Below the pieces are notes generated by a model that ran no database searches, was not told where the DNA came from, and worked only from the letters and a program-made list of their open reading frames with translations. A stretch of 64,000 bases of DNA, from NCBI RefSeq assembly GCF_034355335.1, contig NZ_CP136422.1, positions 3,196,501 to 3,260,500 of the forward strand. The letters run 5' to 3'. Shown in pieces: positions 1 to 64,000 of the stretch (the stretch's first letter is position 1; each line of letters starts with the position of its first letter). A program made the position numbers and the translations under genes. Source of the stretch: Blautia coccoides. Lineage in GTDB: Bacteria; Bacillota; Clostridia; Lachnospirales; Lachnospiraceae.

Positions 1-880
1 AGTTAAAGCTCATGACCGGCAGGATCACCTGCTGCAGCCCCATAAGGGGAATAAAAAAGAACGTCTGCAGTTTGTAATAAATGCCCAGCACGGTCACCGC
101 ATCCTCTGTAAACTGTTTTAGTATCAGGTTCAGACCTACCATATACAGGGTATAGAGAGACTGCATAATGATGGCAGGCATCCCTGTTTTATAGATCTGG
201 ACATAGCTTTTGAGCCTTAACCTGCCGTTTAGCGGGCAGTGTCGCAGTACAGAAAGAAAGACCACCGCCATAGCACTCCATTGACCGATAACAGTAGCAA
301 TGGCAGCTCCCCGGATTCCCATAAGGGGAAAACCAAGCTTTCCGAAGATCAGAATCGGGTCCAGCACTATGTTTATCAATGCCCCTATTATCTGTGCGCA
401 CATGGGAAGCACCATATTCCCTCTGGCCTGCAGTATTTTTGTGCAGTTTGCCTCCACAAACATGCCCAGGGAAAAAAGAAAGATAATAACCCCATACTGC
501 ATCCCCTCTGTCCGTACCATGGGCTGGTCAGAGGAAAACTGACAGTAAGTGTTCAGTCCCAGCAGTCCCAGCGCCGTAAACACAGCAAAATTCATGATTC
601 CCAGAAACAATCCGCTCTTTATAACATCATTCTGGGACCCGGACGCATCCGCTCCGTCCATGCGTGAGATCAAAATGTTGATGCCAGTTCCCGTTCCGGT
701 TGCCACAGCAGTCATCAAGAGCTGAATAGGGAAGATAAGGGACAGGGCAGTCAGGCCGTCCGCCGAATATTTTGCCACAAAATAGCTGTCCACAATGTTG
801 TAGACGGACTGGATCAGCAGGGCAAGCATGACCGGGGGTGACAGTTTAAGCAATAGTTTCCATACAGGTGTCTGTTTCAT
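1..880 (-). CDS. MATE-family multidrug efflux transporter (3' end outside window)
   Basis: Reading the minus strand from the ATG at 880 gives an uninterrupted hydrophobic frame of 293 codons that runs off the window edge. It begins MKQTPVWKLLLKLSPPVM and contains GTGTGINILISRMDG and IGALINIVLDPILIF, features typical of the MATE family, which exports cationic drugs or metabolites using Na+ or H+ gradients at the cytoplasmic membrane. MATE proteins are about 440-460 residues, so roughly a third is missing. A GAAAGGATGG ribosome site lies ahead of the ATG. It follows the MerR regulator gene by 66 bases on the same strand, so the pair probably forms an operon in which the regulator controls the pump. 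The substrate cannot be told. Confidence 0.9.
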   Translation of the reverse strand, partial: MKQTPVWKLLLKLSPPVMLALLIQSVYNIVDSYFVAKYSADGLTALSLIFPIQLLMTAVATGTGTGINILISRMDGADASGSQNDVIKSGLFLGIMNFAVFTALGLLGLNTYCQFSSDQPMVRTEGMQYGVIIFLFSLGMFVEANCTKILQARGNMVLPMCAQIIGALINIVLDPILIFGKLGFPLMGIRGAAIATVIGQWSAMAVVFLSVLRHCPLNGRLRLKSYVQIYKTGMPAIIMQSLYTLYMVGLNLILKQFTEDAVTVLGIYYKLQTFFFIPLMGLQQVILPVMSFN

Positions 881-946
881 ATTTAACCATCCTTTCTCAA
901 CGAAAAAAGAATAAAGGATGGAGTTACTACACAGTCAAGCGTTATC

Positions 947-1762
947 TTATATTTTTTTCAAATGCGCTTTTATTTCACAATAATAGTCATCTATATAGTC
1001 AAAAAGCTGCAGTCCCAATTCGTCTGCATATACGGCGTCTGTTATGTATCCGTTTTCTTCCATCCAGGAAAAAAGCGGGCCGAAGTCAGCGGACTCCCGG
1101 ATAATACGGATCATACAGACCGCATATTCCCCAGAGGGCATAACATGCAGATTTTCGGGGCTGACATGCAAATAACTGCTGTCCGCTATCTTCAGATATT
1201 CGCTGCATTTGTAGATATTTCCCTGTTTCATTTTTTCAATATCCAGTATGTATCCATATTTTCGCTGTATGGTATCCGCATACCGCAGTTCATCCTTGGC
1301 GGCTGCCTGGAGATTAGCATGATAGGAGGTACCGTCCTTTGTCATGATCCCCGCGATCACGGTTTCTTCCTTCAGCCATTTCTTTTTTATCCTGTCAGAA
1401 TGGATCGCCGCAGAAACTCTTTTATTTTCCTCATCGTACCACAAAATATCCTCTGCTACCTGCTGATAATAGCGGCTCAGCCGGAGGGCTTCATTTCTAT
1501 AATCCAGCAAAAGCTGCGTGATCTTACTGTTATCATGAAAATCCAGAATCTGTTTTACCTTATCCAAAGGAACACTCAGTTTGCGGCATGTGGTTATGAT
1601 ATCAAGCTGCCACAAATTCCAGCGGGAGTAATAGCGGTATTGGTTTTTTTCATCTATATGATCAGGTACCAACAGTCCGATTTTATTATAAAAATGCAGG
1701 GTGTCTTTTGATATTCCTGTAATTTTACTTACTTCACCGATCAAATAATATCCTTCTTTCAA
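947..1762 (-). CDS. MerR-family regulator with C-terminal effector-binding domain
   Basis: The N-terminus (YYLIGEVSKITGISKDTLHFY) is a MerR winged helix-turn-helix: MerR regulators bind a dyad in an overlong promoter spacer and activate when a ligand binds. A helical linker follows, then a C-terminal half of about 150 residues that resembles the GyrI-like/BmrR-type drug-binding fold in layout. I place the start at a TTG (1760-1762) because AAGGAG sits 7 bases ahead of it; ATGs at 1780 and 1813 are in frame but have no ribosome site. The length is then 271 residues. The MATE pump lies directly downstream, so a multidrug-sensing activator of that pump is the likely role (inference). Confidence 0.85.
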   Translation of the reverse strand: MKEGYYLIGEVSKITGISKDTLHFYNKIGLLVPDHIDEKNQYRYYSRWNLWQLDIITTCRKLSVPLDKVKQILDFHDNSKITQLLLDYRNEALRLSRYYQQVAEDILWYDEENKRVSAAIHSDRIKKKWLKEETVIAGIMTKDGTSYHANLQAAAKDELRYADTIQRKYGYILDIEKMKQGNIYKCSEYLKIADSSYLHVSPENLHVMPSGEYAVCMIRIIRESADFGPLFSWMEENGYITDAVYADELGLQLFDYIDDYYCEIKAHLKKI

Positions 1763-1871
1763 TTCTATTCTCCTTACCATATTTTCTACATGGGTATTAT
1801 ATATCAAAACCATAGGAAAAAGCCAACAAAACAGCAGGATTTGACAACAATTTTCAAGCAGACCCTACACC

Positions 1872-1892
1872 TGTACCCCATTTTGGTGTACA
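1872..1892. promoter_or_regulatory. Imperfect dyad between divergent merR-type gene and lhr, candidate MerR operator
   Basis: TGTACCCCA and TGGTGTACA face each other across TTT, with one mismatched pair. It lies between the two divergent genes. Reading leftwards it is preceded by TTGTAC (-35-like) and followed by TGTAGG. A MerR-type operator for the MATE operon is the natural reading, but no transcription start is known. Confidence 0.5.
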
Positions 1893-1936
1893 ATCGTAAC
1901 AGAACATTTATAAAAGGGATAAAAGAGGATAAACAG

Positions 1937-4900
1937 ATGAAAGACATGACGCAAGACAGCCTGGATATATTTACACAGCCAACAGCTTCCTGGTTCAGAC
2001 AGGCATTCGGACAGCCCACAAAAGTCCAAAGGGAAGCCTGGCCTGCCATAAAAAGCGGAAAACCTGTACTGATCAGCGCACCTACCGGAACCGGAAAAAC
2101 TTTGTCTGCTTTTCTGGTATTTATCGACTGTCTGCAGGAACTGGCAAAAAAAGGGGAATTGAAAGAAGAACTTTATCTGATCTATGTCTCTCCTTTAAAA
2201 TCTCTGGCAGGCGATATCAGAGAGAATCTGAACAGGCCGCTGAACGGCATAGGGGCTGCAGAAGGCGGTGAGGGCGCAGGCAGGATCTGTGTGGGCATAC
2301 GGACCGGAGATACGCCCCAAAAGGAACGGCAGCGTATGGTGAAACACCCGCCCCATATACTGATCACCACACCGGAATCCCTGTATTTGATGCTGACAAG
2401 CCGCACCGGGCGGACTGTTCTTAAGACAGCTCAGGCACTGGTCATTGACGAGCTTCACGCGCTGATCGATACAAAACGTGGTGCCCACCTGATGCTGTCC
2501 GCTGCCAGATTGGACAGTCTCTGCGGTTTCCCGCTGCAGAGGATTGGATTATCGGCCACCATAGAGCCGCTTCAGACAGCAGCCGATTACCTTTCTCCCG
2601 AACCGGCACATATCGTCGCGCCCCACATGGAAAAGGAGGTGCGGATTGAAATAAACGGCATTACCCAGGCGCCCGGAAGAAGGAAAGACCCGGTCTGGGA
2701 AGAGCTGGCAGAAAAAGTGTACAGCAGATGCATGCAGTGCCGCAGTGTCATTGCCTTTTCCGAGGGGCGCAGATACGCGGAAAAACTGGCCTACTATGTC
2801 AATCAGCTTGGCGGTGAAGATTTTGCCCGGGTACACCATGGCAGTCTGTCAAAAGAGCAGCGGGCGGAGGCAGAGGATTCCCTGCGGAAAGGAAAGCTGC
2901 GTCTTTTGTGCGCAACCTCATCTATGGAACTGGGAATTGACGTAGGTGACATTGACCAGGTGCTGCAGATTGGCTGTCCGCGCTCCATATCCAGTACCAT
3001 GCAGCGTCTTGGCCGGGCCGGACACAATCCCGGACGGGTCAGCGTCATGTATATGTACCCCCGTACCGCTTCTGAAACCCTATATTGCGGTCTGACAGCC
3101 CAGACAGCCAGGCAGGGCGGTATCGAACAGGCTGATCCCCCTGTCATGTGTCTGGATGTACTGGCACAGCATCTGGTATCCATGGCTGCCACAGCCAAAG
3201 ATCAGGAACCGGGCAAAGGTTCCGGCGGAATTCCCTGTACGGCGTACACAGTGGACGATGTAATGGAAATTCTTGCCCGTACCTATACCTTCCGTTTAGT
3301 CACCAGGGAAGATGTAAAGGCCGTCCTTGCCATGCTGGCAGGGGATTACGAGCATAAGAGGGAAATCCCTGTGCGCCCCCGTATTCTCTATGACAGACTG
3401 CACGGGCAGGTTTTTGCAGATACCTACAGCAGAATGCTGGCAGTGGCAGCGGGGGGGACCATACCGGATAAAGGCATGTACACCGCTAAGACGGAGGACG
3501 GCGTAAAAGTAGGAGAGCTGGATGAGGAATTTGTCTACGAATCCCAGCTTGGGGACAGGTTTCTGCTGGGTGCCTTTGCATGGAAGATCGTGCACCAGGA
3601 TAAGGATACCGTGGTGGTTACCCAGACCAATGCGGAAGGGGCAAGACTCCCCTTCTGGAAAGGGGAGATCAAGGGGCGAAGTCTGGGAACCAGCTTGGCC
3701 TTTGGAAAAGTCATGAGAACCCTGTCCGCGGCAGAACGCAGCGGCAGGCTCATGGAAGAACTGGAAAGCCTGGGACTTGACCGGGCTGCCTGTGAGAATA
3801 CATCGGGATTTTTAGAGCGGCAGTTAGAGGCGACGGGTATCCTGCCCGATGACAAGACCATTGTTGTGGAGCACTTCAGGGATTCCACAGGGAGCTGCCA
3901 GATCATGCTGCATGCACTCTTCGGAAAAAGGGTCAATACCCCTCTTTCTCTACTTCTGCAGGATGCAGCCCAAAAATTAACGGGAAACCCGGCAGGCTGT
4001 GTGGAGGAGGAAGACGGAATACTTCTGTATCCCTACGGAGAAAATGTTCTTCCCGAAGGCATTTTGTTCTCCATAGATACAGATAAGGCCAGAGAGATCC
4101 TGGAGGCCATGCTTCCAGCAACCCCTGTCTTTAATATGACCTTTCGCTATAACGCGTCCAGGGCTTTGATGATGGGCATGAGGAGAAACGGAAGACAGCC
4201 CCTGTGGATGCAGCGCCTTCGCAGCACGGAAATGCTGGAATCCCTGATACAGGAAAAAGACCATCCTATGATACGTGAGACGCGAAGAGAATGTCTGGAA
4301 GACCAGTGGGATATAGAAGGTGTGCTCAGCATTCTCCATGCAGTGCAGTGCGGACAGATCACCGTCAGAGAAGTATACCTGGACACCCCGTCCCCCATGT
4401 CTCTTCCCATGCAGTGGCGTGTGGAGGCCGCAGAAATGTACGAGTATTCTCCAACCACACCGGGAATCCGGCAGGCTGTCTATGATGAGCTAAACTATTT
4501 AGAAAAGCTCAAGCCGTCGGCAGAGGCCCTCAAAAAGGTACAGGAGCGCAGAAAGCTGCCCGGGGATGCGGCAGAGCTGCACACGTTTCTGATGATGGAA
4601 GGGGATGTGACAGGACCTGAACTGCACGATCTGTATGCAGGCCTTCCCGAACTTGACAAGATACCGGACTGGCTGGAGGAGCTAGCTGCCCGGGAATTGG
4701 CAGAGTATATGGAACCGGGGCTTTGGATCGCGGCAGAACACCTGGAGGATTATAAGAGCGCTCTCCTTGACAGACAGGATGCGGAGGGCATGCATATCAT
4801 ACGGAGGATGCTGTATTACCGTGGACCTGGGACTGCAAAACAGATCAGGGAACGTTATCTGCCCAATGAGGACTGTATCCTCCAATGGCTGAAAACCCTT

Positions 4901-6184
4901 TGCGACCAAAAGGAGCTTGTGGAGGACAACGGCCTTTATTACCACGCCAAACTATACGACCGGGCCAGAAATGCAACGATCCGGGAAATGCGCATGGAAG
5001 CAGTCACACAGCCGCCGGAGCACTACGCCGCATTGATGGCTTCACGCATCCTGATGAATGCCTCACCGGAAGAACAATTGAAGCATACTATAGAGAGCTT
5101 CTGCGGCCAGGGATTTCCGGTCACCTTCTGGGAGAATATCATCTTTGCCAGAAGGATCTTAAGATACAGCGAAGGACTTCTCGACCGGGTGCTGACAGAA
5201 GGAGATTATTTCTGGAAAATGCTGCCCGGCGGCATGCTCTGTTTTCTTCGATATGAGGACATTGACTGGGATACCCCGCCGGCCGAGGAGATTTCTGTTG
5301 AAGAGACAAAAAGGACAGAAGAGGAGATCCTTTACCGGGAACTGTGCCGCCGCGGAGCCAGTTTTTTGAAAGCACTGACGAATATCCCTGTATCAGGAGA
5401 TGTGCGCAGCCTGCTTATGGAACTGGCAGAACAGGGAATGGTAAGCGCAGACAGCTTTATTCCTATAAGACAGTGGCAGAACAGGGATAAGATCAGGAAA
5501 TCAGCGGCAAGACAGCGTGTCAATGCCAGGATCACCGCCCTTTCTGCCGGACGGTGGGATATCATTCACCCTCTGAAATCCTCATCTATGGAAGCACTTC
5601 TGGAAACCTTTTTCCGGGAGAATATCATTCTGTGCCGGGAAACCTTCCGGCACTCCCTCTCACTGCATATAAGCGGAGAGGGGGAATCCACCCCTGACTG
5701 GAAACAGGCACTGGAGGTACTGCGGATCTGGGAGTTTACAGGCCGTGTGAGGAGAGGGTATTTTGTGCGGGGTCTCTCCGGTGCACAGTTTATACGAAAA
5801 CAGGATTATAAGGGAATCCTACAGGCACTGGCACAGCCGGAAGATCAGGTTATCTGGCTCAATGCAGCAGACCCCATGCAGCTTTGGGGAAAAACACTGG
5901 AACATTTGGAGGGGAGTTCTTTTCTGAATGTTCCCGGCACTGCCGTGGCACTGCGGGGAGGGATTCCCGTCATGGTATTGGAACGGCAGGGAAAGGTTCT
6001 GAGAGTGCTTAAGGATACAGATGCCAGCGCCGTGCTGAAAGAATTTGTCCGCGCATTCCGGGAAAAAGCGGTTTTTCCTGACAAAAAGCGGCTTCTCGTA
6101 AAAGAATATCCTGAAGAGGCAGGAGATTTCCTGAAAGAAGCGGGCTTTAGCCGGGAAATGATGGACTATGTGTTATACAGATAG
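1937..6184 (+). CDS. lhr: Lhr-type DEAD/DEAH-box ATP-dependent helicase
   Basis: This 1,415-residue protein has superfamily 2 helicase motifs in order: Walker A APTGTGKT near residue 50, VIDELHAL as the DExH box, IGLSAT as motif III, and QRLGRAGH as motif VI. The remaining C-terminal half is long and matches the layout of Lhr (Large helicase-related) proteins, about 1,400-1,500 residues, which are ATP-driven 3'-5' translocases acting on DNA or RNA:DNA hybrids and linked to repair. The ATG at 1937 has AGAGGAT ahead of it; the open frame extends upstream to 1790 without another good ribosome site. The gene stands alone, divergent from the MerR gene. Its exact cellular role is not evident from the sequence. 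Confidence 0.9.
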   Translation: MKDMTQDSLDIFTQPTASWFRQAFGQPTKVQREAWPAIKSGKPVLISAPTGTGKTLSAFLVFIDCLQELAKKGELKEELYLIYVSPLKSLAGDIRENLNRPLNGIGAAEGGEGAGRICVGIRTGDTPQKERQRMVKHPPHILITTPESLYLMLTSRTGRTVLKTAQALVIDELHALIDTKRGAHLMLSAARLDSLCGFPLQRIGLSATIEPLQTAADYLSPEPAHIVAPHMEKEVRIEINGITQAPGRRKDPVWEELAEKVYSRCMQCRSVIAFSEGRRYAEKLAYYVNQLGGEDFARVHHGSLSKEQRAEAEDSLRKGKLRLLCATSSMELGIDVGDIDQVLQIGCPRSISSTMQRLGRAGHNPGRVSVMYMYPRTASETLYCGLTAQTARQGGIEQADPPVMCLDVLAQHLVSMAATAKDQEPGKGSGGIPCTAYTVDDVMEILARTYTFRLVTREDVKAVLAMLAGDYEHKREIPVRPRILYDRLHGQVFADTYSRMLAVAAGGTIPDKGMYTAKTEDGVKVGELDEEFVYESQLGDRFLLGAFAWKIVHQDKDTVVVTQTNAEGARLPFWKGEIKGRSLGTSLAFGKVMRTLSAAERSGRLMEELESLGLDRAACENTSGFLERQLEATGILPDDKTIVVEHFRDSTGSCQIMLHALFGKRVNTPLSLLLQDAAQKLTGNPAGCVEEEDGILLYPYGENVLPEGILFSIDTDKAREILEAMLPATPVFNMTFRYNASRALMMGMRRNGRQPLWMQRLRSTEMLESLIQEKDHPMIRETRRECLEDQWDIEGVLSILHAVQCGQITVREVYLDTPSPMSLPMQWRVEAAEMYEYSPTTPGIRQAVYDELNYLEKLKPSAEALKKVQERRKLPGDAAELHTFLMMEGDVTGPELHDLYAGLPELDKIPDWLEELAARELAEYMEPGLWIAAEHLEDYKSALLDRQDAEGMHIIRRMLYYRGPGTAKQIRERYLPNEDCILQWLKTLCDQKELVEDNGLYYHAKLYDRARNATIREMRMEAVTQPPEHYAALMASRILMNASPEEQLKHTIESFCGQGFPVTFWENIIFARRILRYSEGLLDRVLTEGDYFWKMLPGGMLCFLRYEDIDWDTPPAEEISVEETKRTEEEILYRELCRRGASFLKALTNIPVSGDVRSLLMELAEQGMVSADSFIPIRQWQNRDKIRKSAARQRVNARITALSAGRWDIIHPLKSSSMEALLETFFRENIILCRETFRHSLSLHISGEGESTPDWKQALEVLRIWEFTGRVRRGYFVRGLSGAQFIRKQDYKGILQALAQPEDQVIWLNAADPMQLWGKTLEHLEGSSFLNVPGTAVALRGGIPVMVLERQGKVLRVLKDTDASAVLKEFVRAFREKAVFPDKKRLLVKEYPEEAGDFLKEAGFSREMMDYVLYR

Positions 6185-6339
6185 GGATACTATGGCACTC
6201 CCAGGTTCCTATCCCACTTTAAAGTGCATACTTTGCAGAGGCTTATGGCTGTATTATGATACCTATATAAGAAGCGGCCGCTTCCTGACAATTTGTTATG
6301 AATTTTGCAAATACAGCTTTTGAGAGAGGATGGAATTTC

Positions 6340-6735
6340 ATGAAGAAAATAGTAGAATTTTTGCAGGCAAACCCTGTCCAGTATCTGGCAACCGTAGGCA
6401 GAGACGGCAAGGCAAAATGCCGCCCGTTCATGTTCTGCTTAGAAAAAAACGGAAAACTCTGGTTCTGCACCAACAACACAAAAGAGGTGTACAAAGACAT
6501 GCAGGTAAATCCGGAGATAGAGGTCAGCGTGTCCGACGCATCTTATGCCTGGATCCGCCTGCACGGAAAGGCCGTTTTTGAGGACAACATGGATGTAAAA
6601 GAGGCCTGCATGGAAAACCCCATCGTAAAGGGACAGTACAGCACAGCGGACAATCCTATTTTTGTAGTATTTTATCTGAAGGATCCCCACGGCATGATCG
6701 CGGATTTTTCCGGCAACCCGCCCTATGAATTTTAA
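6340..6735 (+). CDS. Pyridoxamine 5'-phosphate oxidase-like flavin-binding protein
   Basis: A 131-residue protein (MKKIVEFLQANPVQYLATVG...) with the small split-barrel fold pattern of the PPOX family: an early QYLATVGRDGKAKCRPF strand pair, then KLWFCTNNTKEVYKDMQ, and a C-terminal HGMIADFSG. Such proteins bind FMN or a related cofactor, but most short members have no proven reaction. The start at 6340 is chosen for GAGAGGA about 8 bases upstream; an upstream in-frame ATG at 6298 lacks one. It converges on the HxlR regulator gene and shares a bidirectional terminator with it. HxlR regulators often control redox-related neighbours, so a link is possible but unproven. Confidence 0.85.
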   Translation: MKKIVEFLQANPVQYLATVGRDGKAKCRPFMFCLEKNGKLWFCTNNTKEVYKDMQVNPEIEVSVSDASYAWIRLHGKAVFEDNMDVKEACMENPIVKGQYSTADNPIFVVFYLKDPHGMIADFSGNPPYEF

Positions 6736-6747
6736 ATAACCTTTTTG

Positions 6748-6776
6748 CAGTCTGCCGTTTAAGGCAGACTGTTTTT
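6748..6776. terminator. Bidirectional terminator between PPOX-like gene and hxlR-type gene
   Basis: A perfect 9-bp stem CAGTCTGCC/GGCAGACTG closes a GTTTAA loop, followed by TTTTTA on the plus strand and preceded by a run that reads AAAAAGG towards the minus strand. The HxlR stop codon (6759-6761) lies in the loop. Confidence 0.8.
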
Positions 6777-7085
6777 ATAATTTGTTCCCCATGCAACCAT
6801 AGAATCCAGGATCGGCTTCAGGCTGTATCCGGTTTCTGTGAGTGTATACTCCACCTTTGGGGGAACTTCCGGGTATACTTTCCTGGTGAGAAGACCGTCT
6901 GCCTCCATATTACGCAGATGGCTGGTCAGCACTTTCTGGGTGATTCCTGATACGGAACGCATCAGCCCATTGAATCTTTTCGTTCCTGTCAGCAAATCCC
7001 GGATAATGAGCACTTTCCATTTATCCCCGATAAGCTGCAGTGTCATCTCTACCGGACAATCCGGTATTCTTTTTTCCTGGTTCAT
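6759..7085 (-). CDS. HxlR-family winged-helix transcriptional regulator
   Basis: The 108-residue protein carries the HxlR hallmarks: the early CPVEMTLQLIGDKWKVLIIRDL, then RFNGLMRSVSGITQKVLTSHLR as recognition helix region and YTLTETGYSL near the wing. HxlR proteins act as dimers, often sensing electrophiles or redox stress through the conserved N-terminal Cys, here Cys10. AAGGAGG lies 7 bases before the ATG. An 11-bp inverted repeat lies 26 bases upstream of the start and may be its own operator. It converges on the PPOX-like gene. Confidence 0.92.
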   Translation of the reverse strand: MNQEKRIPDCPVEMTLQLIGDKWKVLIIRDLLTGTKRFNGLMRSVSGITQKVLTSHLRNMEADGLLTRKVYPEVPPKVEYTLTETGYSLKPILDSMVAWGTNYKNSLP

Positions 7086-7110
7086 GAAAATGCCTCCTTA
7101 GAGCGTAAGA

Positions 7111-7146
7111 GTGTGTGAAAAATCTATCCCTGCAATTTTCACACAC
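7111..7146. promoter_or_regulatory. 11-bp inverted repeat upstream of the HxlR gene
   Basis: GTGTGTGAAAA and TTTTCACACAC are perfect inverted copies separated by 14 bases, just upstream of the HxlR ribosome site. This could be an autoregulatory operator or a leader hairpin. The rest of the gene-free stretch 7086-7433 is AT-rich and shows only a weak promoter-like TTGTAG/TATGGT near 7331-7359 for the DUF4317 gene. Confidence 0.5.
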
Positions 7147-7433
7147 ATTACAGTATTAAAAAATATGTATAGCTAAAAATAAACTTACATTTTTATTATA
7201 TACCGCCTTCCTGGAAATACAAGGAGGCACCAAAAAGTATTATAGAATCAAAAAGATACCGAGTCTGCCTCCCGGAGACAGGGAACAACAAATTTAGAAC
7301 CTCTGAAGAAAAAGAATCCTCAAAAATATCTTGTAGACATACCTATATTATGATATGGTGAATATTCAGCAGGTTTGTGCATTTACTGTGCTGACCGAAA
7401 GAAATGTAAGAAAATCTTCACAAGGAGACCAAC

Positions 7434-8054
7434 ATGATAAACAGAGAAGATATGCTGGAACTGACCAGACGCATGACACCGGCAAGAACTTCCATGACAA
7501 GGCTTGCAGGAAGTTATATGGATGCAGACGGAGAGATAGACGGCACTTTTAATACCAATTTCCTGAAATTGTCATCCCGGGATAAAGCCAAAAATCTGGC
7601 CATTGCAAAGGCGATTCCTTTCTCCGGCACAAATGAAAATCTAAAAAGGTTTAAATTCCCCAAGGATTCCATGAAAGCGGGAAGCATGAGGCAGCTTCTG
7701 ATGGGCATGAAGTCCTGTGGTCTGAAAAATGACGTACTGATGGAAACCTTCTATGATCTGATCGCTGAGTCCTACAGATCAAAGGGTGACTATGCAGTCC
7801 TTATTTTCCATGACCGATACGATGTTCCTGTAAAAGCAGCAGACCACGAAAGGCTGTGGGAATCGGAAGAAGTATTTGAATATATCATCTGCGCCATTTG
7901 TCCTTTAGAAGGAGATTACGAACCCGGCAGACCGGAGTGCGGATTCCTTTTCCCTGCTTTTTCAGACAGAAGCGCAGATTTGGACCACGTGGATGTGTTT
8001 CAGTCAGATACCGGTCATCCTCATTTGGAGATACTGAAAATATTAGGTTTGTGA
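7434..8054 (+). CDS. Short DUF4317-family protein
   Basis: The 206-residue product resembles DUF4317 proteins of Lachnospiraceae in its start (MTPARTSMTRLAGSYMDADGEI region), its central LMETFYDLIAESYRSKGDYAVLIFHDRYDVP and the block EVFEYIICAICPLEGDYEPG followed by ECGFLFPAFSDRSAD. From memory, family members are usually much longer, near 380-400 residues, and carry on after the FPAFSDRS block; here the frame ends soon after. It may be a short form or a truncated copy. Function is unknown in the family. AAGGAG stands 5 bases before the ATG, and a strong terminator follows at 8066. Confidence 0.75.
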   Translation: MINREDMLELTRRMTPARTSMTRLAGSYMDADGEIDGTFNTNFLKLSSRDKAKNLAIAKAIPFSGTNENLKRFKFPKDSMKAGSMRQLLMGMKSCGLKNDVLMETFYDLIAESYRSKGDYAVLIFHDRYDVPVKAADHERLWESEEVFEYIICAICPLEGDYEPGRPECGFLFPAFSDRSADLDHVDVFQSDTGHPHLEILKILGL

Positions 8055-8065
8055 TCTGTGATGCC

Positions 8066-8106
8066 CAAAAAACAGCGCCGGAAAGAGAGTTCCGCGCTGT
8101 TTTTTA
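8066..8106. terminator. Intrinsic terminator after the DUF4317 gene
   Basis: AAAACAGCG..CGGAA pairs with TTCCGCGCTGTTTT around an AGAGAG loop, with one bulged base, and is followed by T residues on the plus strand; the A run on the other side makes it usable for the convergent GntR gene as well. Confidence 0.8.
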
Positions 8107-8114
8107 TGGGATAA

Positions 8115-8180
8115 CTAGTGCTCCATCCCGTCTAAATAGGCAGTGCTGATACTATGGTTTCTGGCCGGATGGAGCACTAG
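8115..8180. repeat. Palindromic repeat, copy 1 (66 bp)
   Basis: The ends CTAGTGCTCCATCC and GGATGGAGCACTAG are perfect 14-bp inverted repeats. The right half is nearly the same as the copy at 42447-42518, including GCTGATACTATGGTTTCTGG, but the inner left arm differs, so the inner stem of copy 2 is lost here. It lies between convergent genes, and its last bases supply the TAG stop of the GntR gene. It looks like a small mobile or REP-like element. Confidence 0.75.
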
Positions 8181-9649
8181 CATCCTTCTCCTGTAACAAA
8201 AAGACGGATAGAGGGCGTCAGTCTCAGTTCCTCAGGCTGAAATCCACATTTGTGCAGGAATTGTTCTGCTGCCGGAAACTGCCTGGTAACCAGTGCTTTC
8301 ATGGACTCAGCGCAGCCGTCAATATCATTTTTCTTAAGCCTTTCAATCATTGCGGTTGTAAAACAGTGAATTGCCTGGTTTAGCTCCGCATTCTCTTCGT
8401 GGGATGTCTTCAGGTGGTATCCCCATAAAAACAGACTGTAAATGCGTCCGTAAATCTCACGAATACCCTGTAACGGACTGTGTCTGGTGATGGACAGCAG
8501 ACAGCACCACAGAGAAAGCTCACAGCGTTCCTTCTCCAGATTATCTTCCAACTGCCGGATCAGCTCCCTTTTTTCCTCAGATGTGATCACAGCCAGATAA
8601 TCGCCCATAACTGTGTCACAGGAATAGAGCAGCAGTTCAAAGGACTGGACAAAAAACGCCAGGTTACGACGGATCGCAGGATTGTCAAGATTCAGTATAT
8701 TGCAAGGCTCTCCCAACCCTAAAACCTTTGTTCCCTTTCCATTTATCGTACGCACGGCTCCCATCTGATTGAGTAGTTTGATCGTACGGCGAACTGTACT
8801 GACCGATACTTGGTATTCCTCCGCCATCTTATCATAGGACGGAAGAAAATCCTTCCCCCGGTATCTGCCCATGTATATCTCATGCAAAAGCAGGGATACC
8901 AGACTGTAGCAGATCTGAGGGCGGTCGCGGTATATCCGCCATACAAACGGGATTTGCCGCTCCTTTTTTGCCGGTGAGACAATTTGTTCTAAATAGCTGA
9001 CTGCACTTCCCACGGAATCTAGCCGGAACCTTTTCGTTTCTTCTGCCAGAAGTGTCCAGTTCTTTTCCTTTGCCAGTAAAATACATTTTTTCATTTCTCT
9101 GTGCAGCAAGTTCATATCACTTAAATATGTATCTTCCTCCTGCTTCACAAACAGCGGTCCCCAGAAAACAGAAGTCTCCCAATACAGATTCATGACAAGC
9201 GGATTATCCATCTTTTGAAAAACAAAACAAAAAAACTGTAGGATATCATCCGCGTTATCTCCGTCTGAAAGGCGGCGGAGATAAGACAAATCTTCGTCAT
9301 CCATTCTGCGAAAGCATTCCAGCAGAAGCGGCATTATGATCACTTGGGTTGTCTGATAGAGGTCCTGAAAGCTTTTGATCCTCAAAGAAAAATACTGGCC
9401 GGCACGTGCACGGGCTTCTTCCGGGGTTTGCTGAAAAATAACTTTTGTAGATCTGCCGTTTCGCATATCAATATAGCCTTCTGCACGCAGACGCTGCAGA
9501 GCTATCTTTACTGTCAGGGCAGAAACGCTGAATTCCCGGCAGAGCGTGTCAATGGAGGGAAGATAGTCCCCGTATTTATAATATCGAAATTGAATTCTTT
9601 CAAGGAAATATTCATAGACAAGATTTGAAAATTGTTGTTCACTTCGCAA
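8177..9649 (-). CDS. Regulator with two tandem GntR-type winged-helix domains
   Basis: The 490-residue product contains two GntR-type DNA-binding domains, one near the N-terminus (YGDYLPSIDTLCREFSVSALTV) and one near the middle (RGKDFLPSYDKMAEEYQVSVST followed by VRRTIKLLNQMGAVRTINGKGT). Each is followed by an all-helical region that could be a ligand domain. GntR proteins normally have one such domain and work as dimers, so this is probably an internal duplication giving a pseudo-dimer. I place the start at TTG 9649, with GGAGGT 9 bases upstream; the ATG at 9685 has no ribosome site. The stop codon lies inside the palindromic repeat, so the original C-terminus may have been altered. Its target genes are unknown. 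Confidence 0.8.
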   Translation of the reverse strand: MRSEQQFSNLVYEYFLERIQFRYYKYGDYLPSIDTLCREFSVSALTVKIALQRLRAEGYIDMRNGRSTKVIFQQTPEEARARAGQYFSLRIKSFQDLYQTTQVIIMPLLLECFRRMDDEDLSYLRRLSDGDNADDILQFFCFVFQKMDNPLVMNLYWETSVFWGPLFVKQEEDTYLSDMNLLHREMKKCILLAKEKNWTLLAEETKRFRLDSVGSAVSYLEQIVSPAKKERQIPFVWRIYRDRPQICYSLVSLLLHEIYMGRYRGKDFLPSYDKMAEEYQVSVSTVRRTIKLLNQMGAVRTINGKGTKVLGLGEPCNILNLDNPAIRRNLAFFVQSFELLLYSCDTVMGDYLAVITSEEKRELIRQLEDNLEKERCELSLWCCLLSITRHSPLQGIREIYGRIYSLFLWGYHLKTSHEENAELNQAIHCFTTAMIERLKKNDIDGCAESMKALVTRQFPAAEQFLHKCGFQPEELRLTPSIRLFVTGEGC

Positions 9650-10051
9650 CCGTTCGTTACCTCCATGTGATAGTGTTATTTCCATTTTATCATTACAGAG
9701 GCTGTTTTACCAGAAGGGATTTGGGATTCTTTGCTTCCGGACTGACATATTTGCTCCTGTTTTTTTCTGATGATACTTGTTAAACCTGCATTTCGGTATA
9801 CAAAAACGAGTTTTGCGCAGAAAGCGTTTTTATTGGTCTTTTCTTGTGCTATGCTGTAACTATATTTGGGGAATTTACCCATATAGAAAAAAAGACTAAC
9901 TATTAAAGAAAGTCAATAAATAGTTTCAAAAACAGAGATGTTTTGAGTATAGTGGCGATGACTTATTCATCGCAATCAGTACCTTGAAAATTGCATGACA
10001 AATAGAGCATCGAGTATGATGCTCTGACAAGAAGATATGATGTTGGAAGAA

Positions 10052-11227
10052 TTAGATTGCTTTTTGGTATTGCTGTCCAGTGCGTTCGAGATGATAAATT
10101 AGCCGAACTAGTTTCTTGGTCGCGTGAGACATTGCAACATAGTAATGCTTGCCTTCAGCTCGTTTCTTGGCAAGATAAGCCTTGTAGGTTGGATCCCATA
10201 GACAAACATATGCGGTTGCATTAAACAGAGCATATCTAAGGTATCTAGAACCACGTTTTTCCATTCTGGCATAACAGTTATCTAACTGGCCGGATTGATA
10301 GGTAGAAGGCGACATTCCTGCATAAGCAAGGATCTTATCTGGAGAGTCGAATTGGCTAAAGTCACCTATTTCAGCAATAATCATGGCACCCATTCGATAG
10401 CTGATTCCAGGAATGCTAAGGATTGGAGAATTGATTTCATCCATGATGACTTTAATCTCGTTTTCAATCTCTTCGATTTCAGAATCTAGCTCTCTAATGA
10501 GCTTAATGGTGTGCTTTAATTCAAGCGATTTAGCTGGCATATTTGAACCGATAGAGGTTCTTGCAGCCTCTCTAAAAGCGATAGAGGTTTCTTTTGTGTA
10601 GTGGCCTTTAGATGCGGTTTCAAGAAGATTTGAAAGTCTTGTGAGATGTGCATTAGCTACCTGTTTTGCACCAGGAAATTCGTAGAGTAACTCATAAACA
10701 GAATTCTGATGAAGTGTTGGAACAAGCTTTTCTAACTCAGGGAAAAGGATACATACAAGACGGGATATAGATGTTTTAAGCTTCGCGCGTTCTTTAACTT
10801 TATCAAAACGATAGCGAGTAAGTGACTTAAGCTCTTCGTTGTGATACGATGTGTCTGAGTAGGACTTTAAGTTCACGTCAGACATTAGCATAGAAGCAAT
10901 TGTATGGGCATCAACTTTATCCGTTTTCGTCTGTCTAAGGCTTAGACTTTTTCTGTACAGATTAGTATGTAACGGGTTGATAACAAAGGTGGCCAGACCT
11001 TTATCAAGCAGATATCCGAGAAGATTGTAACTATAGTGTCCAGTGGCTTCTAGGCCTACTTTTACTTTAGAAGCATCTTCCATAACGGATTCTATTTTCT
11101 GATAAAGCTCGTCGAACCCATCGAGATTGTTTTTGATGGTAAAAGCCTTGAAAAGGACTTCGCCATCAGAGTTTGTGATAAAGCAATCATGCTTATCTTT
11201 TGCGACATCAATTCCTACGTAAATCAT
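10052..11227 (-). CDS. IS110-family transposase (DEDD/Transposase_20), copy 1
   Basis: The 391-residue recombinase starts MIYVGIDVAKDKHDCFI, a RuvC-like DEDD domain, with GLEATGHYSYNL and QTKTDKVDAHTIA, the other acidic motif region. The C-terminal Transposase_20 part has LSIPGISYRMGAMIIAEIG, FAYAG-like ILAYAGMSPSTYQSG with the conserved serine, and GSRYLRYALFNATA. These enzymes integrate circular intermediates guided by an element-encoded RNA. The ATG at 11227 has AGGAGG about 7 bases upstream, better than the open frame's upstream ATG at 11272. The product is identical to that of copy 2. Confidence 0.95.
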   Translation of the reverse strand: MIYVGIDVAKDKHDCFITNSDGEVLFKAFTIKNNLDGFDELYQKIESVMEDASKVKVGLEATGHYSYNLLGYLLDKGLATFVINPLHTNLYRKSLSLRQTKTDKVDAHTIASMLMSDVNLKSYSDTSYHNEELKSLTRYRFDKVKERAKLKTSISRLVCILFPELEKLVPTLHQNSVYELLYEFPGAKQVANAHLTRLSNLLETASKGHYTKETSIAFREAARTSIGSNMPAKSLELKHTIKLIRELDSEIEEIENEIKVIMDEINSPILSIPGISYRMGAMIIAEIGDFSQFDSPDKILAYAGMSPSTYQSGQLDNCYARMEKRGSRYLRYALFNATAYVCLWDPTYKAYLAKKRAEGKHYYVAMSHATKKLVRLIYHLERTGQQYQKAI

Positions 11228-11279
11228 ATAGGACCTCCTGATATAAAGTATTGATACTGTCTTAAGATCCACAGGGCTC

Positions 11280-11415
11280 CTTGCAATCGTAACCTACTTC
11301 TTGATAAACCGTCATGCGGTAACTAACTGATTAACAAATAAACAAAGAGACTGTGGTTGGAGCCTTTTTTAAACCATCAAGTGGTAGGAGGTGATAACCA
11401 ATCCACAGTATCTTA
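11280..11415 (-). ncRNA. Predicted bridge RNA of IS110 copy 1
   Basis: In the noncoding stretch upstream of the transposase two stem-loops can be drawn. The 5' one (11409 to 11350) has stem ACTGTGG/CCACAGT and carries CACCTCCT (11393-11386) and AAAAAAGG (11370-11363). The former matches the left half of the target on the transposase strand including core CT; the latter is complementary to the right half (CCTTTTTT). The 3' loop (about 11335 to 11283) carries AGTTAGT (11328-11322), identical to the element's right end, and AGTAG (11298-11294), complementary to its left end CTACT. This is the order and strand logic of target-binding and donor-binding loops in IS621-type bridge RNAs. The transcript ends are guesses. 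Confidence 0.65.
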
Positions 11416-11489
11416 AAATAGCATAGTCAAACCTGTAGAAAAGGTAAAGAAAGACTATGACTTTATATAATAGTAGGAGGAATATAGGT

Positions 11490-14071
11490 ATGGAACAAAA
11501 AAGAAAGAGAGTAAGGAGACGTGTTACATCTATTTTTCTGGCGCTGCTTTTGTGCGTGAGTTCTGTCATGACAGTTTTGGCAGACGAACAAATAGTGCTG
11601 GACGAAAAGACAGCACCATCCGAAGAGACTCAAAAGTCTGGGGATCAGGGAAAAGACGATCTGACACCCAAAGAGGATATTACAGAAACTCCTGCCACCG
11701 ACACAAAGACAGATGAGACAGAAAACCCGGAGGACAAGGATTCCGAAGACCCGTCTGCAGGAAAAGAAGATGTAAGCACCGGTGAGGACGAGACAACGGC
11801 TGTGGGGAACGACATTTCAAACACAAATGAAATTACCCCCCCCCAAGAAAATCTGAGGAACAGATAACCAGTCCTTCCCCGGCTGTCAGCAGTCCTGAAA
11901 ACACAGAGGAGAAAAAGGAACAGCCGGCTCCTGAAACGGCAACAGCCGCGGTTCCCGCAGTTCAGGCTGCAGCCTCCTATCCGGTGACTTCAAACACCAA
12001 CATACAGATAAACTTAGCGTACACTTTCACCTGGTCCGGTACAGGTACCGAATCGGATCCATTTTACTATAGTACGAAATCCAGCAGCAGCAAGGATACC
12101 TTTATTGCGCAGACTACTGACGAGTTTGCCACGATCAATGGCCAGGTCCATACCTATACAGAACCCCTTTCCTTTGGCGCAAACACCATTGATCTGACCG
12201 TTGTCTCCTCAGATAAGTCAGCAACGGTACACTACCGAATAGAAGCTGACCGTACAAAAAAGCAACAGGGTGACTGGCCAAAATTCCTGGTCATTGTTTC
12301 TCCCAGTACAGCAGGTGAAGCTGACGGAAAATTTGCAGGCCTGGATACGGAAAGAACTTATGAGTACAAGCTCAATGGAACCCAGCAATGGATAGAAGTT
12401 CCTGCCGGTTCAGCGGAGATCACCGGCTTGAAGGCAGGTAATTACGATGTCCGGTACGGAGCTACGGATGAATATTCAGCCTCATATAATTCTAAAACTT
12501 TCACGATCCTGGACCCTGTTACCCGCAGTATTAAAGTCGCAGACAGCCTTCCCGATGATATCAAGAATATGATCGAGATTCCGTCCAGTGCAAATGCAGG
12601 CAGTACCGTAACGCTTAAAATGAAATTTTCGGAGCTGACGTTTGTGGAAGAAATTATTGTAACAGCGACAAAAAATTCGGGTGGTTGGACTAGCAAAACG
12701 GATACATATTTGCTTTCACAGGGTGAACCGTCACTTGAAAAGTATGACGGCAATAATTATGAGGTCAGCTTTACACTGCCTGACGGAGAATGTGAGATCA
12801 CTTCCGTGAAGCTGAGGCAGGGTAACTGGCATACAATATCTCATGATATTCTTAAGCTCAAGGTTACAGTAACACCTTCAGATCCATCAAAAGTAGTCAC
12901 TAAGAATGATATTTCCTATTACGAAAAGGGAAGTGAAGTAAAACTGTCAGTTGAGTCAAACCAGAACGTGATCGGTACATCTAAAGTTACCGCTTTTCGG
13001 GCGGAAGGAAAGAGTCAGACTGCAGGGACTTCACCGGATGGAAGCCCGATAAAAATCAATGTAAATGAAGACTTAACGGTCCTGGCGGATATCGAGATGA
13101 TACTTGCAGACTTTACCTATCTGGACGAATTGCTGAATACTAAAGTTCCCAATGATTTTACCATCTACACGGATGACAGTTGGTCTGAAGTCGACAAGGT
13201 CCTCTCTTTAGTTCCTAATATGAAAACAGTGACACAAAATAACCAGTCTTGGGTAGATGATTATGTAAGAACCCTTATCATAGCCCTGGATAATTTAGAA
13301 TACAGAGATGGAGATTATACAGAACTTATAGAGGCACAGAACCGGGTGCCCAAGGATTTAAGCCTCTATACCCCGGAATCTGTCAAAGCATTGCAGGAAG
13401 CACTTGAAGCGTCCAAACAGCCCATAGATGAACAGTGGAATATGTCAAAACGAGACGAAATGCAGGCACTTGCCGATAACTTGAACAAGGCTGTGGACAG
13501 CCTCCGTTTTATTCCCGGAGATTATACTGAGCTGGAGAAAGCCCAGAGCAGAGTACCAAAGGATTTAAGTATCTATACCCCGGAATCTGTCAAGGCATTA
13601 CAGGAAGCACTTGATGCGTCCAGACAGCCCGCAGCAGAAAAGTGGGATATCTCTAGAAGTGATGAAATACATATTCTGGCTGAAAACCTCAACAAAGCTG
13701 TGGATGGTCTGAAGCTCAAATCTGCGGATTACACTAAGGTGGAGGAAGCCAGGAAAAAGGTTCCAAACGATCTGAGTCTTTATACAAAAAAATCTGTTGA
13801 CGAACTGCAGAAAGCTCTGGACAGCGTAGTGGAAGGGCTTGATATCACACAGCAGGAAAAAGTAGACCGGATGGCTGAGGCAATAGAAAATGCCATTAAA
13901 GGTCTGGAGAAAAAATCTGCGGAACCGGGTAAAACTACTGCCAAAAAAGACACTGCCAAATCACCCAAAACAGGGGATGAGTCTTCTGTGGGATTCTGGC
14001 TGGCAGTGTGCCTTGGAAGCGCAATGCTTCTTTTGGCCGGAAATAAGGAGCGCAGATTTAAAAGTCGTTAA
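11490..14071 (+). pseudogene. LPXTG-like sortase-anchored surface protein, frameshifted in a C9 tract
   Basis: The first frame (11490-11867) encodes a signal peptide (SIFLALLLCVSSVMTVLA) and an acidic Thr/Glu/Lys-rich region, then stops shortly after nine C at 11836-11844. The next frame is open from the tract to 14071 and has no natural start. One added C (or two lost) would join them into about 860 residues. The second part has an Ig-like or beta-rich region, three FIVAR-like repeats of 69 residues starting at 13310, 13517 and 13724 (DYTELEKAQSRVPKDLS type), then SPKTGDESS, a membrane helix and a basic tail, the sorting signal of sortase substrates. It is probably a cell-wall adhesin in an off state. 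IS110 copy 1 also separates it from its native promoter. Confidence 0.85.
11836..11844 (+). repeat. C9 homopolymer, candidate phase-variation tract
   Basis: Nine consecutive C sit exactly where the reading frame of the surface protein breaks. Ten or seven C would restore the full-length frame. Such tracts mutate by slippage and often switch surface genes; a sequencing error is the plain alternative. Confidence 0.75.
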
Positions 14072-14097
14072 TTAACAGTTTTTGTTGAATAAAATGT

Positions 14098-14147
14098 AAA
14101 CGGCAGTCAGAGGTATGCATGGCATATAACTCTGACTGCCGTTTATT
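14098..14147 (+). terminator. Intrinsic terminator after the surface-protein gene
   Basis: A perfect 15-bp stem, AAACGGCAGTCAGAG with CTCTGACTGCCGTTT, encloses a 17-base loop and is followed by ATTTA. Confidence 0.85.
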
Positions 14148-14249
14148 TACGGAAAAACTAACAATAATCTAACATACAAAATGATATGATAACTCCAGAA
14201 ACCGGTCGTAACGCAAACCCGGGTACTTCATAAAGGAGAATATCATATT

Positions 14250-16607
14250 ATGAAAAACATAAAATTTAAGCAGATTATGGCAATCCTTACAGCGGCAGCA
14301 ATACTGGGCGGATGCAGCGCCCCGGCCGGCGGCAGTTATACAGACCAGAAGACACAGACAGAAAAATCCAAAGACAGCAGCCAGACGGGGAGTGCCACAG
14401 CAGGAGCGCTTGCAGATTATTTTTTAAAGGCAGCAGAAGATTATCACGATTCTGTAAATCGGGTTGATATCATAGACGGCTTCAAAGAGTCAGAAAAAGC
14501 CACAAGACTCCAGATGCTTGTTATGGCAAGCCGGGCCTTCGGCACACTGCAAAAACCCGGCAAATACGCCAAATTAACGGCGCCACCGGCTCCCGATATC
14601 TCAGGTGCTCCCCAGTGGGCGAAAAATGCACTGGAAAATCTGATCGGAGGAGGAATCCTGACAGACTCTGACCTGGAAAACAGAGATCATCCTGTTTCCA
14701 TGAAAGATGCTCGGATGATCGCCGCCAGATTCTACACATTTCTCGGCAGTGATCTGAAAGATGATTTCTATACTGCTGTAAACCAAAATCTGTTAAATAC
14801 GCTGGAGATACCAAAGGACCAGGAATCGGCAGGAGGATCGGCAACCGTCTCGGCAAATACAGATAAACAGCTAAAAGATCTGATCATGGAGATCGTGAAC
14901 AGCGGGGAGGAATATCCCCAGGGAAGTCCCCAGCAGAAGATACGTGACTTTTATCAGAGTTACGAAGATAAAGAAACACGGGAACAGGAAGGGATAAATC
15001 CCCTCAAAAAATATCTGGATCAAGTGGAGAACGCAAAATCCATTTCTGAATTAAACGCGGCGATCGGCCGGGCTGTTGAGGAACTTGGAATTTTTGCTAA
15101 TGGACTGTTTTCCGGATTTCCAGTCACAGATATGAAAGACAGCACGAAAATGATCCTGCAGCTAATGACGCCAATGGCGGGACTGCAAAAAGAAGATTAT
15201 AAAGATCCGGAATCAGACGCCTATAAGGAATATCGGAACACACTTACGGAACATCTGCTGGCCGCCGGTGAGAGTCAGACAGATGCCAAGCGTCATGCGG
15301 AAAGTATAATGGAACTGGAAAAAAATCTGGCCGCTCATATGGATGAGCCGGATGACTCAGGAAAGATAAAAGCGCAGAATTACTATACAACGGATATGCT
15401 GAGCAAAAAAGAACCTCAGGCAAAGGCTGCTGAATTATTGACTGCAATGGGCATAAAACCGAATATAAAAATGGCAGTATTTGATGAACTGCAGTTTGAA
15501 GAGTATTTGAAATGGTTTACCGAGGAGAATTTGGCGTTACTGAAATCCTTGGAAAAGGTTGCTCTGATCAGCGGATACAGTTCTTATCTCAGCACGGATC
15601 TGGCAGAAAAATTCGGGAATAATATAGATGCGGGAACCGCAGACACTGCTGTACAAAATTTCCTTTCGGAAGAGCTTGGAAAGTTATATACGGACCGCTT
15701 CTTTAACGCCGAATCCAAAACAGAAATCCAAGAGATGACAGCACTGATGATTGAAACCTTTAAAAACCGTGTAAAACGTCTGGATTGGATGTCAGAGGAA
15801 ACCAAAAAGGAATCGCTGAAAAAATTGGATTCCCTCACTGTATTGATTGGTTATCCCGATGAATGGGAGTTTAATATGGCAGAGATCGCAGGGCCGGACA
15901 AAGGCGGCAGTTATTTTAAAAATGTGGCGGCATCTGAAGCAGACAAGTGGAAACAGCAGCTTAAAAAGCTGGAACAGCCCGCAGATCCCCGCAGATTCGC
16001 CCTGGCTGCATACACAGTGAACGCGGCAGCTAATCGGAATACAAATACACTTATATTTCCGGCAGGTATCCTGCAGGCCCCCTTTTACGACAAGAATGCA
16101 TCTTTTGAACAAAATCTCGGGGCCATTGGCAGCACCATTGCCCATGAAATCACCCATATGTTTGATGACGGCGGAGCCCAGTACGATGCCAGAGGAAATT
16201 TAAGAGACTGGTGGACAAAGGAGGATTACAGTCATTTTCAAAAGCTTTGTAAAAAAGCAGAAGATTTCTATGAAGGACACGAAGCCGTGCCGGGAGCTGT
16301 GGCAGACAGCAAAGAAAATCTGAGCGAAAATATTGCAGATATCGGAGGGATCGCCTGCGGTCTCGAAATCCTTTCCACTATGGAGAATCCCGATTATGAC
16401 GCGTTTTTCCGCAGCTTTGCCAATCAGTGGGCAAAGGTGGCAGACTACGATACACTGGTGGAATTGGCCCAGACAGATACCCATGCCCCCAACAAACTGC
16501 GCTGTAATCTTGTGCTCTCCAACTTTCAGGAATTTTATGACACCTATGGGATCAGTGAAGGAGACGGCATGTATACAGCGCCGGAAGACCGCATACAAAT
16601 CTGGTGA
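14250..16607 (+). CDS. M13-family zinc metallopeptidase lipoprotein with N-terminal SLH-like domain
   Basis: This 785-residue protein starts with a lipoprotein signal (lipobox LGGC), so it is probably tethered outside the membrane. The C-terminal half is a neprilysin/PepO-type peptidase: IAHEITHMFDDGG holds the HExxH zinc site near residue 632, ENIADIGG holds the third ligand near 692, and NAAANRNTNTLIFPAGILQ is the substrate-site strand. Residues about 50-150 resemble an S-layer homology repeat (APQWAKNALENLIGGGIL and RLQMLVMASRAFG), which is unusual for this family and longer than its usual 630-700 residues. The ribosome site is AAAGGAG, 14 bases before the ATG, somewhat distant. Neighbouring genes form a separate two-component operon. 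It probably degrades extracellular peptides. Confidence 0.88.
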   Translation: MKNIKFKQIMAILTAAAILGGCSAPAGGSYTDQKTQTEKSKDSSQTGSATAGALADYFLKAAEDYHDSVNRVDIIDGFKESEKATRLQMLVMASRAFGTLQKPGKYAKLTAPPAPDISGAPQWAKNALENLIGGGILTDSDLENRDHPVSMKDARMIAARFYTFLGSDLKDDFYTAVNQNLLNTLEIPKDQESAGGSATVSANTDKQLKDLIMEIVNSGEEYPQGSPQQKIRDFYQSYEDKETREQEGINPLKKYLDQVENAKSISELNAAIGRAVEELGIFANGLFSGFPVTDMKDSTKMILQLMTPMAGLQKEDYKDPESDAYKEYRNTLTEHLLAAGESQTDAKRHAESIMELEKNLAAHMDEPDDSGKIKAQNYYTTDMLSKKEPQAKAAELLTAMGIKPNIKMAVFDELQFEEYLKWFTEENLALLKSLEKVALISGYSSYLSTDLAEKFGNNIDAGTADTAVQNFLSEELGKLYTDRFFNAESKTEIQEMTALMIETFKNRVKRLDWMSEETKKESLKKLDSLTVLIGYPDEWEFNMAEIAGPDKGGSYFKNVAASEADKWKQQLKKLEQPADPRRFALAAYTVNAAANRNTNTLIFPAGILQAPFYDKNASFEQNLGAIGSTIAHEITHMFDDGGAQYDARGNLRDWWTKEDYSHFQKLCKKAEDFYEGHEAVPGAVADSKENLSENIADIGGIACGLEILSTMENPDYDAFFRSFANQWAKVADYDTLVELAQTDTHAPNKLRCNLVLSNFQEFYDTYGISEGDGMYTAPEDRIQIW

Positions 16608-16628
16608 TCAAAGTAAAAGTCTGTGCTG

Positions 16629-16657
16629 TTGACAGTGCGATGTGAATTCGATACACT
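16629..16657 (+). promoter_or_regulatory. Sigma-70-type promoter of the first two-component operon
   Basis: TTGACA (16629-16634) and TACACT (16652-16657) are separated by 17 bases, 26 bases before the response-regulator start. Confidence 0.7.
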
Positions 16658-16683
16658 GATAAACAGACAGGAGGTGTATAGAG

Positions 16684-17367
16684 ATGAAATTATTAGTAGT
16701 GGAAGACGAGGAAATGCTCTCAAAATCCATAGCAAAAGGTCTTGAGATACTGGGTTATGCCATTGACTGCGCCTATGATGGAGAGGAGGCACTGTATCTT
16801 TATGAGCTGAATGAATATGATCTCATGGTTCTGGATTTAAACCTCCCAAAGCTGGATGGAATGGAAGTTCTCCGGCAGATACGAAAAAAAGATGAGGAAT
16901 TCCGTGTGCTGATCCTGTCAGCCCGGAATTCTCTGGAAGATAAGATCAGCGGCCTGGACAGCGGAAGCAATGATTATCTCACCAAACCTTTTGAATTCAA
17001 AGAGCTGGAAGCACGTATACGCTGCCTTTTAAGGCGGAACTTTACCACAAGAAGCAGTATTCAAAACTGCGGATGCCTCAAGATGGATACCGCGGCAAAA
17101 CAGGTATGGTGCAGCGATAAAGAGGTGGAACTTACCCGAAAGGAATATGCATTGCTGGAATATCTGTTCGTACACAGAGATAAAATGACAAGTGCTGAAG
17201 AGCTGATCGAGCATGCATGGGACAGCGAGGCAGACCTGTTCTCCAATTCCTTCCGTTTCCATATCCATTCCCTTCGGAAAAAGCTGGACGCCGCAGGAGC
17301 AGAGGGATATATCGTAACCCAGCGGGGACTGGGATACCGTCTGCAGAGCAGAGAGGATAGTGTCTGA
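16684..17367 (+). CDS. OmpR-family response regulator
   Basis: The 227-residue product has a receiver domain (MKLLVVEDEEMLSKS, phosphoacceptor in LMVLDLNLPKLDG near Asp51, Lys in NDYLTKPFEF) and a C-terminal OmpR/PhoB winged helix (ELTRKEYALLEYLF, RFHIHSLRKKLD, GLGYRL). It presumably activates or represses genes after phosphorylation by the kinase encoded next; the kinase start overlaps its stop (TGATG). The ribosome site GGAGGTG lies ahead of the ATG. It resembles the regulator at 30653 more than the other two in this window. The target genes are not evident; the upstream M13 gene is one candidate by position only. Confidence 0.93.
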   Translation: MKLLVVEDEEMLSKSIAKGLEILGYAIDCAYDGEEALYLYELNEYDLMVLDLNLPKLDGMEVLRQIRKKDEEFRVLILSARNSLEDKISGLDSGSNDYLTKPFEFKELEARIRCLLRRNFTTRSSIQNCGCLKMDTAAKQVWCSDKEVELTRKEYALLEYLFVHRDKMTSAEELIEHAWDSEADLFSNSFRFHIHSLRKKLDAAGAEGYIVTQRGLGYRLQSREDSV

Positions 17368-18644
17368 TGAAAAAAGTGACCATATGGAAAAAAAACACGC
17401 TCCAACTGCAGATCACAGGCATTGTAGGCCTGATCTTACTGACCGCATGCCTTCTTCTGACTGCCAATTCCCTGTTCTCTGCCCATAACTATTATGATTC
17501 CCTGTTGGAAGCAGGGCTTATAGAACGTGAAACTTATGTTTCTGACACCACACCACCTGTGGCATATGATTCTGATATAACGCATGACTCAGATATGGAA
17601 TCCGGTACAAACCCGGGTTACAGCTCAGACCCGTATTCCGCATCAGACCCCCAATACGGCTCAGACTCTGAATACAGCGCTGATATGGGATACGATCCAG
17701 ACATGACATACCAGGATGTGTCTTCAAGGTTTTCGCGCCAGTCCGTTGTGTTCATGGTGGTGATCGTATTATTCGCACTGGCCGCCACATATTGGGCAGT
17801 GGGAAAGATGCTCCGCCCGTTAAAGCGGCTGATCCATTCGGTCCAGACAACCGGTGATTATAATCTGGATCACAGAGTAGACTCTACGGGAGCACAGGGC
17901 GAGGTTTTGGTTCTGAATGAAGCTTATAATGATATGCTGGAGCGCTTAGAGGAGGCATTCCTGATCCAGAAGAGTTTTGCCGCAAACGCCGCGCATGAAT
18001 TAAAGACACCCCTTGCGGTCATAAAATCATCTCTCCAGGTACTTGAGATGATGCCTGCCCCTAAGGTTGAGGATTACCGGGAGTTCATGGACGACACAGA
18101 CAAATCCCTGAACCGTATTATAAAAACAGTGGAGGGTCTTTTGGCACTTGCAAATCTGGCTGAAGTTCCTGTGCAACAAGAGGTGGAATTATCTTCTTTA
18201 TTGGAACAGGCTGTACAGGAGCTGTCGCTCAAGGCCAGCGCTGCAGAAGTGGAAGTGCATTTTCAAAATGACACCCCCATGTTTACAAAAGGCAGCCCGG
18301 ATCTTCTTTACCGCGCCTTCTATAATCTGATAGAAAACGCGGTCAAATATAACCTTCCAGGTGGAAAAGTCCTGATCACTCTGAAAAAAGAAAATGGAAA
18401 AGCGTGTATCCGAATTAAAGATAATGGAATTGGCATCGGGGCGGATGCACTGCCGCATATCTACGAACCATTCTACAGGGCAGACCAGTCCAGATCCCAG
18501 AAAATCCCTGGTTCCGGGCTGGGTCTGGCAGTGGTTAAAATGATCACAGAGAAACATAAAGGGGAGATTAAAATAGAAAGTGAACCGGGAAAAGGGGCTG
18601 CCTTTACCATTTTGTTGGACCTCAGCTTAAGTCCAACAGCTTAA
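17367..18644 (+). CDS. Sensor histidine kinase with aspartate-rich extracellular loop
   Basis: The 425-residue kinase has a transmembrane helix near residues 12-32, an external segment of about 85 residues, a second helix (VVFMVVIVLFALAATYWAVG), a HAMP-like linker, the H-box NAAHELKTPLAVI and an ATPase domain with NLIENAVKYN, DNGIGIG and GSGLGLAVVK. The external segment is striking: residues roughly 52-115 are dominated by Asp, Ser and Tyr in repeats such as YSSDPYSASDPQYGSDSEY, suggesting cation binding. The start overlaps the regulator's stop by one base, so expression is probably coupled. The signal is not known. Confidence 0.92.
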   Translation: MKKVTIWKKNTLQLQITGIVGLILLTACLLLTANSLFSAHNYYDSLLEAGLIERETYVSDTTPPVAYDSDITHDSDMESGTNPGYSSDPYSASDPQYGSDSEYSADMGYDPDMTYQDVSSRFSRQSVVFMVVIVLFALAATYWAVGKMLRPLKRLIHSVQTTGDYNLDHRVDSTGAQGEVLVLNEAYNDMLERLEEAFLIQKSFAANAAHELKTPLAVIKSSLQVLEMMPAPKVEDYREFMDDTDKSLNRIIKTVEGLLALANLAEVPVQQEVELSSLLEQAVQELSLKASAAEVEVHFQNDTPMFTKGSPDLLYRAFYNLIENAVKYNLPGGKVLITLKKENGKACIRIKDNGIGIGADALPHIYEPFYRADQSRSQKIPGSGLGLAVVKMITEKHKGEIKIESEPGKGAAFTILLDLSLSPTA

Positions 18645-18675
18645 ATCCTTTTGCCCGGACAAGAAAATCTGAAAG

Positions 18676-18732
18676 AAATATGACATCTGCACTTATGATC
18701 TATATACTGGTGCGAATGTCATATTTTTTTAT
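18676..18732 (+). terminator. Intrinsic terminator after the first two-component operon
   Basis: AAATATGACAT and ATGTCATATTT pair perfectly (11 bp) with possible inner GCAC/GTGC pairing, followed by a T run. The rest of 18645-18861 shows nothing I can name. Confidence 0.75.
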
Positions 18733-18861
18733 CCGGGGCGGGGAATCATACAGGCAGATTTCTTAACGGATCCAATGGAGAGGGATTGACAAAAGCGGCG
18801 GCAGACCATGAAAGTATTTATAAAAATTACGAAAATATAGCTTATACGGGAAATAAAGAAC

Positions 18862-18910
18862 TTGACACACTAGATTTAATATGCAACAATAGTTACATAA
18901 CGTATGTAAC
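18862..18910 (+). promoter_or_regulatory. Promoter and palindromic operator of the TetR/methyltransferase operon
   Basis: TTGACA (18862-18867) is followed after 17 bases by AACAAT, a poor but positioned -10. Directly downstream is the palindrome GTTACATA-ACG-TATGTAAC (18892-18910), with perfect 8-bp arms, placed where a bound TetR dimer would block transcription. Autoregulation is inferred. Confidence 0.65.
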
Positions 18911-18944
18911 CTAATATTTTTTTTAAAGGAAGTGATAGATTTAT

Positions 18945-19535
18945 ATGCCGCCTAAGCCTAAAATAACAAAAGAAATGATTTTAAACATTGTTCTGGAAAT
19001 CACAAGAGAAACAGGATTTGAAACTGTAAATGCCCGGAGTATTGCGCATAAATTACAGTGTTCAACCCGGCCGATTTTTACTTGTTATGCAAACATGGAC
19101 GAATTAAAAAATGAATTTCTTGCTGTCGCATATAAATTCTACGAACAGTTTGTCACCGATTATAGTAATTCTGAAGATGTCAGTCCTTATTTGATCCTTC
19201 CTCTTTCGTACATTGCATTCGCTCAAAAAGAAACCTATTTATTCAAATTACTATTTGTAAATGATATGGACTTAAAAATGACAGAGGCAAATGATTTTTA
19301 TAAAGAGATTGATAATGAAAGAAGAGCAATATTATTTTCAGAGACCATAGGTATAGAGTTAGAGCACGCAAAAAAAATATTTCTCGATCTATTTCTCTAT
19401 ACCCATGGCATAGCAGTCCTGACAGTAACAAAAAAATTAACGTTCAATAGAAATACTGCTGAAAAAATGGTGATGAATACATTATCTGCTTTGATAAGAC
19501 AAGAAAAACCTGATTGGGATCCATGTATGAGGTAG
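18945..19535 (+). CDS. TetR/AcrR-family transcriptional regulator
   Basis: The 196-residue product has an N-terminal TetR helix-turn-helix (ITKEMILNIVLEITRETGFETV followed by NARSIAHKLQCSTRPIFTCY) and an all-helical C-terminal ligand domain. The DNA contact region departs a little from the usual YxxFxxKEEL pattern, with CYANMDELKNEFL. An AAAGGAAGTGA ribosome site precedes the ATG. The gene is followed after 3 bases by a methyltransferase gene and is preceded by a palindrome likely to be its operator. It probably represses its own operon until a ligand binds; the ligand is unknown. GC content is lower than in its neighbours, which may hint at transfer. Confidence 0.9.
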   Translation: MPPKPKITKEMILNIVLEITRETGFETVNARSIAHKLQCSTRPIFTCYANMDELKNEFLAVAYKFYEQFVTDYSNSEDVSPYLILPLSYIAFAQKETYLFKLLFVNDMDLKMTEANDFYKEIDNERRAILFSETIGIELEHAKKIFLDLFLYTHGIAVLTVTKKLTFNRNTAEKMVMNTLSALIRQEKPDWDPCMR

Positions 19536-19538
19536 AAT

Positions 19539-20330
19539 ATGAAAACAAATCAATATTTGATCGATTTTTATAATAATTATGATGAGGACAGACGGCTGGC
19601 ATTAAGGCACGGATCTGTTGAGTTTCTTACCACTATGCATTACATAGAAAAGTATATAAAACCCGGCGACCGTGTATTTGAAGCCGGTGCCGGTACGGGC
19701 CGTTATTCTCATGCACTGGCGCGTCAGGGATACATCGTTGACGCGCTGGAATTAGTAGAACACAATATAGAGATTTTCCGTAAAAATATACAAGCAGATG
19801 AAAAAATAACCATAACCCAGGGCAACGCGTTAGATTTATCTGCTTTTCCTGATAACGCGTATGACATAACGCTGCTGCTGGGGCCGTTATACCACCTCTA
19901 TAGTATAGAAGATAAACGCCGGGCATTGCGTGAGGCAATTCGTGTAACAAAACAGGGCGGTGTAATTTTTGCTGCGTATGTTATATCTGATGGTTGTCTC
20001 CTTGACGAAGGCTTCAAACGCGGCAATATCTGTGTTGCTGAATATATAAAAAAGGGCCTGCTTGATTCTGTGACCTTTGCTGCCAAATCTGAGCCAAGGG
20101 ATCTATTTGAGCTTGTGCGCAAAGAAGATATTGATGATTTAATGTCAGTTTTCCCCGTAACGCGACTGCATTACGTTGCCGCAGATGGCTGCGCCTTATT
20201 TTTGCGTGAGGCAGTGGACGCAATGGACAGCAGCACCTTTGAACTATATTTGAAATATCACTTGGCTACTTGTGAACGCCAAGATTTATTGGGCATTACC
20301 AGTCATGCCATCGACATATTCAGGAAATAA
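19539..20330 (+). CDS. Class I SAM-dependent methyltransferase
   Basis: The 263-residue protein shows motif I of class I methyltransferases, DRVFEAGAGTGRYSHALA, near residues 45-60, the acidic motif II VDALELVEHN, and motif IV DNAYDITLLLGPLYHL with the following EAIRVTKQGGVIFAAY. It therefore probably transfers a methyl group from SAM to a small molecule. The start lies 3 bases after the TetR stop with GAGGTAG upstream, so the two are translated from one message. Its 3' end overlaps the convergent LysR gene by 45 bases. Substrate unknown; resistance or detoxification under TetR control is a reasonable guess. Confidence 0.88.
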   Translation: MKTNQYLIDFYNNYDEDRRLALRHGSVEFLTTMHYIEKYIKPGDRVFEAGAGTGRYSHALARQGYIVDALELVEHNIEIFRKNIQADEKITITQGNALDLSAFPDNAYDITLLLGPLYHLYSIEDKRRALREAIRVTKQGGVIFAAYVISDGCLLDEGFKRGNICVAEYIKKGLLDSVTFAAKSEPRDLFELVRKEDIDDLMSVFPVTRLHYVAADGCALFLREAVDAMDSSTFELYLKYHLATCERQDLLGITSHAIDIFRK

Positions 20331-21209
20331 ATTTTCCTTCAATATCTCAATAAATTTTTCAGCGGGTTTAGAAAACATCTGGTATTTTTTCCAGATAATA
20401 CTTATTTCTTCTTCCAGCTTCGGAACCAGCGGCCTGAAACAGAGACTGCTGGTTCCGGTTGTATTGATGATTTTGTCAAAACCAATGGCATATCCCAGGC
20501 CTTCCTCTACCAACAGCGAAGCATTAAAAATCAGGTTATAGGTTGCAGCTACGTTCAGATCCGATACCTGACGCTTCAGCCATTGAGTCAGTGCACCGCC
20601 TTTGTCTTCCTGTTGGGATATGATAAGAGGCTTGTCCCATAAGTCTTCCGGAGAAATCTTCTCTTTTGCCGCAAGCGGCGAATCCTTCCGCATCAGAACA
20701 CCCCATACATCCTTAACGGGTATTTTCAGCGCGTTATATTTTGTCAGATCTACGGAGCCGAACACAATACCAAAATCCAGCAGACCTTTATCTAGATGTT
20801 CCTTTACGAAGGTGGAATTCCCGCTGGAAATATGATATCGGATTCCGGGACAGGTGTTCTGCAAACTTTTTGCCGCTTTTGCCAGAATGTGCACTGCATC
20901 AGTCTCTCCGGTTCCGATATAAATATCTCCCATTACAATATCATTGGCAAATGTGATTTCCTTTTCTGCTTTCTTTACCAGTTCAAGAATCTCTTCCGCA
21001 CGCTTCCGTAAAATCATTCCTTCTTCTGTCAGCGTAACCTTCCGCGATCCTTTAGTACCGCGGATCAATAACTGTTTGCCCAGTTCTTCCTCCACATTCT
21101 TGATCTGGGTGGAAAGTGTGGGCTGGGAAAGATGAAGGGATTCCGCGGCACGTATGATACTTTGTTCTCTTGCGACCGCAAGAAAATATTGGAGAACTCG
21201 TAATTCCAT
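20286..21209 (-). CDS. LysR-family transcriptional regulator
   Basis: The product of 307 residues begins MELRVLQYFLAVAREQSIIR with the LysR helix-turn-helix (AAESLHLSQPTLSTQIKNVE) and continues with a LysR substrate-binding domain (GDIYIGTGETDAVHILAKA; LLDFGIVFGSVDL). I take ATG 21209 because AAGGAGG lies 7 bases upstream; the frame is open to 21275. It is transcribed away from the DUF3737/acetyltransferase/aldo-keto reductase cluster, which LysR proteins commonly control in this arrangement. Its end overlaps the methyltransferase gene from the opposite direction. Confidence 0.92.
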   Translation of the reverse strand: MELRVLQYFLAVAREQSIIRAAESLHLSQPTLSTQIKNVEEELGKQLLIRGTKGSRKVTLTEEGMILRKRAEEILELVKKAEKEITFANDIVMGDIYIGTGETDAVHILAKAAKSLQNTCPGIRYHISSGNSTFVKEHLDKGLLDFGIVFGSVDLTKYNALKIPVKDVWGVLMRKDSPLAAKEKISPEDLWDKPLIISQQEDKGGALTQWLKRQVSDLNVAATYNLIFNASLLVEEGLGYAIGFDKIINTTGTSSLCFRPLVPKLEEEISIIWKKYQMFSKPAEKFIEILKENLFPEYVDGMTGNAQ

Positions 21210-21467
21210 TTGGATACCTCCTTGGATAGAATTCATATCTATATCTATTGGACATTTACAGTTCAATGGATCCATGTTTAGAAATTATTTAACTGTAGTT
21301 TATCACAAAATACAATAGGTTTCAATTATACAAACGAATCAAATATAAGTATTTGTTATTTTTGATATCTGGATTTATACTGTTTTTAAAGGGAAACGAT
21401 GTATTTGTATCCTGTAAGAAAGTATGTAAAAGGCCTGCAAATAAGCAAATAAAAAGGATAGGAGAAA

Positions 21468-22346
21468 ATGATGATGAAAGTGATTGAAAACCAGACATTT
21501 GATATGGAACGGGCGCTTTATGGAAGTAATGATATTCTGGTAAGGAATTGTAACTTCGATGGATCGGAAGATGGGGAAAGTGCATTAAAAGAATGCAGCA
21601 ACATTAAAGTGGAAAATTGTTTCTGGAATCTGCGGTATCCATTCTGGCATGATCACGGACTAAAAATCGACCATACCGAACTGACAGAGCTTTCCAGAGC
21701 AGCCCTGTGGTATTCCGATCATATTACAATCACAGATTCTAAACTGCACGGTATAAAGGCACTCAGAGAATGCAGCGATGTTTCCATAGAAGGATGCCAT
21801 ATTATTTCCCCGGAATTTGGCTGGTCTGCAAAAAGTACAGTAATGCGTAAAAGCAGCGCGGAAGGCGAGTATTTTTTCATGCGCGCTCAAAATCTGGATT
21901 TTTCACAGGTGACATTAAAAGGAAAATATTCCTTCCAGTATATTGAAGATGCATTTTTTGACCGATGCCGATTTGATACAAAGGATGCCTTCTGGCATGC
22001 GAAAAATGTAACGGTAAAGGACAGTGTCATAAAAGGGGAATACCTTGCATGGTACTCAGATGACCTGACACTGATAAACTGCAAGATCACTGGCACACAG
22101 CCTTTCTGTTACTGCCGGAATCTGAGACTGATCGACTGCGAAATGACAGATACTGACCTGGCTTTTGAGAAATCTGATGTAGAGGCAACAATCTTAACAC
22201 CAGTTGACAGTATTAAAAACCCGCGTTCCGGATCTATCCGTGTTCCGTCTGTAGGCAGTATGATCATGGATGATAAAGACGCAAAGGGAAGTATCATAGA
22301 AGATAAAAACGCAGATAAACGAAATGAAAATCCAATAGGTGCTTAA
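21468..22346 (+). CDS. DUF3737-family right-handed beta-helix protein
   Basis: The 292-residue product is built of short repeats such as NILVRNCNFDG, NIKVENCFWN, HITITDSKLHG, DVSIEGCHI and NVTVKDSVIKGEYLAWYS, the pattern of a parallel beta-helix and of DUF3737 proteins. No enzymatic function is established for the family. Three ATGs follow AGGAGAAA, so the start could be 21468, 21471 or 21474. There is no signal peptide, so it is probably cytoplasmic. It is the first gene of the cluster divergent from LysR and is followed by a 79-residue protein, an acetyltransferase and an aldo/keto reductase. Confidence 0.85.
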   Translation: MMMKVIENQTFDMERALYGSNDILVRNCNFDGSEDGESALKECSNIKVENCFWNLRYPFWHDHGLKIDHTELTELSRAALWYSDHITITDSKLHGIKALRECSDVSIEGCHIISPEFGWSAKSTVMRKSSAEGEYFFMRAQNLDFSQVTLKGKYSFQYIEDAFFDRCRFDTKDAFWHAKNVTVKDSVIKGEYLAWYSDDLTLINCKITGTQPFCYCRNLRLIDCEMTDTDLAFEKSDVEATILTPVDSIKNPRSGSIRVPSVGSMIMDDKDAKGSIIEDKNADKRNENPIGA

Positions 22347-22424
22347 TGACCATGCGCAGCCTGCCCATGCCGAAAGTTATAATGTGGGAAGAACAAAAGA
22401 ATACAGGAGGATGCCGTGAAGTAA

Positions 22425-22664
22425 ATGATGTATTTGGAATCCAGAGAAGCAGTAGTACAAAACTTAAAAGATGCGGGGTGCAGTCCGGATACCATTAAAG
22501 ATTTTCTTTTATACTTTGATGGAAACAGGAAAAAGGAACAGCTTGTATTGTTGGAAAAGCACAGAAAAGAATTAATAGAGGTTGTGCATAAGGAAGAGAT
22601 GAAGATTTATTGTCTGGATTATTTAGTATACCAGATAAAAAAACAAATAAAGAAAGAAGTATAA
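22425..22664 (+). CDS. Conserved small helical protein (79 aa)
   Basis: This charged helical protein ([20 protein letters not shown]...) resembles conserved hypothetical proteins of Lachnospiraceae found beside regulators, with the recognisable block [20 protein letters not shown]. No function is known. AGGAGG lies 14 bases ahead, which is long; a two-codon ATG CCG TGA lies in between and might tune translation. The acetyltransferase starts 2 bases after its stop, so the two are surely one transcript. Confidence 0.7.
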
Positions 22665-22666
22665 GG

Positions 22667-23236
22667 ATGGAAATAAATGAATTTATAGAAGCAATGAAAA
22701 GCGGGCAGCTCATAACCACTGTTGCAGAAGCACGTGAATGTATGCATATGCTTTCCCAGGAGGCATTACGGCTGACGTCAGAATTAAATGGCGGCTATCA
22801 TACCCCGGAGGAAATCCGGGGGCTTATGGAAAAGCTGACCGGTAAACCCATAGATGAGACATTCTGTCTGTTTCCGCCTTTTTATACAGACTGTGGAAAA
22901 AACCTTACAATAGGAAAACATGTATTCCTCAATTCCGGATGTAAATTTCAGGATCAGGGAGGAATCACCATAGGAGACGGTGCGCAGATTGGTCACAATG
23001 TAGTCCTTGCCACTTTGAATCACAATCTGGATCCTGCACATAGGCAGGATCTCATTCCTGCCCCCATCCATATCGGCAGAAATGTCTGGATCGGAGCCAA
23101 TGCAGTGATCCTGCCGGGTGTTGTCATTGGTGACGGCGCAGTCATTGCAGCCGGCGCAGTCGTGACCAAAGATGTACCGGAAAATACAGTCGCAGGAGGT
23201 GTGCCAGCCAAAGTGATTAAGACAATCCCTGCATAA
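22667..23236 (+). CDS. Hexapeptide-repeat O-acetyltransferase (maltose/galactoside acetyltransferase type)
   Basis: The 189-residue enzyme has a helical N-terminus ([14 protein letters not shown]) and a left-handed beta-helix of hexapeptide repeats ([47 protein letters not shown]). The catalytic His is in NHNLDPAHR, and the C-terminal VPAKVIKTI is the family signature. Such enzymes move acetyl from acetyl-CoA to sugar hydroxyls and form trimers. The start is the ATG at 22667, two bases after the preceding stop; an earlier start at 22610 would overlap it. The natural acceptor is unknown. Confidence 0.9.
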
Positions 23237-23341
23237 GCGGAAAAAGTGGGTATTTGATATTGATAAGAAAAAGAAATATAATATCATTAAAGAAAGATGT
23301 GACCTGGACTTTATGAATTTCCACAAGGAGAGGAGTATCTT

Positions 23342-24451
23342 ATGTATTATAAAAAATTTCATGAATATGAGATATCTGCCCTGGGAATCGGCTCATTAAG
23401 ATTACCTGCAAAATGCAATGAACCGAACATCATCGATCGACAAAAGGCACAGAAGGTGCTCGATCACGCGCTGGAATGCGGAATCAACTATATTGACACA
23501 GCTTACACCTATCATAATGGAGATTCTGAACGCTTTCTCGGAGAGGCTTTAAAAAAATATCCAAGAGACAGTTATTATCTCGCCTCAAAATTTTATGTAG
23601 CCGCAAATCCTGACATTGAATGTGTATTTGAAGAACAATTAAAGAGGCTTAAAACTGACTATTTGGATTTTTATCTCCTGCATGGTGTGGATGAAAATTC
23701 TATTGACGCTTTCATGGACAAAGGAAGAGATTATATCGGCTTCCTGGAAAAACAGAAAAAGGCCGGGCGGATTCGGTATTATGGTTTTTCCTCCCATGCC
23801 GCCCCTGAAACTCTCACCAGATTTCTGACATGGCATGATAAATTTGATATGGCGCTGATCCAACTGAATTATCTGGACTGGGATCTGTTGGACGCCAAAA
23901 TGCAGTACGAGATCTTGACAGAGCATCATATCCCCATATGGGTTATGGAGCCTTTAAAGGGTGGACGATTATCAACTCTTAATCAAAAAGCCGCAGACAT
24001 ATTAAAAACAGCAGCGCCGGACCGTTCACTTTCTTCGTGGGCATTTCGTTTTCTGATGGGACTTCCCAATGTCCAGACAGTATTAAGCGGCATGGCCTCG
24101 ATCACTCAAGTACAGGATAATGTAAAGACGTTTGGACACTGTGATCCACTGAATGAGAAAGAATATAATATATTAAGATCAGCAAAAGCCGTGTTTATGG
24201 ATGATTTAGGTGTTCCATGTTCCGGATGCCGGTATTGCTGTGAATACTGTCCGGCCAAACTTGATATTCCGCTTTTGATAAAAGGATATAATGAACAAAA
24301 AGTCAGCGGGGAGCTTTGGAGAATTGCGGAGATTTCTAATCTGCAGCATGGCCCAAAAGACTGCCTGCAATGTGGCCAATGCATGGAACACTGTCCTCAG
24401 AAAATAGATATCCCTGCTGTCATGCAAAGTATGATGGACACATCACAGTAA
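23342..24451 (+). CDS. Aldo/keto reductase with C-terminal 4Fe-4S domain
   Basis: The 369-residue protein has an aldo/keto reductase barrel with GINYIDTAYTYHNGDSE (catalytic Asp and Tyr), the Lys in LASKFYV and the His in YLLHGVDE. The last 100 residues carry two clusters, CSGCRYCCEYCP and CLQCGQCMEHCP, that fit two [4Fe-4S] centres. Family members of this kind are common in anaerobes and may take electrons from ferredoxin rather than NADPH. A strong AAGGAGAGGAG ribosome site precedes the ATG. It ends the LysR-flanked cluster. The substrate is not known. Confidence 0.9.
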   Translation: MYYKKFHEYEISALGIGSLRLPAKCNEPNIIDRQKAQKVLDHALECGINYIDTAYTYHNGDSERFLGEALKKYPRDSYYLASKFYVAANPDIECVFEEQLKRLKTDYLDFYLLHGVDENSIDAFMDKGRDYIGFLEKQKKAGRIRYYGFSSHAAPETLTRFLTWHDKFDMALIQLNYLDWDLLDAKMQYEILTEHHIPIWVMEPLKGGRLSTLNQKAADILKTAAPDRSLSSWAFRFLMGLPNVQTVLSGMASITQVQDNVKTFGHCDPLNEKEYNILRSAKAVFMDDLGVPCSGCRYCCEYCPAKLDIPLLIKGYNEQKVSGELWRIAEISNLQHGPKDCLQCGQCMEHCPQKIDIPAVMQSMMDTSQ

Positions 24452-24558
24452 GCTTGCTGAAAAAATACTCTCTTCTCCCATCAAATGTGATATAATGTAT
24501 TCAATCTGACTGTTCGCAAACACCTGCCATACATTAAAAGAGAAGGAGAAGCTTGATA

Positions 24559-25509
24559 ATGGGTCATTTATATTTGCAGCAAATCTGTTACTTAGTTTTA
24601 TTATTTTTTGTATTTTCAGTATTAGGTTGGTGTATGGAAGTATTTCTTAAGTACATACAATACCATCATTTTATAAATCGAGGATTTTTGATAGGTCCCT
24701 ATTGTCCAATTTATGGCTCCGGTATCGTATTCATCACGGTAATGGTAAGTATATTATCCGGTATGGAGTCATCTGTTGGAACAACCTTCAGTATTTCCTT
24801 TATTGGCTGCGGGATTTTGGAATATGCAGTCAGTTATTATCTGGAAAAGAAGTTTCATGCCAGATGGTGGGATTATAGTACAAAACCAATGAATCTTCAT
24901 GGACGTATTTGGATCGGAAATTTATTCCTGTTTGGAATCGGAGGTACATTGGTGATCGAGGTAATTAATCCGATCATGTATTCCTTGTTCGATCGAATTC
25001 CAGAGAGAAGTCTCTATGCACTTTCAAGTTTGATTGTATTTGTTATGTCCGCAGATTATCTGACATCACATTTTGTCATGAAGTTTGTTAAAAGCAGCGT
25101 AGAAAATAGTGAAGCTGATAATACGGAGAGTATAAGCAAAGAAATCAAGCTTCTCATGAGTAATAAATCGATTCTTTACAGGCGAATTGCAGATGCATAT
25201 CCGGATGTCATTTACCGAACTGACCGTATCAATCAGAGAATGCGGGAGATCAAAGAGGAGATGGAACGAATTCAGCAAGAAACTGCCAATAACCTGGATC
25301 GTATTAAGCAGGAGGTAACCTATAGTTTTGAGTTGATGAAAGTAACACCTTCCCAAATACAAGAGGAAATTATAGACAAACAAGACCAACTGATTTTACG
25401 TCTGGAAGAGGATACTGCGGACAAAGAAGAGATAGAGGAACTGCAAAAGGCGATTCAAGAGAAGAAAAAGTATCTGGAAGACCGGAAAAACTTATATCGC
25501 GTCAGATAA
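24559..25509 (+). CDS. CmpB-type putative ABC-transporter permease with coiled-coil tail
   Basis: The 316-residue protein has five or so membrane helices in its first 170 residues with the family pattern FSVLGWCMEV, NRGFLIGPYCPIYGSG, YYLEKKFHARWWDYS and LHGRIWIGNLFLFG, which I recognise from the CmpB family (ABC_trans_CmpB). The last 140 residues are a charged coiled coil. No transport substrate is established. The ATG at 24559 lies 10 bases after AAGGAG; an in-frame TTG at 24553 is closer and also possible. It stands alone with a strong terminator behind it. Confidence 0.82.
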   Translation: MGHLYLQQICYLVLLFFVFSVLGWCMEVFLKYIQYHHFINRGFLIGPYCPIYGSGIVFITVMVSILSGMESSVGTTFSISFIGCGILEYAVSYYLEKKFHARWWDYSTKPMNLHGRIWIGNLFLFGIGGTLVIEVINPIMYSLFDRIPERSLYALSSLIVFVMSADYLTSHFVMKFVKSSVENSEADNTESISKEIKLLMSNKSILYRRIADAYPDVIYRTDRINQRMREIKEEMERIQQETANNLDRIKQEVTYSFELMKVTPSQIQEEIIDKQDQLILRLEEDTADKEEIEELQKAIQEKKKYLEDRKNLYRVR

Positions 25510-25579
25510 ATAAAACAGCACTGACACAAGAAAAATTCTACCGGGCATGTAATGAATAAAAAGAAATATATATCGGATA

Positions 25580-25625
25580 AAAAGAGCATCTGGAATTTTC
25601 AACCATTCCAGACGCTCTTTTTATA
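25580..25625 (+). terminator. Intrinsic terminator after the CmpB-like gene
   Basis: AAAAGAGC and TCTGGAAT pair with ATTCCAGA and GCTCTTTT across one mismatch, and a T run follows. Confidence 0.85.
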
Positions 25626-25699
25626 TGCTGACTGCAAGAATATGTTTTTAATTTTCTGTTGAATGATTTATTTTAATTAATGATAAATCTGCCTAAGTG

Positions 25700-25726
25700 T
25701 TTAGATTTGTTTAGAATTCATTTAGA
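25700..25726 (+). promoter_or_regulatory. Three TTTAGA direct repeats, candidate response-regulator site
   Basis: TTTAGA occurs at 25700, 25710 and 25721, spaced by 10 and 11 bases, one DNA turn each. OmpR-family regulators bind such repeats. A TAAGAT that could serve as -10 begins 7 bases downstream. The site precedes a small ORF, a lipoprotein and a response regulator/kinase pair, so autoregulation is plausible. The rest of 25626-25812 shows no other feature. Confidence 0.6.
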
Positions 25727-25812
25727 AACAGATAAGATATTACTGCAATAATGAACTTATCAAAAGGAACAGCTTTTGAAATTTGCGGAAAGGAGATAAA
25801 AGGAGAACGCCA

Positions 25813-25920
25813 GTGAATTTGTTTGTCTGGCAGAGAAATTATCGACAGAAAAAGGTAGTACATAGTAGAATCCCAATAGGGAAAATCATGATGGCAAGTA
25901 ATCTATTTGCCACAATTTAG
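25813..25920 (+). CDS. Small ORF (35 aa), basic, GTG start
   Basis: GTG at 25813 lies 7 bases after AAGGAG and opens a 35-codon frame (VNLFVWQRNYRQKKVVHSRI...) ending at TAG 25920. It has a basic centre and a hydrophobic end (IMMASNLFATI). It could be a leader peptide, a small secreted or membrane peptide, or the remnant of a longer permease-type N-terminus. The next gene starts 14 bases later, so it shares the transcript. Confidence 0.45.
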   Translation: MNLFVWQRNYRQKKVVHSRIPIGKIMMASNLFATI

Positions 25921-25934
25921 AGAGGAGTCTAGCC

Positions 25935-26318
25935 ATGAATAATATTCACAATAAGACATGGAAAGGATTTTTAAAGAAAGGACTTGTATTTTGTATGATT
26001 GGCGTAATGGCAATAGGTCTGGTAGCCTGTGGTGGAAAGGATAAGAAATCAGATACAAAAGCGCCGAAAACACAAACTGAGCAGTCTACAAATAAAAATA
26101 CAAATGAGAAATCATCTTCCCAGACAGAGAAAAAGGATGATGCAGACATTGAAAAACCACAGAATAAGACGGAAGTGGATCAGAATAAGACAGATGATAC
26201 AAAGGTGCCAGATGGAACAGATAAAAATTCTGACACAAAGAATTCAACAAAGAAAAACAACACAGTACAGAAATCCAATGAAACTGGTTCGACAACAAAA
26301 GACAAAAAGAATAATTAA
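25935..26318 (+). CDS. Small Lys/Thr/Asp-rich lipoprotein
   Basis: The 127-residue product has a signal peptide with lipobox GLVAC (Cys at about residue 33), after which the mature part is almost wholly Lys, Thr, Asn, Asp, Ser and Gln with no apparent fold. It is probably a disordered lipoprotein on the outer face of the membrane. AGAGGAG precedes the ATG by 9 bases. It sits between the small ORF and a two-component system and may be part of that sensing unit, as small lipoproteins often are, but nothing in its sequence shows a function. Confidence 0.8.
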   Translation: MNNIHNKTWKGFLKKGLVFCMIGVMAIGLVACGGKDKKSDTKAPKTQTEQSTNKNTNEKSSSQTEKKDDADIEKPQNKTEVDQNKTDDTKVPDGTDKNSDTKNSTKKNNTVQKSNETGSTTKDKKNN

Positions 26319-26323
26319 GCATA

Positions 26324-26485
26324 ATGGGCCACATGGAAACGTGCGGTCCATTAATTATATTTACGGGAGTGGCAGAATTTGTTATCCTGTTATTGGGGCT
26401 GGGATCAGAGGGATACGGTGTGTCTGTGAAAAGGGATTCCCGGTTTTATAAAAAACTGCCGGGAATACGTGAAAATAGAATCTGA
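26324..26485 (+). CDS. Possible 53-aa membrane peptide
   Basis: A frame from ATG 26324 encodes one hydrophobic stretch (LIIFTGVAEFVILLLGLG) and a basic tail (YKKLPGIRENRI). No ribosome site is visible, and the start overlaps an imperfect hairpin (ATGGGCC..GGTCCAT) that may instead end the lipoprotein transcript. It may be non-coding or a remnant. Confidence 0.25.
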   Translation: MGHMETCGPLIIFTGVAEFVILLLGLGSEGYGVSVKRDSRFYKKLPGIRENRI

Positions 26486-26550
26486 CTTTTTAGGACATAT
26501 AATCCAGATGGTAATGGAGCACTTTTATAGTAGGAGAGGAAGTACGGTAT

Positions 26551-27267
26551 ATGAGTAAAGAATGTGTACTGCTTGTGGAAGATGATGCGGATATCCGGGA
26601 AGGCGTCCGTATTTTATTAGAAAGCGAAAATTATAACGTTACAGAAGCGGAGAATGGCAGACAGGGGCTGGAACTTTTAGATGAAAATACGGATTTGGTT
26701 ATTCTTGACGTAATGATGCCTGGTTTGTCAGGACTGCGGACCTGCGAAGAAATCAGGAGGTTTTCTAATGTTCCGGTACTCTTTCTTACCGCAAAAGCGC
26801 AGGAGTCTGATAAATTAATAGGACTGATGGCGGGGGGCGATGATTATCTGCCGAAGCCTTTTTCATATGCGGAGCTTCTGGGAAGGGTAAAAGCATTACT
26901 GCGCCGGTACAATGTATATATGGGAAGAAAAGCACCGGAAACGAGTAAAGAAGAGCCATATTTGGAAAATGGCGGTATTAAAATACATGAGATTTTTAAT
27001 GAGGTGTATGTCGATGGTATGGAAAAAGAAATGTCGGATATTGAATACCATATCCTTTTGCTAATGATGCAGCATCCGAGAAAAATATTTTCTGCACAGA
27101 ACCTCTATGAAAGTGTGTGGGAAGAACCCTATTTTTATTCCTGCAACAGCACAGTCATGGTGCATATCCGGAAACTCCGGGTAAAAATAGAGAAGGATCC
27201 GAAATACCCGAAATACATCAAAACCATATGGGGAAAGGGGTATAAGTTTGACGCAGAAAATGAGTAG
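26551..27267 (+). CDS. OmpR-family response regulator (VanR-like)
   Basis: The 238-residue regulator has a receiver domain (CVLLVEDDADIREGVRILLE, phosphoacceptor in LVILDVMMPG, Lys in DDYLPKPFSY) and an OmpR-type winged helix (SDIEYHILLLMMQHPRKIF, VMVHIRKLRVKIE, WGKGYKF). AGGAGAGGAA lies upstream of the ATG. The kinase frame begins before its stop, so the two are coupled. Regulator and kinase together resemble the VanR/VanS type in size and order. Its likely target is its own operon through the TTTAGA repeats at 25700. Confidence 0.92.
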   Translation: MSKECVLLVEDDADIREGVRILLESENYNVTEAENGRQGLELLDENTDLVILDVMMPGLSGLRTCEEIRRFSNVPVLFLTAKAQESDKLIGLMAGGDDYLPKPFSYAELLGRVKALLRRYNVYMGRKAPETSKEEPYLENGGIKIHEIFNEVYVDGMEKEMSDIEYHILLLMMQHPRKIFSAQNLYESVWEEPYFYSCNSTVMVHIRKLRVKIEKDPKYPKYIKTIWGKGYKFDAENE

Positions 27268-28558
27268 AAGAAATTCCATTTATACACAGTTACTGCGTCT
27301 TTTGATCGTATCAGCAGTTGCAGCACTGGCCATTTTTTGTATTCTGGATATTGTGGGACAATACTTAACTGACTACTATGTGGAAGAGACAAATTACGTT
27401 GAAAAGAAGAATCAAAGATATGTGGTAAAGCTTCAGGAATATGTTCAGCAACAAGAACTCTCAACCAGAGATACCAGTAAGATGAATGCGTGGGTAAAAG
27501 AGCAGCAGTTATTATTCATCCGAGTGTATAAAGATGGAATACAGGTATTCAATTCAGAATATCCGGGGCAGGAAATATGGGAGGAAGAGATTGAAGCGGA
27601 AGACTATGCATGGGAGGACTCCTATATGGTACAATTTTCTGATGGTACGGCGGAAGTCATCATAACAGGCGCATATATCTATCAGTTTTATAATTATGTT
27701 ATGATAGGCGAGATAATACTTTCTTTTGTCCTGTTTCTTCTGTTTGTCCTTTTAGGCGTTCGTCGGAAAATGGATTATATTAGAAAACTAAGAGATGAGA
27801 TTGAAATTTTAGAGAGCGGTAGTTTGGATTATAAGATTACGGTAAAGGGAAAGGACGAATTATCTGAACTGGCAGAAGGACTGGACAGCATGCGTCTTTC
27901 TTTTATCAGCCTGATACAGCAGGAAGCCGAGATGGTGCGGAAAAATCAGAGAATTGTTACGGAGATGTCCCATGACCTGCGGACTCCAGTAACCTCTATT
28001 ATGCTTTATACGGAAATTTTGAAGAAGGGGAAGTATAAGAGTGAGGTACAGTTTAAAGAATATCTGGATAAGATTGACCTGAAAGCTCATCGCATGAAGC
28101 AGTTGACAGACCATCTTTTTGAATACTCTTTGATCGCAGGAGAGGGCGAGATAGAACTGGAAGAACCGGAGCAGTATGAAGTTTTGTTTTACGATTTGTT
28201 TTCAGAGACATGCAGCTTTCTTGAGCAGAAAGGTTTTCAGGTTGTATTCCATGTGGACTGGGTGGATAGTGTTGTACAGATTTCAACCGATTATGTGATG
28301 CGGATTTTAGACAATGTGACTTCTAATATTGTGAAGTATGCCGATCCGTCAGCACCGGTCGAGATTTCTTCCGTTCAGGAAGAGCATATGGTCGGTTTTT
28401 CTGTCAAAAACAGTATTCTGAGGTCAGAAAAAAAGCCAGAAAGCACTGGGATTGGAATACAGAATATAAATAATATGATGAAGAAAATGGGTGGAAAATC
28501 TATTGTTCAAGAAGAGGAAAAGCAGTTCCGGTTAGTGCTGCTGTTTCCTTGTTTATAA
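27248..28558 (+). CDS. Sensor histidine kinase (VanS-like)
   Basis: The 436-residue kinase has two membrane helices (LLIVSAVAALAIFCILDIVG and ILSFVLFLLFVLLGV) around a 110-residue external domain rich in Glu, Tyr and Trp, a HAMP-type linker, the H-box EMSHDLRTPVTSIMLY and a C-terminal ATPase domain (ILDNVTSNIVKYA; GIGIQNINNMMKKMGG). The G1/G2 boxes are shorter than usual. The start is probably TTG 27248, 7 bases after AAGGGG; ATG 27260 is too far from it. It overlaps the regulator by 20 bases. Confidence 0.9.
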   Translation: MTQKMSRRNSIYTQLLRLLIVSAVAALAIFCILDIVGQYLTDYYVEETNYVEKKNQRYVVKLQEYVQQQELSTRDTSKMNAWVKEQQLLFIRVYKDGIQVFNSEYPGQEIWEEEIEAEDYAWEDSYMVQFSDGTAEVIITGAYIYQFYNYVMIGEIILSFVLFLLFVLLGVRRKMDYIRKLRDEIEILESGSLDYKITVKGKDELSELAEGLDSMRLSFISLIQQEAEMVRKNQRIVTEMSHDLRTPVTSIMLYTEILKKGKYKSEVQFKEYLDKIDLKAHRMKQLTDHLFEYSLIAGEGEIELEEPEQYEVLFYDLFSETCSFLEQKGFQVVFHVDWVDSVVQISTDYVMRILDNVTSNIVKYADPSAPVEISSVQEEHMVGFSVKNSILRSEKKPESTGIGIQNINNMMKKMGGKSIVQEEEKQFRLVLLFPCL

Positions 28559-28731
28559 AATAGTATTAACTCTGAGTTCATACATACTGAACTAAAGAGA
28601 TATTCACCGGATGACTGAAAGATGCTAGAATTATAAAATAACGTATACATAAACTACAGTTTTGTATGCCGAAAAAAGTATTTTCCGCGTGTAAGCCCTG
28701 CATTAAAATCATTGGCAAAGGAAGTGTTTAT

Positions 28732-29724
28732 ATGAAATATACAAAATTAGGAAACTCTGATTTACAGGTATCCCGTATCTGTATGGGATGTATGGGACTT
28801 GGGGATGCCAAAAGGGGACAACATTCCTGGACCCTGGACGAAGAACATTCCAGAGAGATCATAAAGAGAGGATTGGAGCTGGGAGTGAATTTCTTCGATA
28901 CTGCCATTGCTTATCAGAGTGGAACAAGTGAACAGTATGTGGGAAAAGCTTTACGGGATTTTGCCAAAAGAGAGGATGTAATGATCGCCACTAAATTTCT
29001 TCCCAGACCAAAGGAGACGGCTGCAGCAGGTATTACCGGACAACAGTACATCGAAAACATGATAAACCTCAGTCTTACCAACTTAGGAACAGATCATGTA
29101 GATCTTTATATTTACCATATGTGGGATCATCAGACACCTCTCTATGAGATCATGGACGGTCTGAACCGCGTTGTGAAGGCAGGAAAAGCACGTTATATTG
29201 GAATCTCCAACTGCTTTGCATGGCAGCTCGCCAAGGCTAACGCGCTGGCAGAGAGAGAAGGCTTTGCAAAATTTATTTCTGTTCAGGGACATTATAATCT
29301 GATTTTCCGCGAAGAAGAACGGGAAATGATCCCTTACTGCAGGGAAGAAAATATCGCGCTGACTCCTTACAGTGCCCTGGCGGGAGGAAGACTCTCCAAA
29401 CGTACTGATGAGACTTCTAAGAGACTAAAGGAGGATAACTATGCGCGGTTGAAATATGATGCCTCAAAAGAGCAGGATGAGGTTATCATAAACCGGGTGT
29501 CTGAGCTTGCCGAAAAACACGGTATATCCATGACAGAAGTCTCACTGGCGTGGCTTCTGACAAAAGTAACATCACCGGTAGTTGGCGCAACCAGATTTTC
29601 TCATATTGAAGGAGCAGCAGCAGCCGTGGACATCGGACTTAAGGAAGAGGAGATAAGATATCTGGAAGAAGCTTATTCTCCCCACAATCTGGTGGGAGTT
29701 ATGGCTCAAAACAAAATTTCTTAA
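28732..29724 (+). CDS. Aldo/keto reductase
   Basis: The 330-residue enzyme opens MKYTKLGNSDLQVSRICMGC and has the aldo/keto reductase features GVNFFDTAIAYQSGTSE (Asp; here Ala-Tyr order as IAYQSG), Lys in IATKFLPR and His in YIYHMWD, followed by GKARYIGISNC and the cofactor-site GATRFSHIEGA. It should reduce aldehydes or ketones with NADPH in the cytoplasm. AAAGGAAGTG precedes the ATG. It has no iron-sulfur tail, unlike the one at 23342. It lies alone between the kinase gene and the manganese riboswitch. Confidence 0.9.
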   Translation: MKYTKLGNSDLQVSRICMGCMGLGDAKRGQHSWTLDEEHSREIIKRGLELGVNFFDTAIAYQSGTSEQYVGKALRDFAKREDVMIATKFLPRPKETAAAGITGQQYIENMINLSLTNLGTDHVDLYIYHMWDHQTPLYEIMDGLNRVVKAGKARYIGISNCFAWQLAKANALAEREGFAKFISVQGHYNLIFREEEREMIPYCREENIALTPYSALAGGRLSKRTDETSKRLKEDNYARLKYDASKEQDEVIINRVSELAEKHGISMTEVSLAWLLTKVTSPVVGATRFSHIEGAAAAVDIGLKEEEIRYLEEAYSPHNLVGVMAQNKIS

Positions 29725-29769
29725 ATTTCTGTTGAAATTTGGCATAACTTCTGATAAAGTATATAAGAA

Positions 29770-29883
29770 ATAAGGGAGTAGTCAGCGCATTGACGTGGAG
29801 ATGCCAACATACTGGACATGTTCCTGGTATCGCCTTAATTGACGAGACTTATCTGCTTGGGCGGGTAAGGCTTGTCTTTTTTT
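29770..29883 (+). promoter_or_regulatory. yybP-ykoY manganese riboswitch with terminator
   Basis: AAGGGAGTAGTC at 29773 and ACGAGACTTATC at 29842 are the two conserved strands of the yybP-ykoY aptamer, joined by two hairpin arms. CTTATCTGC/GCGGGTAAG with TTTTTTT at 29876 can form a terminator that uses the aptamer's last strand, so manganese binding would let transcription continue. The downstream gene is a manganese exporter, which fits exactly. Confidence 0.92.
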
Positions 29884-29927
29884 ATACCTGCAGCCAAGCA
29901 TAAAATCAGCTTAATGGAGGTATGTGT

Positions 29928-30497
29928 ATGGAACTGTGGGAATTGTTTGTCATCTCGGTAGGGCTTTCCATGGACGCTTTTGCTATTGCGATCTGCAAAG
30001 GTCTGTCCGTAGAGAAACTGGAGAAAAAGCATCTGGTGATCGTTGGTCTTTGGTTTGGCGGTGCGCAGGCATTGATGCCGCTGCTTGGCTATGTGCTGGG
30101 CACGGGTTTCCGATTCTGGATTGAACAGATCGACCATTGGATTTCATTTGCATTGCTGTGTATCATTGGATTTAGTATGATAAGAGAATCCAGGGAACAA
30201 TGTAAACCCATGAATAACTCTTTCTCTGCCAAAGTAATGCTCCCGCTTGCCATAGCAGACAGTATTGATGCCCTGGCCGCAGGTATTACCTTTGCATTTT
30301 TGGAGGTTTCTATCCTCCCTGCGGTTCTGCTGATCGGTTCTATCACATTCCTTCTTTCTGCCATGGGTGTATGGCTGGGCAACCGGTTCGGCGAAAAGTA
30401 TAGAAGTAAAGCGGAATTGGCGGGCGGCATTATCCTGGTTATTATGGGAATAAAAATCTTATTGGAACATCTTGGTCTTTTAGTATTCTGCAAATAA
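29928..30497 (+). CDS. mntP: Manganese efflux pump MntP
   Basis: The 189-residue, six-helix membrane protein matches MntP (formerly DUF204): the start [18 protein letters not shown] with the conserved Asp, [15 protein letters not shown], and the second half [21 protein letters not shown] mirroring the first, both carrying Asp residues needed for Mn2+ export. I place the start at ATG 29928 because ATGGAGG is 7 bases upstream; the ATG at 29922 is too near. The manganese riboswitch directly upstream sets its expression, and a terminator follows. Confidence 0.95.
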
Positions 30498-30499
30498 AC

Positions 30500-30540
30500 A
30501 ACAGATTGTATTCCGTAAAAAGAATACAGTCTGTTATTTA
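30500..30540 (+). terminator. Intrinsic terminator after mntP
   Basis: AACAGATTGTATTC pairs with GAATACAGTCTGTT with one mismatch across an 8-base loop, followed by ATTTATTT. Confidence 0.75.
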
Positions 30541-30587
30541 TTTACAGAAGAATTACACTGCATGAAAGGATTTCATACCGCAGAAAC

Positions 30588-30621
30588 TTTTACCATAACT
30601 TAACCTTCTGTATGTTATAGT
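30588..30621 (+). promoter_or_regulatory. Promoter with CTTAACC-type direct repeats upstream of the third two-component operon
   Basis: TTTTACC (30588) and CTTAACC (30599) are 11 bases apart, and TATAGT follows 10 bases later. The same layout with two perfect CTTAACC copies precedes the efflux operon at 32511, so this looks like the autoregulatory site of the regulator at 30653. Confidence 0.6.
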
Positions 30622-30652
30622 TATAATAATTATGAAAATGAGGTGATGAACT

Positions 30653-31339
30653 ATGAAACTACTGATCATTGAAGATGAACCGGATTTGGTGAGTACCCTG
30701 GCGGCGGGGTTTTCTCAGCTTGGATATATAACAGAATATGCGACAGACGGAAGCGAGGGATACGAACTGGCCTGTATCAATAAATATGATCTGATCATTT
30801 TGGATTTAAACCTTCCGTCAATGGATGGGATTGAGATATTAAAAGCAATAAGAGCGGAAGATAAGGAGCAGCGTATTCTTATTCTTTCTGCCCGCTCTTC
30901 TGTGGAGGATAAAGTAACGGGACTGGATTTTGGAGCAAATGACTACCTTTCAAAACCATTTGCCTTTGCAGAGCTTGAAGCGCGTGTCCGGTCTCTTTTA
31001 AGGCGAAGTTTTATCCAGAGGGATACGAGTTTAAAGTTTGATATTTTAACAGTGGATACGAGAGCCAAAAGTGTAACAGCCGGTGATGAAAAACTGGAAT
31101 TGGCACCAAAAGAGTATTTGATCTTAGAGTATTTAATGATGCATATGGGAAAAGTCATCAGTTCGGAAGAGTTGATCGAGCATGTATGGCACAGTGATGC
31201 CAATTACTTTACATCCTCTGTGAAGGTACATATGAGCAACCTTCGTAAGAAATTAACAGAAAACTGTGGTATGGAAATGATCACGACAGTACGCGGAAGC
31301 GGCTATATCATCGGAAAGGAGGGGACATCCGGCTTATGA
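30653..31339 (+). CDS. OmpR-family response regulator of the efflux operon
   Basis: The 228-residue regulator has a receiver domain (MKLLIIEDEPDLVSTLAAGF; phosphoacceptor in LIILDLNLPSMDG; Lys in NDYLSKPFAF) and an OmpR-type winged helix (LAPKEYLILEYLMMHMGKVI; SVKVHMSNLRKKL; GSGYII). GAGGTGA precedes the ATG. The kinase starts at ATGA overlapping its stop. Direct repeats upstream of this gene and of the efflux operon suggest that it controls both. It is paralogous to the regulator at 16684. Confidence 0.93.
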   Translation: MKLLIIEDEPDLVSTLAAGFSQLGYITEYATDGSEGYELACINKYDLIILDLNLPSMDGIEILKAIRAEDKEQRILILSARSSVEDKVTGLDFGANDYLSKPFAFAELEARVRSLLRRSFIQRDTSLKFDILTVDTRAKSVTAGDEKLELAPKEYLILEYLMMHMGKVISSEELIEHVWHSDANYFTSSVKVHMSNLRKKLTENCGMEMITTVRGSGYIIGKEGTSGL

Positions 31340-32490
31340 TCAGAAAAATTTCACTGCGTTTGCGGGTGACATTGATCACAGCATTCATTTTATCTGCTTT
31401 TTGTATGGTGCTTACTTTTTCATCTGTATATAATGCCAACAGATATATCGTTGGCCCTGTTCTTGATACCTACCGCGATATGACTATTCCGGGCGTACAG
31501 GATTTTGGGGTGGATTCACCAAATTATGCTTATAACTCAGGAACGGAGCAAACAATGCCTGATGTGACCCTTAAAAATGGAGCGGACGGATTTACGGCAG
31601 CCAGCTATTTCTCCATGGCCATTGCTGTTCTGGCGGGGTCTCTCCTTGTATATTTCTTATCGGGTTATGCACTCCGCCCAATCAAAGAGTTAAGTATGCG
31701 GATTGAAAAGATCACAGAAAAAGAGCTGTCCACACAACTGCCCAAGTTGGAGACCAACGATGAACTCCAAACGTTGTCAGAGTCTTTTAATCTCATGCTG
31801 AAACGTTTGGAGGCTGCTTTTCAAAGGGAAAAAAGATTCACCTCCGATGCAGCCCATGAACTGGAAACTCCGCTTACCGTGATCAACACCAACCTGGATG
31901 TCTTTTATATGAATGCAGACCCAACGAAGGAACAGTATCAAAACACACTGGCAGTCATAAAAAAGCAGGCAAATCGAATGACTGCCCTTGTAGAAGACCT
32001 TTTTGCCATGTCATCCATGAACCGATACAAGGTGGAGGATGTGATAGAGATAAGCGGACTGGTTCGGGAAACAGCACAGGAACTGGATATCTTTCTGGAT
32101 GAAAAAGCCTTGACCCTTACTGTGGACACACAGGAGTGTCTTGTACTGGCAAACGCGGTCATTTTGAAGCAGGCTATATCGAATCTGATTGAAAATGCCA
32201 TCAAATATAATAAGAACGGCGGATTTATCAAGGTTCAGGTAAAAAACAGATCAGACCAATGCCAGATCATAGTCCGTGATTCTGGGATAGGAATTCCGCC
32301 GGAGAAAGCCGTACACATTTTTGAACCTTTTTATCGCGTTGATACATCCCGCTCCCGTGAGATTGGAGGCGCAGGGCTTGGACTTGCGATCACGAAGGAT
32401 ATTGTGGAACAACATGGGGGAACGATCTGTTATCAGGCTTGTGACAATGGAGGGAGCTGTTTTATGATCACGCTTCCTAAAGCAGAATAA
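31336..32490 (+). CDS. Sensor histidine kinase of the efflux operon
   Basis: The 384-residue kinase has membrane helices near residues 10-32 and 95-115 with a short external loop between, a HAMP-like linker (LRPIKELSMRIEKITEKEL), the H-box SDAAHELETPLTVI and ATPase boxes NLIENAIKYN, DSGIGIP and GAGLGLAITKD. The H-box has Glu where Lys or Arg is usual (HELET). It is coupled to the regulator by a 4-base overlap and followed by 85 bases and the efflux operon. It probably senses an amphiphile or antimicrobial compound exported by that pump (inference). Confidence 0.92.
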   Translation: MIRKISLRLRVTLITAFILSAFCMVLTFSSVYNANRYIVGPVLDTYRDMTIPGVQDFGVDSPNYAYNSGTEQTMPDVTLKNGADGFTAASYFSMAIAVLAGSLLVYFLSGYALRPIKELSMRIEKITEKELSTQLPKLETNDELQTLSESFNLMLKRLEAAFQREKRFTSDAAHELETPLTVINTNLDVFYMNADPTKEQYQNTLAVIKKQANRMTALVEDLFAMSSMNRYKVEDVIEISGLVRETAQELDIFLDEKALTLTVDTQECLVLANAVILKQAISNLIENAIKYNKNGGFIKVQVKNRSDQCQIIVRDSGIGIPPEKAVHIFEPFYRVDTSRSREIGGAGLGLAITKDIVEQHGGTICYQACDNGGSCFMITLPKAE

Positions 32491-32510
32491 TTTTTCCTTA
32501 CTTTTTTACT

Positions 32511-32544
32511 CTTAACCTCATCTTAACCTGGCATTTGGTATTCT
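32511..32544 (+). promoter_or_regulatory. Efflux-operon promoter with two CTTAACC repeats
   Basis: CTTAACC at 32511 and 32522 are 11 bases apart and in place of a -35; TATTCT (32539-32544) begins 10 bases after the second copy. The start codon follows 31 bases later. This is the layout of a promoter activated by an OmpR-type regulator. Confidence 0.65.
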
Positions 32545-32575
32545 AAATGAGAAATCAGGAAAGAGAGGATGAGAC

Positions 32576-32882
32576 ATGGGTAATATAAAAACCTTGTTTG
32601 CTAATTTCACGGAAATCATCAAAACCAAGAAAAAATGGATCATACCAATCGTCGGAATGACAGTGGGCGGGGTTATTTTGGCTGTATATTTGCTGGGAAG
32701 ACCCGGAAAAGATGAGGCAGCACTTCTATCCAGAGAAAGAGAGTACATTGTCACACGCGGGAATATCACAGTAGGTGTGGAAGGCAGTGGTAAACTGGAA
32801 GCCAAACGAACTCCCCAGACATTTACAAGTGACCTGATTTTTGAAAAATACAATGTCAATGCCGGGGACATGGTAAAAAAAG
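32576..32882 (+). pseudogene. HlyD/MacA-type efflux adaptor, 5' fragment interrupted by IS110
   Basis: The first 102 codons of an adaptor protein: a membrane anchor (WIIPIVGMTVGGVILAVYLLG) and the first biotinyl-like strand region (YIVTRGNITVGVEGSGKLEA ending in VNAGDMVKK). The frame continues in the 3' fragment at 34465 once the IS is removed (VKKGDAIAEIS), giving 532 residues in all. AGAGAGGAT precedes the ATG. With the IS in place the product ends after VKKD at a TAA in the element, so the pump lacks its adaptor. Confidence 0.88.
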
Positions 32883-33039
32883 ACTAACTATTAAAGAAAG
32901 TCAATAAATAGTTTCAAAAACAGAGATGTTTTGAGTATAGTGGCGATGACTTATTCATCGCAATCAGTACCTTGAAAATTGCATGACAAATAGAGCATCG
33001 AGTATGATGCTCTGACAAGAAGATATGATGTTGGAAGAA

Positions 33040-34215
33040 TTAGATTGCTTTTTGGTATTGCTGTCCAGTGCGTTCGAGATGATAAATTAGCCGAACTAGT
33101 TTCTTGGTCGCGTGAGACATTGCAACATAGTAATGCTTGCCTTCAGCTCGTTTCTTGGCAAGATAAGCCTTGTAGGTTGGATCCCATAGACAAACATATG
33201 CGGTTGCATTAAACAGAGCATATCTAAGGTATCTAGAACCACGTTTTTCCATTCTGGCATAACAGTTATCTAACTGGCCGGATTGATAGGTAGAAGGCGA
33301 CATTCCTGCATAAGCAAGGATCTTATCTGGAGAGTCGAATTGGCTAAAGTCACCTATTTCAGCAATAATCATGGCACCCATTCGATAGCTGATTCCAGGA
33401 ATGCTAAGGATTGGAGAATTGATTTCATCCATGATGACTTTAATCTCGTTTTCAATCTCTTCGATTTCAGAATCTAGCTCTCTAATGAGCTTAATGGTGT
33501 GCTTTAATTCAAGCGATTTAGCTGGCATATTTGAACCGATAGAGGTTCTTGCAGCCTCTCTAAAAGCGATAGAGGTTTCTTTTGTGTAGTGGCCTTTAGA
33601 TGCGGTTTCAAGAAGATTTGAAAGTCTTGTGAGATGTGCATTAGCTACCTGTTTTGCACCAGGAAATTCGTAGAGTAACTCATAAACAGAATTCTGATGA
33701 AGTGTTGGAACAAGCTTTTCTAACTCAGGGAAAAGGATACATACAAGACGGGATATAGATGTTTTAAGCTTCGCGCGTTCTTTAACTTTATCAAAACGAT
33801 AGCGAGTAAGTGACTTAAGCTCTTCGTTGTGATACGATGTGTCTGAGTAGGACTTTAAGTTCACGTCAGACATTAGCATAGAAGCAATTGTATGGGCATC
33901 AACTTTATCCGTTTTCGTCTGTCTAAGGCTTAGACTTTTTCTGTACAGATTAGTATGTAACGGGTTGATAACAAAGGTGGCCAGACCTTTATCAAGCAGA
34001 TATCCGAGAAGATTGTAACTATAGTGTCCAGTGGCTTCTAGGCCTACTTTTACTTTAGAAGCATCTTCCATAACGGATTCTATTTTCTGATAAAGCTCGT
34101 CGAACCCATCGAGATTGTTTTTGATGGTAAAAGCCTTGAAAAGGACTTCGCCATCAGAGTTTGTGATAAAGCAATCATGCTTATCTTTTGCGACATCAAT
34201 TCCTACGTAAATCAT
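33040..34215 (-). CDS. IS110-family transposase, copy 2
   Basis: The 391-residue protein is identical to that of copy 1, with the DEDD domain in the first 150 residues and the Transposase_20 domain, including the conserved serine in AGMSPSTYQSG, in the last 130. The start at ATG 34215 is chosen for the AGGAGG upstream. The complete identity of the two copies means that one of them arose very recently. It is transcribed against the interrupted operon. Confidence 0.95.
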   Translation of the reverse strand: MIYVGIDVAKDKHDCFITNSDGEVLFKAFTIKNNLDGFDELYQKIESVMEDASKVKVGLEATGHYSYNLLGYLLDKGLATFVINPLHTNLYRKSLSLRQTKTDKVDAHTIASMLMSDVNLKSYSDTSYHNEELKSLTRYRFDKVKERAKLKTSISRLVCILFPELEKLVPTLHQNSVYELLYEFPGAKQVANAHLTRLSNLLETASKGHYTKETSIAFREAARTSIGSNMPAKSLELKHTIKLIRELDSEIEEIENEIKVIMDEINSPILSIPGISYRMGAMIIAEIGDFSQFDSPDKILAYAGMSPSTYQSGQLDNCYARMEKRGSRYLRYALFNATAYVCLWDPTYKAYLAKKRAEGKHYYVAMSHATKKLVRLIYHLERTGQQYQKAI

Positions 34216-34267
34216 ATAGGACCTCCTGATATAAAGTATTGATACTGTCTTAAGATCCACAGGGCTC

Positions 34268-34403
34268 CTTGCAATCGTAACCTACTTCTTGATAAACCGT
34301 CATGCGGTAACTAACTGATTAACAAATAAACAAAGAGACTGTGGTTGGAGCCTTTTTTAAACCATCAAGTGGTAGGAGGTGATAACCAATCCACAGTATC
34401 TTA
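34268..34403 (-). ncRNA. Predicted bridge RNA of IS110 copy 2
   Basis: Same sequence as the predicted RNA in copy 1. The target-type loop lies at 34397 to 34338 with CACCTCCT (34381-34374) and AAAAAAGG (34358-34351); the donor-type loop lies at about 34323 to 34271 with AGTTAGT (34316-34310) and AGTAG (34286-34282). The target here, read on the transposase strand, is CATCTC-CT-TTTTTT, so the left guide has one mismatch in six, and the right guide pairs with the core and at least five T. Confidence 0.65.
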
Positions 34404-34464
34404 AAATAGCATAGTCAAACCTGTAGAAAAGGTAAAGAAAGACTATGACTTTATATAATAGTAG

Positions 34465-35756
34465 GAGATGCCATTGCTGAGATTTCAAAAGAAGGCGTTT
34501 TAAAGGTCATTGAAGAACTGCAGTCAGAAGCAGACAACGCCTATGCTGCACTGCAGGAAGCCATCAATGCAAAAACACTCCAGACACTGCAGACAGAAAA
34601 AGAGCAAAAAGAAAGAAGCAGCGCAAGCCAAAACGCGTATGAGAGCAGTTATCGTCAGTATAGTGATCAGGCTTCGTCACTGGAAGAAAAGTTGACAGAG
34701 TTAAATGCTCCTGATATTACACCGGAAGAGGCAAGACTCAACGCAGATAACGCAGCGGCAGCACTGGAAGCGGCAGAAAGGGATCTGTCGGCTGCAAATT
34801 CTGATCTGGAGGCTGCTGTCGCTGCAAAAAACCAGTATACCGGAGATGATTCCGAACAGTTTAATGCATTACAGGCAGAAGTAGACAAAGCCAGAACAGA
34901 AGTCAGCCATCTGCAGGGAATCAGAGACGAAGCTGCCGCTGCAAGCGGGGAAGCTGCCCGTATTCGTGAAGCGGTGGAAAGTGCAAAGGGTATTCGCGAG
35001 CAGTTGAATGAGGTGATTAAGTCAATGGAAGCACTGAACAGTGCAAGAGAAAAAGAAATACAGACAGAACAGGAAAGCGCAAACTTACAAGGCCAGGTAA
35101 ATTCTATACAGCTTAAATCGCTTCAGGCAGCCATTGATAAGGCTCAAAGCCTTTATGATACAACAAAGAAAAAACTGGATCAGACCAAAGCCTTATTGGA
35201 GGAACCGGTTCTTTATGCAGAGATGGATGGAGTGATATTGGCAGCCCCTTATCTAAAAGGTGAAAAAATCGTTCCGGATAAAGCTGTCGCAGAAATCGGA
35301 GACTTGACAAAAATGCTGTTAAAAGCAGAGATTGAACCGGCAGATATCAATGAAGTAGAGGCAGGGCAGGATGTCCGCGTTGTGGCTGAAATCTTCCCGA
35401 ATCAGGAAGTAAAGGGAAAGATAATTTCCAAAACGCTGACACCAAATGAAGGTATGTACTCGGCTTCTATAGAACTGGAGCCAAATGAACTTGGTCTTTT
35501 AGAGGGTATGGCGGCAAGCGCTACAATTATTTCCAAACAAAAAGAAAATGTTCTCATATTGTCTAATAAAGCCATCACTTTAAAAGACGGAAAACAATAT
35601 GTAAATCTTCGTATTGAGGATAAGAATGCCAAGGAGAATGAGCCCGGGGCGTACACATTGAAAGAAGTAGAGATCACCACCGGTTTTTCAGATGGACGTG
35701 TGACAGAAGTGTTGAGCGGACTTTCAGAAAATGATGTGGTAATTGTAAAGGAATAA
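34465..35756 (+). pseudogene. HlyD/MacA-type efflux adaptor, 3' fragment
   Basis: This fragment continues the adaptor: GDAIAEISKEGV, then a long alpha-helical hairpin rich in Ala, Glu, Gln and Lys (about 200 residues), then the second lipoyl half (LYAEMDGVILAAPYLKGEKI) and beta-barrel/membrane-proximal domains (DVRVVAEIFPNQEVKGKI; ALTLKDGKQYVNL-like ITLKDGKQYV). In Gram-positive cells such adaptors link a MacB-type permease to the outer face of the membrane. A product starting at an internal ATG (for example at 34992 or later) would lack the anchor. The stop lies 3 bases before the permease start. Confidence 0.88.
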
Positions 35757-35759
35757 GCT

Positions 35760-36965
35760 ATGAGACTGTCAGAACTGCTGCGTATCATATGGATCAATGT
35801 AAAACAAAACAGAAGTAAGGTTATATTGAACTCATTGGGAATCATTGCCGGTACACTGACCATTATCCTTGTCATTGCCATTGGGCAGGGCGGGGAGAAT
35901 GAGGCTGCAAAACAATTTTCCGGCCTATCCGCAGACACGATTTACCTTAAACCTGATCAAAGTGCCATACTATCAGAAAAAAGGCGGAAAATAGAACGTC
36001 TGTCTATTGAAAATATAAAGCAGATCCTGGAGGAATCCAATGCGCTTGTGGGTATGTATCTAAGGGAAAGTACCTATACAGAAGTCAAATTCGGAAAAGA
36101 AAAGACCAATATTGAGGTGGTCGGGGTAACAAAGGGATTTGCTGAGATCTCCAATTTTTCCTTTTCTGCCGGATGGGATTTTCCGGATGAATATTATGAA
36201 AAGGCTGCCAGTGCGGCAGTGATAGGATATGAACTGGCCAATACTTACTTTAAAGGACCTGCAGATGCTATTGACCAAACAATTTTAGTGGACCAAAAAA
36301 GGTATAAAGTGATCGGGGTCCTGGCAAGAAGTGGTGACGGGCTTCAGGGTCTCTCACCGGACCGTTCCATATTTTTGCCCTACCAGACCTTTGAGGCAAA
36401 AAATCTTGCGTCGAAGGATGACTATCCGGAAGCGGTCGGAAAGGCAGACGGAGTCAAATCAGTCCAATTGGCGATGGCCGAGATAAAGAGTACCGTCAAT
36501 TATTATATGAATGACGGAGACAAATATTTAGTAGAAGACGCAGGAAGCCGTATTGAGGCTGCAACGGAATCCGCAAAGACAATGAAATTACTTTTGATCT
36601 CTGTGGCAGCTATTGTGTTTGCTGTTGGAGGCATTGGTATCATGAATGTACTCTTTGCTACTATTAGGGAGCGCACAAAAGAAATCGGTATCCTAAAAGC
36701 ACTTGGAATGAAAAGGGCGGATATACTGCTGCAGTTTTTGTTAGAGTCTGTGGCAATCGGAGTATTTGGCGGAGCTGCAGGAGCAGTTTTAAGTTTCGGA
36801 GCAATTCCGCTGATAGAAAAATATACGGATATTCCGGTATCCCCATCTTTTCAGGGGATTGCAGCCGCTTTTATATTTGCTGTAGTTACAGGAACTTTAT
36901 TTGGATTCTATCCGGCATACAAGGCTTCTAAGCTGATTCCAGTAGATGCATTAAATGTAGAATAA
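35760..36965 (+). CDS. MacB-type ABC transporter permease
   Basis: The 401-residue permease has an N-terminal membrane helix (VILNSLGIIAGTLTIILVIA), a periplasmic-core-like external domain (MacB_PCD) of about 220 residues, and three C-terminal helices of the FtsX type (LLLISVAAIVFAVGGIGIMN followed by VLFATIRERTKEIGILKALG). It belongs with the adaptor before it and the ATPase at 37554 as a MacAB-like exporter. AAAGGA lies 9 bases before the ATG. Insertion of the IS upstream, read from the opposite strand, may reduce its expression. Confidence 0.92.
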   Translation: MRLSELLRIIWINVKQNRSKVILNSLGIIAGTLTIILVIAIGQGGENEAAKQFSGLSADTIYLKPDQSAILSEKRRKIERLSIENIKQILEESNALVGMYLRESTYTEVKFGKEKTNIEVVGVTKGFAEISNFSFSAGWDFPDEYYEKAASAAVIGYELANTYFKGPADAIDQTILVDQKRYKVIGVLARSGDGLQGLSPDRSIFLPYQTFEAKNLASKDDYPEAVGKADGVKSVQLAMAEIKSTVNYYMNDGDKYLVEDAGSRIEAATESAKTMKLLLISVAAIVFAVGGIGIMNVLFATIRERTKEIGILKALGMKRADILLQFLLESVAIGVFGGAAGAVLSFGAIPLIEKYTDIPVSPSFQGIAAAFIFAVVTGTLFGFYPAYKASKLIPVDALNVE

Positions 36966-36981
36966 CAGGAGGTTCATTAGA

Positions 36982-37551
36982 ATGAAAAAATTGATGTTAG
37001 TTATATTGGGAGTATTGATGATAGCTTCACTGGCTGCGTGCACAGGAGGCACGGATGATAAAAAAACATCCAATACACCGACGAAAGAAACAGATTCAAA
37101 GTCACCGGCTGATAATTCCTCATCATCCAACGAGCAGGCTCTTTATTTAGGAACAATTCAAAGTATTGCGGGAAATGAAATAGAATTGGCGCTTGCCAAG
37201 ATTCCGGAAGAATTAAAACCGGGTGCGGCTGGAGAAAGCAACAATGGGAAGGAGAATGGTAACGGCGTATCCGGTGAGGGGGAAAACTATGTTGGCGGTA
37301 TTACAGATATCCCGGAAGGAAAGGACAGATCAGATACTGCCCCGGATCAGGTAGAGGGTGACAAAAAATCGCTGGCATCTATGCTTGAATATACCGGGGA
37401 GAACAAATCTTTTGTCATTCCGGCTGGGGTCCAGCTTACAAATATGACAGGGGGAAGTGCAAATATATCTGACTTAAATAAAATGAACGTATTGATGATA
37501 ACGGTAAATAAAAAAGATAATGCAGTCATTTCATGTGAGATATTAGAGTAA
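36982..37551 (+). CDS. Lipoprotein of the MacAB-like operon
   Basis: The 189-residue protein has a lipobox (SLAAC), a Thr/Ser/Lys-rich spacer, then a stretch ALYLGTIQSIAGNEIELALAKIPEE and a Gly/Glu/Asn-rich linker, and finally a beta-rich end (KSFVIPAGVQLTNMTGG). I do not recognise a named domain. Its place between permease and ATPase genes, with AGGAGG ahead of its ATG, shows that it is part of the transporter or its sensing system, perhaps as an external accessory protein. Confidence 0.82.
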   Translation: MKKLMLVILGVLMIASLAACTGGTDDKKTSNTPTKETDSKSPADNSSSSNEQALYLGTIQSIAGNEIELALAKIPEELKPGAAGESNNGKENGNGVSGEGENYVGGITDIPEGKDRSDTAPDQVEGDKKSLASMLEYTGENKSFVIPAGVQLTNMTGGSANISDLNKMNVLMITVNKKDNAVISCEILE

Positions 37552-37553
37552 TT

Positions 37554-38216
37554 ATGATCAAACTTACAGATGTCAATAAATCTTATATCATGGGTGAAAA
37601 TATACTTCACGTGCTGAAAGATGTTAATTTGTCAGTTACGGATGGGGAGTTTATTACAATCCTGGGTGCGTCCGGATCAGGAAAAAGTACACTGATGCAT
37701 ATTATCGGATGTATGGACACTATGGACAGCGGGACCTATCAGTTGGATGAGATACCGGTTCATGAATGCAATGACGCAAAGCTGACAGTGATCCGAAACC
37801 AAAAAATCGGATTTATTTTTCAGAAGTACCATCTGATCCCACAGTACAATATACTACAAAATGTGTTGATGCCTCTTTTGATACGAGGCAAGAGCAGGAA
37901 AGAGGCATTTTTGCAGGCTGAGGAGGTAATCCGTATGACAGGATTATGGGAACGCCGCGGGCATCTTCCAAGCGAGTTATCAGGCGGACAGCAGCAGCGG
38001 GTGGCAATTGCAAGGGCATTGATCACAAAGCCTTCCATCTTACTGGCAGATGAACCAACAGGGGCACTAGATTCTAATACCGGAAAAGAAATACTCGAGA
38101 TGTTCAAAGAATTAAACGCAATGGGAAATACCATAATACAGATCAGTCACGATATCAATGTAGCTAAGGCAGGTAAACGCATTGTACATCTCAAGGATGG
38201 CATTATGGAGGAATAA
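37554..38216 (+). CDS. MacB/LolD-type ABC transporter ATP-binding protein
   Basis: The 220-residue ATPase contains Walker A GASGSGKST (about residue 37-45), the Q-loop in GFIFQKYHLIPQ, the signature LSGGQQQRVAIARAL and Walker B ILLADEPTGALDS, followed by the switch His in QISHDINVA. It powers the permease at 35760. The start lies 2 bases after the lipoprotein stop with only a weak ribosome site, so its translation is probably coupled. It converges on the fourth two-component system with 10 bases between the stops. Confidence 0.95.
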   Translation: MIKLTDVNKSYIMGENILHVLKDVNLSVTDGEFITILGASGSGKSTLMHIIGCMDTMDSGTYQLDEIPVHECNDAKLTVIRNQKIGFIFQKYHLIPQYNILQNVLMPLLIRGKSRKEAFLQAEEVIRMTGLWERRGHLPSELSGGQQQRVAIARALITKPSILLADEPTGALDSNTGKEILEMFKELNAMGNTIIQISHDINVAKAGKRIVHLKDGIMEE

Positions 38217-38226
38217 ATGTCCTACA

Positions 38227-39216
38227 CTATTTTGGAAAACGAATTATAAATAACGCGCCGCCCCGTGGATGATTTTTTGCGGTGACGGTTCCGCCCAGCC
38301 GGGTAATGATCGTCTTGCAGAGAGCTAATCCGATTCCGTACCCTGCAGTGTCTGTATTTTTTCCCCGATAGAACCTGTCAAACAGACAGGGCAGATCTTC
38401 TCTTTTAAAACCCACTCCGCTGTCATGGAAGGTTATCTCAGTAAACAGCGGAGTGTCCTGACAGGCAATTTCAATCCTTCCATTATCTCCGGCACTTTCT
38501 ATACAATTTTTCACTACATTTTGGATGGCTTCTGAAAACCAGCCGGCATCCCCCTGAAGACATACCCCATGAGGTATGTCTGTCTCTAAGGCAACATTAT
38601 GCAGATCCATTGAGATCAGGAACGGCCGCAAAGCAGTCCTGACCACATTCTCCACATCTATCCGTTCCTTTTGGAACACCACGATCCCTGCGTCTAAACG
38701 TGACAATTTCAGCAGGGAGGTGACCAGCCAATCCATCTGTACAAATAATTCTTCTGTTTCCCGAAGCAGGGTTTTCCGCTCCTTCTCATCAGAGGACTTT
38801 TTCAGCAGTGACAAGATCAGATTCGCAGATGTAAGAGGAGTGCGGAGCTGGTGGGCAATGTCGGCAAGAGAATCGGCGAGATGCTGTTTTTCCTTTTTCA
38901 GGGCTTCATTTTGCTCCCGAATACGAAGCGTCATTTTTGTTATCTCACTTTGCAGGATAGAAAGCTCCCCCTCGTCTGATTCACTGATAAACAGATAGTC
39001 CGCGTTATGAAGCACAAGATCGATCTGCTCTGAAATCTGTGCAATATTTTGATAACGATTTCTGGTAAATATAAAAAATGCCGCTCCGAAGGCAGCAGAA
39101 GAAACCAGCGCCAATATTCCGGCAGCCGGATGGATCACAAATCCCACGGCCGCAGCGATGAAGGTTATCGCGGCAAACAAGACCGCAAACTGCCGAATCT
39201 CTTTATTCCGAAACAT
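38227..39216 (-). CDS. Sensor histidine kinase, convergent to the efflux operon
   Basis: The 329-residue kinase has two closely spaced membrane helices at the N-terminus (VLFAAITFIAAAVGFVI; ILALVSSAAFGAAFFIF) with hardly any external loop, then the H-box DIAHQLRTPLTSANLIL and ATPase boxes (NVVKNCIESA; DSGVGF; GYGIGLALCK). This 'intramembrane-sensing' shape is seen in kinases that read the state of ABC peptide transporters (BceS type). GGGAGG lies upstream of its ATG, inside the end of the regulator gene with which it overlaps by 14 bases. Confidence 0.92.
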   Translation of the reverse strand: MFRNKEIRQFAVLFAAITFIAAAVGFVIHPAAGILALVSSAAFGAAFFIFTRNRYQNIAQISEQIDLVLHNADYLFISESDEGELSILQSEITKMTLRIREQNEALKKEKQHLADSLADIAHQLRTPLTSANLILSLLKKSSDEKERKTLLRETEELFVQMDWLVTSLLKLSRLDAGIVVFQKERIDVENVVRTALRPFLISMDLHNVALETDIPHGVCLQGDAGWFSEAIQNVVKNCIESAGDNGRIEIACQDTPLFTEITFHDSGVGFKREDLPCLFDRFYRGKNTDTAGYGIGLALCKTIITRLGGTVTAKNHPRGGALFIIRFPK

Positions 39217-39889
39217 AGCTTCCTCCCAGTCGGTATCCCATTCCCCGCACTGTCAAAATGATCTGGGGATTCGCAGGATCATTCTCAATTTTTTCCCTCA
39301 GCCGTTTGATGTAAACCGTTAAAGTGTTATTATTCACAAACTCGCCTGCCGCATCCCACAATTCCTCTAACAGCCTGTCCCGTGTAAGAATGATTTTGGG
39401 ATTATTGATAAATATCAGCAGCAAACGGTATTCCAATGCGGAAAGAAAAATTTCCCTGCCGTCTTTTTTTACAATACCGCTGGCTGTGTCCACATGAAGT
39501 CCGCACATTTCAAAAGCAGAAGGTGAACATCCGAATTTCCGCAGTGCTGTCCCGATCCGTGCGATCAGTTCACGGGGACGGAATGGTTTTGTGATATAAT
39601 CGTCAGCCCCCATATTCAGCCCTGTGACAACACTTGCTTCGTCACCGGAGGCTGTCAGAAAGATTACGGGGATATTCTGGGTCTGTTTGATCTCTGTGCA
39701 GACTGCAAAACCGTTTCCATCCGGCAGGGAAATATCTACAAGAGCTAAATCAAACTTATTTTCTGTGAGCAAAGACACAGCCTCCCTCTGCGTGGCAGCG
39801 CGGGTAACTGCAAATCCCTCTGAGCGCAACAAAAGCACAAGATTCTTGGCAATTTCCTTATCATCTTCAACTAGAAATATCTGCTTCAT
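39203..39889 (-). CDS. OmpR-family response regulator
   Basis: The 228-residue regulator begins MKQIFLVEDDKEIAKNLVLL with phosphoacceptor Asp in LALVDISLPDGNG and Lys in DDYITKPFRP. The winged helix contains LSALEYRLLLIFINNPKIIL, TLTVYIKRLREKIEN and VRGMGYRLG. AAAGGATG precedes the ATG. It is the first gene of a two-gene operon running towards the MacAB-like operon, which may be under its control, but no matching site was found. Confidence 0.92.
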   Translation of the reverse strand: MKQIFLVEDDKEIAKNLVLLLRSEGFAVTRAATQREAVSLLTENKFDLALVDISLPDGNGFAVCTEIKQTQNIPVIFLTASGDEASVVTGLNMGADDYITKPFRPRELIARIGTALRKFGCSPSAFEMCGLHVDTASGIVKKDGREIFLSALEYRLLLIFINNPKIILTRDRLLEELWDAAGEFVNNNTLTVYIKRLREKIENDPANPQIILTVRGMGYRLGGSYVSE

Positions 39890-40068
39890 CTATTTTTAAC
39901 ATCCTTTACGTGTCTTTATCTATTGTCTGTAGTTCATACTGCTTCCAAAAGCAGAAGCGGTAAGTATATCTTCACTACAGCCTCTCTGAAATTTCATTAT
40001 ATTTCTTTTGCGGGAAATATGCAACCATGCAGCCCGTGTATTTTTCTAAACAATCTGGAAACAGCACA

Positions 40069-40097
40069 TTGACAAGCCAAATTACACATGATATGAT
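40069..40097 (+). promoter_or_regulatory. Sigma-70-type promoter of the fluoride-exporter gene
   Basis: TTGACA (40069-40074), a 17-base spacer and TATGAT (40092-40097): a near-consensus promoter ending 16 bases before the fluoride aptamer. The stretch 39890-40068 shows nothing else definite. Confidence 0.85.
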
Positions 40098-40112
40098 TTT
40101 AAGGTAGAAATT

Positions 40113-40200
40113 TAAGGGAATGAGGTTCTCCCGTGGATATATTCCAAAAGCGCATTTTTGCTGATGACTTCTGTTTAACGACAGGGTTATCAGCTTTTTT
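40113..40200 (+). promoter_or_regulatory. Fluoride riboswitch (crcB motif) with terminator
   Basis: AAGGGAATGAGGTTCTCCCG followed by the AAAGCGCATTTTTGCTGATGA region and ACTTCTG match the crcB-motif aptamer. GCTGATGACTTCTGT pairs with ACAGGGTTATCAGC to form a terminator with TTTTTT (40195-40200). Fluoride binding should favour read-through into the CLC gene downstream. Confidence 0.92.
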
Positions 40201-40309
40201 GTTTGAAATTATGCTGGGAGATACACTCCGGTTTAGCCGTCTGTTTGCCAGCAATGGGAGAGGAGAGAGGCTGAATCACCAGAGATAAAAAAGAAGGGGA
40301 GAAAAAAGT

Positions 40310-41533
40310 ATGCATGACAGAGCAGTAAAAATATTTCAAGTTTATAAGAATCTGTTGATCCTGGGACTGCTGGGAATCCCTATCGGCCTGGTGGTCGGGG
40401 GGATCGATGCCGTATTTGGAAGGGTATTACTGGCGATCACGGATTTCCGGAACGGACATCCCATGCAGTTAATTCCATTTTTAGCTTTCGCCGGAGCATT
40501 GATCGCCTTTGCTTATTTAAAATTCGGAGGAAAAAGCAGTAAAGGCATGAACCTGATCTTTGAAGTGGGACATGGGGAAGAGGAAGTGATCCCTTTAAGG
40601 CTGATCCCGTTTATCATATCCGGAACATGGATCACACATTTATTTGGAGGCAGTGCCGGAAGAGAAGGGGTGGCTGTACAGATTGGCGCCACATTTTCCC
40701 ATTGGATAGGAAGAAAAATACCATTAAAAAATAGTTCCCATATTTTTCTTGTAACAGGTATGGCCGCCGGGTTTGCCGGACTTTTTGGAACACCTATTGC
40801 TGCGGTTTTCTTTGCAATGGAGGTACTGACAGCCGGAGCCTTGGAATATCAGGCATTACTGCCGGCAGTCACAGCCGCTTTCACAGCCAGCGCAGCAGCA
40901 CAATTTCTGGGACTGGAAAAATTCACATTTGCGCTTACAGGAAAAATGGATCTTGCTTTTTCTGATATGTGGAGGTTCCTTTTGTTGGGAATCCTGTTCG
41001 GAGTTGTGGGCGGTGCTTTTGCATGGACATTAAAATATATGAAAAACATACTTGCCTCTCATTGGAAGCAGCCTGTTATCAGAATTTTTATCATGGGACT
41101 TATCTTAAGTGTCTTGCTGCTCCTTTTATACAAGGGCAGGTATGCAGGTCTGGGAGCAAACCTCATCCATGCCAGTTTTTATGGAGAGGAGATTCTCAGC
41201 TATGACTGGATTTTAAAATTTCTTCTTACCGTATTAACTCTGGCTGCGGGATTTCAGGGTGGGGAAGTAACACCTCTGTTTTCTATCGGCGCCAGCCTTG
41301 GAGTAGTAGCAGGCCCAATCCTTGGCGTTCCCTCAGAGATTGCGGCAGCGCTTGGCTATGCAGGTGTGTTTGGAAGCGCAACAAATACATTTCTGGCCCC
41401 GGTACTGATCGGCACAGAGGTGTTTGGATCTGCTTACCTTCCCCATTTTTTCCTGGTATGCGCGTTTGCCTATTTGTTTAACCTGAATAAGTCGATTTAT
41501 TCCCTTCAGAAAACGTCAGACGTACATAAATAA
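40310..41533 (+). CDS. CLC-type fluoride/proton antiporter (CLC-F)
   Basis: The 407-residue membrane protein is a CLC channel-fold protein with SAGREGVAVQIGATFS in place of the chloride-type GSGIP/GKEGP, and FQGGEVTPLFSIGASLG near the end. These changes mark the fluoride-exporting clade, which carries F- out against H+. It has about ten to twelve helices and no CBS domains. GGAGA lies ahead of the ATG. The fluoride riboswitch upstream confirms the role, and a terminator follows. Confidence 0.94.
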   Translation: MHDRAVKIFQVYKNLLILGLLGIPIGLVVGGIDAVFGRVLLAITDFRNGHPMQLIPFLAFAGALIAFAYLKFGGKSSKGMNLIFEVGHGEEEVIPLRLIPFIISGTWITHLFGGSAGREGVAVQIGATFSHWIGRKIPLKNSSHIFLVTGMAAGFAGLFGTPIAAVFFAMEVLTAGALEYQALLPAVTAAFTASAAAQFLGLEKFTFALTGKMDLAFSDMWRFLLLGILFGVVGGAFAWTLKYMKNILASHWKQPVIRIFIMGLILSVLLLLLYKGRYAGLGANLIHASFYGEEILSYDWILKFLLTVLTLAAGFQGGEVTPLFSIGASLGVVAGPILGVPSEIAAALGYAGVFGSATNTFLAPVLIGTEVFGSAYLPHFFLVCAFAYLFNLNKSIYSLQKTSDVHK

Positions 41534-41580
41534 CAGGTATCATAGGTATCATAAGTTTTGAGCCTTCCGATATTTAATTT

Positions 41581-41640
41581 GCCCCTTGGTTCCTTACTTT
41601 ACTTTGTTTTTTATTTGGAACCAAGGGGCGGCTTTATAAT
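41581..41640. terminator. Bidirectional terminator between the CLC-F and radical SAM genes
   Basis: GCCCCTTGGTTCC and GGAACCAAGGGGC pair perfectly (13 bp) around a 23-base AT-rich loop. The T-rich tail is on the plus strand, and the radical SAM stop lies just beyond. A 9-base direct repeat, AGGTATCAT twice, lies upstream at 41536. Confidence 0.75.
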
Positions 41641-42395
41641 TTTTTTATTGGTTTATAATTTTCAATAATATCTATGATATCTGTATGATATACATTACTT
41701 CCCAGTGTATCCCCGTTTGGAGAGATTGTGACTGTACGGACATCTTCCGGATTTTCCTCATAGGGATTATCAGGCTGCTGACCATCAAAATATTCACTCA
41801 GATATTTCTTTGCATTACCACTGGGGAAAATAATGTTTCCGTGGGAATATCCGATTCCCATCTGTTCAAATTCTTTCAGTGTCTCCTTGGTTCTCTGATT
41901 GTATGGATTTTCATCCTCATCGCTTACAAGCCATGCAGGGTGTACCCGCAGGGGAATTCCTTCGGCACTGACCGCTTTTGCAAAAAGCTTTACCGTTTCA
42001 AGCGGTATCGTTTCCTGATGAAAGGCATCTGCAGACAGCAGAATATCATTTACTCCGCACTCGGCAAGTCTCTCAGCCGTGTATTGGATCTTATTTGTAT
42101 CTCTGCTGAAAAAACCGTTTGTGATAAGCTGTCTTTTCTTAATATTCATTTTCTTTGCAGCGCTATGTATTTTATAAACCGCCTCCGGATAAAGTAATGG
42201 CTCTCCGCCAAACGTCATCAGAGATTCTATTTGAAATCTGTGGCACACTTTGCGGACAAGATCAGCTATCCCGTCCCCATCTATATGTTCGCTGCACTTT
42301 AAGTGGTCACCCTCAGAACAATGCCTGCACTGACCGGTACAGGCAAGAGTAATAAGGACTTCTATACGGTTTAGATCTTTGATATATGGATTCAT
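41634..42395 (-). CDS. Small radical SAM protein
   Basis: The 253-residue protein has the radical SAM motif ACTGQCRHCSEG near residues 18-25 (CxxxCxxC) followed by the GGEPLLYP motif, so it holds a [4Fe-4S] cluster that cleaves SAM. It is short and has no C-terminal SPASM cysteines. Family relatives with this layout are activating or peptide-modifying enzymes, but no substrate peptide or partner enzyme gene is adjacent. AAGGAG lies 6 bases before the ATG. It is preceded by the palindromic repeat copy 2. Confidence 0.88.
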   Translation of the reverse strand: MNPYIKDLNRIEVLITLACTGQCRHCSEGDHLKCSEHIDGDGIADLVRKVCHRFQIESLMTFGGEPLLYPEAVYKIHSAAKKMNIKKRQLITNGFFSRDTNKIQYTAERLAECGVNDILLSADAFHQETIPLETVKLFAKAVSAEGIPLRVHPAWLVSDEDENPYNQRTKETLKEFEQMGIGYSHGNIIFPSGNAKKYLSEYFDGQQPDNPYEENPEDVRTVTISPNGDTLGSNVYHTDIIDIIENYKPIKKL

Positions 42396-42446
42396 AAAAT
42401 CTCCTTATAAATAAAATTTTAATTTTTTAATATATGATTATTCACT

Positions 42447-42518
42447 CTAGTGCTCCATCCAGTCAGAAACCATAGTAACAGTGCTGATACTATGGTTTCT
42501 GGTCGGATGGAGCACTAG
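42447..42518. repeat. Palindromic repeat, copy 2 (72 bp)
   Basis: The same 14-bp ends as copy 1 (CTAGTGCTCCATCC/GGATGGAGCACTAG) enclose a second perfect stem, CAGAAACCATAGTA with TACTATGGTTTCTG, around ACAGTGCTGA. The whole could fold to a long hairpin. It lies downstream of the tyrosine recombinase gene and upstream of the radical SAM gene. Confidence 0.8.
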
Positions 42519-42549
42519 GCTTAAACAATAAATTTGTCAAGTAAACGCG

Positions 42550-43623
42550 TCATTCGCTTTCTTTTTCTCTCAACCGTACAGCGCTTGCCGCCGCACGCCT
42601 TCTGGAATCTTTAAGCTTTGCATAATGTTTCTGTGTCGTAGAGACACTTTTATGTCCCAGGACGTCTGCGACAAGATAGATATCACCTGTCTCTTCGTAG
42701 AGAGCAGTGCCATAAGTGGAGCGAAGCTTATGGGGAGTGATTCTTTTATTTGTGATGATGGGCTGTGTGTATTTCTTTACCATTTTCTCTGTTGCCCGGA
42801 CACTCAGCCGTGTTCCCTGGAGGGAGAGGAAGAGTGCATTTTCATGACCCGGCTTTGTCTCCATGTTTTCTCTTTCTTCGAGATAATTTAGCAGAGCGAT
42901 TTCCACCTCCTCGCCGAAATAGACGATTTTTTCATTACCGCCTTTTCGTATCACGCGAAGGCCGCTGTTTTTAAAGTTGACGTCAGAGATGTCCAGACCC
43001 ACACATTCGGACACACGCAGCCCGGTTCCGAGAAAGAGTGTTATAATGGCAATATCACGTGTTTTTGTCTTCAAATAATAACCTTTTTGATGGGGGGTCA
43101 GATTATCACTGAATTCCTCCATGGAATCCAAGATCATGGCAATTTCATCAGGATCAAGCTGAATAATGGCTTTTTCGTGGATTTTGGGGACATCTACAAT
43201 GCGGGTAGGGTTATTTTTTACCATTTCATGCTTGTACAGATAGTCAAAAAGGCTCCTGAGAGCAGAAATCTTTCTGGAAATGCCGATTTCACCGTTGGTC
43301 ATTGCCTCGCCTGTATTTTGACTTTCGTAAACTTTCAGATAATTCTGAAATTCTTCAATATCCGTGGGACGAAGATTTTCCATAACATCAAGGGAAATGT
43401 CACAAAGGGGCGAGTTTTTCAACGTGGGATTCGCAGTTGTAAGGAACTGAAAGAATATCTTTAAATCGTAACAATATGCAATCTGAGTCTGCATACTCAA
43501 AGTTGTCTGGCGGCCCCTGCAGAAATCCTGTACATACGGAGGAAGCTCCGCTAAAATATTCCTGAGACGGATATTGTTATCAATATATTTTTTCTCGTGA
43601 TAGCTGATGTTTTTTTTCTCCAT
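42550..43623 (-). CDS. Tyrosine recombinase (XerC/D-like)
   Basis: The 357-residue recombinase has an N-terminal SAM-like DNA-binding domain (LSMQTQIAYCYDLKIFFQFL) and a catalytic domain with Arg in GTGLRVSECVGLD, His-x-x-Arg in ITPHKLRSTYGTAL, His in VLGHKSVSTTQKHYAKL and the nucleophilic Tyr in the same block. Such enzymes resolve chromosome dimers or move small elements. TGAGGTG precedes the ATG at 43623; an upstream start at 43638 has no ribosome site. Xer-type genes of Lachnospiraceae are often chromosomal housekeeping genes; no integrated element is obvious here. Confidence 0.9.
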   Translation of the reverse strand: MEKKNISYHEKKYIDNNIRLRNILAELPPYVQDFCRGRQTTLSMQTQIAYCYDLKIFFQFLTTANPTLKNSPLCDISLDVMENLRPTDIEEFQNYLKVYESQNTGEAMTNGEIGISRKISALRSLFDYLYKHEMVKNNPTRIVDVPKIHEKAIIQLDPDEIAMILDSMEEFSDNLTPHQKGYYLKTKTRDIAIITLFLGTGLRVSECVGLDISDVNFKNSGLRVIRKGGNEKIVYFGEEVEIALLNYLEERENMETKPGHENALFLSLQGTRLSVRATEKMVKKYTQPIITNKRITPHKLRSTYGTALYEETGDIYLVADVLGHKSVSTTQKHYAKLKDSRRRAAASAVRLREKESE

Positions 43624-43699
43624 GAATTTGCACCTCAATATAATTCATTAATACAACAATGGTTTAGCCTGATTATAGCCCATCCGGACAAAAATGTCC

Positions 43700-43737
43700 A
43701 TAACTATTCGTAAAATGAACATTTCGCGAATAGTTAT
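43700..43737. repeat. 11-bp inverted repeat upstream of the recombinase gene
   Basis: ATAACTATTCG and CGAATAGTTAT are perfect inverted copies 16 bases apart, 77 bases before the recombinase start. It could be a regulatory operator or a recombination site; the spacing is too wide for a classical Xer site. A second AT-rich hairpin (CTATCT..AGATAG) occupies 43861-43905. The remaining gene-free parts of 43624-44107 show nothing else. Confidence 0.5.
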
Positions 43738-44107
43738 AACCTGCTCGCTATACCTCAAACAACCACATAAATCATCTTTTTCTTACTATATTTGATTACT
43801 CTCATTTATAACTAACCGCAGTATCCATTTCACATATTGTAAAACAGATTCATTCCCTTTCTATCTCATAATAAAAATCAGATTTTCTTTTTTATTATAA
43901 GATAGATAAATTCATACGGATAATATTCAGGCCTTTTACAACAAAGAACGCCATATCCATTGCATAGCGGAGACATTTTATTATCTATTCTTATCTGTCC
44001 TGATAAAACCTGAATACGCAGACTCAGATTACCTTTTGCTTGCCTGTCAGATATAATTAATGTTAACGTTACGACTTAAGGAATAAGCATTCCGTCCTCT
44101 GATACCC

Positions 44108-44389
44108 CTATAATACCTTTAATGCTATTTCAAGAACAAGCGCAATGATACAAATCATGAAAATGATCACTACAACAGTAACCGGCTGCATAGCTATAAA
44201 ATATTGAGCTGCTATGGCAATACCAACGCACAATACAGCCCCTCCTTCAACACGGGCATGGCCGGGAACTTTTTCTACATTATGATACCGGCTTATAAAC
44301 GGCAGTTTTCCTTTCACTACAGCCCACATTCCCCATACTACAAGCATAATACCAAAAATCAAAATTCCAATCATTCCCAGCACCCCCAT
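44108..44389 (-). CDS. Small membrane protein (93 aa)
   Basis: The product has three hydrophobic helices (MIGILIFGIMLVVWGMWAVV; AVLCVGIAIAAQYFIA; VVVIIFMICIIALVLEIALK) with a positive loop between the first two. I cannot name a family. The start at 44389 has AAGGGAAG about 9 bases upstream; the open frame extends to 44494 but the added residues look non-coding. It stands alone between the gene-free region and the DUF2000 operon. Confidence 0.6.
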   Translation of the reverse strand: MGVLGMIGILIFGIMLVVWGMWAVVKGKLPFISRYHNVEKVPGHARVEGGAVLCVGIAIAAQYFIAMQPVTVVVIIFMICIIALVLEIALKVL

Positions 44390-44578
44390 TCTATTTTTCT
44401 TCCCTTTTATCATCTGATAACAGCAGAATATCTGTCCTGCCCTCTCTATACCTATATTATAACAGAAAAAATGAAAAATTCTGGTTTTATTCAAAATCTT
44501 CTAATTTTCCACACCAAATGAGCCGATCCTCGCAAATCGGACCGGCTCTACTATCTCTCCTCTTTTATCTCTACTTTT

Positions 44579-45001
44579 CTATCTCAGCAGCGGCAGGCTG
44601 CCGGTCAGTTTATTGACCAGCTTTTTGGCACCACAGATTCCGATGCCAAAATACATCATTTCCTTTTCTTCCACACCTGCCGCCTTTTTTATATACTCCT
44701 CATAGACATTACAACTCTGTGCAACATCTGAAAAATCAACTACGATCAGATCAGCGAATTCCGGCTGATAGAGCTGTTCCCTGATAGCTCTGATTTTTTC
44801 CTGGTCCGCCTTCAGCACAGGTACCGGCATTTCGATGATACCAAGATGTTTTTTCCCGCTCTTGTCAAGAACATCCGGCCCTACCGTCTCCGGAATGTGT
44901 TTTCCTAGTGTGATCCCCATGATCCCGGCAGTATTTGCCAGAAAGCCAAGGGGCAGATCTTGATCCAATACCATTACACATTTATCATTTTGTGCCTGCA
45001 T
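44579..45001 (-). CDS. DUF2000-family protein
   Basis: The 140-residue protein (MQAQNDKCVMVLDQDLPLGFLANTAG...) fits DUF2000, a small family of unknown function with the pattern NTAGIMGITLG and CNVYEEYIKKAAG. Its start overlaps the end of the DMT transporter gene by 17 bases, so it is the third gene of the AraC-DMT-DUF2000 operon. A DUF2000 protein beside a DMT transporter and an AraC regulator suggests a small-molecule response unit, but no more can be said. Confidence 0.8.
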   Translation of the reverse strand: MQAQNDKCVMVLDQDLPLGFLANTAGIMGITLGKHIPETVGPDVLDKSGKKHLGIIEMPVPVLKADQEKIRAIREQLYQPEFADLIVVDFSDVAQSCNVYEEYIKKAAGVEEKEMMYFGIGICGAKKLVNKLTGSLPLLR

Positions 45002-45908
45002 ATGCCTTATACTCCTTTGTTGTATTTTTCTCTGTCCTTCTGTCTTCCGATAAGAACAGGCCGATCAGTGTCAAAACGATACCCGAGACAATGGTCAGTG
45101 TTAATTTCTCATGTAAAATAAGTGCTGACGTAACTGCTGTGATGACAGGAACCATATAGATATAAACACTGGTTTTCACAGAGCCTAGGATCTTCACAGC
45201 AAGATTCCACGTCACAAAACACAGGGCAGACGCCCCAAACCCCAGAAACAGCAGATTCAGCATATTTTTAAGGCTGGCGAACTGCTGAAGCTCAATATGG
45301 AAATCCATCAGAAGCAGAGCCGGGACCATAAATATAAGCCCATAGAAGAACGTCCGCCTTGTGGTCTGAATGGTGTTATATCCAAAGCCGCTGATTTTTT
45401 TCGTGATCGTGGAAAACGCAGCCCATATCACTGCCGCTGTCACAGCCAGCAAATCCCCTAAAGGATTTAACTGCAAATTCTTTTCCCCTCCAAAACTGAT
45501 CAGAAATATACCCGTCAGCGCTATGAGGAAGCCGACGAAAAACCGGATATTTGGCCGCCTGTCGTGCAAAAACAGGCAGGAAAAGATAACTGTAAAAAAT
45601 GGCGCGATGGAAATAATAACCCCCACATTGGATGCCAGCGTATAAGTCAGCGCAATATTTTCAAACAGGTAATACAAGGTCACACCGCAAAGTCCGGCAG
45701 CCGCAAAGTACCATTCCTGCCTCTTATGGCTGATCTTTAACCTGCGCGGGCAGACACACCAAAGGGCAAAATATCCGATCATAAAACGGATAAACAGAAT
45801 TTCCACCGGTTCAAAGGTTCTGAGAAGTACCTTTGTGGAAATAAAGGTGGTCCCCCAGATCAAAATTGTGAGAAAGGCAGCAATATGCCCATGTAATGTC
45901 TTATTCAT
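44985..45908 (-). CDS. DMT-superfamily (EamA) transporter
   Basis: The 307-residue membrane protein has ten helices in two similar halves, each an EamA domain: FLTILIWGTTFISTKVLLRT at the start and LLAVTAAVIWAAFSTITKKI in the middle, the common WG..F and W..A patterns. Such proteins move amino acids, metabolites or drugs. It starts at ATGAATAA, overlapping the AraC stop by 8 bases. The substrate is not evident. Confidence 0.9.
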   Translation of the reverse strand: MNKTLHGHIAAFLTILIWGTTFISTKVLLRTFEPVEILFIRFMIGYFALWCVCPRRLKISHKRQEWYFAAAGLCGVTLYYLFENIALTYTLASNVGVIISIAPFFTVIFSCLFLHDRRPNIRFFVGFLIALTGIFLISFGGEKNLQLNPLGDLLAVTAAVIWAAFSTITKKISGFGYNTIQTTRRTFFYGLIFMVPALLLMDFHIELQQFASLKNMLNLLFLGFGASALCFVTWNLAVKILGSVKTSVYIYMVPVITAVTSALILHEKLTLTIVSGIVLTLIGLFLSEDRRTEKNTTKEYKAYAGTK

Positions 45909-46764
45909 TTGGCCACTCCTTTGCCGGAGTGACTGGCAGCGGTTTATCTGTAAAGATTTTCTGATACTGTTTTGGCGTCAATCCGATAAATTCTTTGAAA
46001 AAGTTAGTAAAATGACTCTGATCCGCAAATCCCGCCATATCTGCCGCGTCAATGGGAGCCACACCCTGCTCCAGAAACTTTTTTGCTTTTTCCAGGCGTA
46101 CAGTCTGCAGATAGCGGTACGGGGAAACACCTACCTGCTTTGTAAAAGAACGCAGCAGATACGATTTGCCGAAGCTTGTCATGGAAAGCAGATCATCCAG
46201 GGTGATATTTTCCGAAAAATGTTCTTCCATATATACACAGAGGGTCTTGATCTGCTGATTCGGTTCTGAGATATCTATTTCATCAAAAGGAGCCGCGTGT
46301 TCCTGCAGGATCTGTTCCAGAAGGAAGAAAAAGGCCTCTTCTTTTTTCAGCTTCGGCGCGTGTGTGAGAATGGCATCATACAAATCACCGATAGACTGTG
46401 TGATATCGCTTTGATACACCACATTTCTGGTAAAATGCGGGACAAAATCCTTCCCCGTGATCTCCCTGACTGCGCTCTGCATCACATCCATATTGATATT
46501 GACTGCACGGTAATCTAAAATTTCCCCGTTGATAGGCGCACAGAAATGATTGTCTCTGGGATTAAATAGGATCAAATCTCCGGCAGTCAGATCATATTCC
46601 AATCCTTTGCACCAGAGATGCCTCTTCCCTCCCTCCACAAACCCGATCACGTAATAATCATGAAAATGATTTGGGAATTTCTGGACGATCCCACTCAGAT
46701 TATATGCTTCTATTTCAAGGTCATGGTCATAATACACATGCCTTTGTTCTTGTTCCGTATGCAT
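45901..46764 (-). CDS. AraC-family transcriptional regulator
   Basis: The 287-residue regulator has an N-terminal cupin-like sensing domain (FPNHFHDYYVIGFVEGGKRH) and a C-terminal double helix-turn-helix (NITLDDLLSMTSFGKSYLLRS and PIDAADMAGFADQSHFTNFF, followed by FIGLTPKQYQ). The ATG at 46764 has GGAGGAGG upstream; the frame extends to 46905 without a better start. It heads the operon with the DMT transporter and DUF2000 gene and presumably activates it. Confidence 0.92.
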   Translation of the reverse strand: MHTEQEQRHVYYDHDLEIEAYNLSGIVQKFPNHFHDYYVIGFVEGGKRHLWCKGLEYDLTAGDLILFNPRDNHFCAPINGEILDYRAVNINMDVMQSAVREITGKDFVPHFTRNVVYQSDITQSIGDLYDAILTHAPKLKKEEAFFFLLEQILQEHAAPFDEIDISEPNQQIKTLCVYMEEHFSENITLDDLLSMTSFGKSYLLRSFTKQVGVSPYRYLQTVRLEKAKKFLEQGVAPIDAADMAGFADQSHFTNFFKEFIGLTPKQYQKIFTDKPLPVTPAKEWPNE

Positions 46765-46920
46765 TTCCTGTCCTCCTCCTTTTCTTTTTACTATTGTAAC
46801 ACCCCGGCAAAAAGAATTCTTGAATGATATGACACCTTCGGGCACCTTTGCCGCAAAGAATTGGTCCTCATTTGTTCCCCGGTAAACCGGTAAAACTGAC
46901 ATCAAACATCAGCCATTTTT

Positions 46921-46951
46921 ATTATAACACATCCACTTATAACACATCCAC
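46921..46951 (-). promoter_or_regulatory. Promoter of the AraC operon with 15-bp tandem repeat
   Basis: TTATAACACATCCAC occurs twice in tandem (46922-46936, 46937-46951). On the minus strand it ends in TGTTATAAT, an extended -10, with a second copy of the same box just upstream. The repeats may be regulator half-sites or duplicated promoter parts. Confidence 0.5.
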
Positions 46952-46981
46952 CACCCCCAGACAGACCTGTCTAACTCCTCA

Positions 46982-47011
46982 TTGACAAAGAACTTTCCCC
47001 CATGCTATATT
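46982..47011 (+). promoter_or_regulatory. Promoter of the Mef-like pump leader
   Basis: TTGACA (46982-46987), an 18-base spacer and TATATT (47006-47011), 40 bases before the leader-peptide ATG. Confidence 0.7.
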
Positions 47012-47051
47012 ATCAGTAAGATACAGGAATTTACCTAATGAGGTGGCATTT

Positions 47052-47144
47052 ATGAATTTTATCTTAACTGATAAACTGAGAAGACGAATCATCTCCGTAC
47101 AAATAAAGTTTCCGGTGAGACATTGTGCGGAGTCCAGATCATAG
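47052..47144 (+). CDS. Leader peptide (30 aa) of the Mef-like pump
   Basis: ATG 47052 follows GAGGTGG and opens 30 codons (MNFILTDKLRRRIISVQIKF ending PVRHCAESRS). It contains Lys-Leu-Arg and Arg-Arg-Arg, the '+X+' motif at which macrolide-bound ribosomes are known to stall. Its 3' part contains one strand of the hairpin series that follows. A regulatory role by ribosome stalling is inferred. Confidence 0.65.
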   Translation: MNFILTDKLRRRIISVQIKFPVRHCAESRS

Positions 47145-47325
47145 CAGAGCTGCTGCATTCACCGGAAAACAGTTACCGTGCGTATCCGATTTTCTGATGC
47201 GTTTATTTGTGTACCTGTTTTCCGGTGAATCCGGTCTTGTTCTGTATCCGGCTGCGGCGGTGTACTCGCCGCAGCCTTTTGTTTTGACTGACAGGCAGAG
47301 GGCGGATCATGTCCTCTGCCTTTTT
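47109..47325 (+). promoter_or_regulatory. Transcription attenuator with competing hairpins and tandem terminators
   Basis: TTTCCGGTGA (47109-47118, inside the leader) can pair with TCACCGGAAA, part of ATTCACCGGAAAACAG (47157-47172), which can instead pair over 16 bp with CTGTTTTCCGGTGAAT (47215-47230). Two terminators follow: GGCTGCGGCG/CGCCGCAGCC with TTTTGTTTT (47250-47284) and GGCAGAGG/CCTCTGCC with TTTTT (47294-47325). How the switch reaches the terminators is not fully explained by pairing I can see. Confidence 0.7.
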
Positions 47326-47402
47326 GCTGTTTAATGAATATTATATTGTGCCTTAAACAGTGTTGTTTTACATTATTATTTCCAAGAAAGAGGTAACAAC
47401 TT

Positions 47403-48593
47403 ATGAATCTAAATACATGGAAAGGCAAAACCTTTCGATTTTTAACAGCCCAGACCATATCCCTGTTCGGTTCTTCCCTGGTACAGTACGCGATCGTCTG
47501 GTATATCACACTGACAACATCATCTGGAAAAATGCTGACCACTTCCACCCTCTGCGGATTCCTGCCCCAGATTTTGATTTCACTTTTTGCAGGGGTATGG
47601 ATCGACCGTTATGATAGGAAACGGTTGATCATGCTCTCAGACGGCGTAATCGCATTTTCCACACTGCTTCTGGCCCTGGTCTTTTTGTCAGGCTATAAAA
47701 ATATCTGGTTTCTGTTTGCCGTGCTCATCATTCGTTCAGCCGGAACTGGAATCCAGACCCCTGCAGTAAATGCTATTTTTCCCCAGCTTGTTCCCAAAGA
47801 ACATCTCATGAGAATGAATGGGCTGAACAGTACCCTCTCCTCCTTCATGATGTTCTTATCTCCTGCTGCCGGCGGGGCCATTCTCTCCGCGGCACCTTTG
47901 GAAGCAGCGCTTTTTATTGACGTGGTCACGGCTGTCATAGGCATCAGCATCACCTTCGCCATTAAAATACCGCCCTATGCCCCATCGGATGTAAAGGAGG
48001 AGTCCAATTTTCATAAAATAGCAGAAGGTATTTCCTATATAAAGGAGAATCCTTTCATCAAAAGGCTGTTGGTATATCAGATCCTCATCTTGTTTCTCAT
48101 AAGCCCCTCCGCCTTTCTGACTCCTCTTATGGTGAGCAGAACCTTTGGGGCCCAGGTATGGCGGCTCACCATGAGCGAAATGACCTACAGTCTCGGCATG
48201 GTATTAGGCGGAATCCTGATTGCCTCCTGGGGTGGATTTAAAAACCATCTCCACACCACTCTCCTGGCCGGCAGTGTATATGGGGCGATTATGATAGGAC
48301 TGGGAACGGCACCGGTATTTCTGGTATATTTACTTTTTAATACCATGATAGGAGTGACCTCTCCCTGCTACAACACGCCCATCAATGTAACCATCCAGGA
48401 AAAAGCCGCACCGCAGATGCACGGCAGGATCTTCAGCTTCATGCAGATTTCCACCTCCTGCGCACTGCCTCTGGGCATGGCATTTTTCGGTCCCTTGGCA
48501 GACTATATCCCAGTGCAGTATCTCCTTGCAGCTTCAGGCGCTCTGGTCCTTGCTATCTCTGTCTGCTTTAGGATTTTTAAATGTTTTAAGTAA
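47403..48593 (+). CDS. MFS transporter of the Mef (macrolide efflux) type
   Basis: The 396-residue protein has twelve helices and the Mef-type blocks GKTFRFLTAQTISLFGSSLVQ, WIDRYDRKRLIMLSD (MFS motif A), FIRSAGTGIQTPAVNA-like IIRSAGTGIQTPAVNAIFPQ and NTPINVTIQEKAAPQMHGRI. From family knowledge these are proton-driven exporters of macrolides or other hydrophobic compounds. AGAGGT lies 9 bases before the ATG. The leader-peptide attenuator upstream suggests that it is induced by translation-inhibiting antibiotics. The actual substrate is not proven by sequence. Confidence 0.87.
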   Translation: MNLNTWKGKTFRFLTAQTISLFGSSLVQYAIVWYITLTTSSGKMLTTSTLCGFLPQILISLFAGVWIDRYDRKRLIMLSDGVIAFSTLLLALVFLSGYKNIWFLFAVLIIRSAGTGIQTPAVNAIFPQLVPKEHLMRMNGLNSTLSSFMMFLSPAAGGAILSAAPLEAALFIDVVTAVIGISITFAIKIPPYAPSDVKEESNFHKIAEGISYIKENPFIKRLLVYQILILFLISPSAFLTPLMVSRTFGAQVWRLTMSEMTYSLGMVLGGILIASWGGFKNHLHTTLLAGSVYGAIMIGLGTAPVFLVYLLFNTMIGVTSPCYNTPINVTIQEKAAPQMHGRIFSFMQISTSCALPLGMAFFGPLADYIPVQYLLAASGALVLAISVCFRIFKCFK

Positions 48594-48603
48594 CGGAAAC
48601 TGT

Positions 48604-48660
48604 TTGACTTTTCCGGCAAATATACTATAATAAGAGCAAGATAACTATTACAAGTGTAAT
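48604..48660 (+). promoter_or_regulatory. Promoter and BlaI box of the blaR1-blaI operon
   Basis: TTGACT (48604-48609), 16 bases, TATAAT (48626-48631); then ATTACAAGTGTAAT (48647-48660) contains the BlaI/MecI consensus TACAnnTGTA, placed just downstream of the transcription start. BlaI would block its own operon here. Confidence 0.85.
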
Positions 48661-48705
48661 AAAATGTTGTGTCCCATTTACGGGCACCACTAAAGGAGCA
48701 CAGCT

Positions 48706-50502
48706 ATGGTGATATCCCAAGAGCTTATTTTACGTTTTCTGTTCAGTAATACCGTCATTGTCCTGATCACCTTCATGCTTTTACTTTTTAAAGGGATTGT
48801 CAGAAAGCAGATTTCTGCGGGCGGACAATATCAGATATGGATCTTATACCTTTTTATGCTCACAATCCCCTTTTTACCTGTCAGGAACCGGCTTTTTTCT
48901 CTGACAGGCTTTCTGGGAATTCTTTCTTCCAATACAGCCAGAGCTGCAGGTACTTTTTCTGCTGCCGCCGCGCCTGCAGTAAATAATATGCAGATACAGG
49001 ATTATGCCATGGAAGCAGAAAAAGCCGGTCTGGATGCCCTTGCGTTTCTTTTATCTGCTGTATGGGTCCTGGGCGCGTGCATTATGCTCTGGTATATCAT
49101 CCGCTCGGCCCAAAAGCTGCACTGTCTGTTCAAATCCGCACTTCCCGTACAAAATGAGGATGTATGCTCCCTTTACGAAAAATGTCTAACGCAATGCGGC
49201 ACAAAGAGAGAGATTCGGCTTATGGCAAGCGCTTTTATCCGGACTCCGGTTTCATTCGGTGTCTTTTGTCCCTGCGTCATTCTCCCCACAGAGCTTCTGT
49301 CAGAGAATGACCGGAAAGAACTAAAATACATCCTGCTGCATGAGATCCAGCACTGCAGGCGTCGTGACCACACCATTAACTTGATCATGAATCTGTTCTG
49401 CATCGTTTACTGGTTCAATCCGGCAGTATGGTATGCCTGGAAGAAGATGCGCCAGGACAGGGAACTTGCCTGCGACGCATCCGTACTGGGAATTCTGCGG
49501 GAAGACTGTTACCGTGAATACGGCTCTGCTCTCTTAAAACACGCATCAAAGATTTCCCATCCTCCATATTCCATGACCACCGGATTTGCTGGAAATGGAA
49601 AACAGATGAAGAAAAGGATTCTGGGAATCGTCACGTACCATAGAGAAACCAAAAGCACTCGGATGAAAAACACTGCTTTTCTGTTTTTATCTGCCGTCCT
49701 TGTACTGGGAAGCTCCCCGTTTCTGTCCGTTGCTGCACTGGGAGCCTCCTCCTCATCATCCCCTGACGGCAGGACCAGAACATTGGAACTTGGCGCCTTC
49801 TTTGATGACTATACAGGTAGTTTTGTTCTTTATCAGCCCTCTTTGGATACATGGAGTATCTGGGGCGAAGAAAAAAGCCGTATGCGCGTATCTCCCAATT
49901 CCACGTATAAAATATACAGCGCGCTGCTGGCCCTGGAAAAAGGAACCATCACGCCTGATGCCTCTCTCCTCCCCTGGGATGAAAAAGCATATCCTTTTGA
50001 GAGCTGGAATCAGGACCAGGATTTAGACTCTGCCATGAAAAATTCAGTAAACTGGTACTTTCAGGAACTGGACAGAAAAGCCGGGCTTTCCTCTATACAG
50101 GACTTTTTAAATCAGATAGACTATGGAAATAAAAATATATCCGGCGGACCGGACACCTTCTGGATGGAATCATCTCTGAAGATTTCTCCTATTGAACAGG
50201 TCAGACTGATGGCTGATTTCTATAACAATACCTTCGGGTTTCGGGATTCCTCCGTACAGGCGGTCAAGGATTCCATGTGTATCACAAAGGAAGATGGATA
50301 TGCACTCTACGGCAAGACAGGCACGGGCAATCTTGAGGGAAAGGATGTAAACGGCTGGTTTACCGGTTATGTAGAAACTCTCGGCGTTCCCAGTTTCTTC
50401 GCAGTGAATATTCAGGGAGAAGACCATGCAGACGGCACAGCGGCCAGCCAGATTGCCCTTGATGTCCTGGCCCAAATGAATCTGATGCCAGAACAGAGAT
50501 AA
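48706..50502 (+). CDS. blaR1: BlaR1-family beta-lactam sensor (M56 peptidase with class D-like sensor)
   Basis: The 598-residue protein has four membrane helices around an M56 zinc peptidase with HEIQHCRRRDH (His near residue 212). After a last helix (NTAFLFLSAVLVLGSSPFL) comes a penicillin-binding sensor domain with the class D beta-lactamase motifs STYK near residue 398, SVN near 445 and YGKTGTG near 535. Beta-lactams acylate the Ser, the peptidase is activated and BlaI is removed. AAAGGAG lies 8 bases before the ATG. It is transcribed with blaI behind a BlaI box. No beta-lactamase gene is adjacent. Confidence 0.93.
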   Translation: MVISQELILRFLFSNTVIVLITFMLLLFKGIVRKQISAGGQYQIWILYLFMLTIPFLPVRNRLFSLTGFLGILSSNTARAAGTFSAAAAPAVNNMQIQDYAMEAEKAGLDALAFLLSAVWVLGACIMLWYIIRSAQKLHCLFKSALPVQNEDVCSLYEKCLTQCGTKREIRLMASAFIRTPVSFGVFCPCVILPTELLSENDRKELKYILLHEIQHCRRRDHTINLIMNLFCIVYWFNPAVWYAWKKMRQDRELACDASVLGILREDCYREYGSALLKHASKISHPPYSMTTGFAGNGKQMKKRILGIVTYHRETKSTRMKNTAFLFLSAVLVLGSSPFLSVAALGASSSSSPDGRTRTLELGAFFDDYTGSFVLYQPSLDTWSIWGEEKSRMRVSPNSTYKIYSALLALEKGTITPDASLLPWDEKAYPFESWNQDQDLDSAMKNSVNWYFQELDRKAGLSSIQDFLNQIDYGNKNISGGPDTFWMESSLKISPIEQVRLMADFYNNTFGFRDSSVQAVKDSMCITKEDGYALYGKTGTGNLEGKDVNGWFTGYVETLGVPSFFAVNIQGEDHADGTAASQIALDVLAQMNLMPEQR

Positions 50503-50613
50503 GATCCACTGAAATCCCGCGGGAAGTCCCGGAACACAAGCCTGCGATTGACAAGCCCAGGCTGCAAGAATATAATGTTTTATAATCTCTTTATAAATCC
50601 AGGAGGCTGTATC

Positions 50614-50997
50614 ATGAAACACTTACCCCAGATATCTGAGGCCGAATATGAAGTTATGAAGGTTGTATGGAAGCATGCTCCCATTAACACCAATGAGATC
50701 ACAGAGCTACTCTTAAAGACTACAAGCTGGAGTCCCAAAACCATCCAGACTCTGATCAAAAGACTAGTCCAGAAAGAGGCACTCAGTTATGTAAAAGAAG
50801 GGCGTGTATTTGTTTATACACCGCTGGTTCAGAAGGACGAATATCTGGATCATGAAAGCAGCTCCTTTTTAAAACGGTTCTATAACGGAAGTCTCTCTAC
50901 AATGCTGGCCAATTTCATCGAGAAGGATCAGTTGAGCGACCGGGAAATAGAGAATCTCCAGGAGCTTTTAGCACAGAGATCCAACCACGAAAAATAA
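50614..50997 (+). CDS. blaI: BlaI/MecI-family transcriptional repressor
   Basis: The 127-residue protein (MKHLPQISEAEYEVMKVVWK...) has the winged helix of the BlaI/MecI family (NTNEITELLLKTTSWSPKTI, QTLIKRLVQKEALSYVKEGR) and a C-terminal dimerisation region. It binds TACAnnTGTA boxes until BlaR1 signalling leads to its cleavage. AGGAGG is 8 bases before the ATG; an open frame upstream to 50548 is not needed. It ends the operon, with a terminator following. Confidence 0.95.
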   Translation: MKHLPQISEAEYEVMKVVWKHAPINTNEITELLLKTTSWSPKTIQTLIKRLVQKEALSYVKEGRVFVYTPLVQKDEYLDHESSSFLKRFYNGSLSTMLANFIEKDQLSDREIENLQELLAQRSNHEK

Positions 50998-51042
50998 AGG
51001 AGGCGGCCCAACAGGCACGCCTGATAAGAACGTATTTTATGT

Positions 51043-51087
51043 AAGGAAACGGTGTAACCTCAAAAGTGGGCTGCACCGTTTCCTTTC
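51043..51087 (+). terminator. Intrinsic terminator after blaI
   Basis: AAGGAAACGGTG pairs with CACCGTTTCCTT over 12 bp around a 19-base loop, followed by TCGTC; the T run is short. Confidence 0.65.
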
Positions 51088-51129
51088 GTCAAGCTGCAGA
51101 TACGCATTCCAACGGATTAGCAGACCATT

Positions 51130-51639
51130 TTATGCCTGCTTGCGTGTCAAGAAAATTCCAACGACTGCACCCATAAGGATAACAGGCGCTAATCTGACAA
51201 ACAACCATTCAAATGCGTGAAGAGCTGCTCCGGCAACGGCGGTTTCAGGGTCATTATAATTCCAACCTAAGTAAGGACTGTTTAATACAATTAAGGCCGC
51301 AGAAAATGCTATTATGACCACACATAGCGAGATAAACAGCCAATGAAACATTTTCCGTCTCATAGTCTTTCTTTGTGCAAGCTGTAAGTTTATGATCTCC
51401 AGTTTTTCGGAAATCACTTTTAAGTCATCAACTTTCGACTCCATCACAGTTTCTCCAAGTAAAGTGCTTACGGGTGTTTCAAGAACTTCTGATATGGAGA
51501 TCAACATGTCAGAATCAGGAACTGACAATCCTTTCTCCCATTTAGAGATTGTTTGCCGCACCACATTCAGCTTGACAGCAAGTTCTTCTTGTGAAAGACC
51601 TTTTGATTTTCTGATCGCTTTCATGTTTTCGTTTAACAT
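51130..51639 (-). CDS. XRE-family regulator with two C-terminal membrane helices
   Basis: The 169-residue protein has an N-terminal XRE helix-turn-helix (LNENMKAIRKSKGLSQEELA, LNVVRQTISKWEKG) and two membrane helices (FHWLFISLCVVIIAFSAALI; VRLAPVILMGAVVGIFLTR). Membrane-bound XRE proteins of this type are common in Firmicutes, where they may link membrane state to gene expression. AAGGAGGT lies 8 bases before the ATG. It is transcribed on the minus strand upstream of the cysteine-hydrolase gene's end and may stand alone. Confidence 0.9.
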   Translation of the reverse strand: MLNENMKAIRKSKGLSQEELAVKLNVVRQTISKWEKGLSVPDSDMLISISEVLETPVSTLLGETVMESKVDDLKVISEKLEIINLQLAQRKTMRRKMFHWLFISLCVVIIAFSAALIVLNSPYLGWNYNDPETAVAGAALHAFEWLFVRLAPVILMGAVVGIFLTRKQA

Positions 51640-51713
51640 TCGAGATAACCTCCTTTCTTTTGATGATTACCACTATTGTATGAGAAACTGCCCGTTGCTG
51701 CAAGCAACGCAAA

Positions 51714-52226
51714 TTAACATTCAGGGTTTATAGTGCTTCCGATTATCTCACTCAGTTTTTCAACGCTGCACCCTTTGCTCTCATAATACTGAAGCATCTC
51801 ATCAATCTTGCGCTTATCATAGCTGGTAATACAGTCAGACAAAACATGGACCGTATATCCTGACTTAGCCATGTTGTAACAGGTGGATTTTACACAGGCT
51901 ATTGCATCAGCACCGGCTATGAAAAATTCGCCAATCTCGTTCTTCTTAATGAAATCAGCAAAAGCCTCACTTGTCAATGCGTTTCCCTTTGATTTTGTAA
52001 AGATATTACGGGATACAATATCCATGTCGGAGACCAACTCAGTACCCGGCGTACCCGGCTTAAAGGTTCTCGTCCCCGCAGACAAATTGTTGTGTTTTAT
52101 ATAAATCACATGGATATTACTGCCAACTGCCCATGCAATGGCTTTGTTAATGTTGCCGATAATTTCCTTGTAGTTCTTTGTAATATCATTTTGAATGTCA
52201 ATAATAACTAAGGCTTGTTTTATCAT
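51714..52226 (-). CDS. Isochorismatase-like cysteine hydrolase
   Basis: The 170-residue enzyme begins MIKQALVIIDIQNDITKNY, with the catalytic Asp of this fold, then Lys in FTKSKGNALTS and the nucleophile Cys in AGADAIACVKSTCYNMAKSG. These enzymes hydrolyse nicotinamide, ureides or related amides. The exact substrate cannot be read from the sequence. AGGAG is 6 bases before the ATG. It is divergent from the WYL regulator gene 165 bases away, which may control it. Confidence 0.88.
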   Translation of the reverse strand: MIKQALVIIDIQNDITKNYKEIIGNINKAIAWAVGSNIHVIYIKHNNLSAGTRTFKPGTPGTELVSDMDIVSRNIFTKSKGNALTSEAFADFIKKNEIGEFFIAGADAIACVKSTCYNMAKSGYTVHVLSDCITSYDKRKIDEMLQYYESKGCSVEKLSEIIGSTINPEC

Positions 52227-52390
52227 TTCTTCTCCTCAACTTTCTGATTTCTCTTTTTGATTTCTTGTTCCGTGATCCTATTATTGCTTTGTCAGCATTT
52301 TTATAGTACCATATAATCACTGACAACAGTATGGCAGCAATAAAAAACAATAATATGACAGCGATCAAAATATTGAATGGCGGTGAACAA

Positions 52391-53323
52391 ATGAAAGTAG
52401 ACAGGCTTGTCAGCATTATTATGATACTTCTTGACAAAAAGCGTATAGGCGCCCAGGAGCTGGCAGATATGTTTGAAGTATCACCCCGCACAATTTACCG
52501 TGATATAGACGCCATCAATATGGCAGGGATTCCTGTTCGTGGAGCATCGGGAGTGGGCGGCGGTTTTGAAATCATGCAGGAATATAAGGTAGATAAAAAG
52601 GTTTTTTCGACTGCGGATCTTTCCGCTCTCTTGATGGGACTTACCAGCCTTTCCAATATGATACGAGGTGAGGAACTGGTACACGCTCTTGCAAAAGTAA
52701 AAAGCTTCATCCCCGCCGACAGAGCAAACGATATTGAATTAAAGGTAAATCAAATATGTATAGATTTAAGCCCATGGACGGGAAACAGCAGCATACAACC
52801 CTATTTTGAAATGATCAAAGCAGCTTTGCAGGAAAACAGACTGCTGACCTTTGAATATATAGCACACCACGGAAATAAGGGCGTACGAACAGTCGAGCCG
52901 TATCAGCTTGTATTAAAAAACAGTCATTGGTATTTGCAGGGGTATTGCCATAAAAGAAATGATTACCGCCTATTCAGACTATCCCGTATGTCAAACCTGC
53001 AAATGCAGGAGGAAACTTTTACAGCGCGGGATTACCAAAAACCAATTTTAGACTTTGCTGAAATTTTGGAAACTATGCAGACAAAAATCAAAATCCGTAT
53101 TCATAAATCCATCATGGACAGGGTCCTTGACTATTGCACTTATGAAGATTTTTCCCCAGATGATGATGAATATTATCTTATCAACTTTCCTTTTATAGAG
53201 AATGAATACCACTACGATATTCTTTTGAGTTTCGGAAATAAATGTGAGTGTTTGGAGCCGGCACATATCCGGGCAGAAATGAGACGTAGAATACATGATA
53301 TAGCTGCTATATACGAAAGTTGA
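52391..53323 (+). CDS. WYL-domain (YafY-type) transcriptional regulator
   Basis: The 310-residue protein has an N-terminal DeoR/HTH_11 domain (VDRLVSIIMILLDKKRIGAQ, ELADMFEVSPRTIYRDIDAI), a WYL domain (NRLLTFEYIAHHGNKGVRTV, EPYQLVLKNSHWYLQGYC) and a WCX C-terminus. WYL domains bind nucleotides or nucleic acid and regulate metabolism and stress genes. The ATG at 52391 has GGCGGTGA upstream; the frame is open to 52331 without a better start. It probably controls the divergent cysteine-hydrolase gene. Confidence 0.9.
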   Translation: MKVDRLVSIIMILLDKKRIGAQELADMFEVSPRTIYRDIDAINMAGIPVRGASGVGGGFEIMQEYKVDKKVFSTADLSALLMGLTSLSNMIRGEELVHALAKVKSFIPADRANDIELKVNQICIDLSPWTGNSSIQPYFEMIKAALQENRLLTFEYIAHHGNKGVRTVEPYQLVLKNSHWYLQGYCHKRNDYRLFRLSRMSNLQMQEETFTARDYQKPILDFAEILETMQTKIKIRIHKSIMDRVLDYCTYEDFSPDDDEYYLINFPFIENEYHYDILLSFGNKCECLEPAHIRAEMRRRIHDIAAIYES

Positions 53324-53332
53324 TACATAGAA

Positions 53333-53376
53333 AAAGATACCGAGAAAAGTATCTCTGCCTTTCTCAGTATCTTTCA
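53333..53376 (+). terminator. Intrinsic terminator after the WYL regulator gene
   Basis: AAAGATAC and GAGAAA pair with TTTCTC and GTATCTTT across one unpaired base on each side, with a 12-base loop. Confidence 0.7.
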
Positions 53377-53393
53377 CCTCTGCACGCCCACTG

Positions 53394-53549
53394 TCACTGC
53401 TGAACCGACACAATCGTCCATCTTCCGTTCTGCTTCATCAGAAAACATGGATGTCCCAGTTTATACCGGTAATATTTTTCTACAAGCTGCTGGGGAACCG
53501 GATAATCAAAGCGGTCAAGAAAATAAGAAACTCTATAATTTACGGACAT
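53394..53549 (-). CDS. Small ORF (51 aa) downstream of the double-HD gene
   Basis: GGAGG lies 8 bases ahead of an ATG at 53549, and the frame runs 51 codons (MSVNYRVSYFLDRFDYPVPQ...) to TGA at 53394. The composition (Tyr, Arg, Val, Pro, with FLMKQNGRWTIVSVQQ at the end) looks protein-like. The gene follows the double-HD protein by 53 bases on the same strand and may share its transcript. No family is recognised. Confidence 0.6.
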   Translation of the reverse strand: MSVNYRVSYFLDRFDYPVPQQLVEKYYRYKLGHPCFLMKQNGRWTIVSVQQ

Positions 53550-53602
53550 GGGCAGTGCCTCCTTCTCTCTGGATACTATATTCTATGCCCTGTCCTGATC
53601 CG

Positions 53603-54898
53603 TTATGATTCCTTTTTTCCATCCACTGCGGACTCTGCGCCGTTATACAAGTATTTGCCCAGCAGATACTGATAGTCCTTACGCAGACCATAATATGTGT
53701 CCAGAACAGGCCTGCAGCCTTCTTCCACTTCCTCTAAAATAGTATCAAAGTTCTCTTTTAAAACTTCCACCACACTTCTGTCTATTTTTCCTTCCCTGGC
53801 CTGCTCCTCTATAATAGATAAGGTCCTCTCCCTAGAGAATGCCTCTTTATAGCTGCGGGTGCCCAACAGAGCGCTGACAATGTCGGACACAGCCACGATC
53901 CGTTCCTCTATGGTAAGCTCCTCCCCGCTAAGTCCTCTGGGATATCCGCTTCCGTCCAACTTTTCATGATGCCGAAGCGCGATCCGCATGATCTTTTCTT
54001 CTATAGTGCCTCCTAGAATCTTTTCTGTCAGGTCCACATGTGTACGCATGATCGCCATAGCCTGACTGCTTAGTCTTCCCGGATACTCCAGGATTTCTAC
54101 CGGAATCCCAATCTTCCCCAGATCATGAAGAAGCGCACCATAATAAATATTATGTATCTGTTCACCGGAAAGCCCCATATGCCTGGCCGCGCAGCAGCTA
54201 ATACGGGTGGTGGTGATCGTATGGGTCACTGTATGCTGGCTCCTGAAATCAATGGCAAAAATCATCATCCTCAGATAATCTTCACATTCCTGCTCAGACA
54301 ACCGGACATTGGGAAGGATCGTATGAAAATCCTTCTCCTCTTCCAGACACGCAAGCATGGAAAACTGCTCTTCCGCCTTGTAAAACAAATCAAGAATACT
54401 ACTGTCGAATTTGCTCCCCCTTACTCTGTCTAGATATAGGAACAGTTTTTCAGGGTCTTTATTTTCCTGAAGGTATATGTCAATCCTGTCAGCAAGACAT
54501 ATCATCTGGGCAGCTTCCCGGATCCTCTCTTCCAGAGTATCCGGCAGATGGACTGCTGCCACATGATGAAACATAACGGCCCTGGCCCACTCTTTTAACG
54601 GAGACAGATCAGCAAGAAAGAGATACCCATAGATCGAGTGCTCCCAGATATCCTCTGATTCAAACTGAGCCATCCTGTTGATCTCCTCTGTCTTATAAGC
54701 ACCGATATCATGCAGCATGGCGAGGATACAGATATCTTGGACCTCCTTCGCAGAATACTTTTTCTGTACTTCCAGCATTCCATAGACAAGGGATGCCACC
54801 CTTTTTCCGTGGTCCACCAATCTTGGATCTACATAGTTTAATGTCCGTTCGATCAGACCGCTTATATTATTGCTGTTGACAACTGCCTTCGCCCCCAT
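53603..54898 (-). CDS. Protein with two HD-type domains, the second HD-GYP-like
   Basis: The 431-residue protein has an N-terminal HD domain (DHGKRVASLVYGMLE, CILAMLHDIGAYK, VMFHHVAAVH) and a C-terminal HD domain of the HD-GYP type (HTVTHTITTTRISC, GALLHDLGKIGIP, LRHHEKLDGSGYPRGL). HD-GYP enzymes hydrolyse cyclic di-GMP or related dinucleotides. Whether the first domain is active is open. I use the ATG at 54898, 6 bases after GGAGG; the ATG at 54904 overlaps it. It probably acts in nucleotide signalling in the cytoplasm. Confidence 0.9.
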   Translation of the reverse strand: MGAKAVVNSNNISGLIERTLNYVDPRLVDHGKRVASLVYGMLEVQKKYSAKEVQDICILAMLHDIGAYKTEEINRMAQFESEDIWEHSIYGYLFLADLSPLKEWARAVMFHHVAAVHLPDTLEERIREAAQMICLADRIDIYLQENKDPEKLFLYLDRVRGSKFDSSILDLFYKAEEQFSMLACLEEEKDFHTILPNVRLSEQECEDYLRMMIFAIDFRSQHTVTHTITTTRISCCAARHMGLSGEQIHNIYYGALLHDLGKIGIPVEILEYPGRLSSQAMAIMRTHVDLTEKILGGTIEEKIMRIALRHHEKLDGSGYPRGLSGEELTIEERIVAVSDIVSALLGTRSYKEAFSRERTLSIIEEQAREGKIDRSVVEVLKENFDTILEEVEEGCRPVLDTYYGLRKDYQYLLGKYLYNGAESAVDGKKES

Positions 54899-55024
54899 AT
54901 CCATCCTCCGATATCATCCTTCTTTTCTGTGTGCATTACAAAAAAACATGATATCATTATAATATACTTATTCTGTAATTACAATGGATAACTTCCTCAT
55001 GTGACGAAAAAGGGCCCCGGCAGA

Positions 55025-56662
55025 TCACCGTTCAAAAACTTCTTTATATTCAAAGAAATCAAAGTCCGCGTAATGTCTGTGGAACATTCTGTCCGCGCAG
55101 GTCAGTCCCGCCATGGTTCCGGTAAATTCCCCGTGCTTACAGTATTCATCAGAAAAGTGGGCAGTATGGAATATCCTGCCGATTTTCTGATACGCGGTAC
55201 CGTCATAACTCCATTCAAACCAGGATTCCCTCCCATCCACGTACAGCCGCAGGTAGACCGGCACATCCTCCACAGGGGTTCTGGTATCCACGTATTCCGT
55301 CTTCACTCCGTTTTCCAGACTTACCACAGACAGGGCACTCTGTCCTAAGGTCTGGCTGTAATACTTTCTCAGATTGATATAATTCATATTGTCATAATAG
55401 AGGATCAGACCTGCGCTGTGCTGATAGATCTCAGGCTGAAACTCCATTTTCGTTGTGATGCGCACATGAAGTGAGGTGAGTTTTCTCGCCAGGATACTAA
55501 CACGGTTTAACGAGGTTCTGGATTCCTGCCCTATAAGTCGCACATACCCGGGCCTGGCTGTCACGTCCGCAAAGGACTGTGGCATGATCCTGGGTGCATA
55601 ATACCAGTTTCCAAGCACTTGTGTGTCAAAGTCATCATGATCCGGTATGCCAGGCATCTCACACACAGGAAGATTGCTCTGCGGAACTTGGATCTTGGCC
55701 AGCCTGCTGCCGTCTGCCATGCGAAGCCAGCCGTCTTTTGTCCACGTCATTTTCTGTATAGCAGTCTCCCTGCCTAAAGTACAGCAAAGCTCCGGCACAA
55801 ACGGCCTGGATGTGAGATGCACCAGATACACCTCCCCATATTGTGTCTCCACATAGCTTCCATGCCCTGATTTTTGCAGAAGTGAATCAGGATTGTAATA
55901 CTGCGGCTTTAAATGATCCGGATCATGGCGCTCGTTTGATATGCCGGGAGCAGAGGTCACAATGGGATTTTCCGGATCTTTTTCATAGGGACCCCAGATT
56001 TTCTTTGATCTTCCCATGGTCACGCAGTGATTATATCCTGTTCCGCCCTCTGCGCACATAATATAGTACCATCCGTTTTTTCTAGTAAGATGGGGCGCTT
56101 CAATACATCCCCGGTCTGTTCCGCCGCTCCAGATGCGCTTTGGATATCCAATGATCTCCTTTTTCTCCGAAGAATATTCCGCCAGGCATATAGCGCCGGG
56201 CTTTTCATAGCCCTCCCTGGTCTCCCACTCCAGGGAGACGATCCACTTTCTTCCGTCCTCATCGTGAAGCAGAGAGGCGTCAAAACCGGCGGAATGCAGA
56301 TAGACCGGTTCGCTCCAAGGGCCTTCTATGTTTTTGGAGCAGATGAGATAATTATCCACATCAAAATAACGGGCATTCATGGAGTTCATAACTCCGTAAA
56401 CCACGTAAAACATATCCTCCGCCTCACAGTAAGTAAGGCATGGTGCCCAGATCCCTTTTGCAGAAGGCAGTTTTTTCAGATCCACTTTCTCATCATCTGT
56501 CAGCACATGGGTGAGCAGTTCCCAATGCTTCAAATCCTTTGAATGATATACGGGAATTCCGGGAAACCATTCAAAGGTGGAAACCGCAAGATAATAATCA
56601 TCTCCCTTTCTGCAGATGCAGGGGTCGGGATGGAACCCGGGTAATATGGGATTCTGTATCAT
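55025..56662 (-). CDS. GH43-family beta-xylosidase/arabinofuranosidase
   Basis: The 545-residue cytoplasmic enzyme has the GH43 start QNPILPGFHPDPCICRKGDD with the catalytic-base Asp, FDASLLHDEDGRKW with the second Asp, and RGCIEAPHLTRKNGWYYIMC with the general-acid Glu. The C-terminal 200 residues form the beta-sandwich of the XynB type (WYYAPRIMPQSFADVTARPG; LILYYDNMNYINL). It should cleave xylo-oligosaccharides from the non-reducing end. It follows the GPH symporter by 14 bases; AAGGAG precedes the ATG. It ends the operon that begins with the GH5 gene. Confidence 0.92.
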   Translation of the reverse strand: MIQNPILPGFHPDPCICRKGDDYYLAVSTFEWFPGIPVYHSKDLKHWELLTHVLTDDEKVDLKKLPSAKGIWAPCLTYCEAEDMFYVVYGVMNSMNARYFDVDNYLICSKNIEGPWSEPVYLHSAGFDASLLHDEDGRKWIVSLEWETREGYEKPGAICLAEYSSEKKEIIGYPKRIWSGGTDRGCIEAPHLTRKNGWYYIMCAEGGTGYNHCVTMGRSKKIWGPYEKDPENPIVTSAPGISNERHDPDHLKPQYYNPDSLLQKSGHGSYVETQYGEVYLVHLTSRPFVPELCCTLGRETAIQKMTWTKDGWLRMADGSRLAKIQVPQSNLPVCEMPGIPDHDDFDTQVLGNWYYAPRIMPQSFADVTARPGYVRLIGQESRTSLNRVSILARKLTSLHVRITTKMEFQPEIYQHSAGLILYYDNMNYINLRKYYSQTLGQSALSVVSLENGVKTEYVDTRTPVEDVPVYLRLYVDGRESWFEWSYDGTAYQKIGRIFHTAHFSDEYCKHGEFTGTMAGLTCADRMFHRHYADFDFFEYKEVFER

Positions 56663-56676
56663 AATCGTTACTCTCC

Positions 56677-58074
56677 TTAATTTTCATGATCACTTTTATG
56701 GATTCCTTTTTCCAGGTCTGTCACTGCTTTTTCGTACTTTTTATCCAGGTCAAAGAAACACAGGCAGACAGCCGCAATGAGAACAGATACTGCAGGAATC
56801 CACACAAAGGACCAGGTGATGGCAGATTGAGATGCTGCTGACTGTACTGCTGCCTCTGCTTTAAATCCACCTGCGTTCAGCACCCAGCCAAGGACCGCCG
56901 TTCCGAATCCTGACCCCACCTTCATACAGAAAGAAGATGCCGCGTTTCCCATACCTGCAGTTCCATAGCCGTTTAACCATTCCCCGTACGTGATGGCATC
57001 CTGAAGAGCGCCGAACATGGTTGCCGCGCCAAAACCAAAACCGATTCCCTTGACAACAGAAAGCACACACACCAGAGTTAGATCAGCAGTAAATCCGGTC
57101 AGCAGAAAGCCTGCCATGGAAATGAGCATGCCCATGAGAAATACATTTCTTTTCCCTGTCTTTTTCATGATAAATGGCGTTACAAACATGGTTGCGATCT
57201 GGGCTATGGACAGACAGTTGGAGATTGGCGCATAATAGCTCTCATCCCCCATATTATATTTGGCAAAGTACACCGCAGAGCCGAAAAAGCTTGACATCAT
57301 AAAATACATGGCGAACAGGGCAATGACCAGCAAAACCCAGTATTTGTTCTTCACAAGCCCCGTAAGTCCTTTGACAAAAGAAATCTGATCCTCTTTGGTA
57401 TCCACTTTCTCTTTCTGTTCCACAACACGCTCTTTGCAGACGGCAAACATAAAAAGATTGAGTCCCACAAATACAAGCATCAAAAGCACAAAGGTCAGCG
57501 TCCATCCCTTCTGGCTGTAGGCATCGCCCCCGCCAAAGGCTGTAGTCAGTTTCAGTACCACTGTGTTGATGGTCATGGTCCCCGCCGTAGCCAGCAGCAT
57601 CCTGAAATTGCCCAGAAGCCCCCTTTCATACTGATTTGTGGTCATAAGGCCGTTCATGGTAGCATAGGGCACATTGATTCCTGTATAAAATATGGTGGAG
57701 ACCAGATTATAAGTCAGAAACATGTAGGCAAGCTGTGCCTTTCCCACAAAGGAGGAGGGCACGCTGAACATAAGAACCGTGCAGACAGCCAGAGGGATAC
57801 AGAGTCTTGCGATCCAGGGACGCGCTTTCCCCCATTTGCTGTGGGTGTGGTCAATGATGTAGCCCATGACCAGATCCGAAATTCCGTCAAAAATTTTAGA
57901 TATAGCTATGATAGAAGCGGCAGCGGCGGCATTTGCCCCCACTACATTTGTATAGTACACAAGCAGAAAGGCACTGATCGCCGAGTATACCAGGTTTCCT
58001 GCATAATCCCCCACGCCATATCCAAACCTCTCCACAAATGACAACTTTGCATTAGGATTCATATCTGTCTTCAT
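56677..58074 (-). CDS. GPH-family glycoside symporter
   Basis: The 465-residue membrane protein has twelve helices and the GPH signatures ERFGYGVGDYAGNLVYSAIS, VMGYIIDHTHSKWGKARPWI and YGEWLNGYGTAGMGNA. GPH proteins import disaccharides or glycosides with H+ or Na+. Lying between a GH5 and a GH43 gene, it probably takes up xylosides or beta-glucosides for the two enzymes. AAAGGAG lies 11 bases before the ATG. Confidence 0.93.
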   Translation of the reverse strand: MKTDMNPNAKLSFVERFGYGVGDYAGNLVYSAISAFLLVYYTNVVGANAAAAASIIAISKIFDGISDLVMGYIIDHTHSKWGKARPWIARLCIPLAVCTVLMFSVPSSFVGKAQLAYMFLTYNLVSTIFYTGINVPYATMNGLMTTNQYERGLLGNFRMLLATAGTMTINTVVLKLTTAFGGGDAYSQKGWTLTFVLLMLVFVGLNLFMFAVCKERVVEQKEKVDTKEDQISFVKGLTGLVKNKYWVLLVIALFAMYFMMSSFFGSAVYFAKYNMGDESYYAPISNCLSIAQIATMFVTPFIMKKTGKRNVFLMGMLISMAGFLLTGFTADLTLVCVLSVVKGIGFGFGAATMFGALQDAITYGEWLNGYGTAGMGNAASSFCMKVGSGFGTAVLGWVLNAGGFKAEAAVQSAASQSAITWSFVWIPAVSVLIAAVCLCFFDLDKKYEKAVTDLEKGIHKSDHEN

Positions 58075-58112
58075 AATCTGTTTTTCTCCTTTTCACCTTT
58101 CCCTGCTGCTTT

Positions 58113-59285
58113 TTATTCCCCTTCCTTGGGAAACCATCCGAGATCCGCACATCTTCCGAAATCCCAACTGTCCCATCCGATCCATCCGGCGTCATTGACA
58201 GTATCCACCAGAAGCTTATAGCTCCAGTAAAAATATCCGGAACCCTTTTTCCAGGCCTTTAGCTGTTCCTCTGCAAGGATGCTGTAGATGCGCCTTTTCT
58301 CCTCTGGGCTGACAATCTCCTCCCCGGAGCCTTCCACACCGTTTAAAACGCTCTGTCCGCCCTTTGTATCGCATCCGCAGGCAAGGGAGTTAAACAGGCA
58401 CCATTCCCCGCAGATGACCGGGAAATACTGCTGCATCTCCTCAATGTCCTTTGCCAGCGTCTCACGGATGTAAGCTGTATAGGATTCCACTGTCTGCTCA
58501 CAGCCAAGAGCTTCCGCAACCATCAGATACTGATGGGTATCCAGTACAACATTTTTATATTTTTCTCCGCGCATGAATTCTTTCCATGCCTTCAGTTCAA
58601 AGGCGTCATGGAATACCACATATTTCTCAACCGGCATATATTTCCTGATCCTGTCATAAGCCTCCAGGTAAAAACCACGTATGAATTCCATGGTATTCGG
58701 CCTGGTTCCCTCTGCTTTTTTCGGATCAGCAGGCTTGTAGCGGTTAGGCACATCCATGGTCTTCCACATATCCTCCAGAATCGGCTCATTGAGGATCTCA
58801 ATGCCCCACAGTCCCTGCCTGGTTCCATAGCGTTTTGCCAGACGTTCCAAAACACTAAGCTCAAATTCCACCTCATCCGGCTCCTGGGACCATTTGCAGA
58901 CTCCGGAGATCCCACCGTTATCAAATCCGTTCTGGCTGTCCGGCGCTGTGTGCAGATCGATCAATATCTGCAGACCGTACTTTTCTGCCCAGTTAAACGC
59001 TTTATCCAGTTCCCTGATACAGCCGATGAACGGCTCTCTGTCTCCAAATATAAAGTAGGGCACCGGGATCCTGACAGCATCCATTCCCATAGATTTGATC
59101 CTGGTAAAATCTCTCTCCGTTATATACTCCGCGCGGTGGATGCTTATCCTCGCCTCATATACCTCTTTGGAGAGCTGTCTTGGCAGATAGTATTCATCCT
59201 CCGCTGTGGTCCCTTCAAAAAGCGCCGGGCTCATCCATTTTTCCAGCACCAGCCAGTTTCCCAGATTTACACCTTTTACATACAT
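58113..59285 (-). CDS. GH5-family glycoside hydrolase (exo-1,3-glucanase-like)
   Basis: The 390-residue enzyme opens MYVKGVNLGNWLVLEKWMSP, as in exo-glucanases of GH5, and has the acid/base Glu in WGIEILNEPIL and the nucleophile Glu in FPVICGEWCLFNS. There is no signal peptide, so it probably acts on imported oligosaccharides. I take the ATG at 59285 with AAAGGAG 8 bases upstream, rather than the upstream frame start at 59336. It is the first gene of the operon divergent from the AraC gene, which presumably activates it. Confidence 0.9.
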   Translation of the reverse strand: MYVKGVNLGNWLVLEKWMSPALFEGTTAEDEYYLPRQLSKEVYEARISIHRAEYITERDFTRIKSMGMDAVRIPVPYFIFGDREPFIGCIRELDKAFNWAEKYGLQILIDLHTAPDSQNGFDNGGISGVCKWSQEPDEVEFELSVLERLAKRYGTRQGLWGIEILNEPILEDMWKTMDVPNRYKPADPKKAEGTRPNTMEFIRGFYLEAYDRIRKYMPVEKYVVFHDAFELKAWKEFMRGEKYKNVVLDTHQYLMVAEALGCEQTVESYTAYIRETLAKDIEEMQQYFPVICGEWCLFNSLACGCDTKGGQSVLNGVEGSGEEIVSPEEKRRIYSILAEEQLKAWKKGSGYFYWSYKLLVDTVNDAGWIGWDSWDFGRCADLGWFPKEGE

Positions 59286-59428
59286 GATCCATTCTCCTTT
59301 TCGGACTTTATTTTCCTTGATTTTATGACAAAACAAGCGGATTATATATCACTTTTTCCAGTTTTTTATCACTTTTACCAGATTATCTGTTATACTGTAC
59401 TTAAATCATTTCCGGGAGGTATATGTGG

Positions 59429-60637
59429 ATGAATGTCAGTTATCTTTTGCAGCATGTCTCATACAGTCTGCACACGATCGTACGGGATTACGGAGAAACC
59501 AGGCAGCTTCAGGAGAATTTCTGCGGGCGGCCTGACTTTACAGACAGCAGCTTTTTTCACGGGAATCTGGAGGAATCCCTGCTTGCGCAGTCTGGGGAAA
59601 CCCTGCCATTTCTTCTGTCTGCGGGGGATAAGCTGGTCTATGCCGTGGTTACGGTTCCAAAGCACCTATTTATCATCGGCCCGGTAAAATTCAAGACGCC
59701 GGTGCGGCTGCTTCACTGTCAAAAACAGCCTGGTTTTGATGACAACTTTTTAGATACTGTGCCATTCTGCGATTTTTCAGATTTGGCGGGGAATCTTCTT
59801 CTTATGCATAATCTTTTCTGGGAACAGACTTTGAATGAAAGGGATTTGATCTTATTTAACTGTATAGACAGATCACTGGATATGGAGATCCAGAGACATT
59901 TTTCAGATTTGCTGTTTGAGAATCAGGAGGCCTCTCTTGGACATAACCCTTATGACCAGGAGCTGCGGGAATTCTCCAGTATTGAAAACGGGGACGTAAA
60001 ACAGTTGGAGAAAAGCTGGGCAGAGGACTATACGGGAAATATCGGTGTTCTGGCAAAGGACAGGCTCCGCAGTTGGAAAAACGTGGGAATCGTAGTCATT
60101 ACCCTGGCAAGCCGTGCAGCGATACGGGGCGGTATCCTTCCGGAGATTTCTTTTTCCCTCAGTGACATTTATATCAATAAAGTGGAGGAGGCCTCTGATC
60201 TGGCATCTATCACCCATCTGCTGCGGCAGGCTGAATACCAGTACACCAATATGGTGAGAGAACAGAAGGAACAGCAAAGGGGCATGGGTCACAGAGAAAA
60301 GAATCCCCATGTCCGGCTCTGTAAGGATTATATTTTTTCCCATCTTCACGACAGGATCACCACACAGGAAATAGCCGGCTTTCTTGGTATGAACGCCAGC
60401 TATCTCTCTGAGTTATTTCATCAATGTGAGGGAATCTCTATCAAAAATTTTATCCTGCGCGAGAAGATCGGCCTGGCTAAAAATATGCTGACCTATTCAG
60501 GATATTCCTATATCGAAATTGCCGCGTATCTGGGTTTTTCCTCCCAGAGTCATCTGGGAAAGCAGTTTAAAAAGCTGACCGGTTACACCCTCAGCGAATA
60601 TCGGAATACCTACGGTATCCGGCAGTTTACACCGTAA
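59429..60637 (+). CDS. AraC-family regulator of the glycoside cluster
   Basis: The 402-residue protein has a long N-terminal part of about 280 residues with no clear named domain and a C-terminal AraC double helix-turn-helix (ITTQEIAGFLGMNASYLSEL; YSYIEIAAYLGFSSQSHLGK; LTGYTLSEYRNTYG). The ATG at 59429 lies 9 bases after GGGAGG; an ATG at 59423 is too close to it. It is divergent from the GH5-GPH-GH43 operon, the likely target. Such large AraC proteins often accompany sugar clusters in Lachnospiraceae. Confidence 0.92.
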   Translation: MNVSYLLQHVSYSLHTIVRDYGETRQLQENFCGRPDFTDSSFFHGNLEESLLAQSGETLPFLLSAGDKLVYAVVTVPKHLFIIGPVKFKTPVRLLHCQKQPGFDDNFLDTVPFCDFSDLAGNLLLMHNLFWEQTLNERDLILFNCIDRSLDMEIQRHFSDLLFENQEASLGHNPYDQELREFSSIENGDVKQLEKSWAEDYTGNIGVLAKDRLRSWKNVGIVVITLASRAAIRGGILPEISFSLSDIYINKVEEASDLASITHLLRQAEYQYTNMVREQKEQQRGMGHREKNPHVRLCKDYIFSHLHDRITTQEIAGFLGMNASYLSELFHQCEGISIKNFILREKIGLAKNMLTYSGYSYIEIAAYLGFSSQSHLGKQFKKLTGYTLSEYRNTYGIRQFTP

Positions 60638-60642
60638 TCCAT

Positions 60643-61740
60643 TTATTCTCCCAGAAAATAGCGGCCATAGGCATCTGCCGCCAAAATCGCAGAGGAAACC
60701 GTCTCAGGCGTCACCTCAAAAGGCATGTTGTGGAGCGTATCATTCTCTGCGCAGGCTGCTTTTGCCACTGCCATAACCTTTTCCGGGGTAATCTCTTTGA
60801 CCCCCAGCTCTTTCAGGGTAACCGGCAGACCTACTTCGATACAGAAATCAATGATCGCCTCCAGCTCCTCTGCAGGTATATTTTCCAGAACAAGCTGAGT
60901 GATGGTTCCAAAAGCCACCTTCTCTCCGTGATACATGGAGTGGCATTCCTCCAATACCGTAAATCCATTGTGAATGGCATGTGCACCTGCAAGTCCGCCG
61001 CTCTCAAAACCAATACCGGACAGCAGCGTATTGGCCTCAATGACTTTTTCCACTGCCTCTGTGCAGGCACCTGCCTCCAGAGCGATTTTAGCCTTTACAC
61101 CTTCCTCCATCAGGGTATCAAAGCATAATTTTGCAAGGGCCATAGCCGCGCTGGTGGATTTACCGTTTACACATGTCTGCGCATCGCTTGCCGCACAGGC
61201 ACGGGCCTCAAAATATGTAGCCAAGGCATCTCCCATGCCGGCCACTGTCAGTCGTACCGGGGATTTCGTGATGACCTCTGTATCCATCAACACCATGTCT
61301 GGGTTCCTGGGCAAAAACAGGTATTCTTCAAAAACGCCTTCATCGGTATAGATAACCGACAGTGCACTGCATGGCGCATCTGTGGAGGCAATGGTCGGAC
61401 AAATGATAACCGGTGTATCCTCATAATATGCAGCAGCTTTGGCAGTATCGAATATTTTTCCTCCGCCGATACCGATAACCAGGTCACAACCCTTTTCTTT
61501 CATAATATCTTTCAGACGGTTGATCTCATTCTTAGAGCATTCCCCATTAAAATAGTCGAAATGCAGGGTACAGCCAGTTTCTGCAAAACTCTTTTCGATT
61601 TCTGCACCGATTCTTTTATAGCCACCCTTGCTGATCAATACCAGCGCATTTTTTCCAAGACCTTCCGCATATGTGCCAAGCTTTTTCAGTTCTCCGGCAC
61701 CCTGCACATATTTTCCGGGGCTGCTTAATATTTTTGCCAT
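60643..61740 (-). CDS. gldA: Glycerol dehydrogenase
   Basis: The 365-residue enzyme of the iron-type alcohol dehydrogenase fold begins MAKILSSPGKYVQGAGELKKL, the usual GldA start, and has the NAD-binding GIGGGKIFDTAKA and the zinc ligands Asp in MGDALATYFEA and His in GLAGAHAIHNG and MYHGEKVAFG. It interconverts glycerol and dihydroxyacetone with NAD. The start is ATG 61740, 10 bases after AGGAGG; the ATG at 61749 is only one base from it. It converges on the AraC gene with 5 bases between stops. Confidence 0.95.
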   Translation of the reverse strand: MAKILSSPGKYVQGAGELKKLGTYAEGLGKNALVLISKGGYKRIGAEIEKSFAETGCTLHFDYFNGECSKNEINRLKDIMKEKGCDLVIGIGGGKIFDTAKAAAYYEDTPVIICPTIASTDAPCSALSVIYTDEGVFEEYLFLPRNPDMVLMDTEVITKSPVRLTVAGMGDALATYFEARACAASDAQTCVNGKSTSAAMALAKLCFDTLMEEGVKAKIALEAGACTEAVEKVIEANTLLSGIGFESGGLAGAHAIHNGFTVLEECHSMYHGEKVAFGTITQLVLENIPAEELEAIIDFCIEVGLPVTLKELGVKEITPEKVMAVAKAACAENDTLHNMPFEVTPETVSSAILAADAYGRYFLGE

Positions 61741-61858
61741 ATCTCTCATACCTCCTGTTTGTCTTTAATTTAACATACTACTGTCTTATTATAACTTTTT
61801 CCTGTTTACATTACAATCTTTTCTTTTATGACCTTGGCAGCCTGCCGGTTTTTCTTAT

Positions 61859-63898
61859 CTATTTTTTGTCTTTTAAGATAAAGTCACGCAGATGATACTG
61901 CCTGGTGCCTTTCAGGACATTCTTCTGGTACTGCAGGCAGGTGATGAGCAGGTAGCACCCGTACACTGCCAAAAAGGCCACTGCTGCTGCGCCGAATGAA
62001 CCAAACAACATACGGCGCTGTATCGGAAAGGCGATGCCGATACCGGCCATATAAAGAAACAGAAAAAACAGGGGAAGTACCATGGGCAGAAAGAAGTATA
62101 CCGCGCTCTGTCTTGCGGTAAGCCTTCTGATCTCACTGTCTGTAGTTCCCATCCTTCTGAGCTGGTCATACTGGGAGTGGTATTTTTTACTGCTGCTCAA
62201 AAGCTGCACTGCCAGGATCGCAGCACAGATGAAGATACAGATAAATGCAGCGTAGCAGCAGATAAAAGCTGTCATCATATAGATAGACTGCAGCTCCTGC
62301 TTCTGTCCCTTATAGGTATACGCCAGAACAAAACTGGGACCGTCGGGACCTGCCGTCTTCTCTATGGTTTTCTGAAGCGCTTCCTGATAATCCGTATTCT
62401 CCCGGTCTTTTACCATAGCTGCATAACATCCCCGTCCCTGTGTCAGCAAAGCACATGCGGCATCCGGCAGAACAAGGATGGTTTTCGTGCCGAATCCGCT
62501 CTCGTTCATACTATCCTGCGCAAAAGGCCCTTCCAGCACTTTACTCAGGCGGTATGTTCTGCCCCCTGTGACAAGGGCACGCTTCCCTTTCTCCAGCTTC
62601 TTTCTGTAATAGGCCTCCTGGGTCTGAACAGCGTACTCGTCATCCGATAGGGAAATCGGCGCTTTTCCCAGAAAACCTCTCAGTTTATTGTAATCTGATA
62701 CTTTCATACAGAGGTCCATATTGCTCTCTGCTGCCCAGTCCTCAAATCCCTCCACTTCCTCCTGCTTGCGGTCAAGCATTTCCACCAGGATGGTGCTGTC
62801 CTCAAGCTGATAAATATCATAGGCCAGATCTTCTTTGATCTTGCTGTGTTTCTCCACAAAACTCCGGCATGCCTCTGCGTCCAGTCTGCCGTAATGCTGT
62901 GAGACTTCCACATCAAAGGGGACTTTTTTCTGCAGTGCATCCTCATAGGCATTTGCCATAAAAGACGCGCCTCCGAGTCCCATGAAGGTAAGCAGAAGCA
63001 GAATGGATATGACCCCCATCTGTCTGCCGTTGGTATTCAGACGGGCGGTGAGCTGGCGGTAAAAGAAGATGTTGAGATGATGCAGTCTCCTTCTGCTCTT
63101 TTTATAATGCTTCAGTATCCCTTGGGCAAGCTGCCTGTAAAAAAGCATAAGGCTTACTCCCTGTAGAATAACACCTGCTGCCATGAGAAGCATGTTGGCA
63201 AATCCTGCGAATGCGTCAATCCTCACCGTCAGCGCCACATACAGGCAGAGAAGTCCCAGTATGCCCAAAAGAACGGCTCCTGCCATTTTTAATGTGATAT
63301 TTTTCTGGCTTTTTGAAGCCCCGGTTTCATTTTGCCTGCTGTAATCCATCAGTTCCCTGATCTTCACTTTTTTAAGGATCCGGTTCTGCCTGAACAGGCT
63401 GAATGCAAACATAAAGAAAAAGCACAGAACCGTCAGAAAAATGGCTGGGACCTGAAAGGACAGATCCATATAATAGGCCTTGTCAAACATTTTAAAGATC
63501 ACCTGGCTGAGCGCCAGATAAAAGACGTTTCCCAGCAAAATCCCTGCTGCCAGTGCCGCACTTCCGATGATGAGCTGTTCAATAAGAAACAGACGGCTCA
63601 TGGCCGGCCGCTCCATTCCCATGGTCATATAGCAGGCAAATTCCCGACTCCTCTGTTCAAAGATAAAATGTGTGATATAAGAGATCAGCCATCCCAGGAT
63701 CAATACCACCATAACTGTCACACATATGAGGATGGACATCATAGGCCGCATCAGCTTGCTGAAGGAATTGATGGCATCGGAAAACAGCAGGGAGTTGTAG
63801 GCGAAGATCATGGTAATACTCAGGACAAGGGTCAGCACATAGACGGCGTAATCCCCCATACTCCGTTTTACATTTCGTAAAGCCAGCTTAGCGTACAT
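61859..63898 (-). CDS. BceB-type ABC transporter permease
   Basis: The 679-residue permease has ten helices with the FtsX-like first block (MYAKLALRNVKRSMGDYAVY, YVLTLVLSITMIFAYNSLLF) and the large external domain between helices 7 and 8, as in BceAB transporters, which remove or free cell-wall-active peptides such as bacitracin from their targets. The blocks FTHFIFEQRSREFACYMTMG-like THFIFEQRSREFACYMTMGM and SSKKYHSQYDQLRRMGTTDS are typical. ATG 63898 follows GGCGGTG by 9 bases; the ATG at 63910 overlaps the ATPase gene end. It pairs with the ATPase gene running in from the window end. Confidence 0.9.
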   Translation of the reverse strand: MYAKLALRNVKRSMGDYAVYVLTLVLSITMIFAYNSLLFSDAINSFSKLMRPMMSILICVTVMVVLILGWLISYITHFIFEQRSREFACYMTMGMERPAMSRLFLIEQLIIGSAALAAGILLGNVFYLALSQVIFKMFDKAYYMDLSFQVPAIFLTVLCFFFMFAFSLFRQNRILKKVKIRELMDYSRQNETGASKSQKNITLKMAGAVLLGILGLLCLYVALTVRIDAFAGFANMLLMAAGVILQGVSLMLFYRQLAQGILKHYKKSRRRLHHLNIFFYRQLTARLNTNGRQMGVISILLLLTFMGLGGASFMANAYEDALQKKVPFDVEVSQHYGRLDAEACRSFVEKHSKIKEDLAYDIYQLEDSTILVEMLDRKQEEVEGFEDWAAESNMDLCMKVSDYNKLRGFLGKAPISLSDDEYAVQTQEAYYRKKLEKGKRALVTGGRTYRLSKVLEGPFAQDSMNESGFGTKTILVLPDAACALLTQGRGCYAAMVKDRENTDYQEALQKTIEKTAGPDGPSFVLAYTYKGQKQELQSIYMMTAFICCYAAFICIFICAAILAVQLLSSSKKYHSQYDQLRRMGTTDSEIRRLTARQSAVYFFLPMVLPLFFLFLYMAGIGIAFPIQRRMLFGSFGAAAVAFLAVYGCYLLITCLQYQKNVLKGTRQYHLRDFILKDKK

Positions 63899-64000
63899 GG
63901 GCAACATCACCGCCTAACATGGACATCACATCCAGAATCTCCTGGAAGAATGTTTTTCTTTCTTTTTTCCCTTTCCGCATCTCCGTAAAAATACGCCCGT
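63888..64000 (-). CDS. BceA-type ABC transporter ATP-binding protein (C-terminal end only)
   Basis: Read from the window end on the minus strand, the frame gives GRIFTEMRKGKKERKTFFQE followed by ILDVMSMLGGDVAHVR and TAA at 63888-63890, the usual tail of BceA-type ATPases. The rest lies outside the window. It overlaps the permease start by about 11 bases, which indicates a translationally coupled pair. There is not enough to judge the rest. Confidence 0.75.
   Translation of the reverse strand, partial: GRIFTEMRKGKKERKTFFQEILDVMSMLGGDVAHVR

Follow-up and report, generated by a model that had tools for sequence, protein, structure and literature searches.

What tells an insertion element where to insert? 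The window, by which we mean the whole 64,000-nucleotide stretch of Blautia coccoides DNA analysed here, raises this question because it carries two copies of an IS110-group element, both on the minus strand and both exactly 1,580 bp long between CT dinucleotides. An earlier note on this DNA had read the region upstream of the first copy's transposase gene as two stem-loops holding guides to the target and to the element's own ends, in the manner of a bridge RNA. We consider it very probable (roughly 0.93) that the element combines a recombinase with a left-end bridge RNA that is aimed at ribosome-binding sites. This reading is directly supported by the boundaries of the element, the fold of its left end, the covariation of guides with targets and with donor ends, the Shine-Dalgarno location of insertions and one empty site. 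The features of the element are:

9895..11474, minus strand: first window copy of the IS110-group element, 1,580 bp, a span exactly common to 18 full copies
32883..34462, minus strand: second window copy of the element, 1,580 bp, inserted at ATCTC-CT-TTTTT
11475..11476, minus strand: left core dinucleotide CT of the first copy, seen in 18 of 18 full copies and in the half copy L020
9893..9894, minus strand: right core dinucleotide CT of the first copy, seen in 18 of 18 full copies
11477..11483, minus strand: left half of the first copy's target, from the sequence; with the core it gives AGGAGG on the plus strand
9888..9892, minus strand: right half of the first copy's target, TTTTT, from the sequence
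10052..11227, minus strand: DEDD transposase (RNA-guided recombinase) gene, 391 aa, ATG at 11227, identified by Pfam, NCBIfam and alignment to IS621

Twenty matches to the element were found in its own genome, a single 6.1-Mb contig, comprising 18 full and 2 partial copies; given that 16 of the full copies are identical and the other two carry one mismatch, the element has probably spread recently. All 18 full copies have a CT core at each end, there is no target duplication beyond it, the left end (247 bp upstream of the transposase gene) is longer than the right end (157 bp), and a short ATA/TAT subterminal repeat is present, the joined ends reading ATAGTTAGT-CT-ACTAT; these are features of the IS110 group. 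We sought an uninterrupted orthologous site using the joined flanks of copy L012, which match 19 of the 20 genomes searched, its own genome included. In the two closest of these genomes (L153 and L154; 87-88%), a single core lies in an unbroken AGAAGGAGG before the ATG of the same gene, which we take by eye to be rsfS. No near copies of the element were found in the plasmids and phages searched. Elsewhere in the genome (4889063-4916729; L151-L152), one copy of the element seems to be split by an insertion of ~26 kb, presumably a Tn916-type conjugative transposon judging by eye from its ORFs, among them an integrase-like ORF at L152 6111-7301.

The transposase carries both IS110 Pfam domains (PF01548 and PF02371), passes the NCBIfam model NF033542, "IS110 family RNA-guided transposase", with 206.2 bits against a cut-off of 140, and aligns to the structures of IS621 (8wt6, E 1.1e-20) and of another IS110-family recombinase, ISCro4 (9t56, 1.8e-19). 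Its four DEDD residues and the serine of YQSG correspond in the alignment to those of IS621, residue positions having been mapped by eye, and the roles of the DEDD residues and of the nucleophilic serine in IS621 are described in the excerpted text of PMC11208158. The protein thereby has the DEDD RuvC-like domain and the Transposase_20 domain with catalytic serine that mark the IS110 family, although it is distant from IS621 and longer, with 391 aa compared to 328 residues in the solved IS621 chain. The earlier note had proposed a new bridge-RNA recombinase with readable guides; the guides are indeed readable, but the family is already named as RNA-guided in NCBIfam. Relatives for comparison were the best 80 of 327 from genome contigs, which are 74-92% identical and many of which are titled Lachnospiraceae; the query carried one tyrosine before the ATG, and this did not affect the result.

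The noncoding left end holds the following features:

11422..11459, minus strand: 5' stem-loop CATAGTC...GACTATG, with which the putative bridge RNA starts; its pairing is seen in the minimum-energy fold of the single sequence
11351..11408, minus strand: putative target-binding loop, in which the stem CTGTGG.TTGG / CCAA.CCACAG (helices 1 and 2) closes an internal loop with an inner hairpin
11386..11395, minus strand: left target guide (LTG) ATCACCTCCT, core CT included, covarying with left flanks
11363..11370, minus strand: right target guide (RTG) AAAAAAGG, complement of C-CT-TTTTT, covarying with right flanks
11277..11350, minus strand: putative donor-binding loop (helices 3-5)
11322..11329, minus strand: left donor guide (LDG) CAGTTAGT, which matches the right end AGTTAGT
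11293..11299, minus strand: right donor guide (RDG) AAGTAGG, complement of CT-ACT(T)

Upstream of the gene, the 5' stem-loop is thus followed by a stem with a two-sided internal loop and then by a second such stem. A 29-pair structure derived with RNAalifold from 63 aligned elements forms in 99.2% of cells, and 31 of its cells are changed on both sides of the pair, where shuffles give 5.0 and slid controls 0-6. These 63 elements come from 76 leaders, 13 of which were dropped by hand, mostly because they were same-genome repeats or had odd lengths. Helices 1 and 2 of the target loop are paired in 98.7% and 99.6% of cells, with six pairs changed on both sides, and helices 3-5 of the donor loop in 98.8-100%. 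The fold of the single sequence is no better than that of shuffles (z of -0.75 and -0.60), so the loop structure rests on this comparison. No Rfam family matches the noncoding left-end region; elsewhere in the window, Rfam matches to a fluoride riboswitch and to uup RNA lie at 40107-40180 and 47083-47133. The compensatory changes bear out the two stem-loops of the earlier note, whose range of 11280-11415 covers both loops but omits the 5' stem-loop at 11422-11459 and the element ends.

Two internal loops in a conserved structure, target first and donor second, are the arrangement of IS621-type elements. The bridge RNAs of IS621 are established (PMC11208160, PMC11208158), and as far as the excerpted text of these two papers goes, the likeness extends to the left-end position of the RNA and its 5' stem-loop, to guides on both strands that include the CT core, to the handshake positions, to a -35 box in the right end and a -10 box in the left end, and to a recombinase with DEDD residues and a serine. 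The seekRNAs established for IS1111 and IS110 elements are likewise noncoding RNAs that direct target choice, with each element or group having its own target (PMC11187229, in excerpt). IS1111 differs in having subterminal inverted repeats and an RNA that lies mostly in the right end (PMC11208160, in excerpt), whereas the RNA considered here lies upstream of the transposase gene.

All of the guide, target and end matches that the earlier note had quoted are present on the transposase (minus) strand. The composite of the two target guides spells ATCACCTC-CT-TTTTT; the left guide has one or two mismatches in six, as had been stated, with two at the 11475 site and one at the second copy, and the right guide at 11370-11363 complements the core together with the right half of the target. 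In the second loop, AGTTAGT equals the right end (11329-11322, then CT), and AAGTAGG at 11299-11293 complements the left end CT-ACT. Across the own genome, all 18 full-copy sites score at least 8 of 12 guide positions, compared to 0.96% of 6,386 CT sites found in the DNA flanking these copies. Adherence to the left guide in that genome is loose from -4 to -9, where 5 to 11 of the 18 sites agree per position.

We then compared guides with flanks in the relatives, using 69 pairs on the left and 70 on the right, taken from the best 80 of 327 after removal of duplicates and of unreadable or short ends or loops. Left guides and left flanks agree at 417 of 621 positions, against a mean of 285.4 and a maximum of 328 in 20,000 permutations, and right guides and right flanks at 307 of 420, against a mean of 185.0 and a maximum of 218; the observed agreement was reached by 0 of 20,000 permutations on each side. 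The signal stays when one pair per guide is kept (312/468 compared to 204.5 on the left, 164/228 compared to 88.7 on the right), and it is clear at positions -1 to -7 and +1 to +5. Right-guide matches are poor at single loci (1/6 at L041, 2/6 at L027 and L075). Left ends were identified with patterns drawn from the four classes seen, so that a fifth class would have escaped detection. The loops of L035, L043-L046, L065 and L088 were not read automatically; for L043-L046 they were set by hand, as was the right guide of L065; the left ends of L033 and L082 were corrected by hand, and for L095, which has two left ends, the outer one was used. Left ends were unreadable in L026, L048, L065, L088 and L098, and right ends in L047 and L098.

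Such agreement might also be sought in a transposase protein that itself reads the CCTCCTTTTT target, the loops being merely structural or regulatory RNA such as a tnp leader, and the clade-wide preference for CTCCT, with which 42 of 65 left guides end, could partly reflect a fixed preference of the protein. Targets nevertheless shift with guides between elements whose scaffolds are 95-100% identical. Where right guides differ on scaffolds at least 95% identical, 39 of 40 pairs fit their own flank better and none fits it worse; where left guides differ, the own flank is better in 58 of 74 pairs and worse in 10, although these counts are not independent given that several pairs have members in common. 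The unusual right guides CCGTT, CCATT, AACTT, CGTAT and ATAAA have flanks to match, and we consider target reading by the protein exceedingly improbable. The earlier note had named relatives with the same loops at unrelated targets as the case that would speak against a bridge RNA; what the relatives display are guides that change with their flanks. Two observations on individual loci may be added. In L095, 87 bp are duplicated in tandem, between the core CT of the left end and the one within the element's left target guide, as though the guide's DNA had been used as a target. In L065, L067, L072 and L077, a likeness to the left end of siblings (CGTATTAT) is seen in the right guide, CATACGAGG or TATACGAGG, and in the right flanks, CGTATAA/CGTATTT; these elements possibly target sites of their siblings.

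The donor guides follow the element ends as closely. In 77 of 78 loci, three of them with AGTTAA, the six nucleotides of the left donor guide are identical to the right end, and the right donor guide matches the first two left-end bases after CT in 76 of 76, the left-end classes AC, CG, TG and GC being paired with donor-guide GT, CG, CA and GC. The covariation of LTG and RTG with the target and of LDG and RDG with the donor, with the core taking part in each pairing, is that of IS621-type bridge RNAs and sustains the bridge-RNA reading. A handshake rule for bridge-RNA guides is also described in the excerpted text of PMC11208158; in the form applied here, the base after the core complement pairs with donor -1 in the RTG and with target -1 in the RDG. 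This holds in 72 of 74 loci when G-T wobble is allowed, 64 of the 72 needing the wobble, and the misfits are L070 and L085. As 63 of the 74 loci are in one identical state, the information sits in the few loci that changed together, namely four with A/A and target T and three with T/T and A in both target and donor.

Joining the ends rebuilds TTGAC[T/A]-17-TA[T/C][T/A]AT, a predicted promoter, in 74 of 75 modelled circle junctions; in the window element, the -35 box TTGACT lies in the right end and the -10 box TACTAT in the left end. We propose that excision would join these boxes across the CT core into a promoter that should express the bridge RNA, that the donor loop would pair with the joined ends AGTTAGT-CT-ACT, and that the target loop would pair with one host-DNA strand on each side of CT. 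The element would insert pointing away from the gene, leaving the Shine-Dalgarno core on the gene and cutting off the DNA upstream. RNA expression, RNA-guided recombination and an effect on the gene are what we infer from the patterns above. A search for an outward promoter gave promoter-like sites at the level of chance (5 found, 4.6 expected), one of which, at 11391-11419 of the plus strand, is directed at the gene.

What the element targets is the Shine-Dalgarno sequence that precedes genes of the opposite strand, on which the own-genome target reads AAAAAAGGAGG or close to it. The earlier note had overlooked this, along with the resemblance of the left guide to the 16S anti-Shine-Dalgarno. 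IS621 differs in this respect, its target reportedly being REP sequences according to the title of a cited paper. Beside the first copy, the feature concerned is:

11475..11480, plus strand: Shine-Dalgarno AGGAGG, intact after insertion, before a plus-strand gene whose start codon, ATG, lies at 11490 (125 aa ORF from this ATG)

We scored insertion sites by a gene-start test, which asks for a start codon located 5-18 nt away from the core and an ORF of at least 50 codons, or at least 25 if it runs off the stretch, in 19 own left flanks and 69 distinct left flanks of relatives. The test is passed by 16 of the 19 own sites and 49 of the 69 relatives' sites, compared to 256 of 827 control occurrences (31%) of AGGAG anywhere in the flanks (Fisher p 3e-6 for own sites and 7e-11 for relatives). 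Three own sites and 20 relatives' sites fail; some relatives, such as L022 and L042, lie at other sites. The second window copy at 32883-34462 (row L009) has no start codon with an ORF by this test. The gene next to the first copy contains nine consecutive C (11836-11844) near the end of a 136-aa ORF (11457-11867), which may mean that the reading frame is shifted, that the tract is phase-variable or that the sequence is in error. Downstream of it, a 695-aa ORF (11984-14071) ends in an SPKTGD-like sorting signal, and this surface-protein-like gene contains two 188-nt direct repeats, 77% identical, at 13310-13704.

The composite guide, taken as ATCACCTC-CT-TTT, has 12 consecutive nucleotides identical to the 3' tail of Firmicutes 16S rRNA, the anti-Shine-Dalgarno, and the LTG has 10. 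This tail was confirmed in a Priestia record (L163), in which the bacterial SSU model of Rfam matches as far as GGATCACCTCCTTT, with CTAAGG following in the DNA; a search for the tail by pattern gave no match in the own genome or in 20 genomes of the genus, whose stretches there may be absent from the sequences searched or may differ. Given this resemblance of the composite to the end of 16S rRNA, the guides approximate the complement of a strong Shine-Dalgarno sequence, and insertion into ribosome-binding sites would follow.

The left guide might instead act at the RNA level as an anti-Shine-Dalgarno that pairs with the AGGAGGT of the transposase mRNA and limits its translation, as the LTG ACCTCCT is complementary to that sequence. 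This pairing is absent from the minimum-energy fold, however, and across relatives the guide agrees with its own tnp leader at 5.76 of 12 positions, compared to 5.65 under permutation, with 432 of the 500 permutations giving an equal or lower value, which is no clear tendency; nor is there a clear signal across relatives that guides avoid their own tnp Shine-Dalgarno. We regard such a role as highly unlikely.

Two accounts of why a target-binding bridge RNA should resemble the 16S tail come closer to one another. The Shine-Dalgarno preference may be a by-product of bridge-RNA recombination, in which purine-rich AGGAG motifs commonly match an inherited guide and start sites as such are unselected. 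Of 44 occurrences of AAAAGGAG alone, 25 pass the gene-start test, and the location of insertions is accordingly explained in large part by the motif; measured against this, own sites differ at p = 0.03 and relatives' sites at p = 0.09, a weak preference for start sites beyond what the motif gives. Exact CCTCCTTTTTT is unoccupied at 32 places in the genome compared to 45 for its backward reading, which points to neither exhaustion nor enrichment of perfect sites. Among 65 distinct guides, the window's included, the commonest bases at -4 to +4 are CCTC-CT-TTCT, and the clade conserves positions -1 to -4, but T is commonest at -5 and -6, where the tail has A and C. The relatives at other sites also fit a by-product, which we judge to fall just short of an even chance. 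The other account, which we hold tentatively and at somewhat lower odds, is that this bridge-RNA clade, spread over Lachnospiraceae and related Clostridia, keeps by selection a 16S-tail-like target loop, a "master key" to many Shine-Dalgarno sites in whatever host. The longest run common to guide and 16S tail averages 7.57 across the 65 guides, compared to 4.80 in 200 composition-keeping shuffles, and G stands at +3 of the gene strand in 55% of 73 relatives' targets, compared to 21% among the 121 ordinary Shine-Dalgarno sites taken from flanks. Both results run against a mere by-product, yet common ancestry of the guides could give both, and selection for 16S likeness is thus not proven. Were it true, the loop would let the element move between species and land next to genes rather than within them, with no need to learn its target anew.

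Start signals have a history as targets in this family. The target motif of IS900, an IS110-family element of Mycobacterium avium subsp. paratuberculosis, is CATGNNNNNNTCTCCTT in the excerpted text of PMC8141618. Read on the opposite strand, this motif gives a start codon and a Shine-Dalgarno sequence. IS900 is also said, in the title of a 1997 paper, to be an element that "targets translation initiation signals", and with this title and the motif, the aiming of IS110 elements at start signals is prior art. IS900 differs in having an antisense hed ORF, whereas here no plus-strand ORF of at least 80 aa lies over the transposase. Our search, which covered mainly open-access papers, found no literature linking bridge RNA, seekRNA or IS110 guides to Shine-Dalgarno sequences or ribosome-binding sites. 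The present reading offers a guide-level explanation for the long-known insertion of some IS110 elements at start signals, and suggests that an RNA-guided transposon can be both specific and generalist by aiming at a sequence that every host must keep. The 65 distinct composite guides of close relatives, most with their insertion sites, form a natural series from which the specificity positions of a bridge RNA may be learned.

Homing to Shine-Dalgarno sequences seems to occur in more than one IS110 subfamily of this genome (L131-L145). Families B (9 copies) and C (6 copies), whose transposases are 26-28% identical to that of the window, are likewise located in Shine-Dalgarno-like sequences, but their transposase is encoded on the same strand as the gene, in an arrangement that reads AAAGGAG, element, GGAGG-N-ATG; 10 of these 15 copies pass the start-codon test. 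The five copies of family D, examined by eye, are not in Shine-Dalgarno-like sequences. In the leader of the family B transposase (L131 876-946), TACCTCA ... TGAGGTA can be seen by eye, a hairpin that could hide the element's own Shine-Dalgarno sequence.
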